This document shows positions 1 through 53,012 of a stretch of DNA of 53,012 nucleotides, in pieces (positions within the stretch are counted from its first letter, which is position 1; each line of letters starts with the position of its first letter). A program made the position numbers and the translations under genes. Source of the DNA: Akkermansia muciniphila (GTDB lineage Bacteria; Verrucomicrobiota; Verrucomicrobiia; Verrucomicrobiales; Akkermansiaceae); the NCBI RefSeq assembly GCF_018709685.1, contig NZ_JABDHQ010000016.1, positions 1 through 53,012 on the forward strand. Direction: 5' to 3'. A model generated the notes under the pieces. That model worked only from the letters and a program-made list of their open reading frames with translations. It had not been told where the DNA came from and made no database searches.

Positions 1-81
1 GAACGCCCTGACACGAAAATGCACGCCATGCCTCGCAACCGGGTTGCCCTGCGTTGAAAGCCATGATTAAATGGATTTTAT

Positions 82-597
82 ATGAATACCCCCGTTCTCA
101 ATGACAACCTGCGCACTGCCACGGAAGCCCTCTGCAACATGCTTGCCAAGGAAGACCAGGTTGTGGCCGCCAAGGCAAAAATCGGCCTCTTTTTCCAGAA
201 CCCCGAGGCAACCAAGCTTTTTGAAGAAGTGAACGCCTACGGCGAAGAACTGCGCAACAAGCACCTGGCCGGCATGCCCCCCACGGAAGAAGAAATTGCC
301 AAGTTTGATTCCCTGCGTGAAAACGTGATCAAGAACGACGCGGCACGCGGCTTCCTGGAAGCGCGCCAGACCATTGACGAACTCCTGAACACCATCAACC
401 AGTACCTGGGCATGTCCATTGATCTTGGCCATGCCCCCACTCCGGAAGAAATTGAAGAAGCCCGCCAGCGCGCAATGAGTTCCGAGTCTTCCTGCTCCTG
501 CGGCGGCAGCTGCGACAAGGATAGCTGTGACTGTGACGGCAATTGCGATCATGACCACGATCACAAGGACGGCGGCTGCGGGTGCGGCCACCACTAA
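82..597 (+). CDS. YlbF/YmcA-family protein with Cys/His-rich metal-binding tail
   Basis: 171 residues. The first ~125 residues are charged and helical and look like the YlbF/YmcA (DUF964) fold; in Firmicutes such proteins form complexes that act with RNase Y. From about residue 133 the protein changes to a low-complexity tail with eight Cys and five His (repeated C-x-C, DHDHDH, final HH), typical of metal-binding tails such as that of SlyD. The tail is seen directly; the family assignment comes from the overall pattern and is moderately sure. A role in metal storage or sensing is inference. The gene stands alone, is followed by a strong terminator, and precedes a tRNA-modification gene on the same strand. 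Confidence 0.7.
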   Translation: MNTPVLNDNLRTATEALCNMLAKEDQVVAAKAKIGLFFQNPEATKLFEEVNAYGEELRNKHLAGMPPTEEEIAKFDSLRENVIKNDAARGFLEARQTIDELLNTINQYLGMSIDLGHAPTPEEIEEARQRAMSSESSCSCGGSCDKDSCDCDGNCDHDHDHKDGGCGCGHH

Positions 598-623
598 AAC
601 GACGCTCTTTCCATTTGACGCCA

Positions 624-655
624 AACGGCTTCACTCCGGGAGTGAAGCCGTTTTT
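624..655 (+). terminator. Rho-independent terminator after the YlbF-family gene
   Basis: A perfect 14-bp inverted repeat (AACGGCTTCACTCC and its complement) spans 624-652 and runs into five T residues at 651-655. It lies 27 bases after the stop codon. Confidence 0.9.
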
Positions 656-755
656 CTATTTCCGGAGCCGCCAGAGAACACCCTTCCTTTTCTGTCAGGG
701 CGGCCAAGACGCTTGAACGGGATACGGGGGCATGTTAGCCTCATTCTAAGGAATC

Positions 756-1760
756 ATGACTTTCTCCAACCGCACAACTTCCCTTCCGTTTTTTAAGACG
801 GATTTTCCCTTGTTCCTGGCCCCGATGGCCGGGGTGACGGACCCTATTTTCCGCACCATCTGCAAGGAACTGGGGGCTGACGTAATGGTCACGGAGTTCG
901 TCTCCGCGGAAGGCATTCTCCAGGCATGGGAAAGAAACCGCCGGTACACGAAGATAGAAGACGCCCACCGCCCCATAGGGATTCAGCTTTTCGGCGCGGA
1001 CGGAGAGCACATGGGAAAAGCGGCCCGGATTATTCTGGACCATGATAAGCCGGATTTCATTGACATCAATTTCGGCTGCCCGGTTCCCAAGGTCGTGGGC
1101 AAAAATGGCGGCTCCTCCCTGCTGAAGGACCTGCCTCTGCTGGCCTCCGTAGCGGCAGGGGTGGTGAAAGCGGTAGGGGACCGCATTCCCGTCACGGCCA
1201 AAATACGCATTGGCTGGGATTTCCAGAATTTGTGCGCCATGGACGCGTGCCACCTGCTGGAGGAAGAGGGCATTTCCATGATTACCATTCATGGGCGCAC
1301 CCGCTCCCAGCAGTATTCCGGCACGGCCAACTGGGACATTATTGACGAATGCGCGCGGGCCATCTCCGTTCCCGTCATCGGAAACGGGGATATTTCCACC
1401 CCGCAGGGGGTGGCCTATGTGAAGGAAAACACAGCCGTGAGCGGCGTGATGATTGGCCGGGCGGCCATGGAGAACCCATGGATTTTCGGAGACGCCAGGT
1501 ATTACCTGCTGCACGGGGCCATGCCCCCGGCCAGGGACCCGCAGGAAAAGACGGCCCTGATCCTGCGCCATACCCGCATGGCCCTGGATTCCGGCCATTA
1601 CGGGGATGAGCTCCACACCATGCGCCACATGAGGTCACGCATTCTGGCTTATACCAAGGGCTTTCCCGGCGCCAAGGAAATGCGCGCGCGCCTGGTGCGC
1701 GTCTCCAGCATGGCGGAACTGGAAGACCTGCTCTCCGCCATGCCGCGCCAGCGGTCCTGA
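756..1760 (+). CDS. dusB: tRNA-dihydrouridine synthase (DusB-like)
   Basis: 334 residues, normal for the Dus family. These FMN enzymes reduce uridine to dihydrouridine in the tRNA D-loop using NADPH. The TIM barrel starts with LAPMAGVTDPIFR (FMN-binding first strand). The NFGCPVPK motif carries the conserved catalytic Cys at residue 108. HGRTRSQQYSG and the phosphate-binding GNGDI and GVMIGRAAMENPW follow. The motif set fits DusB better than DusA or DusC, but the exact target uridine cannot be read from sequence. The start is preceded by AAGGAA at 748-753, one of the few purine-rich ribosome-binding-like sites in the window. About 210 bases without a gene follow. Confidence 0.92.
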   Translation: MTFSNRTTSLPFFKTDFPLFLAPMAGVTDPIFRTICKELGADVMVTEFVSAEGILQAWERNRRYTKIEDAHRPIGIQLFGADGEHMGKAARIILDHDKPDFIDINFGCPVPKVVGKNGGSSLLKDLPLLASVAAGVVKAVGDRIPVTAKIRIGWDFQNLCAMDACHLLEEEGISMITIHGRTRSQQYSGTANWDIIDECARAISVPVIGNGDISTPQGVAYVKENTAVSGVMIGRAAMENPWIFGDARYYLLHGAMPPARDPQEKTALILRHTRMALDSGHYGDELHTMRHMRSRILAYTKGFPGAKEMRARLVRVSSMAELEDLLSAMPRQRS

Positions 1761-1971
1761 GAGAAGGAGAACTCCCGCACGCCAGGATATTCTACAGGCC
1801 CGGAAAGCGGCGCGCATGGAATTTCCTTTTCCCCTACTCCTCTTCCTCCTGAAAAAAAATGCCCTTTTGAGGGAAGCTAAGTTGACTTTACGCCCCGAAC
1901 CTGTCAGAAATAGGGGAGTATCCTGCCGCTCCGTTTCGGCAGACTTCCAACCATAGACTCCAGAGATCGAC

Positions 1972-3618
1972 GTGTACTCCAACGAATCATATCTCATCGA
2001 ACTTCTTACGCAGGCCGGCTATCTGAATGAAGAGATTCTTCAATACGCGCGCAGTCAAAAATCTCCCACCCAGGACCTGGTTGATTTCCTTATCCAGGCC
2101 AATTATCTTACGGAAGACGTCATCGCCCAGGTGGCGGCGTCCAATTCCCTGCTGCCCGTCGTGGACCTGGGCCCCATGCACATTCCCCAGGAAGTGCGCG
2201 AACTGATCACACCGGAGCTGGCGCGGCGCTTCCGGGCCATTCCCATTTCCGACGACGGCTTTTCCGTCAACATCGCCATTGACGATCCGCTGAACCTGGA
2301 GACCATGGACAGCCTGCCCCAGCTGATGGGGCGCGACATTATTTTCAGCGTAGCCACCCACAGCGCGGTGGAAAGCCGCCTGAAGGAGTTCTACCGCGAC
2401 CTGACCGTTCCGGCGGACGCCGCCGGCATTGAGGGGGAAGACGGAGACGCCCCCATCATCCGCCTGGTGCAGCAGATGCTGACGGACGCCTTCAAGATGC
2501 GGGCGTCAGACATTCACATTGAGCCCATGGAAAACCGGCTCCGCATCCGCTACCGCGTGGACGGCAAGCTGGTGGAAGTAGCCACCCACCCCAAGAAGCT
2601 GCTCAGTCCCATCATCGCCCGCCTGAAGGTGATGAGCACGACCATGAGCATTGCGGAAAAGCGCATGCCCCAGGACGGCCGTATCCAGATGAACATCGGC
2701 GGCAAGCAGGTTGACCTTCGTGTGTCTTCCGTCCCCAGCAACCACGGGGAAAGCATCGTCATGCGTATTCTGGACAAGTCAGCCCTGGTGCTGGGCCTGC
2801 CCCAGCTCGGCTTCTTCTCTGATGATGAAGCCGTGTTTGACCGCCTCATCACCCTGCCGGACGGCATCATCCTGGTGACGGGCCCCACCGGGTCCGGTAA
2901 GACCACCACCCTTTACGCGTGCTTGAACCACATCAACCGCCCGGATAAAAAGATCATCACGGTGGAAGACCCCGTGGAATACGAGCTTTCCGGCATCAAC
3001 CAGGTGATGGTGAAGGCGGACATCGGCATGACCTTCGCCGCCGCCCTGCGCGCCATGCTCCGCCAGGCCCCCAATATCATCATGATCGGGGAAATTCGAG
3101 ACATGGAAACGGCCAGCATCGCCATCAACGCCTCCCTGACGGGCCACCTGGTGTTTTCCACCCTTCACACCAATGACGCTCCCAGCGCCGTGGCCCGTCT
3201 GGCGGACATCGGCATCAAGCGCTTCCTGATCGCCTCCGCCGTGCGCGCCATCATGGCCCAGCGCCTTGTCCGCAAGCTGTGCGACCGCTGCAAGGTGGAC
3301 GGCGTGCTGACGGAGAAGCAGGCGCATACGCTGAACATTGACATGTCCCGCCTTACTCCGGGGCAGATCAAGGCCCCCCACGGCTGCGACTTCTGCCGCG
3401 GCGGCGGGTTCAAGGGACGAATGGGCCTCTTTGAAATTTTCGAGATCGACGACGAAGTACGCCGCATGATCAACGAGAACCTGACCTCCCCCCAGTTGCG
3501 CAAGCGCGCACGGGAACTCGGCATGAGAACCCTGAGAGAAGACGGCGTGCGCAAGGTGCTGGCCGGGCTTACCTCTCCGGAAGAAGTCCTCAATGTCACC
3601 ATGGGAGACGCCAACTGA
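1972..3618 (+). CDS. GspE/PilB-family secretion or pilus assembly ATPase (first copy)
   Basis: 548 residues with a GTG start; no ATG lies close by and the N-terminal domain begins here. The MshEN/T2SSE N-terminal domain covers about residues 1-140. The hexameric ATPase domain follows, with Walker A GPTGSGKT at 304-311, Walker B IIMIGEIRD near 370 and a conserved HLVFSTLHTND segment. A zinc-finger module has C437-x2-C440 and C472-x2-C475. Such ATPases act on the cytoplasmic face and power assembly of type II secretion pseudopili or type IV pili. A second related ATPase follows within 30 bases, then GspF- and GspG-type genes, suggesting one operon. Sequence alone does not separate the GspE from the PilB role. 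Confidence 0.9.
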   Translation: MYSNESYLIELLTQAGYLNEEILQYARSQKSPTQDLVDFLIQANYLTEDVIAQVAASNSLLPVVDLGPMHIPQEVRELITPELARRFRAIPISDDGFSVNIAIDDPLNLETMDSLPQLMGRDIIFSVATHSAVESRLKEFYRDLTVPADAAGIEGEDGDAPIIRLVQQMLTDAFKMRASDIHIEPMENRLRIRYRVDGKLVEVATHPKKLLSPIIARLKVMSTTMSIAEKRMPQDGRIQMNIGGKQVDLRVSSVPSNHGESIVMRILDKSALVLGLPQLGFFSDDEAVFDRLITLPDGIILVTGPTGSGKTTTLYACLNHINRPDKKIITVEDPVEYELSGINQVMVKADIGMTFAAALRAMLRQAPNIIMIGEIRDMETASIAINASLTGHLVFSTLHTNDAPSAVARLADIGIKRFLIASAVRAIMAQRLVRKLCDRCKVDGVLTEKQAHTLNIDMSRLTPGQIKAPHGCDFCRGGGFKGRMGLFEIFEIDDEVRRMINENLTSPQLRKRARELGMRTLREDGVRKVLAGLTSPEEVLNVTMGDAN

Positions 3619-3646
3619 TTTTTCCCCGCAATTCATTCTGATTATT

Positions 3647-5305
3647 ATGGACACCAATCTTACACTGGAACTTTTCATCGGCCGGGGAATGATCGACAAA
3701 TCCCTGGCGAAGGATATCAAGGAGGAAATGACCGTCTCCGGCAAGGAACTGCCGGAGGTGCTCGCGGATTTCGGCATCATCGGCAGCAAGGACGATATCT
3801 GGCAGATGATCGCCAGCGACCTGGGCACGGAATTCATCACCCTGGACAATTTCAAACCGGACCCGAACGTGCAGAACATGATGCCGGCCACGCTCGTGCG
3901 CCTGCATGGAGCCCTGCCCGTGCGACACGGTCCGGAAGGCCTGTACGTGTGCCTGGTGGATCCCCTGAATCCCCAGACGGTGGAAGACCTGCGCTTTGCC
4001 CTGGGCCAGGATATCCACGTCCTGATCGCTCCCGACTACCAGATTTCCGAACGCATTAATGAGCTGTACGGCGGGGAATCCGCCGCCATGACGGACCTGA
4101 TGCAGGAGCTCAACAGCATGCAGGTCAACAATGAGACGGAAGACTCCGCCGCGGCGCCCGTCATCCGCTTTGTGGACCTGGTCATCACGCAGGCCATTAA
4201 GGAAAAAGCCTCCGACATTCACTTTGAGCCCTTTGAAAAGGAATTCAAAATCCGCTACCGCGTGGACGGCTCCCTGTATGAAATGCAGCCACCCCCCGTG
4301 CACCTGTCCGTGCCGGTCATTTCCCGCGTCAAGGTCATGGCGAACATGAACATCGCGGAACGCCGCGTTCCTCAGGACGGACGAATCGTCAAGCAGGTGG
4401 GCAACCGCTCGGTGGACATGCGTGTTTCCTCCCTCCCCACCCAGTACGGTGAATCCGTGGTGCTCCGCGTGCTGGACCGCTCTTCCGTCAACCTGAACCT
4501 GGACAACCTGGGCCTGCCCAAGCATATTCATGAATATATCCTGGATACGGTCCACAAGCCGAACGGCATTTTCATCGTCACCGGTCCCACCGGCGCCGGC
4601 AAGACCACCACGCTGTACGCTGCCCTACGGGAAATCAACACCATTGATTCCAAGGTGCTGACGGCGGAAGACCCCGTGGAATACGACATTGACGGCATTA
4701 TCCAGATTCCGATCAATGAAGCCATCGGCCTGGATTTCCCGATGGTGCTCCGCGCCTTCCTGCGACAGGACCCCGACCGCATCATGGTGGGGGAAATGCG
4801 TGACATGGCTACTGCCCAGATCGCCATTCAGGCGTCCCTGACGGGGCACCTGGTAGTTTCCACCCTGCACACGAACGACTCCGCCGGGGCCGTGACCCGC
4901 CTGGTGGACATGGGCTGCGAACCTTTCCTGGTGGCCGCCTCCCTGGAAGGGGTGCTGGCCCAGCGCCTGGTACGCACCATCTGCCCGGACTGCCGCACGC
5001 CGTATGAACCCTCCTCCACCATCCTCTCCCAGCTTGGCGTGTCTCCCTATGAACTGGGGGACAAGCACTTTTACACGGGCCGGGGCTGTGACAAGTGCTC
5101 CAATTCCGGTTACAAGGGCCGGCAGGGGATTTACGAACTGCTGGATATCAACGATACCCTGCGGGACATGATCACGGACCGCGCTCCTTCCGTGGTGCTG
5201 AAGCAGAAGGCCATTGAAATGGGCATGTCCACCCTGCGTGAAGACGGCCTGAGAAACATTTACAGCGGCAATACCACCATTGAAGAAGTGCTGAAGTACA
5301 CTTAA
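3647..5305 (+). CDS. GspE/PilB-family secretion or pilus assembly ATPase (second copy)
   Basis: 552 residues from ATG 3647. The open frame extends upstream into the preceding gene, but the MshEN-like domain begins at MDTNLTLELFIGRGM, and this start leaves a normal 28-base gap. Domain order matches the preceding ATPase: N-terminal domain to ~150, a linker, then the ATPase with Walker A GPTGAGKT at 313-320, Walker B RIMVGEMRD and HLVVSTLHTNDS. The zinc-finger cysteines are C446/C449 and C481/C484. The two neighbours are clear paralogs but have diverged widely outside the motifs, so this is not a recent duplication. It may form a mixed or alternative motor with the first copy; that is inference. 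Confidence 0.9.
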   Translation: MDTNLTLELFIGRGMIDKSLAKDIKEEMTVSGKELPEVLADFGIIGSKDDIWQMIASDLGTEFITLDNFKPDPNVQNMMPATLVRLHGALPVRHGPEGLYVCLVDPLNPQTVEDLRFALGQDIHVLIAPDYQISERINELYGGESAAMTDLMQELNSMQVNNETEDSAAAPVIRFVDLVITQAIKEKASDIHFEPFEKEFKIRYRVDGSLYEMQPPPVHLSVPVISRVKVMANMNIAERRVPQDGRIVKQVGNRSVDMRVSSLPTQYGESVVLRVLDRSSVNLNLDNLGLPKHIHEYILDTVHKPNGIFIVTGPTGAGKTTTLYAALREINTIDSKVLTAEDPVEYDIDGIIQIPINEAIGLDFPMVLRAFLRQDPDRIMVGEMRDMATAQIAIQASLTGHLVVSTLHTNDSAGAVTRLVDMGCEPFLVAASLEGVLAQRLVRTICPDCRTPYEPSSTILSQLGVSPYELGDKHFYTGRGCDKCSNSGYKGRQGIYELLDINDTLRDMITDRAPSVVLKQKAIEMGMSTLREDGLRNIYSGNTTIEEVLKYT

Positions 5306-5370
5306 TGGACAGACCTATACCGCACCCCCATTTCAACCACCAAGCAGAAAACACTTAAAACACCACATAT

Positions 5371-6639
5371 ATGCCTAAATATCAATATACAGCACTTGAC
5401 CATAAAGGCGACCAGAAAACGGGTACCCTGGAGGCCAATTCCGAAGCGGAGGCCATGGAATCCATCCGGGCGCATGGCCTGTACCCCACCCAGATCGTAG
5501 AAGCGGGCAAGGGCAAGATCCAGCAAACGCCCGCCGCCAAGAAGAAGGCCAAGGGAGCCAAAGGGAAAAAAGGCAGACTGGGCGGCAGGATCAAGGCGAA
5601 AGCCCTGATGATTTTCACCCGCCAGCTGGCCACCCTGATTGACGCCGGGCTGCCCCTGCTCCAGAGCTTGAACGTGCTGGCCAAGCAGGAAGCCAACCCC
5701 AACCTGCGTGTGACCATTGAAGCCCTGGGGGATTCCGTTCAGGGCGGCTCCACCTTCTCGGAAGCCCTGGCCCAGCACCCCAAAATCTTTGACCGCCTGT
5801 TCGTGAACATGGTGAAGGCCGGCGAACTGGGCGGTGTGCTGGAAGTCGTGCTGAACCGCCTGGCGGAATACCAGGAAAAGGCGCAGAAACTGAAGAGCAA
5901 GGTAATCACCGCCATGGTGTACCCCTCCATCGTCCTGTTCATTGCGGTAGGCATCGTGATCTTCCTGATGCTGGTCATCGTTCCCAAGTTCAAGGCCATG
6001 TTCGCGGAACAGGGCAGTGAGCTTCCCGCCATTTCCGAGTTCGTGTTCGGCATCAGTGACTGGTTCATGGCCGCTCCGTTCTTTGTGCCGAATGCCGTTA
6101 TTCTGGCCGCCGTCATCGCCATCCTGTACGCTGTCTTCACGGCCATGAGCAAGACGCCCAACGGACGCCGCAAGATTGACACGGCCCTGCTGACCATGCC
6201 CGTCATCGGCAACGTGCAGAGCAAAAGCGCCATCGCCCGCTTCGCCCGTACCTTCGGCACGCTGGTCACTTCCGGCGTTCCCATTCTCCAGGCGCTCACC
6301 ATCACCAAGGACACTGCCGGGAACATGATCGTGGGAGACGCCATCGGCCTTATCCATGATTCCGTGAAGGAAGGTGAATCCGTGGTCACGCCCATGTCTT
6401 CCTCCAAGCTTTTCCCCCCCATGGTGATCTCCATGGTGGACGTGGGTGAAGAAACCGGCCAGCTTCCCGACATGCTCCTCAAGATTGCGGACGTTTACGA
6501 TGATGAAGTGGACAACGCCGTGGGGGCCATGACCTCCATGCTGGAACCCATCATGATCGTGTTCCTGGCCGTGGTTGTGGGCGGCATCGTGTTCGCCATG
6601 TTCCTGCCCCTTCTGCAGGTCATTGAGAAAATGGGTTAA
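5371..6639 (+). CDS. GspF/PilC-family inner-membrane platform protein
   Basis: 422 residues, typical of the GspF/PilC family. The protein opens with the short MPKYQYTALDHKGDQKTG domain, followed by a Lys-rich linker near residues 50-72 and two repeated T2SSF cytoplasmic domains (FTRQLATLIDAGLPLLQSL and FARTFGTLVTSGVPILQAL). Three hydrophobic segments are visible near 175-205, 235-260 and 392-416. The family forms the membrane platform that couples the cytoplasmic ATPase to the growing pseudopilus or pilus. The gene lies 65 bases after the second ATPase and 22 bases before the pseudopilin gene. Confidence 0.93.
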   Translation: MPKYQYTALDHKGDQKTGTLEANSEAEAMESIRAHGLYPTQIVEAGKGKIQQTPAAKKKAKGAKGKKGRLGGRIKAKALMIFTRQLATLIDAGLPLLQSLNVLAKQEANPNLRVTIEALGDSVQGGSTFSEALAQHPKIFDRLFVNMVKAGELGGVLEVVLNRLAEYQEKAQKLKSKVITAMVYPSIVLFIAVGIVIFLMLVIVPKFKAMFAEQGSELPAISEFVFGISDWFMAAPFFVPNAVILAAVIAILYAVFTAMSKTPNGRRKIDTALLTMPVIGNVQSKSAIARFARTFGTLVTSGVPILQALTITKDTAGNMIVGDAIGLIHDSVKEGESVVTPMSSSKLFPPMVISMVDVGEETGQLPDMLLKIADVYDDEVDNAVGAMTSMLEPIMIVFLAVVVGGIVFAMFLPLLQVIEKMG

Positions 6640-6661
6640 CCCTCCTCCAGAAGCAGACCAG

Positions 6662-7330
6662 ATGAAGATTCGCTCCGCATACAGCCGCCTCCGGGCGGCA
6701 CAGGGCTTCACCCTCATGGAAATCCTGGTGGTGATGGTCATCATCGTGGTGCTTGCCACGCTGACCATCTCCATCTACACCTGGCTTGAAACCCGGAAAA
6801 ACGAGCAGGCCACGGAATCCATCGTCCGCAAGATTGAAATGGGGCTGGAGAGCTACCACAGCGACCATGACCGCTACCCCTACGGTACGGAAGCCCCCTT
6901 CAACAACCACGGAGTAGCCGTGGCGAACGGCGAGGAGTACAGCTCCAACGTCGTGTACATGGCCCTCTTCGGCGACCACAAGAATGAAGGCATGCCTTCC
7001 AGGAATACCACCATTTACAATGATGAGCTGAATCCCGCCACCCAGCCCAAAAGCAACCCGACCGTCCGGGAAGTCCATGTGAAAGGCAAGGACGGCAGGC
7101 CCGTCACGCTTTACATCCTGGCGGACCCGTGGGGCTCCCCGTACCGCTACCGCCTGGGCAGCGAGCAGGCCATCCCCTCCAAATCCGCCAGCGCAAAGAA
7201 CCTGAAAATGGGCAACGGCATGAATCCGGATTACGATTTCTGGTCCTTCGGCAAGGACGGAGACAGTGACCTGAAAGACCCGCACGCCCCTGAAAACGAG
7301 GATGACATCGGCAACCTGCCGAAATTCTGA
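6662..7330 (+). CDS. GspG-type major pseudopilin
   Basis: 222 residues from ATG 6662. The longer open frame overlaps the preceding gene, but the prepilin leader begins here. The N-terminus is a class III prepilin signal: a short basic leader, cleavage expected in QG|FTLMEILVVMV with Glu at mature position 5, then the long hydrophobic helix. The C-terminal half has the GspG signature DPWGSPYRYR and the ending YDFWSFGKDGDSD, where acidic residues bind calcium in characterised GspG proteins. It is longer than classical GspG (~140 residues) through an insertion after the helix. As the last gene of the cluster it probably supplies the fibre subunit. Confidence 0.9.
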   Translation: MKIRSAYSRLRAAQGFTLMEILVVMVIIVVLATLTISIYTWLETRKNEQATESIVRKIEMGLESYHSDHDRYPYGTEAPFNNHGVAVANGEEYSSNVVYMALFGDHKNEGMPSRNTTIYNDELNPATQPKSNPTVREVHVKGKDGRPVTLYILADPWGSPYRYRLGSEQAIPSKSASAKNLKMGNGMNPDYDFWSFGKDGDSDLKDPHAPENEDDIGNLPKF

Positions 7331-7364
7331 TTCTTCCGTTTTTTCCACGCGCAGCGCCTTTTTC

Positions 7365-7402
7365 AGCGGCCTTCCCTTCCGCCCTGCGGAGGGAAGGCCG
7401 CT
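7365..7402 (+). terminator. Stem-loop after the pseudopilin gene
   Basis: A 12-bp perfect stem (7365-7376 with 7391-7402) with a 14-base loop lies 35 bases after the pseudopilin stop. There is no T-tract after it, so it is a less certain terminator. Confidence 0.45.
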
Positions 7403-7423
7403 CTGCGTACAGGGCACTATTTT

Positions 7424-7453
7424 CTGGCATCCGGAAAGCCCCTGGCGTATGAT
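7424..7453 (+). promoter_or_regulatory. Putative promoter of the glycosyltransferase pair
   Basis: CTGGCA (7424-7429), an 18-base spacer and TATGAT (7448-7453). The -10 ends 12 bases before the ATG, predicting a very short mRNA leader. Confidence 0.45.
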
Positions 7454-7465
7454 GCGGGCACTGCC

Positions 7466-8410
7466 ATGAAACGAATTTCCCTGATCGTTCCCTGCCTGAA
7501 TGAAGAGCAGGCCATTCCGGTGTTCAAACAAGAGGTGGACCGGGTTTTCAAGGAACACCTGGAGGGATACGCCGCGGAACTTATCTTTGTGGATGACGGC
7601 TCCACAGACCGCACCCTGGAGATAATCAAGGAGCTGGTGGAGCATTCCCCGGAGGTGAAGTTTATTTCCTTTTCCCGCAACTTCGGGAAGGAAGCGGCCA
7701 TTTACGCGGGGCTGGAGGCGGCCACGGGTGATTATGCAGCCGTCATGGACGTGGACCTTCAGGACCCGCCCTCCCTGCTGCCGGAGATGGTGAAAGCCAT
7801 TGACGAGGAAGGGTACGACTGCGCCGGAACGCGCCGCGTCACCCGGAAGGGGGAACCGCCGCTGCGTTCTTTCTTTGCGCGCGCCTTTTACAAGACGATT
7901 CACTGGATATCGGACACCCATATCGTGGACGGCGCCCGGGATTACAAGCTGATGACGCGCCCCGTGCTGGAGGCCCTGCTTTCCCTGAAGGAGTACAACC
8001 GCTTTTCCAAAGGCCTGTATGAATGGGTGGGCTTCCGCACCAAATGGTTTGAGTATGAGAATGTGGAGCGGGTGGCGGGAGAAACCAAATGGTCCTTCTT
8101 CAAACTGTTCCTGTACTCCATTGAAGGCATTGTGGCCTTCTCCACAGCCCCGCTGGCCCTGGCCTCCATCATGGGGGTGATGCTTTCCTTCATTTCCTTC
8201 CTTGCCATCATCGTGCTGACGGTCAGGGAGCTGCTCTGGCCCCATTCCGCCTATGGCTGGACTTCCATGGTCTGCGTTTTCTGCCTGATGGGCGGCATCG
8301 TCCTGCTGTGCCTGGGCATCCTGGGCCAGTACCTGGCCAAGACCTATACGGAGGTCAAAAAACGCCCCATCTACATCGCCAGGGAACGCTCCATCAGTTC
8401 CTCCAAATAA
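7466..8410 (+). CDS. Family 2 glycosyltransferase, GtrB/DPM-like, membrane-anchored
   Basis: 314 residues. The N-terminal GT-A domain begins SLIVPCLNEEQAIP, with the nucleotide-binding FVDDGSTD (DDG at 43-45) and the metal-binding DVDLQDPP near 95-102. Two C-terminal transmembrane helices (about 230-255 and 268-292) place it with the GtrB/DPM1-like enzymes that transfer a sugar from a nucleotide donor to a polyprenyl phosphate lipid. The donor sugar cannot be told. A second GT2 gene begins 8 bases after the stop, so the two are probably co-transcribed and may act in one envelope glycan pathway. Confidence 0.88.
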   Translation: MKRISLIVPCLNEEQAIPVFKQEVDRVFKEHLEGYAAELIFVDDGSTDRTLEIIKELVEHSPEVKFISFSRNFGKEAAIYAGLEAATGDYAAVMDVDLQDPPSLLPEMVKAIDEEGYDCAGTRRVTRKGEPPLRSFFARAFYKTIHWISDTHIVDGARDYKLMTRPVLEALLSLKEYNRFSKGLYEWVGFRTKWFEYENVERVAGETKWSFFKLFLYSIEGIVAFSTAPLALASIMGVMLSFISFLAIIVLTVRELLWPHSAYGWTSMVCVFCLMGGIVLLCLGILGQYLAKTYTEVKKRPIYIARERSISSSK

Positions 8411-8417
8411 AATTTCC

Positions 8418-9239
8418 ATGGATACCGAGCCTGATTTCAGCATCGTTACGCCCAGCTATAATTACGCCAGCTACGTGCGGGAGTGCATTGAAAGCGTCAG
8501 GAACCAGGAAGGCGCCACGTTTGAGCACATCATCCAGGACGCCGGCTCCACGGACGGAACGCTGGACATCCTGAACTCCTACCCGCACCTGAAATTGCAT
8601 GTGGAGAAGGATTCCGGCATGTCTGAGGGCATCAACCGCGGCTTCCGGAGGGCACGCGGCAAGTGGGTCATGTGGCTGAATACGGACGACAGGCTGCTGC
8701 CTGGCGCCCTGGCGGCCGTCAAGGCCTTTGCGGATTCCCGCCCGGATGCGGACATCGTGCACGGGGCCTGGAACTTCATTGATGCGGACGGGACCGTCCA
8801 GCGGCCCATGAAAGCCCTGCCCTACAGCCTCCGCATGCACATCTGGTACGGCACGTACCTGGCCTCCACCGCGCTGTTCCTGCGCAGGAGCACCACGATT
8901 GAGGAAGGATTCCTGCTGGACGAACGGTTCCGGTACGACATGGACGGGGAGTATTACGCCCGCCTGGGCCGTGCCGGAAAAAAGTTCGTCCATTACAACA
9001 GGCTGCTGGCGGATTTCCGCTGGCACGGCGACAACCTGAGCGCCCCCAATGTGGAGCTCCGGGACATGGACGCCGAATTAAAGCGCCAGAAGCAGCACAG
9101 CGAGGACGCCGCCATCAAGCGCGTTTACGGTTATTCCTTTTCCAGGCACAGCTGCAACAATATCCTGGACGGCCTGATGCGCGAGGCCTACCGGATGAAA
9201 AAAGCCTTCCTGTACCTGACCACTCCCTGGGAAAAATAA
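8418..9239 (+). CDS. Family 2 glycosyltransferase (soluble)
   Basis: 273 residues. It starts with DFSIVTPSYNYASYVRECIES, the typical first strand and helix of GT-A family 2 enzymes. QDAGSTDGT is in the nucleotide-binding position, and WLNTDDRLLPGA (D90-D91) is the metal-binding DxD-like motif. No transmembrane segment is seen, unlike the adjacent GT2. The C-terminus is basic and amphipathic. The donor and acceptor are not identifiable. The 8-base spacing from the upstream gene suggests an operon and possibly translational coupling. Confidence 0.87.
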   Translation: MDTEPDFSIVTPSYNYASYVRECIESVRNQEGATFEHIIQDAGSTDGTLDILNSYPHLKLHVEKDSGMSEGINRGFRRARGKWVMWLNTDDRLLPGALAAVKAFADSRPDADIVHGAWNFIDADGTVQRPMKALPYSLRMHIWYGTYLASTALFLRRSTTIEEGFLLDERFRYDMDGEYYARLGRAGKKFVHYNRLLADFRWHGDNLSAPNVELRDMDAELKRQKQHSEDAAIKRVYGYSFSRHSCNNILDGLMREAYRMKKAFLYLTTPWEK

Positions 9240-9274
9240 TTTGCCTTTTCCCGGTTTTCCTCCCTTCCCTGCGG

Positions 9275-9297
9275 CCACGGGGCATGCCTGCCCCATG
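9275..9297. terminator. Short GC stem-loop between convergent genes
   Basis: GGGGC (9279-9283) pairs with GCCCC (9290-9294), extended by CCA/TGG across one mismatch. It lies between the convergent glycosyltransferase and ndk genes. A second 8-bp stem (9338-9345 with 9362-9369) lies 30 bases past the ndk stop. Neither has a T-tract, so termination is inferred from position only. Confidence 0.3.
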
Positions 9298-9398
9298 GAG
9301 GCTCATCCTTCTGCGAGGCATACCCCCAGGCACGGCAAGAGCCGCAGCCTTATCACAAGCCGCGGCTCTGGCAAACCGGAGGTAAAAAGGGCAACGCC

Positions 9399-9854
9399 TC
9401 AGTTAAGGCTGTCAAACAGCTCTTCTTCACGGAAGAACCGTACCAGCTCCACGGCGGCGGATTCGCGGCTGTCGGAAGCATGGCAGATGTTCATCATGCT
9501 GTCCGTTCCGTAATCCCCGCGGATGGTGCCCTTCTGCGCCTTCTGGGAGTTGGTGGGCCCCAGCAGTTCACGCACGCGCACGATCACGCCCGGCCCCTTC
9601 AGGGCGATGGCGATAACCGGGGAGCTGGTCATGAAATCAAGCAGTTTCGGGAACAGCAGTTCCCCGTTGACCACAAGGTCCAGAATATGGGAGTAATGTT
9701 CCCGGAGAATAGGCTCGTCAAGCTGGATCATCTTAATGCCGCGCAGGCGAAACCCTTCGGACAAAAAACGTTTTAAAATGGTGCCGGAAAGGTTTTTCCG
9801 CACGCAATCGGGTTTGAGCAGAACCAGCGTTGTTTCTTCTTGAGTGTTTGGCAT
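9399..9854 (-). CDS. ndk: Nucleoside diphosphate kinase
   Basis: 151 residues, normal length. The enzyme moves the gamma phosphate from ATP to nucleoside diphosphates via a phospho-histidine. Family landmarks: LVLLKPDCVRKN at the start (catalytic Lys), RELLGPTNSQKAQKGTIRGDYG, and NICHASDSRES with the catalytic His near residue 125. In the last motif the usual I-H-G-S is C-H-A-S, a small departure that keeps the His. It lies 103 bases downstream of a secreted-protein gene on the same strand and may share its transcript. Confidence 0.95.
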   Translation of the reverse strand: MPNTQEETTLVLLKPDCVRKNLSGTILKRFLSEGFRLRGIKMIQLDEPILREHYSHILDLVVNGELLFPKLLDFMTSSPVIAIALKGPGVIVRVRELLGPTNSQKAQKGTIRGDYGTDSMMNICHASDSRESAAVELVRFFREEELFDSLN

Positions 9855-9957
9855 AAAATTAGCGAAGTTTCAGGATGAAGTGAGGGAATTACACCCTAAT
9901 CCCCGGCAGGTCAAGGATAATTGCGCAACTGGTCTTCTCCGCCGGGCGGGGAATTCG

Positions 9958-10746
9958 TCACAGGCTTCTCTTGTAGGAATCGCACCGGTTCTTCCATCCG
10001 GCAAGCCAGCGGGCCTCCCCACGCCCTGCCGGACTGTTGTCCACGCGCCGCTGAAGCACCCTTTTAGCCGCCTCCGCAAACTCCGCAGCAGCAGGCTGTC
10101 CGGGAGCAGCGGGCCGCATCTCTTCCAGCACCTGCATGAGCCCCCAGCCCTGGCCGCGGTACCTTTCTGCGGGGTTGGTCCCCTCCCCCTTGAAATTCAC
10201 GTAGTCAATCAGCGCATACATGCCGTTGGGCGCCATCGCCACGGCATTGTACCGCGCCGCCATCTCCGCCGGACGCCGGGACTGGCTCTTGATGCGCCCC
10301 AGGGCGGCCACGGACCTGCTGATGATAAAATCCGCCTGCATCTGAAGGGCCGCGGGACTGGACAGCCACTGCCGCATCCGTTCGGGCAGGCCGCCGCGGA
10401 CGTCTGCCGCTTCAAACTCCCCCCTGGTGCGCCACGGGGCCGCGCCGGAAAACCATTCCGGCACGCGGGCGCCCCTTTTCCGGCAAAACTGGACAAAGGA
10501 AGGGAAGCTTTCCTCAAACCTTTCCCTGACTCCGGCGGGGAACCAGATAAAATGCCCGATGCCCAGGGAGGGGAACGCCTCCCCCCGGTTCCAGGAGACC
10601 AGCCCCCTGACGGTTCCGGCGCATTCGTTCTGCCAGATTTTCCGCGCGATTTTCGCCTTCACTTCCCCCGCGTCCGGAGCTGCCTGCACCCAGCCGGGCA
10701 AGCAGCACGCCAGCATCAGAATACCGCCTGCCATTTTTCCATGCAT
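9958..10746 (-). CDS. Secreted protein with possible lysozyme-like fold
   Basis: 262 residues from the ATG at 10746, chosen because it begins a clear signal peptide (MHGKMAGGILMLACCLPG, then QAAPDAG). The longer frame would run into the divergent pseudouridine synthase gene. The mature part has IWQNECAGT, then SWNRGEAFPSLGIGHFIW, and later a YRGQGWGLMQVLEEM segment. A Glu near the start followed by a glycine/His strand is reminiscent of lysozyme-like hydrolases (compare TIGYGH in phage lysozymes), but I do not recognise the family securely and no catalytic assignment is proven. A periplasmic location is likely. A TTGACT hexamer on the same strand at 10776-10781 may be part of its promoter. 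Confidence 0.75.
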   Translation of the reverse strand: MHGKMAGGILMLACCLPGWVQAAPDAGEVKAKIARKIWQNECAGTVRGLVSWNRGEAFPSLGIGHFIWFPAGVRERFEESFPSFVQFCRKRGARVPEWFSGAAPWRTRGEFEAADVRGGLPERMRQWLSSPAALQMQADFIISRSVAALGRIKSQSRRPAEMAARYNAVAMAPNGMYALIDYVNFKGEGTNPAERYRGQGWGLMQVLEEMRPAAPGQPAAAEFAEAAKRVLQRRVDNSPAGRGEARWLAGWKNRCDSYKRSL

Positions 10747-10797
10747 GGAGGTACTTTCCTTCCCCGGCGGGGACAAGTCAAGCCGCTTCAATTTCTC

Positions 10798-10826
10798 GTG
10801 CCAAGGACGGAGGCTCATGCTATACT
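10798..10826 (+). promoter_or_regulatory. Putative promoter of the pseudouridine synthase gene
   Basis: GTGCCA (10798-10803), a 17-base spacer and TATACT (10821-10826). The -10 ends 13 bases before the ATG, so the predicted leader is only 5-7 bases. Confidence 0.5.
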
Positions 10827-10839
10827 TGCTCCGCACGGC

Positions 10840-11406
10840 ATGATTCTGGCGTTCAACAAACCTTACGGAGTCCTTTCCCAATTCACGCGGGAGGCGCCCC
10901 ACCACCGGACACTGGCGGAATTCGGCTTCCCCTCCGGCGTGTATCCCGTCGGCAGGCTGGACGCGGATTCTGAAGGCCTTCTCCTTTTGTCCGATGAGAA
11001 ATCCCTGGTGGACCGCCTCCTGAACCCCGCCAACCGGCACCCCCGAACTTACTGGAGCCAGGTGGAAGGCACCCCTTCCGCCGCGGACCTGCTTCCGCTG
11101 GAACGCGGGGGGCTCTCCATCCGGGGGTACCGCACGCTCCCCTGCCGGGTGCGTCTCATGGACAGGGAACCGGACGTGCCGCCCCGCAATCCCCCCGTGC
11201 GCTACCGCGCCGCCATCCCTACCTCCTGGCTGGATCTGACTCTGGTGGAGGGTAAAAACCGCCAGGTGCGGCGCATGACCGCCGCCATCGGCTTTCCCAC
11301 GCTCCGGCTCCTGCGCGCCAGGATAGGCAGGTTCCCGCTGGACGGCCTGGAACCCGGCTCATGGAAGGAGCTGACTTCCCGTGAACGAAGGGAGCTCATG
11401 CCGTAA
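10840..11406 (+). CDS. rluE: RluE/RsuA-family pseudouridine synthase
   Basis: 188 residues from ATG 10840. The open frame runs ~1 kb further upstream, but that part is antisense to the secreted-protein gene and the fold begins at MILAFNKPYGVLSQF. The catalytic motif GRLDADSEGLLLLS has its Asp at residue 41, and VEGKNRQVRRMTAAIGFPTLRLLR is the family's conserved C-terminal block. There is no S4 domain and the protein is short, which points to RluE (modifies U2457 of 23S rRNA in E. coli) rather than RsuA or RluB. The precise rRNA target is inference. Confidence 0.88.
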   Translation: MILAFNKPYGVLSQFTREAPHHRTLAEFGFPSGVYPVGRLDADSEGLLLLSDEKSLVDRLLNPANRHPRTYWSQVEGTPSAADLLPLERGGLSIRGYRTLPCRVRLMDREPDVPPRNPPVRYRAAIPTSWLDLTLVEGKNRQVRRMTAAIGFPTLRLLRARIGRFPLDGLEPGSWKELTSRERRELMP

Positions 11407-11481
11407 TATAGGCTTGCTTATGGACAGGGGGAGCCTTTATATGTCTTTCCGCATCAGGAGATCCTATCCAAACATTTTTAC

Positions 11482-11703
11482 ATGAAAGCCGAACTCGTCG
11501 AACAAGCCTCCAAAATCATTTCCGAGCCCCAGATGCTGATCAACGTGGTTTCCCGCCGCGTCGCCCAGCTCAATAATGGCCGCGCTCCCTTGGTCCCCAC
11601 CACTCCCCACATGGGTAACGCGAACATTGCCCTGACGGAAATCGTTGAAGGCAAGCTTGTCTACCATGCAGAGTCAGACAGCCTTGAAGAAGGCAACCAG
11701 TAA
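11482..11703 (+). CDS. rpoZ: RNA polymerase omega subunit
   Basis: 73 residues. The segment MLINVVSRRVAQLNNG followed by PLV and then ALTEIVEGKLVY matches the conserved core of omega (N-x-V-x-R-R-x-x-L and A-L-x-E-I-x-E-G). Omega helps fold and assemble the beta' subunit. The length agrees with short omegas. A CAGGAG sequence at 11455-11460 is too far from the start to act as an ordinary ribosome binding site. A strong terminator follows, then smpB. Confidence 0.82.
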   Translation: MKAELVEQASKIISEPQMLINVVSRRVAQLNNGRAPLVPTTPHMGNANIALTEIVEGKLVYHAESDSLEEGNQ

Positions 11704-11766
11704 AAAGCATACCCTCCCTACTGCCGTTCCGGCCCGGATTTCCGCACGGAGCATTCCATTTCAACC

Positions 11767-11797
11767 AGGCCCCGGCTCTTCCAGCCCGGGGCCTTTT
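11767..11797 (+). terminator. Rho-independent terminator after rpoZ
   Basis: A 9-bp stem AGGCCCCGG (11767-11775) with CCGGGGCCT (11786-11794), a 10-base loop and four T residues (11794-11797). Confidence 0.85.
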
Positions 11798-11817
11798 CAT
11801 CCCTCCCCCTCTCCGCC

Positions 11818-12276
11818 ATGAGTTCCGACATCTCCACCAACAAGAAAGCCCGCCGGGATTATGAAATCCTGGACACCTACGAATGCGGCATGGAGCTCAA
11901 GGGAACGGAGGTCAAATCCATCCGCTCCGGGAAGGTGAACATAGCGGATTCCTTCGCCAGGGTGGAAAACGGCCAGATGCTCCTGTACGGCTGCGACATC
12001 CAGCCGTGGGAAACCGCCGGAGAATTCTTCCAGCACCAGTCCCGCCGCCCGCGCCGCCTGCTGCTCCACAAACGGGAAATTTTCAAGCTGGAGCAACAGA
12101 CCTCCCAGAAAGGGTGCTCCCTGGTAGCCCTGAAGCTGTACTGGAAAAACGGCAAGGTAAAACTGGCCCTGGGCCTGGGCAAGGGCAAGACCCACCGCGA
12201 CCAGCGCTATGACCTGAAAGCCCGCGTGGAAATGCGGGAGGCCCAGCGGGAAGTGGCGCGCATCAACCGCCGCTGA
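11818..12276 (+). CDS. smpB: SsrA-binding protein SmpB
   Basis: 152 residues, normal length. SmpB binds tmRNA and brings it to stalled ribosomes for trans-translation. Recognisable blocks: KKARRDYEILDTYECGMEL, the GTEVKSIRSGKVNIADSF signature, FKLEQQTSQKGCSLVALKLY, and the basic GKGKTHRDQRYDLKARV tail region that enters the decoding centre. The gene starts just after the rpoZ terminator. No tmRNA gene is seen in this window. Confidence 0.97.
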   Translation: MSSDISTNKKARRDYEILDTYECGMELKGTEVKSIRSGKVNIADSFARVENGQMLLYGCDIQPWETAGEFFQHQSRRPRRLLLHKREIFKLEQQTSQKGCSLVALKLYWKNGKVKLALGLGKGKTHRDQRYDLKARVEMREAQREVARINRR

Positions 12277-12318
12277 TTCAAATGGCGCCCAAACGGCCCC
12301 TCTTTCCGGAAGCGCCCT

Positions 12319-12882
12319 TTAGAGCTTCCAGTCCACAGGCAGTTCCACCGTACCGCCTTTCTTGTCGTCATAACGGATGAAGCCGTGCTCTGCCCCGTAC
12401 CAGTGCACGTCCCGCGTCACCTTCACGTCAAAGCAGCAGTAGCGGGCAATCTCCATCAGTACATCCGTATTGCCCGTCTGCACGTACTCCGCCCACCACT
12501 TGAGGGCCTGGGTGCCTACGGCCGTTTTTGAAGAACCGATGGAGGCGGCCGCTACGGAATCCAGCTTGACGCGCACGCCTCCCCGCTGTTCGATGTCCCT
12601 GCAAAGGTCCAGATTGTTGGTGATGTCCACCAAGTTCCACATCGTATAGCGCTGAAGCACGCCGTAGTCAAAATGCTCGTGATTGTACCCCACCACCAGG
12701 TCGGCCTGGCGGAGCTGGAGGATCAGGTCATCAACCATCTCCTCAGAATAAATCGTGTATTTGCCGGAGGCCGTGGAATAAGTCACGCCCACGGAAACGC
12801 GCATGTCCGCCGTATTGTGCCAGCCGCCCACCTCCGCCGCGGAATGACGGGTTTCCAAGTCAAAATACACGATATCTCTCAT
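12319..12882 (-). CDS. RNase H-like (DEDD-type) exonuclease domain protein
   Basis: 187 residues from ATG 12882. The reading frame extends to a GTG at 12909, but the fold begins at MRDIVYFDLETRHS, and TTGTCC-N17-TACGTT upstream would place a transcript start almost at this ATG. YFDLET is the first acidic motif of the exonuclease superfamily. VVGYNHEHFDYGVLQ is the second, and CCFDVKVTRDVHWY carries the last Asp. The arrangement resembles the YprB/RNase H-like family, as a stand-alone domain. The substrate is unknown. It is convergent with smpB and divergent from trmL. Confidence 0.8.
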   Translation of the reverse strand: MRDIVYFDLETRHSAAEVGGWHNTADMRVSVGVTYSTASGKYTIYSEEMVDDLILQLRQADLVVGYNHEHFDYGVLQRYTMWNLVDITNNLDLCRDIEQRGGVRVKLDSVAAASIGSSKTAVGTQALKWWAEYVQTGNTDVLMEIARYCCFDVKVTRDVHWYGAEHGFIRYDDKKGGTVELPVDWKL

Positions 12883-12962
12883 CGGAAGGAAACGTACATG
12901 ATTTGCCACTTTTGGACAAGTCTCACTTGAACGGAAGGCGCGTTTGTGGTGACAATAGGCGC

Positions 12963-13427
12963 ATGCAGCCCCGTTTCCACATCGTCATGTTTCATCCGGA
13001 AATTCCGCATAACACGGGGGCGGCCGGGCGGCTGGCGCTGGCTACGGGGTCCAGGCTGCACCTGATCAGGCCGCTGGGGTTCAGCCTGGATGAAAAGCAC
13101 GTGCGCCGCACGGGCCTGGACTACTGGGCCAAAGTGGACCTCCGCGTATGGGAAAGCCTGGAGGAGCTGCAACGGGCGGCGGGCCCCGGCGCGCGGTTCT
13201 GGTTCCTGACCACCAAGGCGCGCCGCTCCCACTGGGATGCGGAGCTCCGGGAGGGGGATTACCTGGTCTTTGGCCCGGAATCCCGCGGGCTGCCGGAAAG
13301 CCTGCTGAAAGAACACGCTGACACGACCCTGACCATTCCCATGCCCGGGGAAGGCTCCCGCAGCCTGAACCTCTCCACCGCCGTAGCCATTGTCCTTTAC
13401 GAAGGGCTGCGCCAGGCCGGCATTTAA
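12963..13427 (+). CDS. trmL: tRNA (cytidine(34)-2'-O)-methyltransferase TrmL
   Basis: 154 residues from ATG 12963; the upstream part of the frame overlaps the neighbour's promoter and lies outside the family. This minimal SPOUT methyltransferase modifies the wobble base of tRNA-Leu isoacceptors using S-adenosylmethionine. Seen: FHPEIPHNTGAAGRLA at the start, LDYWAKVD, VFGPESRGLPESLL, and the knot segment IPMPGEGSRSLNLSTAVAIVLYE. Length and motifs fit TrmL rather than the longer TrmH/RlmB. TTGAAC at 12927-12932 and GACAAT at 12951-12956 form a weak promoter that would give a leaderless transcript. Confidence 0.94.
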   Translation: MQPRFHIVMFHPEIPHNTGAAGRLALATGSRLHLIRPLGFSLDEKHVRRTGLDYWAKVDLRVWESLEELQRAAGPGARFWFLTTKARRSHWDAELREGDYLVFGPESRGLPESLLKEHADTTLTIPMPGEGSRSLNLSTAVAIVLYEGLRQAGI

Positions 13428-13496
13428 TACGGAAAACACCGGGAGTCTCCCTGTTGCCCGTTCCATTCCGGCAGGCTGGAAACATGAATATCCCGG

Positions 13497-14105
13497 TCAG
13501 GAAGAAGCAGAAACCGCGCCTTTCCGGCGCCAGGGGCGCACCAGGTAAAAGAGAACCAGGGAGGCCACGGCCCCGCAGGTATCGCAGAACATGTCCTTCT
13601 GGGCATCCCAGATGTCACCCTGGGAGCCGAGAAAGTCATTGGCGTCATTCCCGCCCACCATGACCGCGTACTGCCATTCAATGATCTCATAGGCGGCCGC
13701 CACGGCCATCACGAAGAAGAGGCCGAATATCCCCGCAAGCACCTTCCCCGCATATTGCCTGCGCACCAGGTATTCCGCCACGGGAAAAGCATAAAACCCC
13801 ACCGTGAAGTGAGCCACGCGGTCAAAGGGGTTCCGGTGCGCCCCGACAAGTTCCCGGAACCATTCGAAAGGCACTTCCGCAAAGGTGTAATGCGCGCCCA
13901 CCGTGTGGCACGCCAGCCAGAAAAACATCAGCGTATAGGACCAGTTGCTGAAGCGGAACTTCCGGAATCCCGCCGCCAGGAAAACCACCACCAGCGCCAC
14001 GGGAATCACCTCCGCCACCCAGACGGAACGGGAGCTGGGTGAAATCCCCAGAGCTATGAACAACAGGGCGAATACGGACAGCAGGTAGAATGGATAGTTT
14101 TTCAT
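13497..14105 (-). CDS. YjdF/DUF2238-family integral membrane protein
   Basis: 202 residues from ATG 14105 (MKNYPFYLLSVFALLFIALG); a longer frame exists but adds a hydrophobic extension that lies over the upstream terminator. Five or six membrane segments are visible. The motifs HTVGAHYTFAEVPF, NPFDRVAHFTVGFYAFP, and YEIIEWQYAVMVGG with FLGSQGDIWDAQKDMFCD match the YjdF (DUF2238) family, whose biochemical role is unknown. The conserved His/Asp/Glu residues in and next to the helices suggest metal or proton handling, but that is inference. It follows citrate synthase on the same strand after a terminator. Confidence 0.85.
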   Translation of the reverse strand: MKNYPFYLLSVFALLFIALGISPSSRSVWVAEVIPVALVVVFLAAGFRKFRFSNWSYTLMFFWLACHTVGAHYTFAEVPFEWFRELVGAHRNPFDRVAHFTVGFYAFPVAEYLVRRQYAGKVLAGIFGLFFVMAVAAAYEIIEWQYAVMVGGNDANDFLGSQGDIWDAQKDMFCDTCGAVASLVLFYLVRPWRRKGAVSASS

Positions 14106-14133
14106 GAGAGAGAAAGGGAGCGGGAATGATGCA

Positions 14134-14168
14134 AAAAAGGCGCCGGAGATGAACATCCAGCGCCTTTT
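14134..14168 (-). terminator. Terminator after citrate synthase
   Basis: On the minus strand AAAAGGCGC (14168-14160) pairs with GCGCCTTTT (14143-14135), with inner GGA/TCC pairing, and is followed by a six-T run. It lies 17 bases beyond the citrate synthase stop. Confidence 0.85.
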
Positions 14169-14184
14169 CCGTTAAAAAACCTTG

Positions 14185-15327
14185 TTACCGCATATCGATG
14201 GTAGGAACAGGAATGCGGTCCTTGGGCCCCGTGTAGAGGGTCAGCGGCCTGTAGAGCGTGTTGTCCTCCATCTGTTCCAGCACCTGGGCTACCCAGCCGC
14301 AGCAGCGGGCGATGGAGAAAATGGCCGTGAACAGCCTGGTGGGAATGCCGATGCTGTAATAAACCGTGGCGGAATAAAAATCCACGTTCGCATTAAGCCC
14401 CTTGCGTTCCCGGACGAGCTTGGCGATGCGTTCCGACATGCGAATCCACTTGGGCTCCCCGATTCTGGAGGAAAGGCGGATGGCCATGCGGCGCAGGTGC
14501 GGAGCGCGGGGGTCCAGCACGCGGTACACGCGGTGCCCCATGCCCATGATCTTTTCCCTCCGCGCCAGCTTGTCCTCAATGTAGGGGTCCACCTTGTCCT
14601 CCGTGCCTATTTCCTTGAGCATTTCAATCACGCCTTCATTGGCGCCCCCGTGAAGCGGCCCCTTCAGCGTGCCGATAGCCGCCGTGATGGCGGAATACAT
14701 GTCTGAAAGAGTGGCGATGCAGACGCGCGCCGCAAAGGTGGAGGCGTTCATGCCGTGGTCCGCATGCAGGATGTAGGCCACATCCAGGATATGGGCTTCA
14801 TCCGGGTTGGGCTCTTCCCCTTTCAGCAGCCACAGGAAATGTTCCGACTCGCTCAGATCCTCCCGCACGGGCGGAAGGTCCAGCCCCTGGCACAAACGGT
14901 AATAGTACGCCACCATCACGGGAACCTTGGCAATCAGGCTGAGGCCTATTTCCTTCAACTGGCCGGCGTCCTTCGTCCGGTCGTCATACATGCCGAGCAT
15001 GGACACCGCCGTACGGAGGGCGGACATGGGCCGTGCGGATTTGGTGGCCGTTTTAAAGAAATCCAGAATGGGCTGGGGAAGGTCGCGGTCGGAACGCAGG
15101 CGCTTCTTGATGGCCTCCAGCTCCTGCCGGTTGGGCAGGCGCTTGTTGAGAAGCAGGTAAACCACTTCCTCAAAACAGCACATCTCCACCAGATCATCAA
15201 TATCGTAGCCCAGATACAGCAAGCGCCCTTCCTCACCGCGCACATCACTCAAGGCGGATTCATTGGCGATGATTCCTTTTAAACCTTTGGGATATGTGGG
15301 CTGTTGCGAAGAAGTGTCATTACTCAT
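14185..15327 (-). CDS. gltA: Citrate synthase
   Basis: 380 residues, the size of type I dimeric citrate synthases (the Bacillus/archaeal kind). The enzyme condenses oxaloacetate and acetyl-CoA at the entry of the TCA cycle. Catalytic regions seen: LHADHGMNAST (first His), GPLHGGANEGV (second His) and NVDFYSATVYYSIGIP (catalytic Asp). MGMGHRVYRVLDPRAPHLRR holds substrate-binding arginines. 2-methylcitrate synthase is closely related and cannot be fully excluded, but no prp genes are adjacent. tsaB lies 72 bases upstream on the same strand. Confidence 0.95.
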   Translation of the reverse strand: MSNDTSSQQPTYPKGLKGIIANESALSDVRGEEGRLLYLGYDIDDLVEMCCFEEVVYLLLNKRLPNRQELEAIKKRLRSDRDLPQPILDFFKTATKSARPMSALRTAVSMLGMYDDRTKDAGQLKEIGLSLIAKVPVMVAYYYRLCQGLDLPPVREDLSESEHFLWLLKGEEPNPDEAHILDVAYILHADHGMNASTFAARVCIATLSDMYSAITAAIGTLKGPLHGGANEGVIEMLKEIGTEDKVDPYIEDKLARREKIMGMGHRVYRVLDPRAPHLRRMAIRLSSRIGEPKWIRMSERIAKLVRERKGLNANVDFYSATVYYSIGIPTRLFTAIFSIARCCGWVAQVLEQMEDNTLYRPLTLYTGPKDRIPVPTIDMR

Positions 15328-15399
15328 GTTAAAAAATGCTACTGGGGATGAAGATTACCGATTAAAAGTCTAACAATCTTCCAGAAAGTCAAACCTTAA

Positions 15400-16068
15400 T
15401 TACGCCTTCACAGCCCAGGCGGGACGTTTGGCGCAAGTGATGTGGGGAGCCCTTACATACAACGGCTCCGCCGGCCCTTTCAGAAATTCCTCCCGGCGGT
15501 CCGGGGCCAGGGCCTGCCATGCGGCCCCCAGCGCCTCCGCGTCGGGAACCGCCGGAACAATACCCGCCATCTCCCTGGCGGCCAGGGTTTCCGCCGTTTC
15601 CGTGGAATAAACTGGGATGCCGTTTTTCAGGCATTCCGCCACACGGTTACGGGCCTGTTCCGCGGGAAGCACCTCCGGGGGCGCCGTCAGAAAACCGCGC
15701 TCCAGCCTGCCCCATGTCCACCCGCCCCGCCGGGCGTCCGACATCACGAAAGCCTCATCATCATGAATGCCCAGGCCGTTCCAGGAGCTGAACGCCGCCA
15801 CGCGGGAGCCGTGCACCAGGGAAAGGCCGTCCGCCACGGCAAGCGCCACGCGGATTCCGCCGTAGGCGCCCGGGCCGGCCCCCACCGCTATTTCCTTCAA
15901 AAGCCGGCCTTCCAGGGAATCCAGAACCTGCCGGACCGCCTCAAAAATGGCGGAGGAATGGTTGCGCTCAGCTCTCCATTCCACGCGGCGCAGCAGTTCC
16001 CCTCCGCTCCAAGCCGCGGCGGAAGACTGCGCACAGGAAGTTTCCAGAACCAGCAGAGCATCTTGCAT
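15400..16068 (-). CDS. tsaB: tRNA threonylcarbamoyladenosine biosynthesis protein TsaB
   Basis: 222 residues from ATG 16068; the frame is open further upstream but the ASKHA fold starts at MQDALLVLETSCAQSSAAAW. The protein dimerises with TsaD and supports transfer of the threonylcarbamoyl group to A37 of ANN-decoding tRNAs. Seen: the first phosphate-type loop (LETS), RNHSSAIFEAVRQVLD, and the VGAGPGAYGGIRVALAVADGL signature (usually GPGSFTGLR; here G-A-Y-G-G-I-R). An exact TATAAT lies 7 bases before the ATG. Downstream is citrate synthase; the divergent neighbour is an M50-like protease. Confidence 0.88.
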   Translation of the reverse strand: MQDALLVLETSCAQSSAAAWSGGELLRRVEWRAERNHSSAIFEAVRQVLDSLEGRLLKEIAVGAGPGAYGGIRVALAVADGLSLVHGSRVAAFSSWNGLGIHDDEAFVMSDARRGGWTWGRLERGFLTAPPEVLPAEQARNRVAECLKNGIPVYSTETAETLAAREMAGIVPAVPDAEALGAAWQALAPDRREEFLKGPAEPLYVRAPHITCAKRPAWAVKA

Positions 16069-16075
16069 GCGGCGG

Positions 16076-16081
16076 ATTATA
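16076..16081 (-). promoter_or_regulatory. -10 element of tsaB
   Basis: A perfect TATAAT on the minus strand ends 7 bases before the tsaB ATG, so transcription would start at or next to the start codon. No good -35 hexamer is seen; TTTTAT stands at the right distance. Confidence 0.45.
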
Positions 16082-16193
16082 CAGGAAGTTCCGGCGCGCA
16101 TAAAACATTTTTTCCTCCGGTTCCCGGAAGGAGCAAATTTGGTTCGCATTTCTCCAAAAGCCCCCTTATGCTGGTCCCGCACCTCCTCACCGC

Positions 16194-17102
16194 ATGCCCA
16201 AGGCACCCAAACACACACCGCCGCGCCAGGACTGGCGCCGGTATGCAGAAACCGCCCGGAAGCCGCGCTCCGCGGCAAGCCTGGGCGACATGATGAGGCA
16301 ATGCAACCGCGACGCCTGGGATAAGACCTACCGCGCCCAGGTCTCCTCCGAATGCTGGGAGGATGAATGCCAGGAATTCACCTTCATGGACCTTCCGCGC
16401 AAGACCCGGTTCATCAGGCATGCGGTGGCCACCTTCCTTCTCCTTCCTCTGGCCCTGATTACGGCCATGTCCCTGTGCGACCAGCTGGCCCACGCCTCCG
16501 GCAGCCTCAACATCCTGTTCTCCATCCCTGTCTGGTATGCCCTGCTGGGGGCGTCCGTATGGGTGGTGCTTGGCAGCAGCAGGCTGTTCACCTCCTCCCT
16601 GCTGTACCTGTATGTGCTGGGCCATGAACTGACGCACGTGCTGGCGGTCCTTTGCAGCCGCGGCTCCGTCCATCACTTCAAGGCGGACCTGGACGGGGGC
16701 TACATCCAGACGGATAAAAACAACCTGTTCATCTCCCTTTCCCCGTATTTCCTGCCTCTCTGGGCAATGCTGTGGGGCCTGGCATGGGGGCTGGCGTACA
16801 TCTTCTGGCCCACGGTTACCTGCCAGGCCCTGCTTTACTCCGGCCTGGGCTTCTGGTGGTGCTTCCACCTGTTCTGGACGGCATGGATCATCCCCAAGGA
16901 CCAGCCGGACCTGGCGGACAATGGAACCTTCTTCTCCCTTATCCTGGTTTACTTTGCCAACCTGCTTCTGTTCCTGGTGCTGCTGCGCCTGTTCAACGCC
17001 GTAAGCCTTCACCGCTTTCTGGCGGACTGCGTCCAGAACGCGGAAAGGCTTTGGGATGCGCTCAGGGACCTGGTCATGCTGGCTGCCGGGCTGTTCCTGT
17101 GA
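16194..17102 (+). CDS. M50-like integral membrane zinc metalloprotease
   Basis: 302 residues. A charged cytoplasmic N-terminal ~75 residues is followed by about six hydrophobic segments. The third carries HELTH (H144, E145, H148), an HExxH zinc site within a membrane helix, as in site-2-type M50 proteases. Downstream, GGYIQTDKNNLFISLSPYFLPL lies at the position where such proteases have their second conserved block, but a clear N/D-P-x-x-D-G third zinc ligand motif is not obvious. The fold assignment is therefore moderately sure, and activity is inferred. It is divergent from tsaB and followed 80 bases later by a lipoprotein gene. Confidence 0.7.
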   Translation: MPKAPKHTPPRQDWRRYAETARKPRSAASLGDMMRQCNRDAWDKTYRAQVSSECWEDECQEFTFMDLPRKTRFIRHAVATFLLLPLALITAMSLCDQLAHASGSLNILFSIPVWYALLGASVWVVLGSSRLFTSSLLYLYVLGHELTHVLAVLCSRGSVHHFKADLDGGYIQTDKNNLFISLSPYFLPLWAMLWGLAWGLAYIFWPTVTCQALLYSGLGFWWCFHLFWTAWIIPKDQPDLADNGTFFSLILVYFANLLLFLVLLRLFNAVSLHRFLADCVQNAERLWDALRDLVMLAAGLFL

Positions 17103-17182
17103 AAAATATTCTTTTCCTTACCGGGAATGATGAACGGCAGAAGGTGGAAAGGAATCCAACCTTTCAGCAAAAAGGAGTTCCC

Positions 17183-17704
17183 ATGCACACTGCACATTTG
17201 ATTACCCTGACCATAGCAGCAATTTCCCTGATGGGCTGCAACCCCAAGGAAACCGTGAACGCTCTAACCTCCGATCAAAACGTCACCCAGCAAATGGCCG
17301 TGAGATTTGCGGAAAACATGGTCGGCCTGCCGCGGGCCCTCGTCGTTTCAGACGCCAGAAAAGCGGCCCCGGGGGACAAAGTCACCGTCAAGGGGGCGGT
17401 GATTGGCGACGAGCCGGTTTTCTCAAAAAACATTGCCTCCTTCACCATCGGGGACCCGGCCCAGCTCCTGACCAACATGAAGGAGCGGGGAGTTTGGTCC
17501 ACAGGTACGGTACCGGTGGAAATACGGAAAAACAATACGATGACCGTCCAGTTTGTGGATGACCAGGGACAGCCCATCAAACACTCCGCCAAAGGCGTGA
17601 ACGGGCTGAAGGAACGTGACGCCGTCATCATTACCGGGACCATTGACCCCCATTCCACCCCGGAAAACCCGGTGCTGAACATTGAAAGCATCGTGGTGGA
17701 ATAA
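17183..17704 (+). CDS. Small lipoprotein with OB-fold-like body
   Basis: 173 residues from ATG 17183, which has one of the few good ribosome binding sites here (AAAGGAG at 17171-17177). The signal peptide ends in a lipobox SLMGC with the lipidated Cys at residue 19. The body has beta-rich segments such as GDKVTVKGAVIGD and DAVIITGTIDP, resembling nucleic-acid-type OB folds of the tRNA_anti-like group, but this is only a pattern impression. The product is probably anchored in a membrane and its function is unknown. A strong terminator follows. Confidence 0.78.
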   Translation: MHTAHLITLTIAAISLMGCNPKETVNALTSDQNVTQQMAVRFAENMVGLPRALVVSDARKAAPGDKVTVKGAVIGDEPVFSKNIASFTIGDPAQLLTNMKERGVWSTGTVPVEIRKNNTMTVQFVDDQGQPIKHSAKGVNGLKERDAVIITGTIDPHSTPENPVLNIESIVVE

Positions 17705-17736
17705 TACCTCTTCTGTGCCAAACCCTGATTCATGTC

Positions 17737-17771
17737 AAACGGTTCAGGCGTTTTGCGCCTGAACCGTTTTT
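17737..17771 (+). terminator. Rho-independent terminator after the lipoprotein gene
   Basis: A perfect 14-bp stem (17737-17750 with 17756-17769), a 5-base loop and T residues to 17771. It overlaps the upstream part of the next open frame, which argues that the next gene starts at 17789. Confidence 0.92.
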
Positions 17772-17788
17772 CATACCAGGATGCGCGC

Positions 17789-18268
17789 ATGGGATTTGAT
17801 CCAGCATCTTTGGGAATGATAGCGCTGGCCGCCACGTCGGCGGCAGCGGGCGCGGCCTCCGCCTCCGCCCAGAAAAAAAGCGCGGACGCTACCGGAAAAG
17901 CAGCGGAGGCCAATGCGGCCACCCTCAGGAATGAGGCGGAACTCCAGAAACAGACAGGCATGGAAAACGCCAGGCGCATGCAGCAGGATGCCGCCCGGCA
18001 GATGGGGGACGCCCGTCTGGACGCCGCCCGGTCTTCCCTGCTGAGGGAGGGATCCGTGCCCGTCACGGAACAGGCGCTGGCCACGCGCCTGCAAACCCGG
18101 ATTCAGGATGAAGCCGCGGAAGCCATGAGAAACGCGCAATCCCTGCACAACCGCGCAAACATGGAGCAGTACCTGGGCCGCGCCAACGCAAGAGCCCAGA
18201 AAACCGCGGCGGCAGGCACCCTGCTTTCCGGCTTTGCCCAGGGAGCCAATACCCTGCTGAAATGGTAA
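17789..18268 (+). CDS. Orphan phage virion-like protein (T7 gp14-like)
   Basis: 159 residues from ATG 17789; the earlier ATG at 17732 lies inside the preceding terminator. AGGA at 17778-17781 is a plausible ribosome site. The pattern is that of the internal virion/ejection proteins of podophages (gp14-like). It starts MGFDPASLGMIALAATSAAA, followed by a long Ala/Gln/Arg-rich helix, then LREGSVPVTEQALATRLQTR, and ends with a small Gly-rich membrane-like segment (TLLSGFAQGANTL). The match is by pattern memory and needs a profile search. No other phage gene is adjacent, so it may be a remnant or a domesticated gene. Confidence 0.65.
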   Translation: MGFDPASLGMIALAATSAAAGAASASAQKKSADATGKAAEANAATLRNEAELQKQTGMENARRMQQDAARQMGDARLDAARSSLLREGSVPVTEQALATRLQTRIQDEAAEAMRNAQSLHNRANMEQYLGRANARAQKTAAAGTLLSGFAQGANTLLKW

Positions 18269-18294
18269 TGCGGCCCCGCCGCGGCGGAGGCAAA

Positions 18295-19221
18295 TCAGCG
18301 GGAACTGGCATCCTGCCGGGGTTCCCCCTGCGGAGCCGGAAGGGCCGCGGGCATCACGCCGCCCACCCCTATTTTAATATCCACGGGAACCGGCCTGATG
18401 CGGGAAGGCCCCTGATACAGGACAGCCACCTCCATGAACCTGGGCGCTCCCTTGAACAGAAAAGACTTCCCCCTGTCTTCATTATGGGCGTAGTCGCAGG
18501 TAAGAAGGGGCTTCACCCTGTTGCCCTTCATATCATGAAACACAAAATCCTGCGCGCGGAACATATTCTCCGCATACACCTCGGAATAAACCATGAACTT
18601 CCATTCCTCCCCCGGTTCGTTCGCCGGGGCATGGCGCTTGCGCCCTTCCAGCCTGGTCACTTTCAGCGTCACCGTCTCCATCTGGGCCATGTCCGCTATC
18701 TCCACCCGATTATTTTCCAGAGCCCGCCGCACGGCAATGGGGTCCGGCGCAGGAATGGACACGCCGCTCTCCTTCAGCTCCACTCTTCCGAAATCCAGGG
18801 ACTCCAATCCACGGCACAGGGGAAGAAAAAGAGTGCCGCTCACGTGGACCCAGCGAGCGCCGCGGGACGGAACGTCCTTTAAATTAATGTGGATGGCCGC
18901 CTTCCTCAAGCGCTTGTCCCTGATCCGCTTCTCCTCCAGCCGGACGGAACGGATTCTCAGGCGGACGCCATTGGAATCAGTAACTGTCAATTCCTGTTCA
19001 GGCTGCTCCGGCACCAGCATCTCCGGACCGGGAAACACGCAGTACAGGTCAATATGCGTCTTGAGAAAATTAAAAGGCTCCCCCATCACCAGAGACATGG
19101 AAGACAGCCCGATGAGCGGCTCCTTCAAATCGGTTCCGGCATAAGGGACATTCTTCACGGGAATATCCGCACCCATCAGCACCCCCGCACAGCAGCAGGC
19201 GGTTATAACAAACCTTTTCAT
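18295..19221 (-). CDS. Secreted protein of unknown function (tandem paralog 1)
   Basis: 308 residues from ATG 19221 (a TTG at 19224 is also in frame). The signal peptide MKRFVITACCCAGVLMGAD has a short basic start and a Cys-rich hydrophobic core. The rest is predicted beta-rich with no catalytic motif I recognise. Near the C-terminus VPVDIKIGVGG matches VPVDMKIGLGG in the upstream gene, and other stretches align too (GARWVHVSGTLF with GAEWVRIRGFLM; EEWKFMVYSEVY with ELWKLQVEGRSD). The two are therefore paralogs. The gene lies 14 bases after its paralog and is probably co-transcribed with it. Confidence 0.8.
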   Translation of the reverse strand: MKRFVITACCCAGVLMGADIPVKNVPYAGTDLKEPLIGLSSMSLVMGEPFNFLKTHIDLYCVFPGPEMLVPEQPEQELTVTDSNGVRLRIRSVRLEEKRIRDKRLRKAAIHINLKDVPSRGARWVHVSGTLFLPLCRGLESLDFGRVELKESGVSIPAPDPIAVRRALENNRVEIADMAQMETVTLKVTRLEGRKRHAPANEPGEEWKFMVYSEVYAENMFRAQDFVFHDMKGNRVKPLLTCDYAHNEDRGKSFLFKGAPRFMEVAVLYQGPSRIRPVPVDIKIGVGGVMPAALPAPQGEPRQDASSR

Positions 19222-19235
19222 CAACTTATTCCGAA

Positions 19236-20027
19236 TTAGCAGCCGGGAAAGGCAGAACCTCCCAGGCCGATTTTCATATCCACAGGCACTTTGCGGAACA
19301 TGCGCTTATTCCAGTAGGAGACCACCACGCGCACGGAACGGCTGCGGGAGGAGACACGGTAGCTCCTCCCCCACAGCCGCATCTTCCTGCCCCGGCTGCT
19401 CAACGTGCCCTGCCCCTTCAGGGCCTGGCCGTTTTCATCCCTGACATGGAAGGAATTGAAATAGAAATCACTCCTCCCCTCCACCTGCAATTTCCACAGT
19501 TCATAGGACTTTTTCAGGGTAAGGGCCACCTTGTCCTTACGCGGCTTTTCAAGAGGCAGTTCCACCGTAGCCTCTTTCTCGCTCAACGGAAGAACCACGG
19601 GAGGCAGCTCCACCAGGTCATCCGCAAAAGCGCACATCAGAAATCCCCGGATGCGGACCCACTCCGCACCGGGATCGGGACGCTGGATGGCCATAGTGAT
19701 CCAGACGGGATCACCATGCCCCACGTCAAACGCCCTGTCTGCATCAGCAGAAACCCTGTATATTTTCAGAACCTTTCCCGTTGAATCCGTACAGAAAAGC
19801 GCCTCCGGAACCTCTTCATAAAAAACGGGGCCTCCCAACTGGTCCTCATACGAGCATGAAAGCCCCACCAGCAACTGGGGAATAACCCTGTCCACAGAAT
19901 CCTCAATCAGGACTCTCAGGAAAGACAGATTCAACACCGCCTCCCGGAGCAGCGGAACATCCGTTGACGCAGCAACGGGCTGAATGGCTGCACACGCAAA
20001 CAGAATACAGGCGGAAAAACAATTCAT
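19236..20027 (-). CDS. Secreted protein of unknown function (tandem paralog 2)
   Basis: 263 residues. The signal peptide MNCFSACILFACAAIQPVAAS ends at a plausible A-x-A site. The mature protein shares segments with the downstream paralog: a middle GAEWVRIRGFLM block, a KLQVEGRSDFYFNSFHVRDENG block (an Ig-like or beta-sandwich pattern) and the C-terminal VPVDMKIGLGG. It lacks about 45 residues relative to the paralog. No enzyme motif is seen. An AT-rich spacer of ~170 bases separates it from the upstream nuclease gene. Function is not known. Confidence 0.78.
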   Translation of the reverse strand: MNCFSACILFACAAIQPVAASTDVPLLREAVLNLSFLRVLIEDSVDRVIPQLLVGLSCSYEDQLGGPVFYEEVPEALFCTDSTGKVLKIYRVSADADRAFDVGHGDPVWITMAIQRPDPGAEWVRIRGFLMCAFADDLVELPPVVLPLSEKEATVELPLEKPRKDKVALTLKKSYELWKLQVEGRSDFYFNSFHVRDENGQALKGQGTLSSRGRKMRLWGRSYRVSSRSRSVRVVVSYWNKRMFRKVPVDMKIGLGGSAFPGC

Positions 20028-20198
20028 GGAGTTAGTTACGGAGGAAATCTAACAAACAATCCCATTCATGCAAGAAAAATAATCATGAATACAATGGAAT
20101 CTCTTTAATGAATTATTTTATTGTGTTCCCATATGATTAAAAAACCATATTATTTCAAATATTCTTCAATGCCCCTATACTGGCCTCCCGCGGCGTTT

Positions 20199-20687
20199 TC
20201 AAAAACTCCCGCCTTTTTCCTTGCCTCTCTTCCTGTCTCGCCATTCCCATGGGGAAATGGGATTAGGTTCAGCCCATAATCCTTTTTTTCCGGCTCTGGC
20301 CTCTGATTCATAAGCGGCCAGCGTTCTGCTGGCTGAATTTTTGTAACGCCATGCCCACCCTTCCTTCACCATCTCATCATTCACGCGCGATGCTCCGCAC
20401 AGGACCAGCCCCAGAATGCGGCCATACTGGTCAACCCCGGCATATTGGACCGTAACCGTTTCTCCCCAAACAAGCTTTTCCAGATAAGCCTTTGCCTCTT
20501 CCCCTCCGGCCTGTCCGTATTCCGGAGCGTCAATCCCTTTAAGCTGCACCCGGTGCGTGCGCTTTCCCTCCGGCCCCTTCTCCAAAAGAATGACCGTGTC
20601 ACCGTCAACAACATTGATGACAACTCCCCGGAGGGTTTCCGCATACGTGACGCCCATGCCCAACAGAAAAAGAAAGAACCATCTCAT
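20199..20687 (-). CDS. Secreted thermonuclease (staphylococcal nuclease-like)
   Basis: 162 residues from ATG 20687, chosen because MRWFFLFLLGMGVTYA is a clean signal peptide; in-frame starts at 20708 and 20741 remain possible. The SNase OB-fold motifs are all present: VVDGDTVILL, RVQLKGIDAPEYGQ (catalytic Arg and metal-site Asp/Glu), YAGVDQYGRILG (second Arg) and a late GWAWRY. The family cleaves DNA and RNA with calcium. With the signal peptide it would act outside the cytoplasm, perhaps on environmental or phage DNA (inference). It lies next to tRNA-Arg in an AT-richer patch. Confidence 0.9.
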   Translation of the reverse strand: MRWFFLFLLGMGVTYAETLRGVVINVVDGDTVILLEKGPEGKRTHRVQLKGIDAPEYGQAGGEEAKAYLEKLVWGETVTVQYAGVDQYGRILGLVLCGASRVNDEMVKEGWAWRYKNSASRTLAAYESEARAGKKGLWAEPNPISPWEWRDRKRGKEKGGSF

Positions 20688-20897
20688 TGGAAAGGACGGT
20701 AACACCATCACTTTCCGCAAACAAGAACTCATGATCATCAAATTTTCCGTGAAATCATTGTAGATGCTCCTTATGAACAGGATAAAAGTACCCTTGAATG
20801 CGCCTCAACCCAGTTGATCATTACGGTGCATGACGGGAAGCAGGGAGTAAAAAACCTTGCATTCTTCATACTTAGGCAAGGCTTCGAAATGTTTAGG

Positions 20898-20972
20898 TGG
20901 CGTCCCCGGTAGGAATCGAACCTACATCTAGTCTTTAGGAGAGACCCGTTCTATCCATTGAACTACGGGGAC
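20898..20972 (-). tRNA. tRNA-Arg (anticodon CCT)
   Basis: 75 bases on the minus strand. The acceptor GTCCCCG pairs with CGGGGAC, the D-arm is GTTCAATGGATAGAAC, the anticodon loop is CTCCTAA with anticodon CCT, the T-loop is GTTCGATTC, and CCA is encoded. It reads AGG codons as arginine. Confidence 0.96.
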
Positions 20973-21379
20973 CGGACATTGTCCGTGCAGGACAATAAAC
21001 GGGAAGATTCCTCCGCTCAAGCAAAAAGCGGGGCGATTGCGCCATGGACCTTGATTTTGAAGCGTTATTTCCATGATGCATTATTATGTCTTCTTCTCCT
21101 TCCGTGTCTTCTGCCGCCATTTTTTCCTGTCCATTCCACCAACTGCATGGCCTGCACCAAATTGCCGTACGTACAACTGTCCCATAGCATCATTTACTGC
21201 TCCATGCCGTGGCCAAACAAAAGAAAACGGAGAACCGGATGCAATTGGAACGGTACCCGGGGAACATGCTCCGGAAAACGAGCATACCTTTCCATCAGAA
21301 GCGGAACGGGGCGCACAAAAGCCTTGAGCCGGGAACGGAAGGGCCGTAGCGTTAAAGGCACCCTCCCCGTCTTCCAGCC
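20973..21379. other. Gene-free interval between tRNA-Arg and the alcohol dehydrogenase
   Basis: 407 bases with no convincing reading frame; short frames on both strands have no domain pattern. The one structure seen is a perfect 7-bp inverted repeat, ATTGTCC-GTGCA-GGACAAT at 20978-20996, six bases before the 5' end of the tRNA. Confidence 0.5.
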
Positions 21380-22567
21380 ATGCTCAATTTCGTTCACGAC
21401 AACAAGACCACGCTCATTTTCGGAAAAGGCACCCAGCATGAAGCGGGCGCCCTTCTCAAACCGTTCGGCAAAAAAGTCCTGCTCCACTACGGAGGCGGCA
21501 GCATCAAGCGTTCCGGCCTTTATGACGCCGTCACAGCTTCCCTGAAAGCCGCCGGGGTGGAGTATGAGGAACTGGGCGGCGTCCAGCCGAACCCCACGCT
21601 GCCCCTGGTGTATGAAGGCATCCGCCTCTGCCGAGAACACGGCCTGGGCATGATACTGGCCGTAGGTGGCGGGAGCGTGATTGATTCCGCCAAGGCGATT
21701 GCTCTGGGCGTTCCCCATGAAGGAGACGTGTGGGATCTGTACCTTTCCAGGAAACAGCCGCAGGCGGAGCCGCTTCCCGTCGCCACCGTGCTGACCATTC
21801 CCGCCGCGGGCAGCGAGAGCAGCCCGAATACCGTCATCACCAATGAAGAGACCAGGCGCAAACTGGGGTACGGCGCCCCCCAGCTGCGCCCCGTATTCAG
21901 CATCATTAATCCGGAATTGTTTTTCACGCTCCCGCACCGCCAGATGGCCAACGGCGTCAGCGATATGATGAGCCACATTTTTGAGCGCTATTTCACCAGA
22001 ACCCTGCATACGGACCTGTCCGACGGCCTGTGTGAAGCCACCCTGCGCACTATCATGAGAAATGCCCGCATCCTGAACAGGAACCTGCATGATTACGACG
22101 CCTGGGCGGAGATCGCCTTTTCCGGCAACATCGCCCATAACAACCTGCTGGGCGTGGGCCGTGAACAGGATTGGGGATGCCATGCCATGGAGCACGAATT
22201 GAGCGCCTTGTATCATGTGGACCACGGCGCGGGCCTGGCCGTCGTCACCCCGGCATGGATGAAGTATGTTTCCCCCAAGCACCGGGAGATGTTCGTGCAG
22301 TTCTCCGTGAATGTGATGGGCGCGGAAGGCTCCTTCCGGGACCCGGATGCCCTCATCCGGGAAGGCATTTCCCGCCTGGAACGTTTTTACCGGGAGCTGG
22401 GGCTTCCAACAGCCATGGAAGAGCTGGGCATCCGGCCCGAAGACTTCCCCCTGATGGCGGAACAGGCCATCAGCGTGCGCGGCCCCATCGGCGGGTTGGA
22501 AAAGCTGGACGCCCGGGATGTGGAAGCCATTTACCGCCTGGCGTGTAAAGACAGGCTGCCTGAGTGA
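21380..22567 (+). CDS. Iron-containing alcohol dehydrogenase (YqhD/butanol dehydrogenase-like)
   Basis: 395 residues, the size of NADPH-dependent YqhD/BdhA type enzymes, which reduce short-chain aldehydes to alcohols. The N-terminal dinucleotide fold has FGKGTQHEA and AVGGGSVIDSAKAIALG. The metal-binding C-terminal half holds NGVSDMMSHIFERYF (Asp and His ligands), then WGCHAMEHELSALYHVDHGAGLA (two further His ligands). All four expected ligands are present, so the enzyme should bind iron or zinc. Its natural substrate is not visible. The gene stands alone with no clear promoter or operon partner. Confidence 0.92.
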   Translation: MLNFVHDNKTTLIFGKGTQHEAGALLKPFGKKVLLHYGGGSIKRSGLYDAVTASLKAAGVEYEELGGVQPNPTLPLVYEGIRLCREHGLGMILAVGGGSVIDSAKAIALGVPHEGDVWDLYLSRKQPQAEPLPVATVLTIPAAGSESSPNTVITNEETRRKLGYGAPQLRPVFSIINPELFFTLPHRQMANGVSDMMSHIFERYFTRTLHTDLSDGLCEATLRTIMRNARILNRNLHDYDAWAEIAFSGNIAHNNLLGVGREQDWGCHAMEHELSALYHVDHGAGLAVVTPAWMKYVSPKHREMFVQFSVNVMGAEGSFRDPDALIREGISRLERFYRELGLPTAMEELGIRPEDFPLMAEQAISVRGPIGGLEKLDARDVEAIYRLACKDRLPE

Positions 22568-22612
22568 CGGAAGCCCCGTCCATTTACAGGCGTTAAGACA
22601 ATTTCCCGCATT

Positions 22613-22630
22613 TTGTAACCTACTTGTAAC
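22613..22630 (+). promoter_or_regulatory. Direct-repeat operator candidate upstream of the alpha-2-macroglobulin gene
   Basis: Two identical TTGTAAC heptamers (22613-22619 and 22624-22630) are separated by 4 bases, an 11-base period. They abut the predicted -35. The layout is that of a PhoB-type box (7-base repeats with 4-base spacers), but the regulator is not known. Confidence 0.45.
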
Positions 22631-22659
22631 TTGCCAAATATTTTCCGGGGAAGTATTCT
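22631..22659 (+). promoter_or_regulatory. Putative promoter of the alpha-2-macroglobulin gene
   Basis: TTGCCA (22631-22636), a 17-base spacer and TATTCT (22654-22659), only 6 bases before the ATG. This predicts an essentially leaderless mRNA. Confidence 0.5.
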
Positions 22660-22665
22660 GGCTGA

Positions 22666-25600
22666 ATGAACAGAATCTTTTCCGCGCTTTTTCTGGCGGC
22701 GGGCATGCTGGCTTCCGGAATGGCTTCCGCAGCATCCTCCGGCACCTCCCCGCAGGAACAGGAGGGACACGCCGCCAGGGATGCGGACAAGGCTTCCTCC
22801 CCTGCCGGGCAGCAGAGGAAGCAATCCACGGAGGCGATTGAAAAACTTTTGGAAAAGAGGCTGTTCAAACAGGCTGCCGAACAGTCCTTAAAACAGCTCA
22901 ACGAGTACGATGACCAGTACAGCGGAGCGGATTTACTTCTCTACTACCAGGCGCTCAAGCGACTGAACGCCCTGGACGATTCCCTGAATCTGGATACCAT
23001 CCTGCAAGAGCAGATGAAGCGCCACGGGAATAATCCGCAGTTCCTGATGGATGCCGCCCTCCTGTATCAGGACGCCTTCCATACGTTCAAGCTGGTGGAC
23101 GGGGCCTATATCCGCGGCAGTGAGCCATGGGACGGGGAATATTCCGGAGAGGCGCGGGACCGGGTGCAGGCCCTCCGGTGCCTTTTCAAGGCCATGCAGC
23201 TGGCGCAGAAGGACGGGGATATGAAGCTTCTGGGGCAGCTGCGTTTCCTGACGGCGCAGGCTTTATTGATCAGAAGCAGCCGCTACAATTCCCCTTCCCC
23301 CTTCCAGGCTTACGCCGCCCTGGGCAACCTGACCAGCCTGAAGGAACTGCCGGATTACGTTTCCAGGGAGGAAGCCTCCCCCTTCCGGAACGTCGGAACG
23401 GTGCCCGTCACGGTTAACCCGGAGACGGGAAAGCCGGAGGTGGTTTTCTACCATGCCTCTTCCTCCTGGGAGACAGCGAAGAATGACGGGGAGCGCATGC
23501 GCTGGCTGCTGGATGCCGCCATTCAGGCAGACCCGGAAATGGCCAACCAGATCAACTGTTATACGGCGTCCTGGTGCCAGGAGCTGTTTTCCTATTCCAA
23601 TACGGCTCCCGACCAGGAATTCGTGTACGGCCCCGGCAACGCGGGCGCCGTGGCGGGCATCAATCCGGCGGAATTGAAGACGAACCAGACCGTGGTTAAA
23701 ACGGACCGGACAGGCAAGGGTAAATTCATGCTCGTCACCCTTCCCCCTGATTACGATTTCATCAGGATTGCCTCCACCGTCACGCCCGCCCCCTATCCGA
23801 AGTATTACATTACCGCCTCCAATCTGGCCGCCGATGAATTCCTGTCCCGCAACCAGAGGCCGCACGCAGCGGAAACACTGGCAACGGCCTTGAAAAACTG
23901 GAACGCGCAGTCCTGGAATCAACAGGACAAGGAAGAATTCCTGCGCATGGCGGATAACCTGAAGAAACGCATTGCCGCCATCACGGAACCCAACGGAACT
24001 TTTGACGCGGACAAGAGAACCCTGTTATCCGGAGAACCGGTGACGGTTTCCTTCTCCTATCGTAACGCCGCCCGTGCCCGCGTTACGGCCCGTTCCGTGG
24101 ATATGCGGCGGTGGCAGCAGGAACGGATGAACAAGGTGCAGTCCTCCAGCACGCTGGGCAAGGCGTACAGGAAGAAGTATTCCAGTATGGGGACTCTTCT
24201 TTTCAATTTACTGCATGACAAGTCATACGCGGACTACCTGGGGGAAGAAATCAAGGGGCCGGATGTAGCTCTGGACCCGGGAGACCGGCACCTGAACCGG
24301 ATCGCCCAGATTCCCGTTCCTACGGAGCAGCCCGGCTGGTACCTGCTTACCGTTACGCTGGACAACGGCTACCGCTTCCACCGCTTCCTCACCCTGTCGG
24401 ACATGGTGCTGGTGCGCCGTTCCGTTCCGGAAGGCAATCTCTGGTTCCTGGCGGACGCCAAAACAGGAACGCCCGTGGAAGGGGCTGACCTGCGCCTGCT
24501 GCGCTACCGGGAAGATAAAACGCTTAAAAAGCATCAGGTGAAAGGGACCACGGACAAGGACGGAGCCCTGATTGAAACCATTCCGTCCCCGGACAGGCAA
24601 AATCCCTTTTATTCCATGTTCCTAGGCATCGCCTCCAGGGGGAACAGCTACGTGATCGCGGGGCTGGAGGGTTATGGCTGGGAATCCGGCAACCAGCTCA
24701 TGGGCACTGACAACAAAGCCTCCGATCCCTATTCCTGCTTTTTCCTGGAAAGCCAGCCCGTGTACCGCCCCGGGCAGACGGCCCGCTTTAAGGGCGTTCT
24801 CTTCCGCCCGGACATCGCGAATCCCGGAACGCAGGATTGCGCCGGGAAAAAACTGACGCTGACCATCACGGACCCCACGGGAGACAAGAGTGTTTTTCCG
24901 CCAAAAACCGTCACTACGGATTCCACGGGCTGCTTTGAACTGGAACTGCTCATCCCGGCAGGAGCCCAGCTGGGACAGTATTCCGCCAGCCTGCAGCTGC
25001 AAGATTCAGCCGACCCTGATTTCAGGCTGTACGCCCCGCTTTTCCGGATGGAAGAGTACAAGAAACCGGAATTTTCCGTCAAGATGGACGCGCCCTCCAA
25101 GCCCATCCGCCTGGGACAGTCCATCCCCGTCTCCATCCAGGCGGATTATTATGCGGGCGGCCCCGTGAGTGAAGGAAAGGCCACCATCACCATTACCCGG
25201 ACGCTGGGGGCGGACGTCTGGACGCCTTATTGGAAATGGGGCTGGCTGTATGACCGCTCCTTCAGCCCGTATTATATCCCCTTCTCCCCTGACGCGCCCC
25301 TCACCGTCCTGGAAAAAACGGTGCCGCTGGACAAGGATGGAAAAGCGTCCGTAGAACTCTCCACGGCGCAGGATGCGCGGGATTTCGCCTCCCGGAACAT
25401 CACTTACCGCGTCTCCGCCAGTGTTACGGACGCTTCCCTGCGGGAAATTTCCGCTTCCGGCCAGGTGATCGCCACGTTCCGCCCGTTCAATATCTTCACC
25501 TCCCTGAACCGTGGCTACGCGCCTACCGGAACGCCGGTGCAGGCCACCATCACCGCCGCCACGGCGGACGGAGTCAAGATAGGCGCCGCCACGGGAACGA

Positions 25601-28600
25601 CGGTGTTGCAGCATATCAAGGCGGACGGCAGCCGCCAGGCTCTGGAAACCTGGAACATCACCACCGGAAAGGAAGGGGAGGCCTCCCTCTCCTTCCAGAC
25701 CAGGGAATCAGGGCTGTACACCCTCTCCACCACGCTGGAGGACGGGCACGGGAACAAGGTGCAGGAATCCTTCCAGTTCCTTTCCTACGGCACGGGAAAA
25801 CATAATCCATTTAAAATCAACCCTCTTGCCATCACTCCGGATAAGAGGGAATACGCTCCGGGAGATACGGCCAAATTGCTCGTTACGTCGGACTATCCGG
25901 ACGCCCGCGTCTGGACCTTCCTGCGCAACTCCTGGAAAAACGAGTCCCGCCGCCTGGTTTCCCTGGACAGGCAGACTGCCCTGGTGGAGTGCCCGCTCAC
26001 CCGTGAAGACATGCCCAACATGGGCGTGAACGCCTTCACCGTCAGGAACGGGGAACTTCACCAGGCCTCTGCGGAGCTGCTGCTGCCTCCGGACAGCCAG
26101 ATACTTTCTCCTTCCGTCACGCCGGGCAAACCCCAATACCAGCCCGCGGAACAGGGAAGCGTAACGGTCCAGGTGAAAGGCCCGGACGGCAAGCCCGTGA
26201 AAAACGGCATCGTGACCCTGGCCGTTTATGACAAGGCGCTGGAATACATCGCCCGCCCCAACATCACGGATATAGCCAAAACCGTTTGGGGCAGACTGAA
26301 TGGAACCACCTTCCTCAACCTGAAAAAAATGACGGCCTCGGGAACCTCACAGGACAGGGGGCCGGACCAGCCTTATTTCCAATCTCTGCTGTTTTACGGC
26401 AGATACGGATATCTGACGCGGGATCAAATTGGAACTTTCAACGGGCTCGCCACGGGTGGCCTCAGGTCCGGAAATTCCGCCATTCTCAGCAAGTCGGAGA
26501 GCCGCTTCCTGGCTGAAGGAGCAGCCCCGGCCGCAGCGCCGGCTCCGGTAATGCAGTCCAAGGCCGCAGACGAAGGAAGCCTGGAGAATGATTCCTTTGC
26601 CGCCGGACAAGGGAACACGAATGCACCGGAAAACGCCTCCCCCGCCATTCAACTGCGCACCAACTTTGCGGACTGCATCAAGTGGTGCGACACGCTCAAG
26701 ACAGATGAGGAGGGGAACGTCACCGTACCCGTGGAAATGCCGGACAACCTGACTACCTGGAAGGCCGCCGCCTGGGTCATCACTTCCAGCCTGCAAGTGG
26801 GGCAGGCCTCCGCTGAATTCCTGACGACGAAAGATTTCATGGTCAGCATGCAGGCCCCGCGCTTCTTTGTGGAAAAAGACGTGGTCATGCTCAGCGCCCT
26901 GGTCCGCAACCGGACGGACAAAGCCGTCCGCGCCCGTGTTTCCATTTCCCTGAAAGACGGCTGCCTGGAACTTCTCCCGGCTGACGCTCCGGCGGTGAAG
27001 GGTCTTGCCGCGGACACGGACAACTCCGCGGTGCGGGAAGTGGATGTGCCCGCCCAGGGCCAGGCAGTCGTCAACTGGTGGACCGCCGCCATCCGGGAGG
27101 GAACCGCCACCGTCGCCATGGAAGCGGCGGCAGGTTCCGCCGGGGACGCCATGCAGATGAACTTCCCCGTGCTGGTGCACGGCATGAAGCAGCTCCACGC
27201 GGACAGCGCCGTGGTGCTGCCCGGAGAACAGGAACAGCAGCTCTCCATCACCCTGCCGCAGCAGCGGCGCAGGGAAGAAAGCGAACTGGTCGTCAAGGTC
27301 TCCCCCAGCATCGCCCTGAGCATGGTGGAGGCCCTGCCCTACCTGGCGGAATACCCCTATGGCTGCGTGGAGCAGACGCTCAACCGCTTCCTGCCCGCCC
27401 TCGTGGTGACGAACACACTCAAGCAGCTGGGGCTGAACCCCGGCGCGGCGCTGGAAAGCCACCGCAACCTGAATCCCCAGACTATCCGGGACAAGGCCTT
27501 TTATGACAGCGTCATGAAGAGGCTGGAACGCAACCCCGTGTATGATGAAGCCGCGCTGAAGAAGCTGGCCGCCAAGGGAATTGCCTCCCTCCGGGAGAAA
27601 CAGCTCTCCAACGGTTCCTGGGGATGGTTTGGAGGAGCCAATGAGGGAGACCCCGTCATGACGGCCCATGTGGCCCATGGCCTCAAGCTGGCCTCAAACA
27701 CGGTCAAGGTACCGGAGGGCATGCTTTCCGGCGCCGTCCGCTGGCTGGAAAACTACCAGGCGGGCCAGGCAAGCCTTCTGGCGAAGGGAGACGAGTACCG
27801 GAAGCTGGAACAACTGCCGGACGGCCCCGGGAAGAAGGAGGCCATCCGCAAACTGGGAGATTACCGCCTGACGGCTTCAGCAACGGACGCCCTGGTTTAT
27901 TCCGTGCTGGTGGAAGGAGGCGTCATCAACCTTCCCATGGAACGCTACCTGTTCCGTGACAGGCTGGAGCTCCCCGTCATCAGCCAGATCCAGCTGGCGG
28001 AAATCCTGCTGGACGCCCACCGCATGGACGATTTCAAGAAAGTGATGCCCATCATCTCCCAGTTCCTTCAGCAGGACGACTCCCTGCAAACCGCCTGGCT
28101 GCGCCTCCCGAACGAAGGTTACTGGTGGCGCTGGTACGGAAGCGACGTAGCCACGCAGGCGGCCTACCTGAAGCTGATGGCCAAGAGCGACCCCAACAAT
28201 CCCGTCACGGCGCGCCTGGCCAAATGGCTGCTCAACAACCGCTCCAACGGCTCCTACTGGAACTCCACCAAGGACACGGCGGACTGCCTGGAAGCCCTGT
28301 CAGCCTATCTTTTCCAAACCAGGGAAGGCATGGAGGACATGGAAGCGGAAATCCTTTACGACGGCGTCCCGGTCAAAACGATTGCAAGCACTAAGGAAAC
28401 CCTGTTCACCTTTGACAACGTCTTCCGCATGAGCGGAAAAGACCTGGCGGACGGCAAACACGCCATCACCATCCGCAGGAAGAAAGGCAAGGGCAACATT
28501 TACGCCAACTCCACGCTCACCTACTTTTCCCTGGAAGACCCCATCCCCGCCGCCGGGAATGCCGTTACCGTGGAGCGCGCCTACTACCGCATCCAAAAGG

Positions 28601-29055
28601 AAACCGTGAAGGACGGCGCGGTCAGGGATACCCAGACGGACAGCGGGGAACTCGTCTCCCAGGGGAAGGACGTGACCCGCCGCACCCTGCTGCAACATGG
28701 AGACGTCATCGCCAGCGGCGACATCATTGAAGTGGTGATGACCGTGAAGACGAAGAACGACGTGGAATACCTCATGCTTCTGGACCCCAAGCCCGCAGGG
28801 TGCGAATCACAGGAAACCGCCAGCGGATACGCCTGGATGGGAACCGTCTCCGGCTACAAGGAAATAGGGGATGAGGAAATACGCATTTTCCTCTCCTCCC
28901 TGCCGATGGGGAGCTACCAGATCAGCCACCGCCTCCGCGCGGAACGCCCGGGGCGTTTCAGCGCCCTTCCCGCGGTGATTGAAGCCATGTACGCTCCGGA
29001 ACTCCGCGGCAACAGCCGGGAACACAAGATAGGCATCTCCATGCCTGCCGAATAG
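22666..29055 (+). CDS. Bacterial alpha-2-macroglobulin family protein (YfaS-like)
   Basis: 2,129 residues, the largest gene here. The signal peptide is MNRIFSALFLAAGMLASG, cleaved near ASA; there is no lipobox, so it is exported rather than lipid-anchored. A family-specific helical N-terminal region (~30-440) is followed by macroglobulin domains, including VYRPGQTARFKGVLFRPD near 697-714. A low-complexity Ala/Pro-rich stretch at about 1268-1330 lies where the bait region is expected. The A2M core follows (DNLTTWKAAAWV). The thioester site YPYGCVEQT has C1567 and Q1570, so covalent trapping should be possible. The family is thought to entrap attacking proteases in the periplasm. pbpC, the common partner gene, is not adjacent. 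A terminator follows. Confidence 0.93.
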   Translation: MNRIFSALFLAAGMLASGMASAASSGTSPQEQEGHAARDADKASSPAGQQRKQSTEAIEKLLEKRLFKQAAEQSLKQLNEYDDQYSGADLLLYYQALKRLNALDDSLNLDTILQEQMKRHGNNPQFLMDAALLYQDAFHTFKLVDGAYIRGSEPWDGEYSGEARDRVQALRCLFKAMQLAQKDGDMKLLGQLRFLTAQALLIRSSRYNSPSPFQAYAALGNLTSLKELPDYVSREEASPFRNVGTVPVTVNPETGKPEVVFYHASSSWETAKNDGERMRWLLDAAIQADPEMANQINCYTASWCQELFSYSNTAPDQEFVYGPGNAGAVAGINPAELKTNQTVVKTDRTGKGKFMLVTLPPDYDFIRIASTVTPAPYPKYYITASNLAADEFLSRNQRPHAAETLATALKNWNAQSWNQQDKEEFLRMADNLKKRIAAITEPNGTFDADKRTLLSGEPVTVSFSYRNAARARVTARSVDMRRWQQERMNKVQSSSTLGKAYRKKYSSMGTLLFNLLHDKSYADYLGEEIKGPDVALDPGDRHLNRIAQIPVPTEQPGWYLLTVTLDNGYRFHRFLTLSDMVLVRRSVPEGNLWFLADAKTGTPVEGADLRLLRYREDKTLKKHQVKGTTDKDGALIETIPSPDRQNPFYSMFLGIASRGNSYVIAGLEGYGWESGNQLMGTDNKASDPYSCFFLESQPVYRPGQTARFKGVLFRPDIANPGTQDCAGKKLTLTITDPTGDKSVFPPKTVTTDSTGCFELELLIPAGAQLGQYSASLQLQDSADPDFRLYAPLFRMEEYKKPEFSVKMDAPSKPIRLGQSIPVSIQADYYAGGPVSEGKATITITRTLGADVWTPYWKWGWLYDRSFSPYYIPFSPDAPLTVLEKTVPLDKDGKASVELSTAQDARDFASRNITYRVSASVTDASLREISASGQVIATFRPFNIFTSLNRGYAPTGTPVQATITAATADGVKIGAATGTTVLQHIKADGSRQALETWNITTGKEGEASLSFQTRESGLYTLSTTLEDGHGNKVQESFQFLSYGTGKHNPFKINPLAITPDKREYAPGDTAKLLVTSDYPDARVWTFLRNSWKNESRRLVSLDRQTALVECPLTREDMPNMGVNAFTVRNGELHQASAELLLPPDSQILSPSVTPGKPQYQPAEQGSVTVQVKGPDGKPVKNGIVTLAVYDKALEYIARPNITDIAKTVWGRLNGTTFLNLKKMTASGTSQDRGPDQPYFQSLLFYGRYGYLTRDQIGTFNGLATGGLRSGNSAILSKSESRFLAEGAAPAAAPAPVMQSKAADEGSLENDSFAAGQGNTNAPENASPAIQLRTNFADCIKWCDTLKTDEEGNVTVPVEMPDNLTTWKAAAWVITSSLQVGQASAEFLTTKDFMVSMQAPRFFVEKDVVMLSALVRNRTDKAVRARVSISLKDGCLELLPADAPAVKGLAADTDNSAVREVDVPAQGQAVVNWWTAAIREGTATVAMEAAAGSAGDAMQMNFPVLVHGMKQLHADSAVVLPGEQEQQLSITLPQQRRREESELVVKVSPSIALSMVEALPYLAEYPYGCVEQTLNRFLPALVVTNTLKQLGLNPGAALESHRNLNPQTIRDKAFYDSVMKRLERNPVYDEAALKKLAAKGIASLREKQLSNGSWGWFGGANEGDPVMTAHVAHGLKLASNTVKVPEGMLSGAVRWLENYQAGQASLLAKGDEYRKLEQLPDGPGKKEAIRKLGDYRLTASATDALVYSVLVEGGVINLPMERYLFRDRLELPVISQIQLAEILLDAHRMDDFKKVMPIISQFLQQDDSLQTAWLRLPNEGYWWRWYGSDVATQAAYLKLMAKSDPNNPVTARLAKWLLNNRSNGSYWNSTKDTADCLEALSAYLFQTREGMEDMEAEILYDGVPVKTIASTKETLFTFDNVFRMSGKDLADGKHAITIRRKKGKGNIYANSTLTYFSLEDPIPAAGNAVTVERAYYRIQKETVKDGAVRDTQTDSGELVSQGKDVTRRTLLQHGDVIASGDIIEVVMTVKTKNDVEYLMLLDPKPAGCESQETASGYAWMGTVSGYKEIGDEEIRIFLSSLPMGSYQISHRLRAERPGRFSALPAVIEAMYAPELRGNSREHKIGISMPAE

Positions 29056-29086
29056 CAATCCCGGCCGGGCCGCCTTTTACTCCCGG

Positions 29087-29117
29087 CGCCCGGAACGAAC
29101 TGTTCCGGGCGTCTTTT
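29087..29117 (+). terminator. Rho-independent terminator after the alpha-2-macroglobulin gene
   Basis: A 10-bp perfect stem CGCCCGGAAC (29087-29096) with GTTCCGGGCG (29102-29111), a 5-base loop and a T-rich tail ending at 29117. Confidence 0.85.
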
Positions 29118-29267
29118 AATTCCTCCGGATTACGGCATTCCCGGGAATCCTTCCTGAAAAATATTCCCTGGCTCCTCATTTCCGCCCCTCCGTCTGCACA
29201 TGAAAAACGCTTGCAATCCGTTTGCGGAAGCGGAGAATGCGTTGCCCGCCGCGCGGCGGGCCATGCC

Positions 29268-30185
29268 ATGGAATCCGGAACCTTGAAGGGACATATTGCC
29301 ATGGGGACGGTGGCCGTCATCTGGGGCCTCATGTCTCCCGTCAGCAAACTGGTGATGCAGCCGGGGGAAGTAAGCTCCGCCTCACTGGCTACATTCCGCC
29401 TGCTGGGCGCGGCCATCCTGTTCTGGCTGGCCTCCGCCTTCGTGCCGGCGGAAACCATTGAACGGAAAGACCGGATCACCCTGTTTTACGCCTCCCTGTT
29501 CGGCATCATCTTCAACCAGATGGCTTTCACGGTGGGCGTGGGCTTCACCTCCCCGGCGGATGCGGCCATCATCACCACTATCACCCCGGTGCTGACCATG
29601 ATTCTGGCGGCCTTCGTCCTCCGGGAAATGATCACCGGGAAAAAAATCATCGGCGTCTGCGCCAGCGCCGTCGGGGCCATTCTGCTGATTTCCGGCAGCG
29701 GGGTGCGGGCGGCGGCCCTTCCGGGAGACAACAACCTGCTGGGGTACATTCTTTGCCTGGCCTCCCAGTGCAGTGTAGCCGTGTACTTCGTCTTCTTTAA
29801 AAACCTGATTGGCAAGTACTCTCCCGTCACCCTGATGAAATGGATGTTCACGTATGCCGTGGCCGTCTGCCTCCCCTTCACCTTCCGGGAGGTGGCGTCC
29901 ATCCATTATTCCGCCCTGCCCGCGCAGACGTGGCTGGGCATCGCCTATGTGGTGGCGCTGGCTACATTCGTCAGTTACATCTGCCTGTCCTTCGCCCAGC
30001 AGCGGCTGAAACCCACCGCCGTCAGCATGTATAACTACTGCCAGCCGGTGATTGCCGCCTCCGTGGCGGTGCTGTGGGGCATGGACCACTTCGGGTGGAT
30101 GAAGGCCCTCTCCGTCCTGCTCGTATTCACGGGCGTGCTTCTGGTTACCAGAACCGGGAAAAAAGCCGCCGTTCAGGAACCGTAA
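29268..30185 (+). CDS. EamA/DMT-superfamily transporter
   Basis: 305 residues from ATG 29268 (the frame is open upstream from a TTG but adds a non-hydrophobic stretch). Ten hydrophobic segments in two repeated halves are the 5+5 EamA architecture. VAVIWGLMSPVSKLVM opens the first repeat, and FTSPADAAIITTITPVLTMILAA is the typical end of the first repeat; AVSMYNYCQPVIAASVAVL is its counterpart in the second. These proteins are inner-membrane exporters or importers of small metabolites, and the substrate cannot be predicted. The next gene starts within or just after this stop codon. Confidence 0.9.
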   Translation: MESGTLKGHIAMGTVAVIWGLMSPVSKLVMQPGEVSSASLATFRLLGAAILFWLASAFVPAETIERKDRITLFYASLFGIIFNQMAFTVGVGFTSPADAAIITTITPVLTMILAAFVLREMITGKKIIGVCASAVGAILLISGSGVRAAALPGDNNLLGYILCLASQCSVAVYFVFFKNLIGKYSPVTLMKWMFTYAVAVCLPFTFREVASIHYSALPAQTWLGIAYVVALATFVSYICLSFAQQRLKPTAVSMYNYCQPVIAASVAVLWGMDHFGWMKALSVLLVFTGVLLVTRTGKKAAVQEP

Positions 30186-30238
30186 TGATCGGGAAGGCTG
30201 GAAAACAGCCTTCCGCAACCGTCCGCCAGCACACAGAA

Positions 30239-31099
30239 ATGAATGCGCTTGTTTTGGGAGGAACGGGATTTCTGGGAACCCGTCTGGTGAACGCCCTGCT
30301 GGAAAACGGCCACCGGGTTTCCATCGCCGCACGGGGGATTAGCCGTGACGCCTTTGGGAACCGCGTGCACCGTATACGGGTTGACCGGACGGCCCCATGT
30401 TCCATGGCTGCGGCACTCCGGGAAACAAGCTATGACGTGGTTTACGACAACCTGGCCTATGGTGCCCGGGACGTTTCCACGGTTCTGGATACTGTCTCCT
30501 GCGGACTTTACGTGATGGCGTCTTCCGCCGCCGTTTACACGCTCCGCCCCGGCCTCCGGGAAGAGGATTTCCGTGTAGAAACATACTCACCCTCCCGGAC
30601 CGGGCATGAAAACATCTCTTACGCGGAGGGGAAACGCGCCGCAGAAAGCGTCCTGGCGCGGGAATACGCCTCCCGGAAAACCCTCGCCGTGCGCTTCCCG
30701 GTCATCATGGGACCGGAAGACAACACCCGCAGGCTGCAATTTTATGCGGAGCACCTGCTGGCGGAACGTCCCATGATGATTGACAACCCGGACAGCCGAA
30801 TGAGCTTCATTCCCGTGGAGGAAGCGGCGCGCCTGCTGGCCTTTGCGGCGGAAAACCAGGCGCAGGGAGTCCTCAATGCCGCCAGTGAAGGAACCGTTTC
30901 CCTGAGGGAAATGCTGGCTTATATGGAGGCGCGGACGGGAAAGGCGCCTGTTCTTGACGAGAGAGGAGACCCGGCGCCCTACAATGGAATAGGAGATTAC
31001 AGCCTCTGCCTGGACCGTGCAGAAAAATCCGGATTCCGGTTCTCCCACGTCAGGGACTGGATGTTCAGATTGCTGGATTCCGCTCTTTCCGGGAAATAA
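30239..31099 (+). CDS. NAD-dependent epimerase/dehydratase family protein
   Basis: 286 residues from ATG 30239. The extended-SDR Rossmann fold starts at once: MNALVLGGTGFLGTRLVNAL (GxxGxxG). The catalytic YxxxK is in NISYAEGKRAAESVL, and a later RMSFIPVEEAARLLAFAA block is typical of sugar-nucleotide epimerases/reductases. A competing start at 30185 overlaps the stop of the transporter (TAATG) and has AGGAA five bases upstream. It would add 18 residues before the Rossmann fold and would couple translation of the two genes. The substrate is not identifiable. Confidence 0.85.
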   Translation: MNALVLGGTGFLGTRLVNALLENGHRVSIAARGISRDAFGNRVHRIRVDRTAPCSMAAALRETSYDVVYDNLAYGARDVSTVLDTVSCGLYVMASSAAVYTLRPGLREEDFRVETYSPSRTGHENISYAEGKRAAESVLAREYASRKTLAVRFPVIMGPEDNTRRLQFYAEHLLAERPMMIDNPDSRMSFIPVEEAARLLAFAAENQAQGVLNAASEGTVSLREMLAYMEARTGKAPVLDERGDPAPYNGIGDYSLCLDRAEKSGFRFSHVRDWMFRLLDSALSGK

Positions 31100-31295
31100 G
31101 TTACAGGCATAAGAACATGAGGAGAAAGAGCTGTCCCCCGTATGCCGCCGCTTCCATCGTGCTGAATCCGGATGCCGCCATGCCCCATCCCCGGCAGTCA
31201 TGAAAAAATGTATGGGAAAATCCGTCCCGGTGATGTAGCATGCCCCCGTATTCTCCGCTCTTTCCCCGGTCTCCGGGGAGTTCAGCTTTTATACC

Positions 31296-34169
31296 ATGAA
31301 CCGACTTTTCTTATCCTGGGACAAACCGGCCTGCCGGAGCGTAGCGGAGCGCCTGCTTTCCCTGGGAGAGCATTTCCACCGGCATCTGGTGCTGGTCCCC
31401 ACGCGGGAATCCGGCAGGCAGTTGAGGGAATACCTTGCCTCCATTTCCGCCGCCCAGGCCGTTTTCTCCCCCCAGGTGATTCCGGCGGACCAGTTTCCCC
31501 GGATGGAGGAAAAGGAGGAAACGGCCTCCGGCCTGGAAGAACTGGCTGCGTACCTTCAAGCGCTCGGTACTTCTCCCCACCGCCTTTATCCGCGCCTGTT
31601 CCCCCGGAACATGCCGGAGGATTTCTCCAGCATGCTGGAAATGGCCGGCAGCCTGCAATGCCTGAAACACGCCATGGCGAACCAGGGCATTTCCTGCGGC
31701 ATGGCGCAGGAATCCTGCGCGGGCCGCGACGAACGCTGGACGGACATGGACCGCCTGTCGGAATACTGCGCGGAACAATTGAAAGGCTGGCAGCTTGCGG
31801 ACAAAACCTCCGTGGAAGCCCGGGCTCCGGCCCATCTGCTGGCCGCACTGCGTGAAACGGGGGGCCGCATCATCCTGGCATGCGTGGCGGACGTTCCGCG
31901 CCCCCTGCGCCAGGCCCTCCAGCACGCGGAACAAAACGGAGTTCCCGTAGAGATATGGATCCACGCGCCGGAGGAGGAAGCCGCCTCCTTTGATTCATGG
32001 GGCTCCCCCATTCCGGAATTCTGGAGCCACTGCCCCATTCCCATCCTTGACGCCCAGATCAGAATCACGGCCAATCCCTCCCGGCTGGCCGGAGAAACGT
32101 GCCGGATCATCGCCGGCACGGCAGCAGGAGGAACGCCGGACGTGGCCCTGGGCGTGTGCGATCCGGACATGAACGTGGCGCTGGACGCCAGCCTGCGGGA
32201 GTACGGCTGGGGGCTCCACAATCCGGAAGGAAAGCCCTTCGCCGGAACCGGCGTCATGGACCTGCTCCGCCATCTCCGGCAGGCCCTGGAAGAAAAGGGG
32301 GCGGCCCGCCCCGTCTCCAGCCTGGCGCGTTCCTCCCTGCTGTGCGCCTCCCTGGGCATCCATAACCAGCAGTACTGCTGCGCCGCGCTGGATAAAATCC
32401 AGCAAAAGTTTCTTCCGGAATCGGAAGAGTACCTGCTTTCCAGGCTGAAGGAATTTTATCCCGCCGCCCTCCCCTCCATCCGGGCTGTTCTGGCATGGAG
32501 GGACCGGATGACGGAGCCCGGCATGCTGGGAGAACGGCTGCTGGAATGGTTCCCGGCCCTGGCGGAGGCCTACGGGCCGGAAACGGAGGCCATGGAAATG
32601 CTTCATTCCTGCCTTTCCGGCCTCGTGCGGCTACAGCAACGCTCCACCGCCTTTTCCAGGCCGGAAACGGCCCTCCAGCTGCTGATGAAGTGCCTTCAGC
32701 CCCTGCGCGTCAAAAACAGGAGGAAGGCGCACGCCGTGCTGGATTCCCTGGGGTGGATGGAAGTCCACTTCCGCCCGGAAAAACACCTCATCCTGACGGG
32801 CCTGAATGAGGGGACCGTGCCGGAGGGCGGCGTTTCCGACCAGTTCATGCCGGAGGAGCTCCGGGAAGCCCTGGGCATTGATTCCTTCAACCGGAAAAAG
32901 GCCAGGGACAGCTTCCTGCTGACCGCCCTGCTCCATTCCCGCAAACGGGAGGGAAGCCTCACCATCGTCCTCTCCCGCACCAGCAGCAAAAACGATCCGC
33001 TGACGCCCTCCTCCCTGCTCATGCGCTGCCCGGAGGCGGAACTGCCGCGCCGCGTGGAACAGCTTTTCCGGGAAATCAGCGAGGCCCCCGCGCCGCTCCC
33101 CTACCGGCGCGGCAACTGGCACCTCCAGCCCGCGGAAGGGTGGAAGGCCGCCACGGACATAGGCACAATGGCGCCCGGTTACAAAAATCCCTGGAAGGAG
33201 AAGGGCCTGCCCTTCTCCCCCTCCGTCCTTAAAAGGTTCCTGGCCTGTCCCATGCGCTTCTGGATGAGGGAAGCCCTGCACATGAATGAGGAAGAGTTCC
33301 TGCCGGACAAGGAGGACATGGCCGTCAACGAACTGGGCACCATGCTTCACGACGTGCTGGAATGCTTCTGCCGGGAGCACGCCTCCCTGAAAGACGGCAT
33401 GAGCGCCGCCGCCCTTCAGGACGCCATCACGGAGGTACTGGAAGAAACCTTCCGGAAGCAATACGGCTCCAATCCCCTCATGCCCCTGCTTCTGCAAAAG
33501 CGCTCCATGGAGCAGAGGCTTTCCGTTTACGCGGTCCAGCACCTGCAGGACCTTCAGGACGGCTGGTGCTGCACCGCCTTTGAACACCAGGTGGAAGACT
33601 GGTCCCTGGGCGGCTTCCCCATGAAGTTCCGCATTGACCGCATTGACCGCCACGCGGACGGCCGCGTGCGCGTCATTGACTACAAGACGGGGGCGGCCGC
33701 CTCCTGTGAAAGAAAGCATCTGGAAACCATCGGACGCCCGGATGCCCTGTCCCTGCTTTCCCCCGCCCTGCGCCCTTATACCAGACGCCAGAAAAACGGC
33801 AGGCTGGTGCACGCGCGCTGGAAGGACCTCCAACTGCCCGTCTACGTGCTGTGGGCCACGGAAGCCTATGGCGGACATCCTTCCGCGGCGTATTACGCCC
33901 TTCCCGCCAACCCTCTGGACATCGGCCTTTCCGCCTGGGACACGCTTCACGACCCCATGCCCGGCTATGAAGAATGCGCGCTGGACAGCGCCCGCGCCTG
34001 GACGGCGGAGCTGATGAAGCTTCTTCATGAAGGCCGCGGGCTCATCACTGCGGAGGAGCTGGGCTGGAACCCGCCCTCCTATGACGTGTTCAAGGACCTG
34101 ATGGCCTCCCGGCGGGAAACCCTTCAGGACCTGCTGGGCCTTAACTTCACCCCCCACCTTCCCTTCTGA
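31296..34169 (+). CDS. addB: AddB/RexB-like helicase-nuclease subunit
   Basis: 957 residues. It is one of a pair with the next gene, 1 base apart (TGA, one base, ATG). The N-terminal half resembles the inactivated UvrD-like fold of AddB (LVLVPTRESGRQLREYL; HLILTGLNEGTVPEGG). The C-terminus is a PD-(D/E)xK nuclease: GTMLHDVLECF, then FRIDRIDRHADGRVRVIDYKTG with the catalytic Asp and Lys. The pair should resect double-strand breaks for RecA loading, as RecBCD does. FLACPMRFWMREAL is present, but I see no C-x2-C-x5-C after the nuclease core, so the AddB iron-sulfur cluster seems absent. The protein is shorter than Bacillus AddB (~1,160 residues). Confidence 0.82.
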   Translation: MNRLFLSWDKPACRSVAERLLSLGEHFHRHLVLVPTRESGRQLREYLASISAAQAVFSPQVIPADQFPRMEEKEETASGLEELAAYLQALGTSPHRLYPRLFPRNMPEDFSSMLEMAGSLQCLKHAMANQGISCGMAQESCAGRDERWTDMDRLSEYCAEQLKGWQLADKTSVEARAPAHLLAALRETGGRIILACVADVPRPLRQALQHAEQNGVPVEIWIHAPEEEAASFDSWGSPIPEFWSHCPIPILDAQIRITANPSRLAGETCRIIAGTAAGGTPDVALGVCDPDMNVALDASLREYGWGLHNPEGKPFAGTGVMDLLRHLRQALEEKGAARPVSSLARSSLLCASLGIHNQQYCCAALDKIQQKFLPESEEYLLSRLKEFYPAALPSIRAVLAWRDRMTEPGMLGERLLEWFPALAEAYGPETEAMEMLHSCLSGLVRLQQRSTAFSRPETALQLLMKCLQPLRVKNRRKAHAVLDSLGWMEVHFRPEKHLILTGLNEGTVPEGGVSDQFMPEELREALGIDSFNRKKARDSFLLTALLHSRKREGSLTIVLSRTSSKNDPLTPSSLLMRCPEAELPRRVEQLFREISEAPAPLPYRRGNWHLQPAEGWKAATDIGTMAPGYKNPWKEKGLPFSPSVLKRFLACPMRFWMREALHMNEEEFLPDKEDMAVNELGTMLHDVLECFCREHASLKDGMSAAALQDAITEVLEETFRKQYGSNPLMPLLLQKRSMEQRLSVYAVQHLQDLQDGWCCTAFEHQVEDWSLGGFPMKFRIDRIDRHADGRVRVIDYKTGAAASCERKHLETIGRPDALSLLSPALRPYTRRQKNGRLVHARWKDLQLPVYVLWATEAYGGHPSAAYYALPANPLDIGLSAWDTLHDPMPGYEECALDSARAWTAELMKLLHEGRGLITAEELGWNPPSYDVFKDLMASRRETLQDLLGLNFTPHLPF

Positions 34170-34170
34170 A

Positions 34171-37100
34171 ATGTCCTCCCTGACCAACATGCTGATCTCC
34201 GCATCCGCCGGAACGGGAAAAACCTACCAGCTTTCCCTGCGCTTTCTGGGGCTGCTGGCCCTGAACCACGGGAACCATCCGGAACGGCTCATCGCCATCA
34301 CCTTCACCCGGAAGGCGGCGGGAGAATTCAAGGACCGCATCCTGACGGACCTGGCGGCGGGCGCCACGGATGAGACGGGAGCGGCACGGCTGAAAGAACA
34401 GCTATGGACGGTCATCAAGGGAACGCCCGGGGAACCCGGCATCTGGCCCGGAGCACCGGATTCATGGCGGGCAGAGAACCTTCACCGCGAGCGTTTCCGC
34501 CACCTGCTCCGCATCCTGGTGCAGAACCTGGCGCGCCTCAACCTCTGCACCATTGACAGCCTGTTTGCCCAGATTGCCTCCGCCAGCACCTTTGAACTGG
34601 GCGTCAGCGGATTCAGCATGATTGACCCCACGGCGGAAAAACTGGCGCGCCGCGAAGCGCTGCTCTCCCTGTACCGGGAATGTTCCGGGGACCGGGAACG
34701 GAGGCAGAATTTTGAAGACGCCTTCCTCTCCGGAGCGGATTCCGATGCGGAAGCCGCGGATGCGGAGGATTCCATGATGCGGCGTCTCCATACCTACCAC
34801 GAACTTTTTCTGGATGAACCGGACGCCGGAACCTGGGGAAACCCCGCCGCGCTGGGCTTTACGCCGGAAGAACTGGTTCCCCCCGTTCCCCTGGAACAGT
34901 TTGACGCCCTCCTGCATGCCCTGGCCTTCAGGGCGCAGGAAGCCCCCGCGCCGGAAGGAAAAAACGGGGCCAAAAGCAAAGAGATGTTCCTGCGCTTCCT
35001 GAACGGCTTCTCCCGGTACGCCAGGCTGGGCCGCGTGCGCTTCCGCACGGAGGGAGGTTCCGGCTGGAACATCACCATGGAAGAGGCGCGTGAGAAATTC
35101 CGGGATTTCTGGTCCCCCCCATTGGAAGAGCTCATCCAGAGCTGGCTCCGCATGGAGGTGCTGCAGGCGCTGCACCGCACCCGCGCCACGCACGGGCTGA
35201 TAAGCCTCTTTGAAGGCAAATATTCCTCCCTGGTCCGCAGCAAGGGGAGATTCCTGTTCCACGACGTCACGCGCATGCTGGGGGACGGAGTCATGACGCC
35301 GGAGCTGAAAAGAGACCTGCAATACCGCATGTACTGCCGGTATGACCATTGGATGCTGGATGAATTCCAGGACACATCCCAGTCCCAGTGGCGCGTCATC
35401 AAGCCCTTTCTGGAAGACCTGACGGAATCCAAGGCCGGGAATGAAGGCAGCATCTTTGTGGTGGGGGACATCAAGCAGAGCGTGTACCAGTGGCGCGGCG
35501 GGGACCCGGAACTTTTCCGCTCCGTCTCCATCCAGCTTGACCTGGAAGAACGCGGCATGTCCACCTCCTACCGCTCCGTGCAACCCGTGCTGGACCTGGT
35601 AAACGATGTTTGCGACTACGCCCGGACAGCCCCGGACTGCGAACCCGCCGCCCTGGAGCAATGGGGGGAATATCCGGAGCACCGGAGCGCGCCGCACCTG
35701 GAGGGGAAGCCGGGAGCCGCCCAAATCTGGCAGACGCCCAAGGCGGAGGCTTCCACGGCCAACGACCTGGTGTGCCAGGCGGCGGCAGACATTCTGGAAC
35801 GCACGGGAGCCCTGCGCCGCGGCCTGGAGACTGCCATTCTGGTCAGCACGAAAAACCAGGCTCTGGCCATTAAAACCTGGCTGGCGGACCACGGCATTCC
35901 CGCGGAGGTATGCGACGACGTTCCCGTGGGCGTGGACTCCCCCCTGGGGAAAAACCTGCTGTACTTTTTCCGCTGGCTGCTCATGCCGGGAGACCCTTTT
36001 ACCGCGGGGCTGCTCACCCATTCCCCCCTCCAGCCCCTGGTCACGCCGGAACGGCGGGAAGGCATGGGCTGGCAGGGCTGGCGTCTTCTGCTGGAACGGG
36101 ACGGCTACGCCGCCGTCATGGAAGAGGTGGAACGCAGGCTGGCCCTGGGAGGGGCGGTCCTGACGGAATTCCACCGGGACCGCCTGGCCGTCTGGAAGAA
36201 TGAGGCGGAACAGGTGGATGAAAAGGGCATTTCCCTGGATGAATGGATCAGGCACATGGAAGACCTGACCCGCCGGGAAGACCCCGCCGGCGGCATCGTC
36301 CGCATCATGACCATTCACAAATCCAAGGGCCTGGGATTTGATATCGTCATTCTGCCGCAGATCGGCAGGGACGCCCCTTTTGCGGATGGAAGACACCTGA
36401 CCCACTTTGTCAAAAAGAACCGGGAAGGAGAAATAGAAGGCATTGTGCTGGCTCCTTCCAGGCACGTTTACACGAACGTCCCGCAGCTTGAGACTCTTTA
36501 CCGGGAATGGCGCGCCCGGCAGCAGTTTGACGGATTCTGCAAGCTGTACGTGGCGCTCACCCGCGCCAAACGGGCTACTTATGTCATTCTCCCGTACAAG
36601 GAAGACAAGGGGGAAACGGTTGCGGACTCCATGTGGAAGGTTGTCCGTTCTGCGGCACGGGCCTGTGAAAAAGGCATGGAGAAAATCCTTCCGGAATCCG
36701 GAGCGGAATGCCTGTATTCCTGCGGCCATCCCGAATGGTACGGGGAGTTCACGGAAACGGTACGTGAGCGAACGGAAGAAGAGATGCCCGAATGGCCCAT
36801 GCAGCAACCGGTTATCAGGGAACGGATATCCCCCTCCGGTCCGGCTGTGCTGGAAAATGCGGCCCATGAAGGGAAGCATGCCGCGGATGTGGAATCCGCC
36901 GCGTTCGGTTCAGCCGTTCACGCCGTCTTTGAGCGGATCACCCGCTGGAATGAGGAGAATAAGCCGGAATGGGCCCTTCATCCCGCCACGGAAGCGGAAC
37001 GCACCGTAGCCGCCTGCCTGGAGGCCCCCTCCATCCGGGAGCTCTTCACCCCCCCTGAAACGGCGTGCATCATGAAGGAACAGCGCATTGAGGCCATTGA

Positions 37101-37332
37101 CGGGAACAGCTGGATTTCCGGCGTGATTGACAGGCTGATCCTTCATGAAGGAAGCGCCCGCATCGTGGACTTCAAAACGGACCACGCGGAATCCCCTGAA
37201 CAACTGAAGGAACGCCACTCCGGCCAGTTGAACGCCTACGCCCGCATCGTATCCAGAATTACCGGAATACCGCCGGAACATATCACGTGCATCATCGTTT
37301 CCACTCACTTGAAGGAAACCATCCGCGTTTAA
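34171..37332 (+). CDS. addA: AddA-like UvrD-family helicase-nuclease
   Basis: 1,053 residues. All superfamily 1 helicase motifs are visible. Walker A is in SASAGTGKTYQL (G14-T18), motif Ia in ITFTRKAAGEF, and the DExx box in WMLDEFQDTSQSQW. VGDIKQSVYQWRGGDP, STSYRS, IMTIHKSKGLGFDIV and KLYVALTRAK follow. The C-terminal RecB-like nuclease has SAVHAVFERI, then WISGVIDRLI and ARIVDFKTDHA with the Asp and Lys ligands, and HSGQLNAYARI. This is the 3'-5' motor with a second nuclease, the partner of the preceding subunit. Both nucleases look intact. The name AddA is used rather than RecB because no recC or recD gene is present. Confidence 0.9.
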   Translation: MSSLTNMLISASAGTGKTYQLSLRFLGLLALNHGNHPERLIAITFTRKAAGEFKDRILTDLAAGATDETGAARLKEQLWTVIKGTPGEPGIWPGAPDSWRAENLHRERFRHLLRILVQNLARLNLCTIDSLFAQIASASTFELGVSGFSMIDPTAEKLARREALLSLYRECSGDRERRQNFEDAFLSGADSDAEAADAEDSMMRRLHTYHELFLDEPDAGTWGNPAALGFTPEELVPPVPLEQFDALLHALAFRAQEAPAPEGKNGAKSKEMFLRFLNGFSRYARLGRVRFRTEGGSGWNITMEEAREKFRDFWSPPLEELIQSWLRMEVLQALHRTRATHGLISLFEGKYSSLVRSKGRFLFHDVTRMLGDGVMTPELKRDLQYRMYCRYDHWMLDEFQDTSQSQWRVIKPFLEDLTESKAGNEGSIFVVGDIKQSVYQWRGGDPELFRSVSIQLDLEERGMSTSYRSVQPVLDLVNDVCDYARTAPDCEPAALEQWGEYPEHRSAPHLEGKPGAAQIWQTPKAEASTANDLVCQAAADILERTGALRRGLETAILVSTKNQALAIKTWLADHGIPAEVCDDVPVGVDSPLGKNLLYFFRWLLMPGDPFTAGLLTHSPLQPLVTPERREGMGWQGWRLLLERDGYAAVMEEVERRLALGGAVLTEFHRDRLAVWKNEAEQVDEKGISLDEWIRHMEDLTRREDPAGGIVRIMTIHKSKGLGFDIVILPQIGRDAPFADGRHLTHFVKKNREGEIEGIVLAPSRHVYTNVPQLETLYREWRARQQFDGFCKLYVALTRAKRATYVILPYKEDKGETVADSMWKVVRSAARACEKGMEKILPESGAECLYSCGHPEWYGEFTETVRERTEEEMPEWPMQQPVIRERISPSGPAVLENAAHEGKHAADVESAAFGSAVHAVFERITRWNEENKPEWALHPATEAERTVAACLEAPSIRELFTPPETACIMKEQRIEAIDGNSWISGVIDRLILHEGSARIVDFKTDHAESPEQLKERHSGQLNAYARIVSRITGIPPEHITCIIVSTHLKETIRV

Positions 37333-37982
37333 GGACTCCGGTCCCCTCTGCACACTTCCCCTGCCGCCCCGCCCGCGTTCCTGTGTTAATCCGTATGGGA
37401 AAAAACCTCGCGCAGCCTGGCGAACCGGAATGGAAAACAGGCGTCCCGAAGACATCCTTGCCGGAAAAACCGCCCAACAGGGGCAGATGTATTCTCCGCT
37501 GAAAGGGGCGCCGGACGTCACGATAAAAGAACCGGAGCAGTTAACGCCCTGGTCAACAAGCCGTGCCGGAAGTTGTCTCCGGGGGAGAAAGGCATGCGCC
37601 GCCCGTTTTCTTCATGGGGTGTTTGAGCCGTGGAATGGCAGCCCTCCGATGAGAAGCCAAGCTTCCGCCGCCACTGCGTTACCCCAGCGAAAAATGGAAA
37701 TCCGCTCCATGCCGTTGTTCGCCTGCATCCTGCGTTCCGCTCATACCGCCTTGCAGCCTGAAGGCTCCGTCATTTATGAGAATCCCTTCAGGCGAATATG
37801 CCGCCTTGCGTTTAAGGGATTGTTCCATGAATCAAATAGCGTGTATCCGCCATATTTATCTTGATTGGCCGCGGACAGGCAATTATGCTGAAGAACAATT
37901 TACATTCGGGATTTATATCAACACCCGGGGGAAGCTCCGTCTTCCGAGTTGATAACAGATATTTGCGTCTCTGTTACAAAAA
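37333..37982. other. Gene-free, possibly degenerate interval
   Basis: 650 bases between addA and an AT-rich iron-sulfur protein gene. An open frame of 144 codons at 37430-37864 (plus) has no domain pattern and an atypical composition, so I do not call it a gene. Two inverted repeats are present. One is a 9-bp perfect stem GCCTGAAGG/CCTTCAGGC (37756-37793, 20-base loop). The other is a nested stem at 37916-37954 (TATCAAC/GTTGATA outside, GGAAG/CTTCC inside). Confidence 0.5.
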
Positions 37983-38702
37983 ATGAACATGAAATACTTG
38001 AATCAAGAGATAGAACATGAATTAACAAGCCGGGGAGCAAAGCTCGTACGCTTTGTCAGCATAGCGCATTTAGACGAAAAGCAAAACAGAAAACTCCCTA
38101 ACGCCATTGTTTTTGCATTTCCGCTGACCGCGGATTATGTCAGGAAGGTAGTTGATACTCCCGATTACGTACAGGCGCGGATAGAGGATCATTATAATTT
38201 TGATGATGATGAATATACGCAGACTGAACATAAGGCGGGAGAAGTTGCGGATGAATTAACCGGGTTCATTGCCGGGAAGGGTTATCAAGCCAAATCCCAA
38301 TCCGATGCAGGATTGGTGGCTGAAGAAGTATTCAATTTTGAGGTAAAAGAATCTGTCTTGCCTCATAAAAAAGTTGCCTTGCTTGGCGGATTAGGGTGGA
38401 TTGGGAGAAACAACTTGTTGATTACTCCTGAATACGGAGCGGCACAATGTCTTGGCACGGTTTTAACCGATGCGCCGCTGGAAACCGTACTGCACGAACC
38501 TTTTTTACCTAAGTGCGGCAATTGCAATATTTGCAGGAAAATTTGCGAGAAACAGGTTTTGAAAGGGAAAACATGGAGTCCGGCCATTTCAAGAGATGAA
38601 ATAGTTGATGTATATGGATGCAGCACCTGTTTGAAGTGCCTGGTACATTGTCCCTGGACTCAAAAGCATACAAGGAAATCCGCTAAAAAAATCAATCATT
38701 AA
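37983..38702 (+). CDS. QueG-like double [4Fe-4S] cluster protein
   Basis: 239 residues. The C-terminal part has two ferredoxin-type cysteine sets: CGNCNICRKIC (C-x2-C-x2-C-x3-C) and CSTCLKCLVHCP (the same spacing). Before them, GGLGWIGRNNLLITPEYG resembles the conserved GWIGKN block of epoxyqueuosine reductases. It is much shorter than QueG (~350 residues) and lacks the C-terminal HEAT-like part, so it belongs to the related short reductases of unknown substrate. Base composition is clearly richer in A+T than in nearby genes, with AAA/ATT codons common, which suggests horizontal transfer. TTGATA-N17-TGTTAC upstream may be its promoter. Confidence 0.8.
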   Translation: MNMKYLNQEIEHELTSRGAKLVRFVSIAHLDEKQNRKLPNAIVFAFPLTADYVRKVVDTPDYVQARIEDHYNFDDDEYTQTEHKAGEVADELTGFIAGKGYQAKSQSDAGLVAEEVFNFEVKESVLPHKKVALLGGLGWIGRNNLLITPEYGAAQCLGTVLTDAPLETVLHEPFLPKCGNCNICRKICEKQVLKGKTWSPAISRDEIVDVYGCSTCLKCLVHCPWTQKHTRKSAKKINH

Positions 38703-39055
38703 GCAAACGTCCCCGCCAGATAAATTGAATGTTGAGGAACTCCAAAAGCCGGGTTCCTCCCCCTCAGTAAAAACAGGATGACCGCCTTCCCCCGGAAAGG
38801 GAAAACTCTCTCTCCGGATGCTTTACCGGCCCTGTCTCAATTTTTCGGGATAGGGATATATTGTTCCATTTCAAGTTGATAAGCACCTTTGCAGCTTCTC
38901 TGAACGCGAGTTTTCAATCTGGGTTATATATCTCAGAAAGAAGGTTAAAAAACCGGAATTTCATGGAAATGGATGGGCAAGAAAAACAACGCCGCATTAA
39001 CAGACATTATATTCGACTGGAGCTTCCAGAAAACGGACTGCCCGGGAAAGAATAA
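38703..39055. other. Gene-free interval
   Basis: 353 bases between the iron-sulfur protein gene and a convergent membrane-protein gene. A 64-codon frame at 38861-39055 shows no family pattern. No strong terminator or repeat is seen. Confidence 0.4.
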
Positions 39056-40441
39056 TCAATGCTCCGAAACAGCTACCCGGATACTTTCAATCCCCAGATA
39101 GCGGGCAACGGAACGGTTGATGAATTCATCAGGGTCACCGCTGCCCATGCGCCACATGACGGAGACATAAGGAGCCAGCGGCACGGGCTCATAAGGGGGA
39201 ACCACAATGTTCTTCTCGCCCTTTTCCAGTTCATGGCGGATGAACATTTTCCGTTCCCCGCACTGGCGGTGGATGCGCGGGAAGGCGTCCAGATACCCGG
39301 AGCATACCCACAGGGCCAGACTCCCCGCAGCGGCCAGAAGGCAGGCCGGAATCCAGCGCCGCCGCACGGTATCCAGCCACACTCCGTACAGCCCCAGAAT
39401 GCCCGTCATCATCAGTACGGTGGCGGAGAACATGGCATGCCAGGCGGGAATGACGCGCACAAAAAAGCTGACCGCCATGGCATGCGCCACCAGCATCAAC
39501 AGCAGGGAAACGCACATGCGCCGTCCGGAAGCTCTCTTCCACCAGCTCCACCCTCTCCTCCACGTCAGCAGAGCCAGGGCGGCCACCGCCGCAACCAGCA
39601 GAAATCTAGGCAGCAGCATGAACTCGTAAAAGGCATTCATCAGCTCCGGGACGGCGCTGAAACGTTCCGCCCAGGAATGAAGAACGGCGGCGCCGCCCGC
39701 CGTTTCCGAATGAAGACGCGCCGCGTTGCCGGGGGCCAGCAGGAGACAGGCGCCCCCCAAGGCATGAAAACCCCAGCCGAACAGGAACCAGCGGGGAAGA
39801 ATCATCCCCCTCCAGCGCGCATACACCCAGTACAGGAAGAGCATGCCCAGGGAAGCGGGAACCTGGTTCTCATTAGTCATTCCGGCGGCAAAAGCCACAA
39901 GGCTTATCCAGAGCCATGACAGGGGCCTGTCCGGAATCCGGGACGTTCCGGCCAACAAGCCGCGGTACAGGCACAGGAACCCCAGCCAGACGGAGGCGGA
40001 CCAGGCATAATTAGTTCCTCCGGACAGCCAGAACATCGTGATGCCGGGCCTGGAGGAAGAAGTGAGCAGAAGAAGGGCCCCCACGGAGAACAGCAGCACA
40101 TCCCTCCAGTCCCCGGGATTCACCCTCCTTCCCCGCGCCAGATAAAACATCATCAGCGCCAGGGAAAGAATCACGAAGGGATTGACGGCCAGAAAAAGCC
40201 ACTTTCCCGCCGTGGCCGTAAAGATAGCCAGGAATTCCCCCAGGCGGGGATTCCAGTTCATGTACGACCACCAGCACCGTTCCAGCACGGGCCGGAAGGC
40301 CAGGCGGTGGTCCGCCCCGAAGACGGAATGCATGAAGCTGTCCCCGGTGAAGGGAGTCCACCAGGTAAGCAGCATGGCGTACGCAAGGAGCGCCAGCACC
40401 ACCGCCCGGAACAGGAAACACACCGCCAGTGACCGCTTCAT
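39056..40441 (-). CDS. Polytopic membrane protein (DUF6056-like)
   Basis: 461 residues with about ten to twelve hydrophobic helices and a soluble C-terminal domain of ~80 residues. Features such as WTPFTGDSF near the start, WLSGGTNYAWSASVWLG, AAGMTNENQVPASLGM and LLLAPGNAAR recall the DUF6056 family, which has the architecture of lipid-linked-sugar glycosyltransferases (GT-C). Family assignment is by memory of these motifs, and enzymatic activity is not proven. It starts 25 bases after the rseP stop on the same strand and is probably co-transcribed with it. Confidence 0.72.
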   Translation of the reverse strand: MKRSLAVCFLFRAVVLALLAYAMLLTWWTPFTGDSFMHSVFGADHRLAFRPVLERCWWSYMNWNPRLGEFLAIFTATAGKWLFLAVNPFVILSLALMMFYLARGRRVNPGDWRDVLLFSVGALLLLTSSSRPGITMFWLSGGTNYAWSASVWLGFLCLYRGLLAGTSRIPDRPLSWLWISLVAFAAGMTNENQVPASLGMLFLYWVYARWRGMILPRWFLFGWGFHALGGACLLLAPGNAARLHSETAGGAAVLHSWAERFSAVPELMNAFYEFMLLPRFLLVAAVAALALLTWRRGWSWWKRASGRRMCVSLLLMLVAHAMAVSFFVRVIPAWHAMFSATVLMMTGILGLYGVWLDTVRRRWIPACLLAAAGSLALWVCSGYLDAFPRIHRQCGERKMFIRHELEKGEKNIVVPPYEPVPLAPYVSVMWRMGSGDPDEFINRSVARYLGIESIRVAVSEH

Positions 40442-40466
40442 GGAATCAAGCCGGAGATGGGCGCGT

Positions 40467-41912
40467 TTAATCCGTCACGGCCTTGAACACCGGGGCGGGC
40501 AGCTTATCCGGCTTTTTGCCGAAGAAGTCCCCCACGTCCTTGAATGTCACGAACAGGAAGAAGCCCATCAGCACAAAGACGAAGCCGAACTGGACGAATT
40601 CCAGCACCTTCACATTCAGGGGACGCCTGAAGACCAGCTCAATGGTGTTCATCACCACGTGGCCGCCATCCACCACCGGAAGGGGCAGAATGTTCAGGAT
40701 AGCCAGGTTCACGTTCAGCACCACGGCAAACCACAGGGCCAGCTTCCAGCCTTCCTCCAGGGAGAACATCTTGTAAAACTGGTTGGCAATTCCCACGGGG
40801 CCGGAGAGGTGCTCCACGCCCACGCTGCTGCCGGGGGCGACCACCTTCGCCAGGGTATCCCCCATCCATTTCAAGCTCTGCTTGATCTGAGCCCACGGAG
40901 TGGGATGCACGGTTACGTCACGCCCCACGGAGCTCAGGTCCCAGGTCACGCCCAGAATGGGCTGTGCGCCCTTGAGCACGGAACCGTCCGAGCCGTTGTG
41001 CCAGTTTTCCGGAAGCCTTCCCTGGATGCTCACCTGCCTTGCAGCGCCGTCCCTGGCCGTCACGTCCAGCAGGAGCGGTTCATTCTTCTTCAGCAGGACA
41101 TCCAGCGCCGCGGGGCTCCAGATGCGCACCCCGTTGGCCGCCGTCACCACATCGCCCGGCTTCAGCCCGGCCTGGGCTGCGGGAGAGTTGGGAAGCACTT
41201 CCCCTACCACGCAGGGCATCGCCTGCATCAGCCCCACCTGGCGCATGCCGGAGCGCTGCCACCAGGAGGTTTCCGGAATCCGGAAGCCGCAGGAAATATC
41301 CATCTCCCCCTCATGGCCCGGCCTCTGCACCGTAAAGACCACCTGGTCATGCTCGCCAAGCATGATCAGTTCACGCACGCCTTCCATATTGCCCGCCCAT
41401 TTGTCCACCGGGCGGCCGTCCACCTTCACAATCTTGTCACCGGGCAGAATGCCGGACTGCGCCGCAGGACTGTCCGGAGCAACGAAGCCTACCGTCGTCA
41501 CCCCCATTTCCACATCCGGCTTGCCCACCATCCAGACGGCCACGGCAAAAAACACGGCCAGCAGGAAAGAGGCGATGGGGCCGGCGGCGGCCACAATGAT
41601 CTTGTCCAGAGGAGTGACGGGCTTCAAATCCTTGGGGAGTTCCACGCTCCCTTCAATGGCCTCCATGGGAGCCATCTGCGGCAGGGAGACAAAGCCCCCG
41701 GCAGGGATCCAGCCCAGTCCCCACTGAACGCCGTTAATGGTTTTTTTCCAGATGGGACGTCCAAACCAGATTTGGAACCTGTCCACATACAGGCCGCGCC
41801 AGCGGGCGGCGAAAAAATGCCCCAGTTCATGAATGAAAATCATGAAGTTAAACAACATCACCACGCCAAAAATAATGCCGATGGTGGTAAGAACGGAAAG
41901 AACGTTATCCAT
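40467..41912 (-). CDS. rseP: RIP metalloprotease RseP (site-2 protease)
   Basis: 481 residues. The first membrane helix carries HELGH (H28, E29, H32), the zinc site. FGVVMLFNFMIFIHELGHFFAARWRG is followed by GWIPAGGFVSL. Two PDZ-like domains follow (VTTVGFVAPDSPAAQSGILPGDKIV and VLPNSPAAQAGLKPGDVV). The third zinc-ligand motif ILPLPVVDGGHV stands near the C-terminal helices. In characterised bacteria RseP cuts anti-sigma factors and cleared signal peptides inside the membrane. No sigma or anti-sigma gene is nearby, nor are the usual neighbours dxr, bamA or cdsA. A long inverted repeat lies directly upstream. Confidence 0.95.
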   Translation of the reverse strand: MDNVLSVLTTIGIIFGVVMLFNFMIFIHELGHFFAARWRGLYVDRFQIWFGRPIWKKTINGVQWGLGWIPAGGFVSLPQMAPMEAIEGSVELPKDLKPVTPLDKIIVAAAGPIASFLLAVFFAVAVWMVGKPDVEMGVTTVGFVAPDSPAAQSGILPGDKIVKVDGRPVDKWAGNMEGVRELIMLGEHDQVVFTVQRPGHEGEMDISCGFRIPETSWWQRSGMRQVGLMQAMPCVVGEVLPNSPAAQAGLKPGDVVTAANGVRIWSPAALDVLLKKNEPLLLDVTARDGAARQVSIQGRLPENWHNGSDGSVLKGAQPILGVTWDLSSVGRDVTVHPTPWAQIKQSLKWMGDTLAKVVAPGSSVGVEHLSGPVGIANQFYKMFSLEEGWKLALWFAVVLNVNLAILNILPLPVVDGGHVVMNTIELVFRRPLNVKVLEFVQFGFVFVLMGFFLFVTFKDVGDFFGKKPDKLPAPVFKAVTD

Positions 41913-42589
41913 GGTAGTGCTTTGTCATTAAGTGTATCATGGCACTTCCCGGCGAACAAGCTTCAAGGATGTCCTAATGACAAAGGACGGGTTTGATTCT
42001 GAACAGACGGCAGAAACGCCAGAACAGCAGGAGAGGACTGTCTCCAAATTTTCCATGCCGGGCGTTCCGGGCAAATGCTGAAAGGGCTGGCCTGCCGGGA
42101 AAAAGACGGCAGGTTCCTTAAAATGGGCGGCCAATGGAACGCCAGGTTATTTTATCCTGCACTATTCCGCCAGCCGGTGCGGGCCGTGCAGGGCCTCCCT
42201 TCCGCACAACGTGGAGGTATGCCGGGATAATACGCATTCCGCAAGGATTTGGAAGTAGTCCTGTGCAGGATGGCCATGCGCGGGAAGGAAGCCTGAAATG
42301 GGCCGTTCCTAACAAAATGCCATGCCCTGTCTTCCTGTCCGGCTGTCTGGACAGCCTCTCCAAGGAAAGCCCCCTGATCCGCAAAAACTATCCCGCTTCC
42401 ATCCCTTCCCTGGTGCCGGTTGACGCCAACGGGAACAAAAACCGCTTCCGGAACAGGGATGGACTGATGCGGAAGAAGGAGGAACTGGCCAGCGCGGCAA
42501 AGGAAAAGACACGTCTCCCGAACCCGAATAAACGAAGCATCCCCGCCGGAGTTCCACAGCTTTTTCCCGCACCCGGACATGAAAACGCA
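41913..42589. other. Long upstream region of rseP without a gene
   Basis: 677 bases. Frames here (for example 42134-42664 plus and 42152-42580 minus) show no protein pattern and overlap a terminator or each other. The one clear structure is a perfect 11-bp inverted repeat, CTTTGTCATTA (41920-41930) with TAATGACAAAG (41975-41985), immediately before the rseP start. Confidence 0.5.
41920..41985 (-). promoter_or_regulatory. Inverted repeat framing the rseP promoter/leader
   Basis: 11-bp perfect arms 44 bases apart; the near arm ends 7 bases before the rseP ATG. An inner hairpin AAGTG/CACTT (41930-41947) and a weak promoter TTGTTC-N17-TACACT (41931-41959, minus) lie between the arms. It may be an operator pair or an RNA leader structure. 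Confidence 0.45.
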
Positions 42590-42624
42590 AAACAGCCCCG
42601 GAAGATTACCTTCCGGGGCTGTTT
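42590..42624 (-). terminator. Rho-independent terminator after rplT
   Basis: A 15-bp perfect stem (42590-42604 with 42610-42624) with a 5-base loop, 36 bases past the rplT stop. On the minus strand it ends in a run of T. Confidence 0.88.
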
Positions 42625-42660
42625 GTTAATATTTACTGAACAGATGGACTCTGCTGCGTC

Positions 42661-43044
42661 TTAGGCGCGGAGAGCGGCACCATCCTTGGCTTCAATGGCC
42701 TTCTTGGCTTGCGCGAAGATGGCGTCAAAAGCCTTTTCGTCAGAGACGGCCAGGTCGGCAAGAACCTTGCGGTCCAGATCGACGTTGGCGGCTTTCAGGC
42801 CTTCCATAAAGCGGGAATAGGTCAGACCGCGGTCGCGGACGGCAGCGGAGATACGGGCGATCCAGAGACGGCGGAATTGTCCCTTCCGGCGCTTGCGGTC
42901 ACGGTATTCATACTGCCAAGCCTTGTAAACGGCGTCCTTGGCGTAGCGGAAGAGTTTGCTGCGGAAACCGCGGAAACCCTTGGCACGCAAGAGGATGCGC
43001 TTACGGCGCTTGCGAGAGGCCGGTCCATTAGTGGCACGTGGCAT
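42661..43044 (-). CDS. rplT: 50S ribosomal protein L20
   Basis: 127 residues, slightly longer than the usual ~118 because of a short Ala-rich tail. The basic N-terminal arm MPRATNGPASRKRRKRILLR and the core KAWQYEYRDRKRRKGQFRRL, WIARISAAVRDRGLTYSRFM are typical of L20, an early-assembling 23S rRNA binder. In many bacteria L20 also represses its own operon. It is downstream of rpmI with a 149-base gap that contains a GC hairpin. infC, the usual third member, is not present. Confidence 0.97.
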   Translation of the reverse strand: MPRATNGPASRKRRKRILLRAKGFRGFRSKLFRYAKDAVYKAWQYEYRDRKRRKGQFRRLWIARISAAVRDRGLTYSRFMEGLKAANVDLDRKVLADLAVSDEKAFDAIFAQAKKAIEAKDGAALRA

Positions 43045-43142
43045 AGCTTATTTCTATTTCTATCTTGAACAGACTGTTCTTCCTCACCTCCCTGCAGTCT
43101 CGCCTGTTCTTATCTTCTCATTGGAAGAAGGCTGCATGAAGG

Positions 43143-43161
43143 CCCCCCGTTCAGCGGGGGG
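43143..43161 (-). promoter_or_regulatory. GC-rich hairpin between rpmI and rplT
   Basis: CCCCCCG (43143-43149) pairs with CGGGGGG (43155-43161) around a 5-base loop in the 149-base gap between the L35 and L20 genes. It could modulate read-through or be an L20 autoregulatory site; there is no T-tract. Confidence 0.4.
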
Positions 43162-43193
43162 AAAGCTCGGCGTTGGTCGAGCGTTTCCGCGGT

Positions 43194-43403
43194 TTAGGCG
43201 AAAGGCAGGTTCTGCTTGACTGCCCAGACTTGCGTTTCGTCCACCAGAGCCACCTTGCCAAGCTGACGCTTGCGCTTGCTGGATTTCTTCTGGAGGATGT
43301 GGCGCTTACCCTGTTTACGGCGCAGTACCTTGCCCGTGCCGGTAACCTTGAAACGCTTGGCGACTGCCTTGCGGGTTTTGTTGATACCACCTTTGCGGGT
43401 CAT
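43194..43403 (-). CDS. rpmI: 50S ribosomal protein L35
   Basis: 69 residues from ATG 43403; the frame is open upstream but that part overlaps the preceding gene. The basic L35 pattern is visible: KAVAKRFKVTGTGKVLRRKQGKRHILQKKSSKRKRQLG. The first residues (MTRKGGINKTRK) differ from the common MPKMKTHR start but keep the basic character. It lies on the 23S rRNA side of the large subunit. A promoter with only 9 bases between -10 and ATG stands directly upstream, so the mRNA should be almost leaderless. Confidence 0.93.
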   Translation of the reverse strand: MTRKGGINKTRKAVAKRFKVTGTGKVLRRKQGKRHILQKKSSKRKRQLGKVALVDETQVWAVKQNLPFA

Positions 43404-43412
43404 GGTGGAAGG

Positions 43413-43440
43413 AGTATAGGCGCCAATCCGCTCTTGGCAA
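43413..43440 (-). promoter_or_regulatory. Promoter of rpmI-rplT
   Basis: On the minus strand TTGCCA (43440-43435), a 16-base spacer and TATACT (43418-43413), 9 bases before the rpmI ATG. Both hexamers match the sigma-70 consensus at 5 of 6 bases. Confidence 0.6.
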
Positions 43441-43458
43441 GCGGAAAATGGGACTGAA

Positions 43459-45051
43459 TCATTTTTCCGGATAAAATCCGCCTGTTCCCTGCCTGCCCGG
43501 CTCCGGGAAAGAAGGAAGGGAGATGACGCTTTCCCCTGCCGGGACCGCATGGGCGTTTCCGTTGACGTACAGGGTATAGGGCACCGTGCTCCGCACGGCG
43601 ATGCTCTTTTTACCGTCAAAGACAATATCCGTGGTTACGGGGCCGAACGCCAGGCGCCGGATTCCATGCCTCCCCTTCTCCGGGCGCAATCTCCACCGGA
43701 CTTCCCGCCGCGCGGCGCTGACTTCATGAAAGCCCAGCACGTTTTCAATAAACAGGGAAACGGGCCCGAGGGCGGACCACCCGCAGAAATCCGGCCTGAC
43801 GCGGCGCCCGTGCTCAATGGAAGGACGGTTGGCGGAAGGGCTGTAGCACTCCCAGATGGTATGGGGCTCAACTTCATGATAGGTTTTCAGCTGCTGCATG
43901 AGAACCTTTTCCGCCAATTCATCCGCCAGGTCCGTATAGCCGTAGCGTTCCAGCGCCTTGGTCGCCATATAGGCGGTAGGCAGCCAGACGGCCCCGCGCC
44001 AGTAGTTGCCGGTTTCCGCGTCAAAGTCCCTGTCGCTCCTTGCCAGCGTGGGCCAGGGGAAATCTCCGCCGAATTCGCCAGCCTTTTTCACATGCTCCAC
44101 CATGCGGGCGGCCTGCTCCGGGGTGGCCGCCCCGGCCAGCAGCGGCCAGAAGGAGGCGATTGTTTTCACGCGGCAGGGCTTTTTGGAGGCAATGTCCACA
44201 TCATAGTAAAAACCGTCTTCCTCATCCCAGTACAGTTCATTGATTTTTCCGGCCAGGGCCCGGTACTCCTTTTCCCACGCCAGGGCTTCTTCCTTTTTCC
44301 CCAGGGAAGAATACAGTTTGCCGATGCAAAGGGCGGACAGAGCCTGCTGGGAAATGGCATCCACCCACAGGATCTTGTCATAGCCGCCGGAATCACGCCC
44401 GCGCGGCGTATTGTCCATCCCGCTGGCTCCCCCTGTCCACGTGAAGCCCTCCCGGCCAACCACGCCCCGGTGAATGGGATTGCTGCTGTAGGGCACCTTC
44501 TCCCCCTTGGGAGCCGTGTTGAACCAGTGGAAGTGGCTCTGGAGGAACTGCTCCTGGAGAAGGATGGCGTTCACCCGGTCCGTGTCTCCGGAAAACTGGT
44601 AGTTTTCCCATTCAAGCCACGCGAACAGGGGCGGATTGTCCCTCAGGTGGATGCGCAGCGGCGTAGAAGCTCCCCGGTGCATGGGGTAATAGAAATTGTC
44701 CAGGCTTTCCTTGCCGGGAAAGGACTTGGGCGCATATTTGGAAAACAGGGCCATGAAGCAGGTATCCCAAATCCAGATATCCGTTTCATAACAGTTTTCA
44801 TCCAGATAGGGGGAGGCGGGCAGCCCTTCCGGCCCTTTCCTCACCCGGCCAGCGGCAATCTCCCACGTTTTTTCGTACAAGTCCACCAATTCGGCATTGG
44901 GATAAACGGGGAGGGGAATTTCCTCCCTCCATTCCGTGGCGACCGTATCCGCATGAGGAGCAGCCATGGAAAAAGAACCCGGCATAAGAGCCCCGGCCAC
45001 CAGGGCAGCAAGCAGGCTACAGCAATTTGTGGAGATCATCGTCAACCGCAT
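43459..45051 (-). CDS. Secreted (alpha/alpha)6-barrel glycoside hydrolase (GH63/GH37-like)
   Basis: 530 residues from ATG 45051, which opens a signal peptide (MRLTMISTNCCSLLAALVAG). An ATG at 45039 is also possible and would sit 16 bases after a TATACC. The body shows the toroid pattern of GH63/trehalase-like enzymes: WIWDTCFMALFSKYAP, NPPLFAWLEWENYQF, a GYDKILWVDAISQQALSAL segment and ETGNYWRGAVWLPTAYMATKAL. EVEPHTIWECYSP and GRRVRPDFCGWSALGP follow, with Asp/Glu residues at likely catalytic positions. The substrate (alpha-glucoside, mannosyl or similar) is not determined. It could help degrade host or dietary glycans. It is 55 bases upstream of rpmI but has its own likely promoter. Confidence 0.8.
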   Translation of the reverse strand: MRLTMISTNCCSLLAALVAGALMPGSFSMAAPHADTVATEWREEIPLPVYPNAELVDLYEKTWEIAAGRVRKGPEGLPASPYLDENCYETDIWIWDTCFMALFSKYAPKSFPGKESLDNFYYPMHRGASTPLRIHLRDNPPLFAWLEWENYQFSGDTDRVNAILLQEQFLQSHFHWFNTAPKGEKVPYSSNPIHRGVVGREGFTWTGGASGMDNTPRGRDSGGYDKILWVDAISQQALSALCIGKLYSSLGKKEEALAWEKEYRALAGKINELYWDEEDGFYYDVDIASKKPCRVKTIASFWPLLAGAATPEQAARMVEHVKKAGEFGGDFPWPTLARSDRDFDAETGNYWRGAVWLPTAYMATKALERYGYTDLADELAEKVLMQQLKTYHEVEPHTIWECYSPSANRPSIEHGRRVRPDFCGWSALGPVSLFIENVLGFHEVSAARREVRWRLRPEKGRHGIRRLAFGPVTTDIVFDGKKSIAVRSTVPYTLYVNGNAHAVPAGESVISLPSFPEPGRQGTGGFYPEK

Positions 45052-45272
45052 GAAGGGTATACGCCCGCCGGGCGGCAATTCATTCACGGCCTTTCCTTCT
45101 TTTTCCCGCGGGCGCCCTTCACTCCGGCCCAGCACAAGGCGCTCCGATTCCGGCAGACAACAAATGCGCCCTGCCAGGACGCATTAACGTGCAGGAAAAA
45201 GACATCATTTACCCCACCTCCCGTTCCGGAACGCCGGACAACCACGTTCCCGGAGGGAGAACGAGGCATCCC

Positions 45273-47426
45273 TCAAGAAGTGCCCTGCCCTTTTTTACCG
45301 CCTTCACGCATTTGCCTGATTTCATCCCGGATCAGGGCGGCGCGTTCAAACTCCAGATGGGAGGCCGCCTCCTTCATTTCCGCCTCCAGCCTGGCGATGC
45401 GTTCTTCCAGCCCGTACCCGGCCTCGTCTTCCGCCACGCGGAAGGACTCTTCATCCTCCTCTGCGTACAGCTTCAACTGCCCCTGCTCGGACCGGCTCAC
45501 GGTCTGCGGAACAATGCCGTGCTCCCGGTTATACTTCTCCTGGATGCTCCGGCGGTAGTCCGTCAGCTCAATCAGCCGTTTAATGGAATCCGTCATGACA
45601 TCCGCAAACAGGACGCACTCCCCGTTCAAATGGCGCGCGGCGCGGCCCGCCGTCTGCACCAGGGACGTTTCATTGCGCAGGAATCCTTCCTTGTCCGCAT
45701 CCAGAATGCACACCAGGGAGACTTCCGGCAAATCCAGCCCTTCCCTGAGGAGGTTGATGCCCACCAGAACGTCTATCTTCCGCGCGCGCAGGGCACGCAG
45801 GATTTCCACGCGCTCAATGGCGTCCACATCCGCATGGATGTAGGAGACTTTCAGCCCCACCCCCTTCAGGTACTCCGTCAGGTCCTCCGCCGTCTTCTTG
45901 GTCAGCGTCGTGACCAGCACGCGTTCATTTTTGGCAACGCGCTCGTTGCACAAAGCGATCGTCTCGTCAATCTGCCCTTTCAGCGGGCGGATGGTGATCT
46001 TCGGTTCCAGCAGGCCGGTGGGGCGGATAATCTGCTCCACAATCAGTGGGGTGGAACGCTTGGTGGGATCAAACTTCTCCACCGGTTCCGTGGACGGGCT
46101 GGGGGTGACGCGGATGTCCTTGGGGGAGGTGAAGAGAATCCCCTTGAACCCCTCCGGCGCCTTTTCCCCGGACCTGGCGGCGCGGCGCACGGGAATGTAA
46201 GTCCTGTTGTCCGCACGGCAGTTCACCAGCTCAAACGGCCCCGGCGTGGCGGAGGCGTACACGATCTGGTTCTGCCTTTCCATGAACTCATGGAATTTCA
46301 GCGGCCTGTTGTCCAGGGCGCTGGGCAGGCGGAAGCCGTGCTCCACCAGAATGTTTTTCCGGCTGCGGTCCCCTTCGTACATGCCGCCCAGCTGGGGCAC
46401 GGCCACATGGCTTTCATCAATCAGGGTCAGGGAATCCTTGGGGAAGAAGTCCAGCAGGGTGGACGGGGAACTGCCCGGCAGGCGCCCGGAAAGATGGCGG
46501 GAATAGTTCTCAATCCCCTTGCAGAAGCCCAGCTCCTCAATCAGCTCCAGATCGTAATCCGTACGCAGTTTCAGGCGCTGCGCCTCAATGAGGTTCCCAT
46601 GCCTTTCAAACCAGCCCACGCGGTCTTCCAGCTCCTCCCGGATGGCTTTCAGCGCCGCGGCGCGCTTTTCCGGGGCGGCCACGTACTGCTTGGCCGGGAA
46701 AAAGGTATAGCTCCCCAGCCGTTCCCGGACGCGCCCGGAATTGGAATCAATCAGGGAAACCCGCTCCACCTCGTCCCCGAAAAACTCCACGCGGATCGCC
46801 TCCCCTTCCGAGTAGGCGGGGAACACCTCCACCACCTCCCCGCGCACGCGGAACGTGCCGCGGGTAAAATCAAAATCCTGCCGTTCAAACAGGCGCTCCA
46901 CCAGCTGCCGCAGGAACACGTCCCGGTCCATGATGTCCCCCTCACGGATGCGCAGCGTCAGGTTGCGGTAATCCTCCGGCGTAGACAGGCCGTAAATGCA
47001 GGAGACGGACGCCACCACAATCACGTCCCGGCGCGTCATCAGGGAATTCATGGCGTTCAGGCTCAGGCGGTCCAGCTCGTCATTAATGGCGGAATCCTTT
47101 TCAATATAAGTGTCGGAGCTGGCGATGTACGCCTCCGGCTGGTAATAGTCGAAATAGGAAACGTAATAGTCCACCGCGTTATTCGGGAAAAAGCTTTTCA
47201 GCTCCGAATGAAGCTGCGCGGCGAGCGTCTTGTTGTGGGAAATCACCAGCGTGGGCCTGTTCATCCGGGCAATCAGATTCGCCATCGTGAACGTCTTGCC
47301 GCTCCCGGTCACCCCCAGCAGGCCCTGGTGCTTGTTGCCCGCCTCCAGAGACTTGAGCAGCTTGCCGATGGCCTGCTCCTGGTCCCCGGAGGGCTTGAAG
47401 GAGGAATTTAATTCAAAAGACGACAT
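45273..47426 (-). CDS. uvrB: Excinuclease ABC subunit B
   Basis: 717 residues from ATG 47426 (MSSFELNSSFKPSGDQEQAI); an upstream extension of the frame has no family similarity. Walker A is GVTGSGKT at 38-45. The damage-probing beta-hairpin region YVSYFDYYQPEAYIASSDTY, the helicase motifs LIDESHVAVPQLGGMYEGDR and YASATPGPFE, and VGINLLREGLDLPEVSLV are all present. The C-terminal UVR motif (LEFERAALIRDEIRQMRE) binds UvrC. The protein verifies DNA damage in nucleotide excision repair. A TATACT on the same strand ends 13 bases before the start. Slightly longer than E. coli UvrB (673) through an acidic C-terminal insertion. Confidence 0.98.
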   Translation of the reverse strand: MSSFELNSSFKPSGDQEQAIGKLLKSLEAGNKHQGLLGVTGSGKTFTMANLIARMNRPTLVISHNKTLAAQLHSELKSFFPNNAVDYYVSYFDYYQPEAYIASSDTYIEKDSAINDELDRLSLNAMNSLMTRRDVIVVASVSCIYGLSTPEDYRNLTLRIREGDIMDRDVFLRQLVERLFERQDFDFTRGTFRVRGEVVEVFPAYSEGEAIRVEFFGDEVERVSLIDSNSGRVRERLGSYTFFPAKQYVAAPEKRAAALKAIREELEDRVGWFERHGNLIEAQRLKLRTDYDLELIEELGFCKGIENYSRHLSGRLPGSSPSTLLDFFPKDSLTLIDESHVAVPQLGGMYEGDRSRKNILVEHGFRLPSALDNRPLKFHEFMERQNQIVYASATPGPFELVNCRADNRTYIPVRRAARSGEKAPEGFKGILFTSPKDIRVTPSPSTEPVEKFDPTKRSTPLIVEQIIRPTGLLEPKITIRPLKGQIDETIALCNERVAKNERVLVTTLTKKTAEDLTEYLKGVGLKVSYIHADVDAIERVEILRALRARKIDVLVGINLLREGLDLPEVSLVCILDADKEGFLRNETSLVQTAGRAARHLNGECVLFADVMTDSIKRLIELTDYRRSIQEKYNREHGIVPQTVSRSEQGQLKLYAEEDEESFRVAEDEAGYGLEERIARLEAEMKEAASHLEFERAALIRDEIRQMREGGKKGQGTS

Positions 47427-47439
47427 ACGCTGTGCCGCC

Positions 47440-47445
47440 AGTATA
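47440..47445 (-). promoter_or_regulatory. -10 element of uvrB
   Basis: TATACT on the minus strand, 13 bases before the uvrB ATG. The upstream DNA is GC-rich with no good -35 at 17 bases. TTGACA for the divergent gene lies in the same 86-base gap. Confidence 0.4.
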
Positions 47446-47512
47446 ATCCCGCCGCCCCGCCGGGCTAGGACAATGTTTGACAATTCCACCCTGCTGACCC
47501 AGTATATGCGGC

Positions 47513-47893
47513 ATGTACATTCCCACGCAGGAAGAACGGTATGCAAAAAAAGGGTTCGTCTCCCTCATCCTGTGCGTCGTGGTCCCCTCCTGCCTGTACG
47601 TCTCCCTCCTGTCCAAACAGCTCATGATGGTGCGCGGGCATGAATGGGAAGCCATCATGAAAATCTTCCTGGCGTTCACGTACCCGCTGGCGGCGCTCAT
47701 CGCCATGACGGGCATTCCGTTCTTCTGGTGGTCCGTGGGCGTCTCCCTGGCGGTTCACGCGGGAATCATCACCTGGCTGAAGGTGACCCCCCGGCTGTCC
47801 CCTAAAAAGGCCATCTGCATTGCCCTGTGCGTAGGGATGCTGGATTTCCTGTTTGTGAAGATATTCCCCTTTCCGGCGCAAATCATGGGCTGA
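47513..47893 (+). CDS. Small membrane protein of unknown function
   Basis: 126 residues with four hydrophobic segments (about 15-32, 50-65, 68-90 and 100-120). The N-terminus MYIPTQEERYAKKGF is polar. No family motif is recognised. A perfect TTGACA at 47477-47482, with CAGTAT 17 bases further and 7 bases before the ATG, supports expression from this strand. The gene is divergent from uvrB and convergent with the next gene, 40 bases away. Function is unknown. Confidence 0.7.
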   Translation: MYIPTQEERYAKKGFVSLILCVVVPSCLYVSLLSKQLMMVRGHEWEAIMKIFLAFTYPLAALIAMTGIPFFWWSVGVSLAVHAGIITWLKVTPRLSPKKAICIALCVGMLDFLFVKIFPFPAQIMG

Positions 47894-47933
47894 ACCTGCC
47901 GTGCGGAACGCCCGGAGTGTTTCGCCCCCGGGT

Positions 47934-48386
47934 TCAGGACTGTTTTTTAGCCAGGGCAATAATCCGCCTCTTGATTTCGCGCGCCGCTTTTTTGGAATCC
48001 GCCTGGTAGGCCTCATACGTAAAGCACTGCGCCCCGGAGCCGTCGCTGGCGGTCAGCACGAGCTTGGGATAAAACTTGCCCTTCTTCAGGGCTTCCTTCA
48101 CGGGATCAGCCACCGCGAACTTTCCTTCCTTCACCGGAAGATAAACCAGCACGCACCGCTTCCCCACGGCTTCAAGAAACCCCTCCGTCACGCCGGCGGC
48201 CAGCGGGCAGGTGGTGGCCGTGTTGGTATAAAGATAGGCCACGGGCTTCTTTTGCTCCTGCGCCGTTTTCAGCGCCTCTTCCATCCGGTCCGGGGTAAAC
48301 GCGCTTTTGGGGAGCCTGACATCCGCCCGTGAAGGGGGGAATGCGGCCAGAAGACAGACGCTCAACAGGGTAATTAACATTTTCAT
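47934..48386 (-). CDS. Secreted thioredoxin-fold-like protein
   Basis: 150 residues. The signal peptide MKMLITLLSVCLLAAF ends near SRA. The mature part AQEQKKPVAYLYTNTATTCPLAAG reads like the beta1-alpha1 region of thioredoxin-fold proteins (KKPVLVYF-type strand). The usual C-x-x-C is missing and only a lone Cys-Pro remains, so normal disulfide exchange is not expected. The fold assignment is tentative. A near-consensus promoter lies 8 bases upstream of the ATG. An alternative ATG two codons later is possible. Function is unknown. Confidence 0.75.
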   Translation of the reverse strand: MKMLITLLSVCLLAAFPPSRADVRLPKSAFTPDRMEEALKTAQEQKKPVAYLYTNTATTCPLAAGVTEGFLEAVGKRCVLVYLPVKEGKFAVADPVKEALKKGKFYPKLVLTASDGSGAQCFTYEAYQADSKKAAREIKRRIIALAKKQS

Positions 48387-48394
48387 AGGCAGCC

Positions 48395-48423
48395 ACCATA
48401 CGGGCTGCCCCGGGGCATGTCAA
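48395..48423 (-). promoter_or_regulatory. Promoter of the secreted thioredoxin-like gene
   Basis: On the minus strand a perfect TTGACA (48423-48418), a 17-base spacer and TATGGT (48400-48395), 8 bases before the ATG. A nearly leaderless transcript is predicted. Confidence 0.6.
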
Positions 48424-48494
48424 AGACAAAGCCCCCTCCTGTTTAATCTTGAACGCCAGGGCGCGGTATGGCAGAGTGCGCCCAAGCATTCGTC

Positions 48495-48579
48495 GCGCCT
48501 GTGGCGAAATTGGTAGACGCGCCAGACTTAGGATCTGGTGCCGAAAGGCGTACAGGTTCGAGTCCTGCCAGGCGCACCA
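48495..48579 (+). tRNA. tRNA-Leu (anticodon TAG)
   Basis: 85 bases including an encoded CCA. The acceptor is GCGCCTG/CAGGCGC, the anticodon stem is CCAGA/TCTGG with loop CTTAGGA (anticodon TAG), a long variable arm typical of tRNA-Leu is present, and the T-loop is GGTTCGAGTCC. It reads CUN codons. Confidence 0.96.
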
Positions 48580-48722
48580 TTCGCATCATCCATACTTGTT
48601 TCTCTTTCGAGAGCATGTTTAAGAAGAATTGATGAAAAAAGGAAAAGTATCCTACATATCGTTTGGTTGTTCATACGATAAAAATGGGGGGAACTTTTTC
48701 TGATGCGGCATTCCGGGCAGAT

Positions 48723-48750
48723 GCCGGAAAAAATCTCCGGCTTCCTTTTT
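48723..48750 (+). terminator. Possible terminator downstream of tRNA-Leu
   Basis: GCCGGA (48723-48728) and TCCGGC (48736-48741) form a short stem followed by TTCCTTTTT. It is ~145 bases past the tRNA, so the link is uncertain. Confidence 0.45.
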
Positions 48751-48933
48751 CCGTTACCGCCGATTGATAAAACCTTTTGAATCCCCTCTTCTTCCTGCGG
48801 CCTGAGGAAACGCCGCCGGGTTCAAAAACGGGTTCATTTCCTATCACAGTAAAGGAGCCATTACATTCACGGTTTCTTCAGAGGCGAAAACAATGGGAAA
48901 CCGGCATGCAATAAAACCGCGATGCCTTTCCAG

Positions 48934-48957
48934 GATAAATAAACATAATTATTTATC
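48934..48957. promoter_or_regulatory. AT-rich palindromic operator candidate
   Basis: A perfect 9-bp inverted repeat GATAAATAA/TTATTTATC with a 6-base centre ends 41 bases before the next start codon. The size and symmetry suit a dimeric repressor; it is loosely similar to Fur boxes. Confidence 0.4.
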
Positions 48958-48998
48958 ATTAAAAAACTTGCTTCTAACAAAATTCCGCGTTAAGAAAA

Positions 48999-50030
48999 AT
49001 GTGTTCTCTACCCTTCAATACAATGCGTTACTTACTCTCTATTCTGACTATCCTGGCTATCATCGGAAGCGTTTGGTACAATAAAGGCTTGACCAGCGAA
49101 CATCATGCATCAATAGACAAACTTAATGCCAAACTGGAAGAAATACAAACAACTACGGAACCTAAAATTGCTAAAGCGGACAAGCAGCTGAATGAACTGT
49201 TTACGGCAGTTGATCTGGAAAAAGTAGATTATGAGAATAAGCTGGCCGTCATAGAATCCCGCCTGGGAGCCGCCCAGAAGCAACAGGAAGGAAAGGCTAA
49301 ACGCGCTATCGTGCATCGTAAGCTTTCTGCCCAGGAATGGAAGGCTACGCTGGAAGCCTTCGGAACACGCCGGGAGGAAATAGCCAAGTTGCTGATAAAA
49401 AACCGGCGCCAAATAAGTGACAATAACCAGAAGCTGGCCTCCATTATTAAACGGGATACGGATGACATGGCGGAAAGGGAGGATTCCATGAGAAGGTCTG
49501 CCCGGTCATCCCTGTCCAGCGGCCGCGCGGGAGGGAGAGCTACGTCCTATGCCATCATTGAGGCCAAGGAAGCCATGGAAAAGAAGCATCGCAACATGGC
49601 GAAAGCCGTTGCTCTGCAAAACGGCAATCTCATGGATTCCATCCAGAAAATGGAAGGAGAGCTTGTACGGATGGACCGGGCGGAGGAAGAGTTCATGAAA
49701 GCCAATTCCCCGCACAATAAAAATTATGATCCTTCCGGCAGCCAGCTCACTCCTATCAAACCTGCCCATCCGGACATTCTGAATCTACAGAATGAACATA
49801 AAAAGGCACTTGTAAAACTCCAGCGGGACATTGACGCCCTTCAGGAGGCAAAACATGTTTTCCACGAGAAGCTTGTGCGGGAAAGAAAGGAAATCGACAA
49901 GCAGAAGATGGGACTTCAAAACGTTTACCAAGAACGCCTGCGTAACGCCCAATTCACGGGATACGGCGCAATTGGAATCCTGGCCGTGCTCACGCTGATT
50001 TCCTTTTCCTTTACCCACAGATACGTGTGA
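48999..50030 (+). CDS. Coiled-coil protein with N- and C-terminal membrane helices
   Basis: 343 residues from ATG 48999 (an ATG at 49023 directly before the first helix is equally possible). Helix one is MRYLLSILTILAIIGSVWY. A long charged region rich in Lys, Glu, Gln and Leu follows (about 35-310), almost certainly coiled coil, broken by a Ser/Gly/Arg-rich hinge near 165-180 and a Pro/Asn-rich stretch near 235-255. The final helix is GYGAIGILAVLTLISFSF. This helix-coil-helix layout recalls Wzz-type polysaccharide co-polymerases, but the proline-rich Wzz motif is not seen. I do not recognise the family. Composition is AT-richer than the surroundings. Confidence 0.75.
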   Translation: MCSLPFNTMRYLLSILTILAIIGSVWYNKGLTSEHHASIDKLNAKLEEIQTTTEPKIAKADKQLNELFTAVDLEKVDYENKLAVIESRLGAAQKQQEGKAKRAIVHRKLSAQEWKATLEAFGTRREEIAKLLIKNRRQISDNNQKLASIIKRDTDDMAEREDSMRRSARSSLSSGRAGGRATSYAIIEAKEAMEKKHRNMAKAVALQNGNLMDSIQKMEGELVRMDRAEEEFMKANSPHNKNYDPSGSQLTPIKPAHPDILNLQNEHKKALVKLQRDIDALQEAKHVFHEKLVRERKEIDKQKMGLQNVYQERLRNAQFTGYGAIGILAVLTLISFSFTHRYV

Positions 50031-50051
50031 GTTTTTCTCCTTTTCCGAAGC

Positions 50052-51212
50052 TTACCTGAATTTTTTCAGGAAGGGAGCGACGAACGCCGTTCCCAGCCCG
50101 ACCAGGGCAATGAGAGAGAAGGACCACCTCAGTGAGGAAGCATGGGCAATGTGGCCGATGACCGGAGGCCCCAGCAGGAAGCCCAGAAAGCCGATGGTGG
50201 AGACGGAGGCCAGGGCCACGCTGGGAATCATTTTTTTGGATTTTCCCGCCAGGCTGTAGCACAGGGGAACGATGGAGGAGGTACCAAACCCCACCAGCAG
50301 GAAGCCCAGCGTAGCGGACCACAGCATGGGGAACAGGACGGAGACCAGCAGCCCGGAGGCAATGAGGATGCCGCTGGCGCGCAGCACCCGCACGGGGCCG
50401 AAGCGCATCACCATGCGGTCCGCCGTAAAGCGCCCCAGGGCCATGGTGCTCATGAAGGCCACGTACCCCACCTGGACCAGTCCCGGTCCGGGCTGCACCA
50501 CGCTTTCAAAGTATACGCCGCTCCAGTCAAACATGGTCCCCTCGCTCACCATGCTCCCGAAGGCGATCAGGCCGATGACCAGCACATACGCGTCCATGCT
50601 CCGGAACATGCCGCCGCCCTGGGTGGAGGAACGCCGCGCGTCCCGCGGCAGGAGAGTCCGGGAAAATACGGCCAGAATAACCATGCACATCAGGAAAATG
50701 GCGATGAAGTGCGTTTCCGTGGATACCTTCCAGTCCACCATCAGCGCTCCCAGCAGAGCGCCGAAGAATCCCGCCAGGCTCCACAAGCCATGGAACCGCG
50801 CCATGATGCTGCACTGGTACAGCCGCTCCACCCCCACACCCTGCGTATTAACGGATATGTTGGTTAAATTCGCGGCCACTCCAAAGAAAAACAGCCCCGC
50901 CGCCAGTTCCCAGAAGGAGGCCGCCATGCCCAGATAGACGAGCACGGCGGGATAAAAGACGGAAGCCGCCATCAGTATCCTGCGGCTTCCGTAGCGGCCC
51001 ACCAGGTAGCCGGACAGCGCCATGGCGGACATTTGCCCTACTGGAACGGCAAAGAGCACGGAGCCAAGGTTGGCGTCATTCAGCCCCAGCGCCTTCTTGA
51101 TGTCCGGAATACGGCACGCCCAGCTGGCGAATACCAGGCCCTGTAGAAAATAAAAGGTGCTGACCGACAGGCGGTATACGCCCTGCGTCGTTTTGGGAAG
51201 AGGCAGATTCAT
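50052..51212 (-). CDS. MFS transporter (YbjJ/fucose permease-like)
   Basis: 386 residues from ATG 51212 (MNLPLPKTTQGVYRLSVSTF), preceded by GGAA seven bases upstream; the longer frame adds a polar stretch. Twelve hydrophobic segments are visible. RIPDIKKALGLNDANLGSVLF and LSGYLVGRYGSRRIL (motif A region between helices 2 and 3) match the YbjJ/FucP-type MFS branch. The second half repeats the pattern (ALGRFTADRMVMRFGPVRVL). The substrate is unknown; sugar or small-molecule transport is likely from family context. Its end lies 21 bases from the convergent coiled-coil gene. Confidence 0.88.
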   Translation of the reverse strand: MNLPLPKTTQGVYRLSVSTFYFLQGLVFASWACRIPDIKKALGLNDANLGSVLFAVPVGQMSAMALSGYLVGRYGSRRILMAASVFYPAVLVYLGMAASFWELAAGLFFFGVAANLTNISVNTQGVGVERLYQCSIMARFHGLWSLAGFFGALLGALMVDWKVSTETHFIAIFLMCMVILAVFSRTLLPRDARRSSTQGGGMFRSMDAYVLVIGLIAFGSMVSEGTMFDWSGVYFESVVQPGPGLVQVGYVAFMSTMALGRFTADRMVMRFGPVRVLRASGILIASGLLVSVLFPMLWSATLGFLLVGFGTSSIVPLCYSLAGKSKKMIPSVALASVSTIGFLGFLLGPPVIGHIAHASSLRWSFSLIALVGLGTAFVAPFLKKFR

Positions 51213-51385
51213 GCTGGATTTCCGGGTCACGCAAACGCTATCTCCATTCCCTTTCCCTGGCAAGAGAAATCATCTTTCATACAATAAGAATTCATCCGCA
51301 AAAGAGGCGTACAGGCAAGGAATAAGGCTTACAAAGATTCTCCCGCCATGGAATTTTTCAAGGCCTTTCCTTTCTTCCACATAAA

Positions 51386-51417
51386 AAACGCCGCGTTCCC
51401 CACGGAGCACGGCGTTT
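51386..51417 (-). terminator. Rho-independent terminator after nuoA
   Basis: On the minus strand AAACGCCG (51417-51410) pairs with CGGCGTTT (51393-51386), with further inner pairing, followed by a run of T. It lies 22 bases past the nuoA stop. Confidence 0.85.
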
Positions 51418-51439
51418 AATGAAATGGAATAAGGAAAGA

Positions 51440-51820
51440 TCAGCGGGGATCGTGGTGCCAGTTCAGGGCGCCCTTGCCCAGCGCGTACAGGTAGGCCACC
51501 AGCAGAATGCCGATGAAGATGCACATGGCCGTGAAGGATTCCGGATTCATCATCACGTAGTCCCGGAAGTTGACGGCCCAGGGATAGAGGAATACCACTT
51601 CCAGGTCAAAGATGACGAAGAGCATGGCCACCATGTAGAATTTCACGGAGAACATCGGAGCGCCTTCCCCCATGGGAATCATCCCGCATTCATAAGGAAC
51701 ATCCGCAGGTTTGCGCACGGAAGAACGCTTGCCCATCAAGATACTGAGCAACAAGATAATGCCGGCCAGCCCCAGGGCTGCCACCACCTGCACAAGCACT
51801 GAAAAGAATTCCTGATTCAT
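51440..51820 (-). CDS. nuoA: NADH-quinone oxidoreductase subunit A
   Basis: 126 residues from ATG 51820 (an in-frame GTG at 51832 is less likely). Three membrane helices are present, with the hallmark loop VPYECGMIPMGEGAPMFSVKFYMVAMLFVIFDLEVVFLYPWA: the conserved Cys, Glu and FDLEVVFLYPW block identify NuoA/ND3. This small membrane subunit of complex I sits at the junction with the quinone site. It is unusual that no nuoB follows. A terminator stands directly downstream and the neighbours are unrelated, so the gene is transcribed alone, from a TATACC 13 bases upstream. Confidence 0.95.
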   Translation of the reverse strand: MNQEFFSVLVQVVAALGLAGIILLLSILMGKRSSVRKPADVPYECGMIPMGEGAPMFSVKFYMVAMLFVIFDLEVVFLYPWAVNFRDYVMMNPESFTAMCIFIGILLVAYLYALGKGALNWHHDPR

Positions 51821-51833
51821 GACGTCTGGCACG

Positions 51834-51839
51834 GGTATA
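51834..51839 (-). promoter_or_regulatory. -10 element of nuoA
   Basis: TATACC on the minus strand, 13 bases before the nuoA ATG; TTGCTT stands 16 bases upstream as a weak -35. Confidence 0.4.
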
Positions 51840-51978
51840 CCACATCAACCCGGAAAAGCAAAACTAAAAAGGGCAACGGCGCTTCCCGCTGACAGGAGCT
51901 CCCCTTTCTTCCCGGAACCGGAAACGGCATGACGGTTCATCATTCCCATGCCCCTGCGTTCTTTGATCCCGCCAAGGT

Positions 51979-52791
51979 TCAGCCGCCGTGCGGAACGTAG
52001 GAGTCCAATACCTTTCCAAGCACCTGCATGACTCCGTTTTCCTCATTGGACGGAGCTTCAAACGCAGCCATGGCGCGGATTTCCGGCACGGCGTTCGCCA
52101 CGGCATAACTGAACCGGGCCTGGCGCATCATTTCCGCATCATTCATCTGGTCGCCAAAGACCATGGTTTCCTCCGGGGAAATGCCCAGTTTACGCTGGAT
52201 CAGCTCCAGCGCGCTTCCCTTGTCCGCCCCCTTCCGGCTGATGTCCATCCACTTTTCTCCGGAGACGGCCACCTGGAAGCCATGTTCCAGATGCTTCAAG
52301 CGTGGGTAGCTGTTTTTCTTGGCTCCCCGGAAATCATACACGGCAATTTTCAGCAGCCTGTCCCCCCGCACGTCCAGCAGGTTCTCCACCTCCCTGCACC
52401 GGGTGTAGTACCTGCGGGCCTCCCGGACAAATTCCGGCTGCTTGTCTTCAATATATGCGGAATCCCGGCCTGCGAGGACGATGCACGCGCCCTCAATGTT
52501 CCTGACCATTCCTATTATCTGCGCCACCGTTTCCGGGGCCATGTCCAGCACCAGCCATTCCTCCCCCCCGGATGCCGCATAGGCGCCGTTCTCCGCGATG
52601 AACAGCATCCGGTCCGCTACGGGAGCGAAGGTCCGGCGCAGTCCGTCATACTGGCGCCCGCTGGCCGCGGCAAAGCGGATGCCGCGGCGTTCAAGCTTTT
52701 CAAACAGGCTGAAAAACGCAGGGTCCAGTTCCCCCTTTCCATTGAGCAGCGTGCCGTCCATATCGGACGCAATGAGTTTGACGGAATCCAT
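51979..52791 (-). CDS. Cof-type HAD-IIB phosphatase
   Basis: 270 residues from ATG 52791 (MDSVKLIASDMDGTLLNG); the open frame is longer but only this start matches the fold and the promoter. HAD motif I is DMDGTLL with D10 and D12. Motif II is FAAASGRQ, motif III has the Lys of GADKGSALEL, and motif IV is MVFGDQMNDAEMM. The large C2 cap between motifs II and III (~residues 85-185) is the Cof/IIB type. These enzymes dephosphorylate sugar phosphates, flavin or pyridoxal phosphates with broad specificity, so the substrate is open. Confidence 0.92.
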   Translation of the reverse strand: MDSVKLIASDMDGTLLNGKGELDPAFFSLFEKLERRGIRFAAASGRQYDGLRRTFAPVADRMLFIAENGAYAASGGEEWLVLDMAPETVAQIIGMVRNIEGACIVLAGRDSAYIEDKQPEFVREARRYYTRCREVENLLDVRGDRLLKIAVYDFRGAKKNSYPRLKHLEHGFQVAVSGEKWMDISRKGADKGSALELIQRKLGISPEETMVFGDQMNDAEMMRQARFSYAVANAVPEIRAMAAFEAPSNEENGVMQVLGKVLDSYVPHGG

Positions 52792-52803
52792 AACGTTGAA
52801 TGG

Positions 52804-52832
52804 ATCATCGTTCCCCGGTTCTTCCAAGGCAA
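52804..52832 (-). promoter_or_regulatory. Putative promoter of the HAD phosphatase gene
   Basis: On the minus strand TTGCCT (52832-52827), a 17-base spacer and GATGAT (52809-52804), 12 bases before the ATG. Confidence 0.4.
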
Positions 52833-53012
52833 GACCGGCTTCAGACAGCGCACAGCCGTGGAGGAAAAGACCTCCGCGGCAATAAATTCCCTTCCTCCTC
52901 TCCGTCGATGGAAAACTGGTGATTCCTGCATTTTTCCATTCCGTGGCCGGAAACATGCAAATGAGGACAATTTAAAGTCAGCCGCACACCCGCAATGCCT
53001 AACGCGTCATAC

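Follow-up and report, generated by a model that had tools for sequence, protein, structure and literature searches.

A conserved two-half-site box at an alpha-2-macroglobulin promoter of Akkermansia muciniphila, predicted operator of an OmpR/PhoB-family two-component regulator

The closest described counterparts of the locus studied here are operators of the OmpR/PhoB family in Escherichia coli. The full Pho-box consensus of E. coli lies at the -35 position, and the CreBC regulon, which has a link to the cell envelope, uses the site TTCAC-N6-TTCAC. The half-sites are TGTCA(T/C) for PhoB and TTTA(T/C)A for KdpE, and the KdpE site is made of 6-bp repeats with a 5-bp gap (PMC3264566). The alpha-2-macroglobulin of E. 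coli (yfhM, often found with pbp1C) has been proposed as a periplasmic defence against proteases (PMC4498604).

The Akkermansia locus resembles the PhoB and KdpE systems in having two half-sites arranged head to tail, with a period of 11 bp, close to a -35 element and a candidate OmpR/PhoB-family regulator, here called RR-A; the 11-bp direct repeat and the OmpR-type regulator are also shared with CreBC. However, the Akkermansia half-site is TTGTAAC, unlike any of these, and the recognition helix of RR-A differs as well. Unlike in the PhoB system, the RR-A gene lies within a cluster encoding VIT/VWA proteins and a separate candidate Pho box stands at the pst operon, while RR-A scores well below the curated CreB cut-off (166.2 of 273 bits). 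The trap belongs to the same thioester-containing family as that of E. coli, but its gene is followed by an EamA-type gene and has its own promoter with a predicted operator. The part of the literature that was covered describes neither two-component control of a bacterial alpha-2-macroglobulin nor such a regulon in Akkermansia.

The repeat and the promoter of the alpha-2-macroglobulin gene

The window, that is, the whole stretch of 53,012 nucleotides analysed, corresponds to contig C8 in the 2.86-Mb genome G000. The earlier note had described TTGTAAC occurring twice with a four-base spacer and touching a TTGCCA -35 element, and inspection of the sequence confirmed this arrangement at 22613-22636, with the tandem repeat TTGTAAC-CTAC-TTGTAAC at 22613-22630. 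The features are:

22613..22619, + strand: upstream half-site TTGTAAC, invariant in the nine box-bearing alpha-2-macroglobulin (A2M) promoters
22620..22623, + strand: spacer CTAC, giving the 11-bp period, invariant in the same nine promoters
22624..22630, + strand: downstream half-site TTGTAAC, invariant in the same nine promoters
22631..22636, + strand: -35-like hexamer TTGCCA, abutting the box and kept also in three genomes with a decayed box
22654..22659, + strand: -10-like hexamer TATTCT, TAnnnT in relatives
22666..29055, + strand: A2M gene, 2129 aa, with the thioester motif GCVEQ near residue 1566

The two hexamers are separated by 17 nt, and 6 nt lie between the -10 and the ATG at 22666. 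This short distance, the retention of a TAnnnT -10 in all nine box-bearing promoters and the frequency of leaderless starts in A. muciniphila, which make up 10% of the start sites mapped by Cappable-seq (PMC4782308), make a leaderless A2M transcript plausible. The encoded protein contains the Pfam domains MG2, MG3, A2M_BRD, A2M, TED_complement and bMG10, and so combines the MG2, bait-region, A2M, TED and MG10 domains with the thioester, as is typical of bacterial alpha-2-macroglobulins. Two A2M relatives, at 82-85%, come from records labelled Akkermansia muciniphila.

A bare 7-N4-7 pattern is unremarkable by itself, since perfect repeats of this form start at 11 positions of the window, several of them being shifted versions of one repeat. 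The A2M box is the sole match with up to three mismatches in the window, where 0.91 would be expected by chance, and the only perfect copy of TTGTAAC-CTAC-TTGTAAC in the genome. At up to three mismatches the genome holds 57 matches versus 128 for the reversed control, and a wider regulon of G000 drawn from such loose matching was ruled out because there is no excess. Both two-mismatch matches fall within open reading frames (232 and 441 aa), as does the one three-mismatch match inspected (frames of 212-243 aa). Only two strong sites are found in G000, the A2M box and a sister box at a VIT/VWA gene.

What lifts the box above chance is its conservation across genomes. In an alignment of the A2M promoters of nine box-bearing Akkermansia genomes, which left out the box-less G075, G081 and G082, 26 bases (TTGTAACCTACTTGTAACTTGCCAAA; the box plus TTGCCAAA) are invariant, while the flanks have diverged and the A2M proteins are 70-100% identical. 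A chance repeat, which the many perfect start positions in the window might suggest, is thus a negligible explanation in view of these 26 bases and of the sister sites at related genes.

The VIT/VWA two-component cluster and its co-inheritance with the box

Apart from the spacer, the sister box, ATGTAAC-CTGA-TTGTAAC at C44:173313, differs from the A2M box at one base. In the alignment of ten genomes, chosen because the box is present there, it stands 33 nt before the start of the VIT/VWA protein gene (30 nt in G067), and its spacer is CTGA in nine of them and CTAC in G067. The gene order in G000 is VIT/VWA gene, VWA gene, OmpR-type response regulator RR-A and sensor kinase, and the short intergenic gaps suggest a single operon. 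RR-A (G000:C44:177398-178147) has the domains Response_reg and Trans_reg_C, and in the adjacent kinase two hydrophobic segments flank a region of about 410 residues. RR-A is listed from a TTG (L091:5399-6148), but upstream, G017 and G069 have in-frame stops, which suggest that the true start is more likely MHRYRIL, at residue 22.

Among 76 genomes of the genus, the CT-type box (0 mismatches) occurs in ten and RR-A (E<=1e-90) in the identical set of ten, a match which largely represents one clade. A2M (E<=1e-150) is found in 13 genomes, namely nine with the box, G015, G075, G081 and G082. The copy of G015 is distant (32%) and has no box, whereas G075, G081 and G082 keep A2M at 83%. In these last three genomes, RR-A was absent at E<=1e-90 and the VIT/VWA gene, searched in eight genomes only, was absent at E<=1e-10. 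Their upstream half-site reads CCGCAGC or CCGTAAC and the downstream one TTGCAAC, so that 4-5 of the 18 box bases are changed (3-5 of the 14 within half-sites), versus none in the nine others, and TTGCCAA and the TAnnnT -10 are retained. This decay is modest: relative to G017, the box rate (4-5/18) is only modestly above that of the promoter (5-7/38 bases), so drift can explain part of it. Furthermore, the losses in the three genomes are probably a single event.

The proposal of the earlier note that the repeat is the site of an OmpR/PhoB-type response regulator at the -35 finds strong support in this co-occurrence and co-loss with RR-A. It had also been expected that close relatives keeping the promoter would conserve the repeat; taken literally, this fails in G075, G081 and G082, but these are exactly the ones without RR-A. 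Concerning other genomes, G013 has a VIT gene (51%) and a VWA gene and lacks RR-A at E<=1e-90, a regulator in the approximately 170 nt read after the VWA gene, and a box, the best match being 8/14 in the roughly 300 nt scanned.

Regarding the integrity of the A2M gene, its frame in G059 (L252/L253) appears as two matches split by a TGA, and the matches in G082 (L248) and G075 (L250) contain one TAA; relatives have intact copies.

Related boxes and promoter geometry in the genus

Sites of the form TTGTAAC-N4-TTGTAAC with up to one mismatch occur in 44 of 59 genomes, with 113 sites versus 38 for the reversed control. Once identical contexts were merged, 110 sites remained (45 perfect, 65 one-mismatch), and 38 of the perfect and 31 of the one-mismatch sites are upstream of members of five protein clusters, the downstream gene having been picked by a script that set some starts wrongly. 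These clusters are PA14-like membrane proteins (36 sites), whose PA14 likeness is based on two weak Pfam matches among the members, VIT/VWA proteins (9 sites), a small membrane-type family of 373-432 aa without Pfam match (9 sites), a second A2M type in which MG2 was detected (8 sites) and the A2M type of the window (7 sites). The remaining sites, at scattered genes or none, may be chance matches. The search suggested in the earlier note, for the motif at other genes and A2M loci and at pst genes, thus found boxes at the VIT/VWA, A2M, PA14-like and small membrane protein genes and none at pst.

Outside the RR-A clade the spacer often reads ACWW, and co-inheritance with a Response_reg and Trans_reg_C protein is looser. 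The best RR-A match is 44-52% identical in 46 of the 59 genomes. In a regulator tree that took in only part of the RR-A-like proteins of these 46, RR-A, its paralogue RR-B and the regulators of the other clade group together as one family, from which the PhoB-like and KdpE-like proteins are separate. No site with up to one mismatch was found in 15 of the 59 genomes, yet each of them encodes a regulator with 44-52% identity to RR-A. G027, an assembly of about 330 contigs with two perfect sites, and G080, with one-mismatch sites, gave no RR-A match at E<=1e-30. In G002 and G065 the gene of the related response regulator has an inverted one-mismatch box at a distance of about 40-50 bp.

The distance from the box to the promoter was studied by scanning for -35/-10 pairs downstream of the box. 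The -35 begins 1 nt past the box in all seven promoters of the window's A2M type, and 12 nt (4/8) or 21-22 nt (4/8) past it in the small membrane family, where it reads TTGACA or TTGACG and the pairs score 9-11 of 12 matches. In the second A2M type it begins 11-12 nt past the box in four of six promoters, not always as the best-scoring pair, and in the PA14-like promoters at about 21-22 nt in 8/30. The scan gave no clear pair in many PA14-like promoters, nor a clear standard one at VIT/VWA; the hexamer present there about 21 nt past the box is CATCAT or TATAAA. Hence, the box has the two head-to-tail half-sites of 6-7 bp and the period of about 11 bp of an OmpR/PhoB operator, and it lies at or upstream of the -35 in the window's A2M type, the small membrane family and most of the second A2M type. 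The distances differ in steps close to one helical turn, the pattern of an activator confined to one DNA face, and it is from this geometry only that we infer activation rather than repression.

Several observations concern individual families. The PA14-like family comprises membrane proteins of about 430 aa that start with MA[LI]HIQMSEEAE and have a PA14-like C-terminal part (L148, L074, L076, L082 and others); several Akkermansia carry their genes in tandem, and the box often precedes these genes by about 80 nt. A third conserved site, ATGTAAC-NCCG-TTGTAAC, lies inverted about 60 nt upstream of the gene for an accessory secreted protein without Pfam match in G069, G076, G004, G059 and G083 (L141:962-979, L089, L132, L172, L257). 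That gene was not found in the other eight of nine genomes tested, including G000 (E<=1e-10). An assignment of this site to a RecQ-like gene was ruled out, as the site is on the other side, upstream of the secreted protein. Moreover, the box TTGTAACATATTTGTAAC is located 107 nt upstream of the gene of one protein, which we take to have an ATP-cone-like N-terminus, and is conserved in G018, G021 and G027 (L071, L083, L086).

Candidate regulators and alternative readings

The genome encodes four Trans_reg_C proteins: a KdpE-like one, a PhoB-like one (C23), RR-A and RR-B (C34). None reaches the curated PhoB cut-off of 296.2 bits; PhoB models are the best-scoring for RR-A (193.8 bits), but RR-A is not the most PhoB-like protein of the genome, since the C23 regulator scores 223.8 (RR-B, 183.4). 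RR-B (L203; G000:C34:216386) has its own kinase and comes after a small membrane-protein gene and a gene that we presume to be hemB-like.

It is highly probable, in our judgement, that 22613-22630 is the operator through which RR-A, as a dedicated two-component regulator, activates A2M. Once phosphorylated, RR-A would occupy the two half-sites as a tandem dimer immediately before the A2M -35 (box centre near -44, given a transcript that begins at the ATG) and would recruit RNA polymerase, so that the exported protease trap is switched on. RR-A would also switch on the VIT/VWA cluster and, if this cluster is co-transcribed, its own gene. The case for this reading is built from sequence comparison, that is, from conservation, co-occurrence, co-loss, gene linkage and spacing. 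Since the target families that recur seem to be exported or bound to membranes, the signal may plausibly relate to the envelope.

Phosphate had been named in the earlier note as an example of the signal, and this did not hold. The pst operon of G000, identified by pstB above its curated cut-off (the names pstS and phoU are our own reading), is preceded at its head gene by TTGTGAC-GATT-TCTTAAC. This candidate Pho box, TTGTGACRATTTCTTAAS (TTGTGAC-RATT-TCTTAAS), has an 11-bp period and a half-site unlike TTGTAAC. It lies about 105-112 nt before the pst head gene in G000, G004, G059, G071, G079 and G067 and also precedes that gene in G028. At up to two mismatches it occurs in 15 of 59 genomes, where the weaker matches may be chance, and is absent from G075; as the A2M box has decayed there too, more than one regulon may have changed in G075. 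The A2M box was therefore rejected as a Pho box, the conserved box at pst being another one. The coordinates of TTGTGACRATTTCTTAAS are L200:510-527 (G000:C16) and L201:501-518 (G000:C14). One conserved copy stands about 111 nt ahead of the pst head gene, and the other, close to a second pstB, points by eye towards a prepilin-like gene.

Other assignments of the box have to be weighed against activation by RR-A. That the C23 regulator turns A2M on in phosphate starvation might be argued from the common 11-bp head-to-tail layout, the kinase-like gene next to C23, the preference of RR-A for PhoB models and the joint absence of the A2M and pst-type boxes in G075. Nevertheless, this is very improbable given the distinct box at pst; moreover, G075 keeps a regulator whose match to RR-A equals that of C23 (40%) and its A2M box has decayed all the same, and the recognition helices differ (LDTHMKRLRQK in C23, IDTTIARLREK in RR-A). 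The use of the box by RR-B, alone or together with RR-A, is also improbable: the 51% identity between the two and their common family could mean a common specificity, but G075 and G015 have RR-B-type regulators without an intact box, and the 8-kb surroundings of RR-B in G000 contain no box of at least 11/14.

Binding of RR-A to the box could also serve to repress A2M and the VIT/VWA cluster, since the box touches the A2M -35, would cover a -35 at VIT/VWA, and is inverted relative to the nearby gene at two further sites. We regard this as rather unlikely because recognisable -35/-10 elements follow the box at a distance of one or two helical turns in the small membrane family and the second A2M type, where a repressor would be poorly placed. 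An alternative sigma factor element, or a binding site for some other, unrelated dimeric regulator, would agree with a block adjoining the -35 and with the many PA14-like genes without a standard -35/-10 pair, yet is hardly credible for a direct repeat whose distance to the promoter varies by whole turns and which is linked to an OmpR-type regulator gene.

A broader extension of activation by RR-A is possible, albeit doubtful: a genus-wide "envelope guard" regulon, in which a two-component family reading TTGTAAC-N4-TTGTAAC, present in the ancestor of Akkermansia and later duplicated within the muciniphila-like clade, would co-express A2M, VIT/VWA and PA14-like surface proteins. The outer region of the kinase, of about 410 residues, would sense proteolytic damage, for example by host proteases in mucus, and the VIT/VWA proteins would be bacterial counterparts of the inter-alpha-trypsin-inhibitor domains. 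The 15 of 59 genomes with a related regulator and no site make this extension less likely.

Most likely, then, the box is a conserved operator of a new OmpR/PhoB-family regulon tying a protease trap to a VIT/VWA two-component cluster. With this, candidates for the regulator, the operator and the targets are available for a bacterial protease trap of a gut symbiont that attracts broad medical interest. The decay of the box where RR-A is gone is a natural experiment which makes the link between both directly testable, and species with the RR-A system can be contrasted with those keeping A2M without RR-A.
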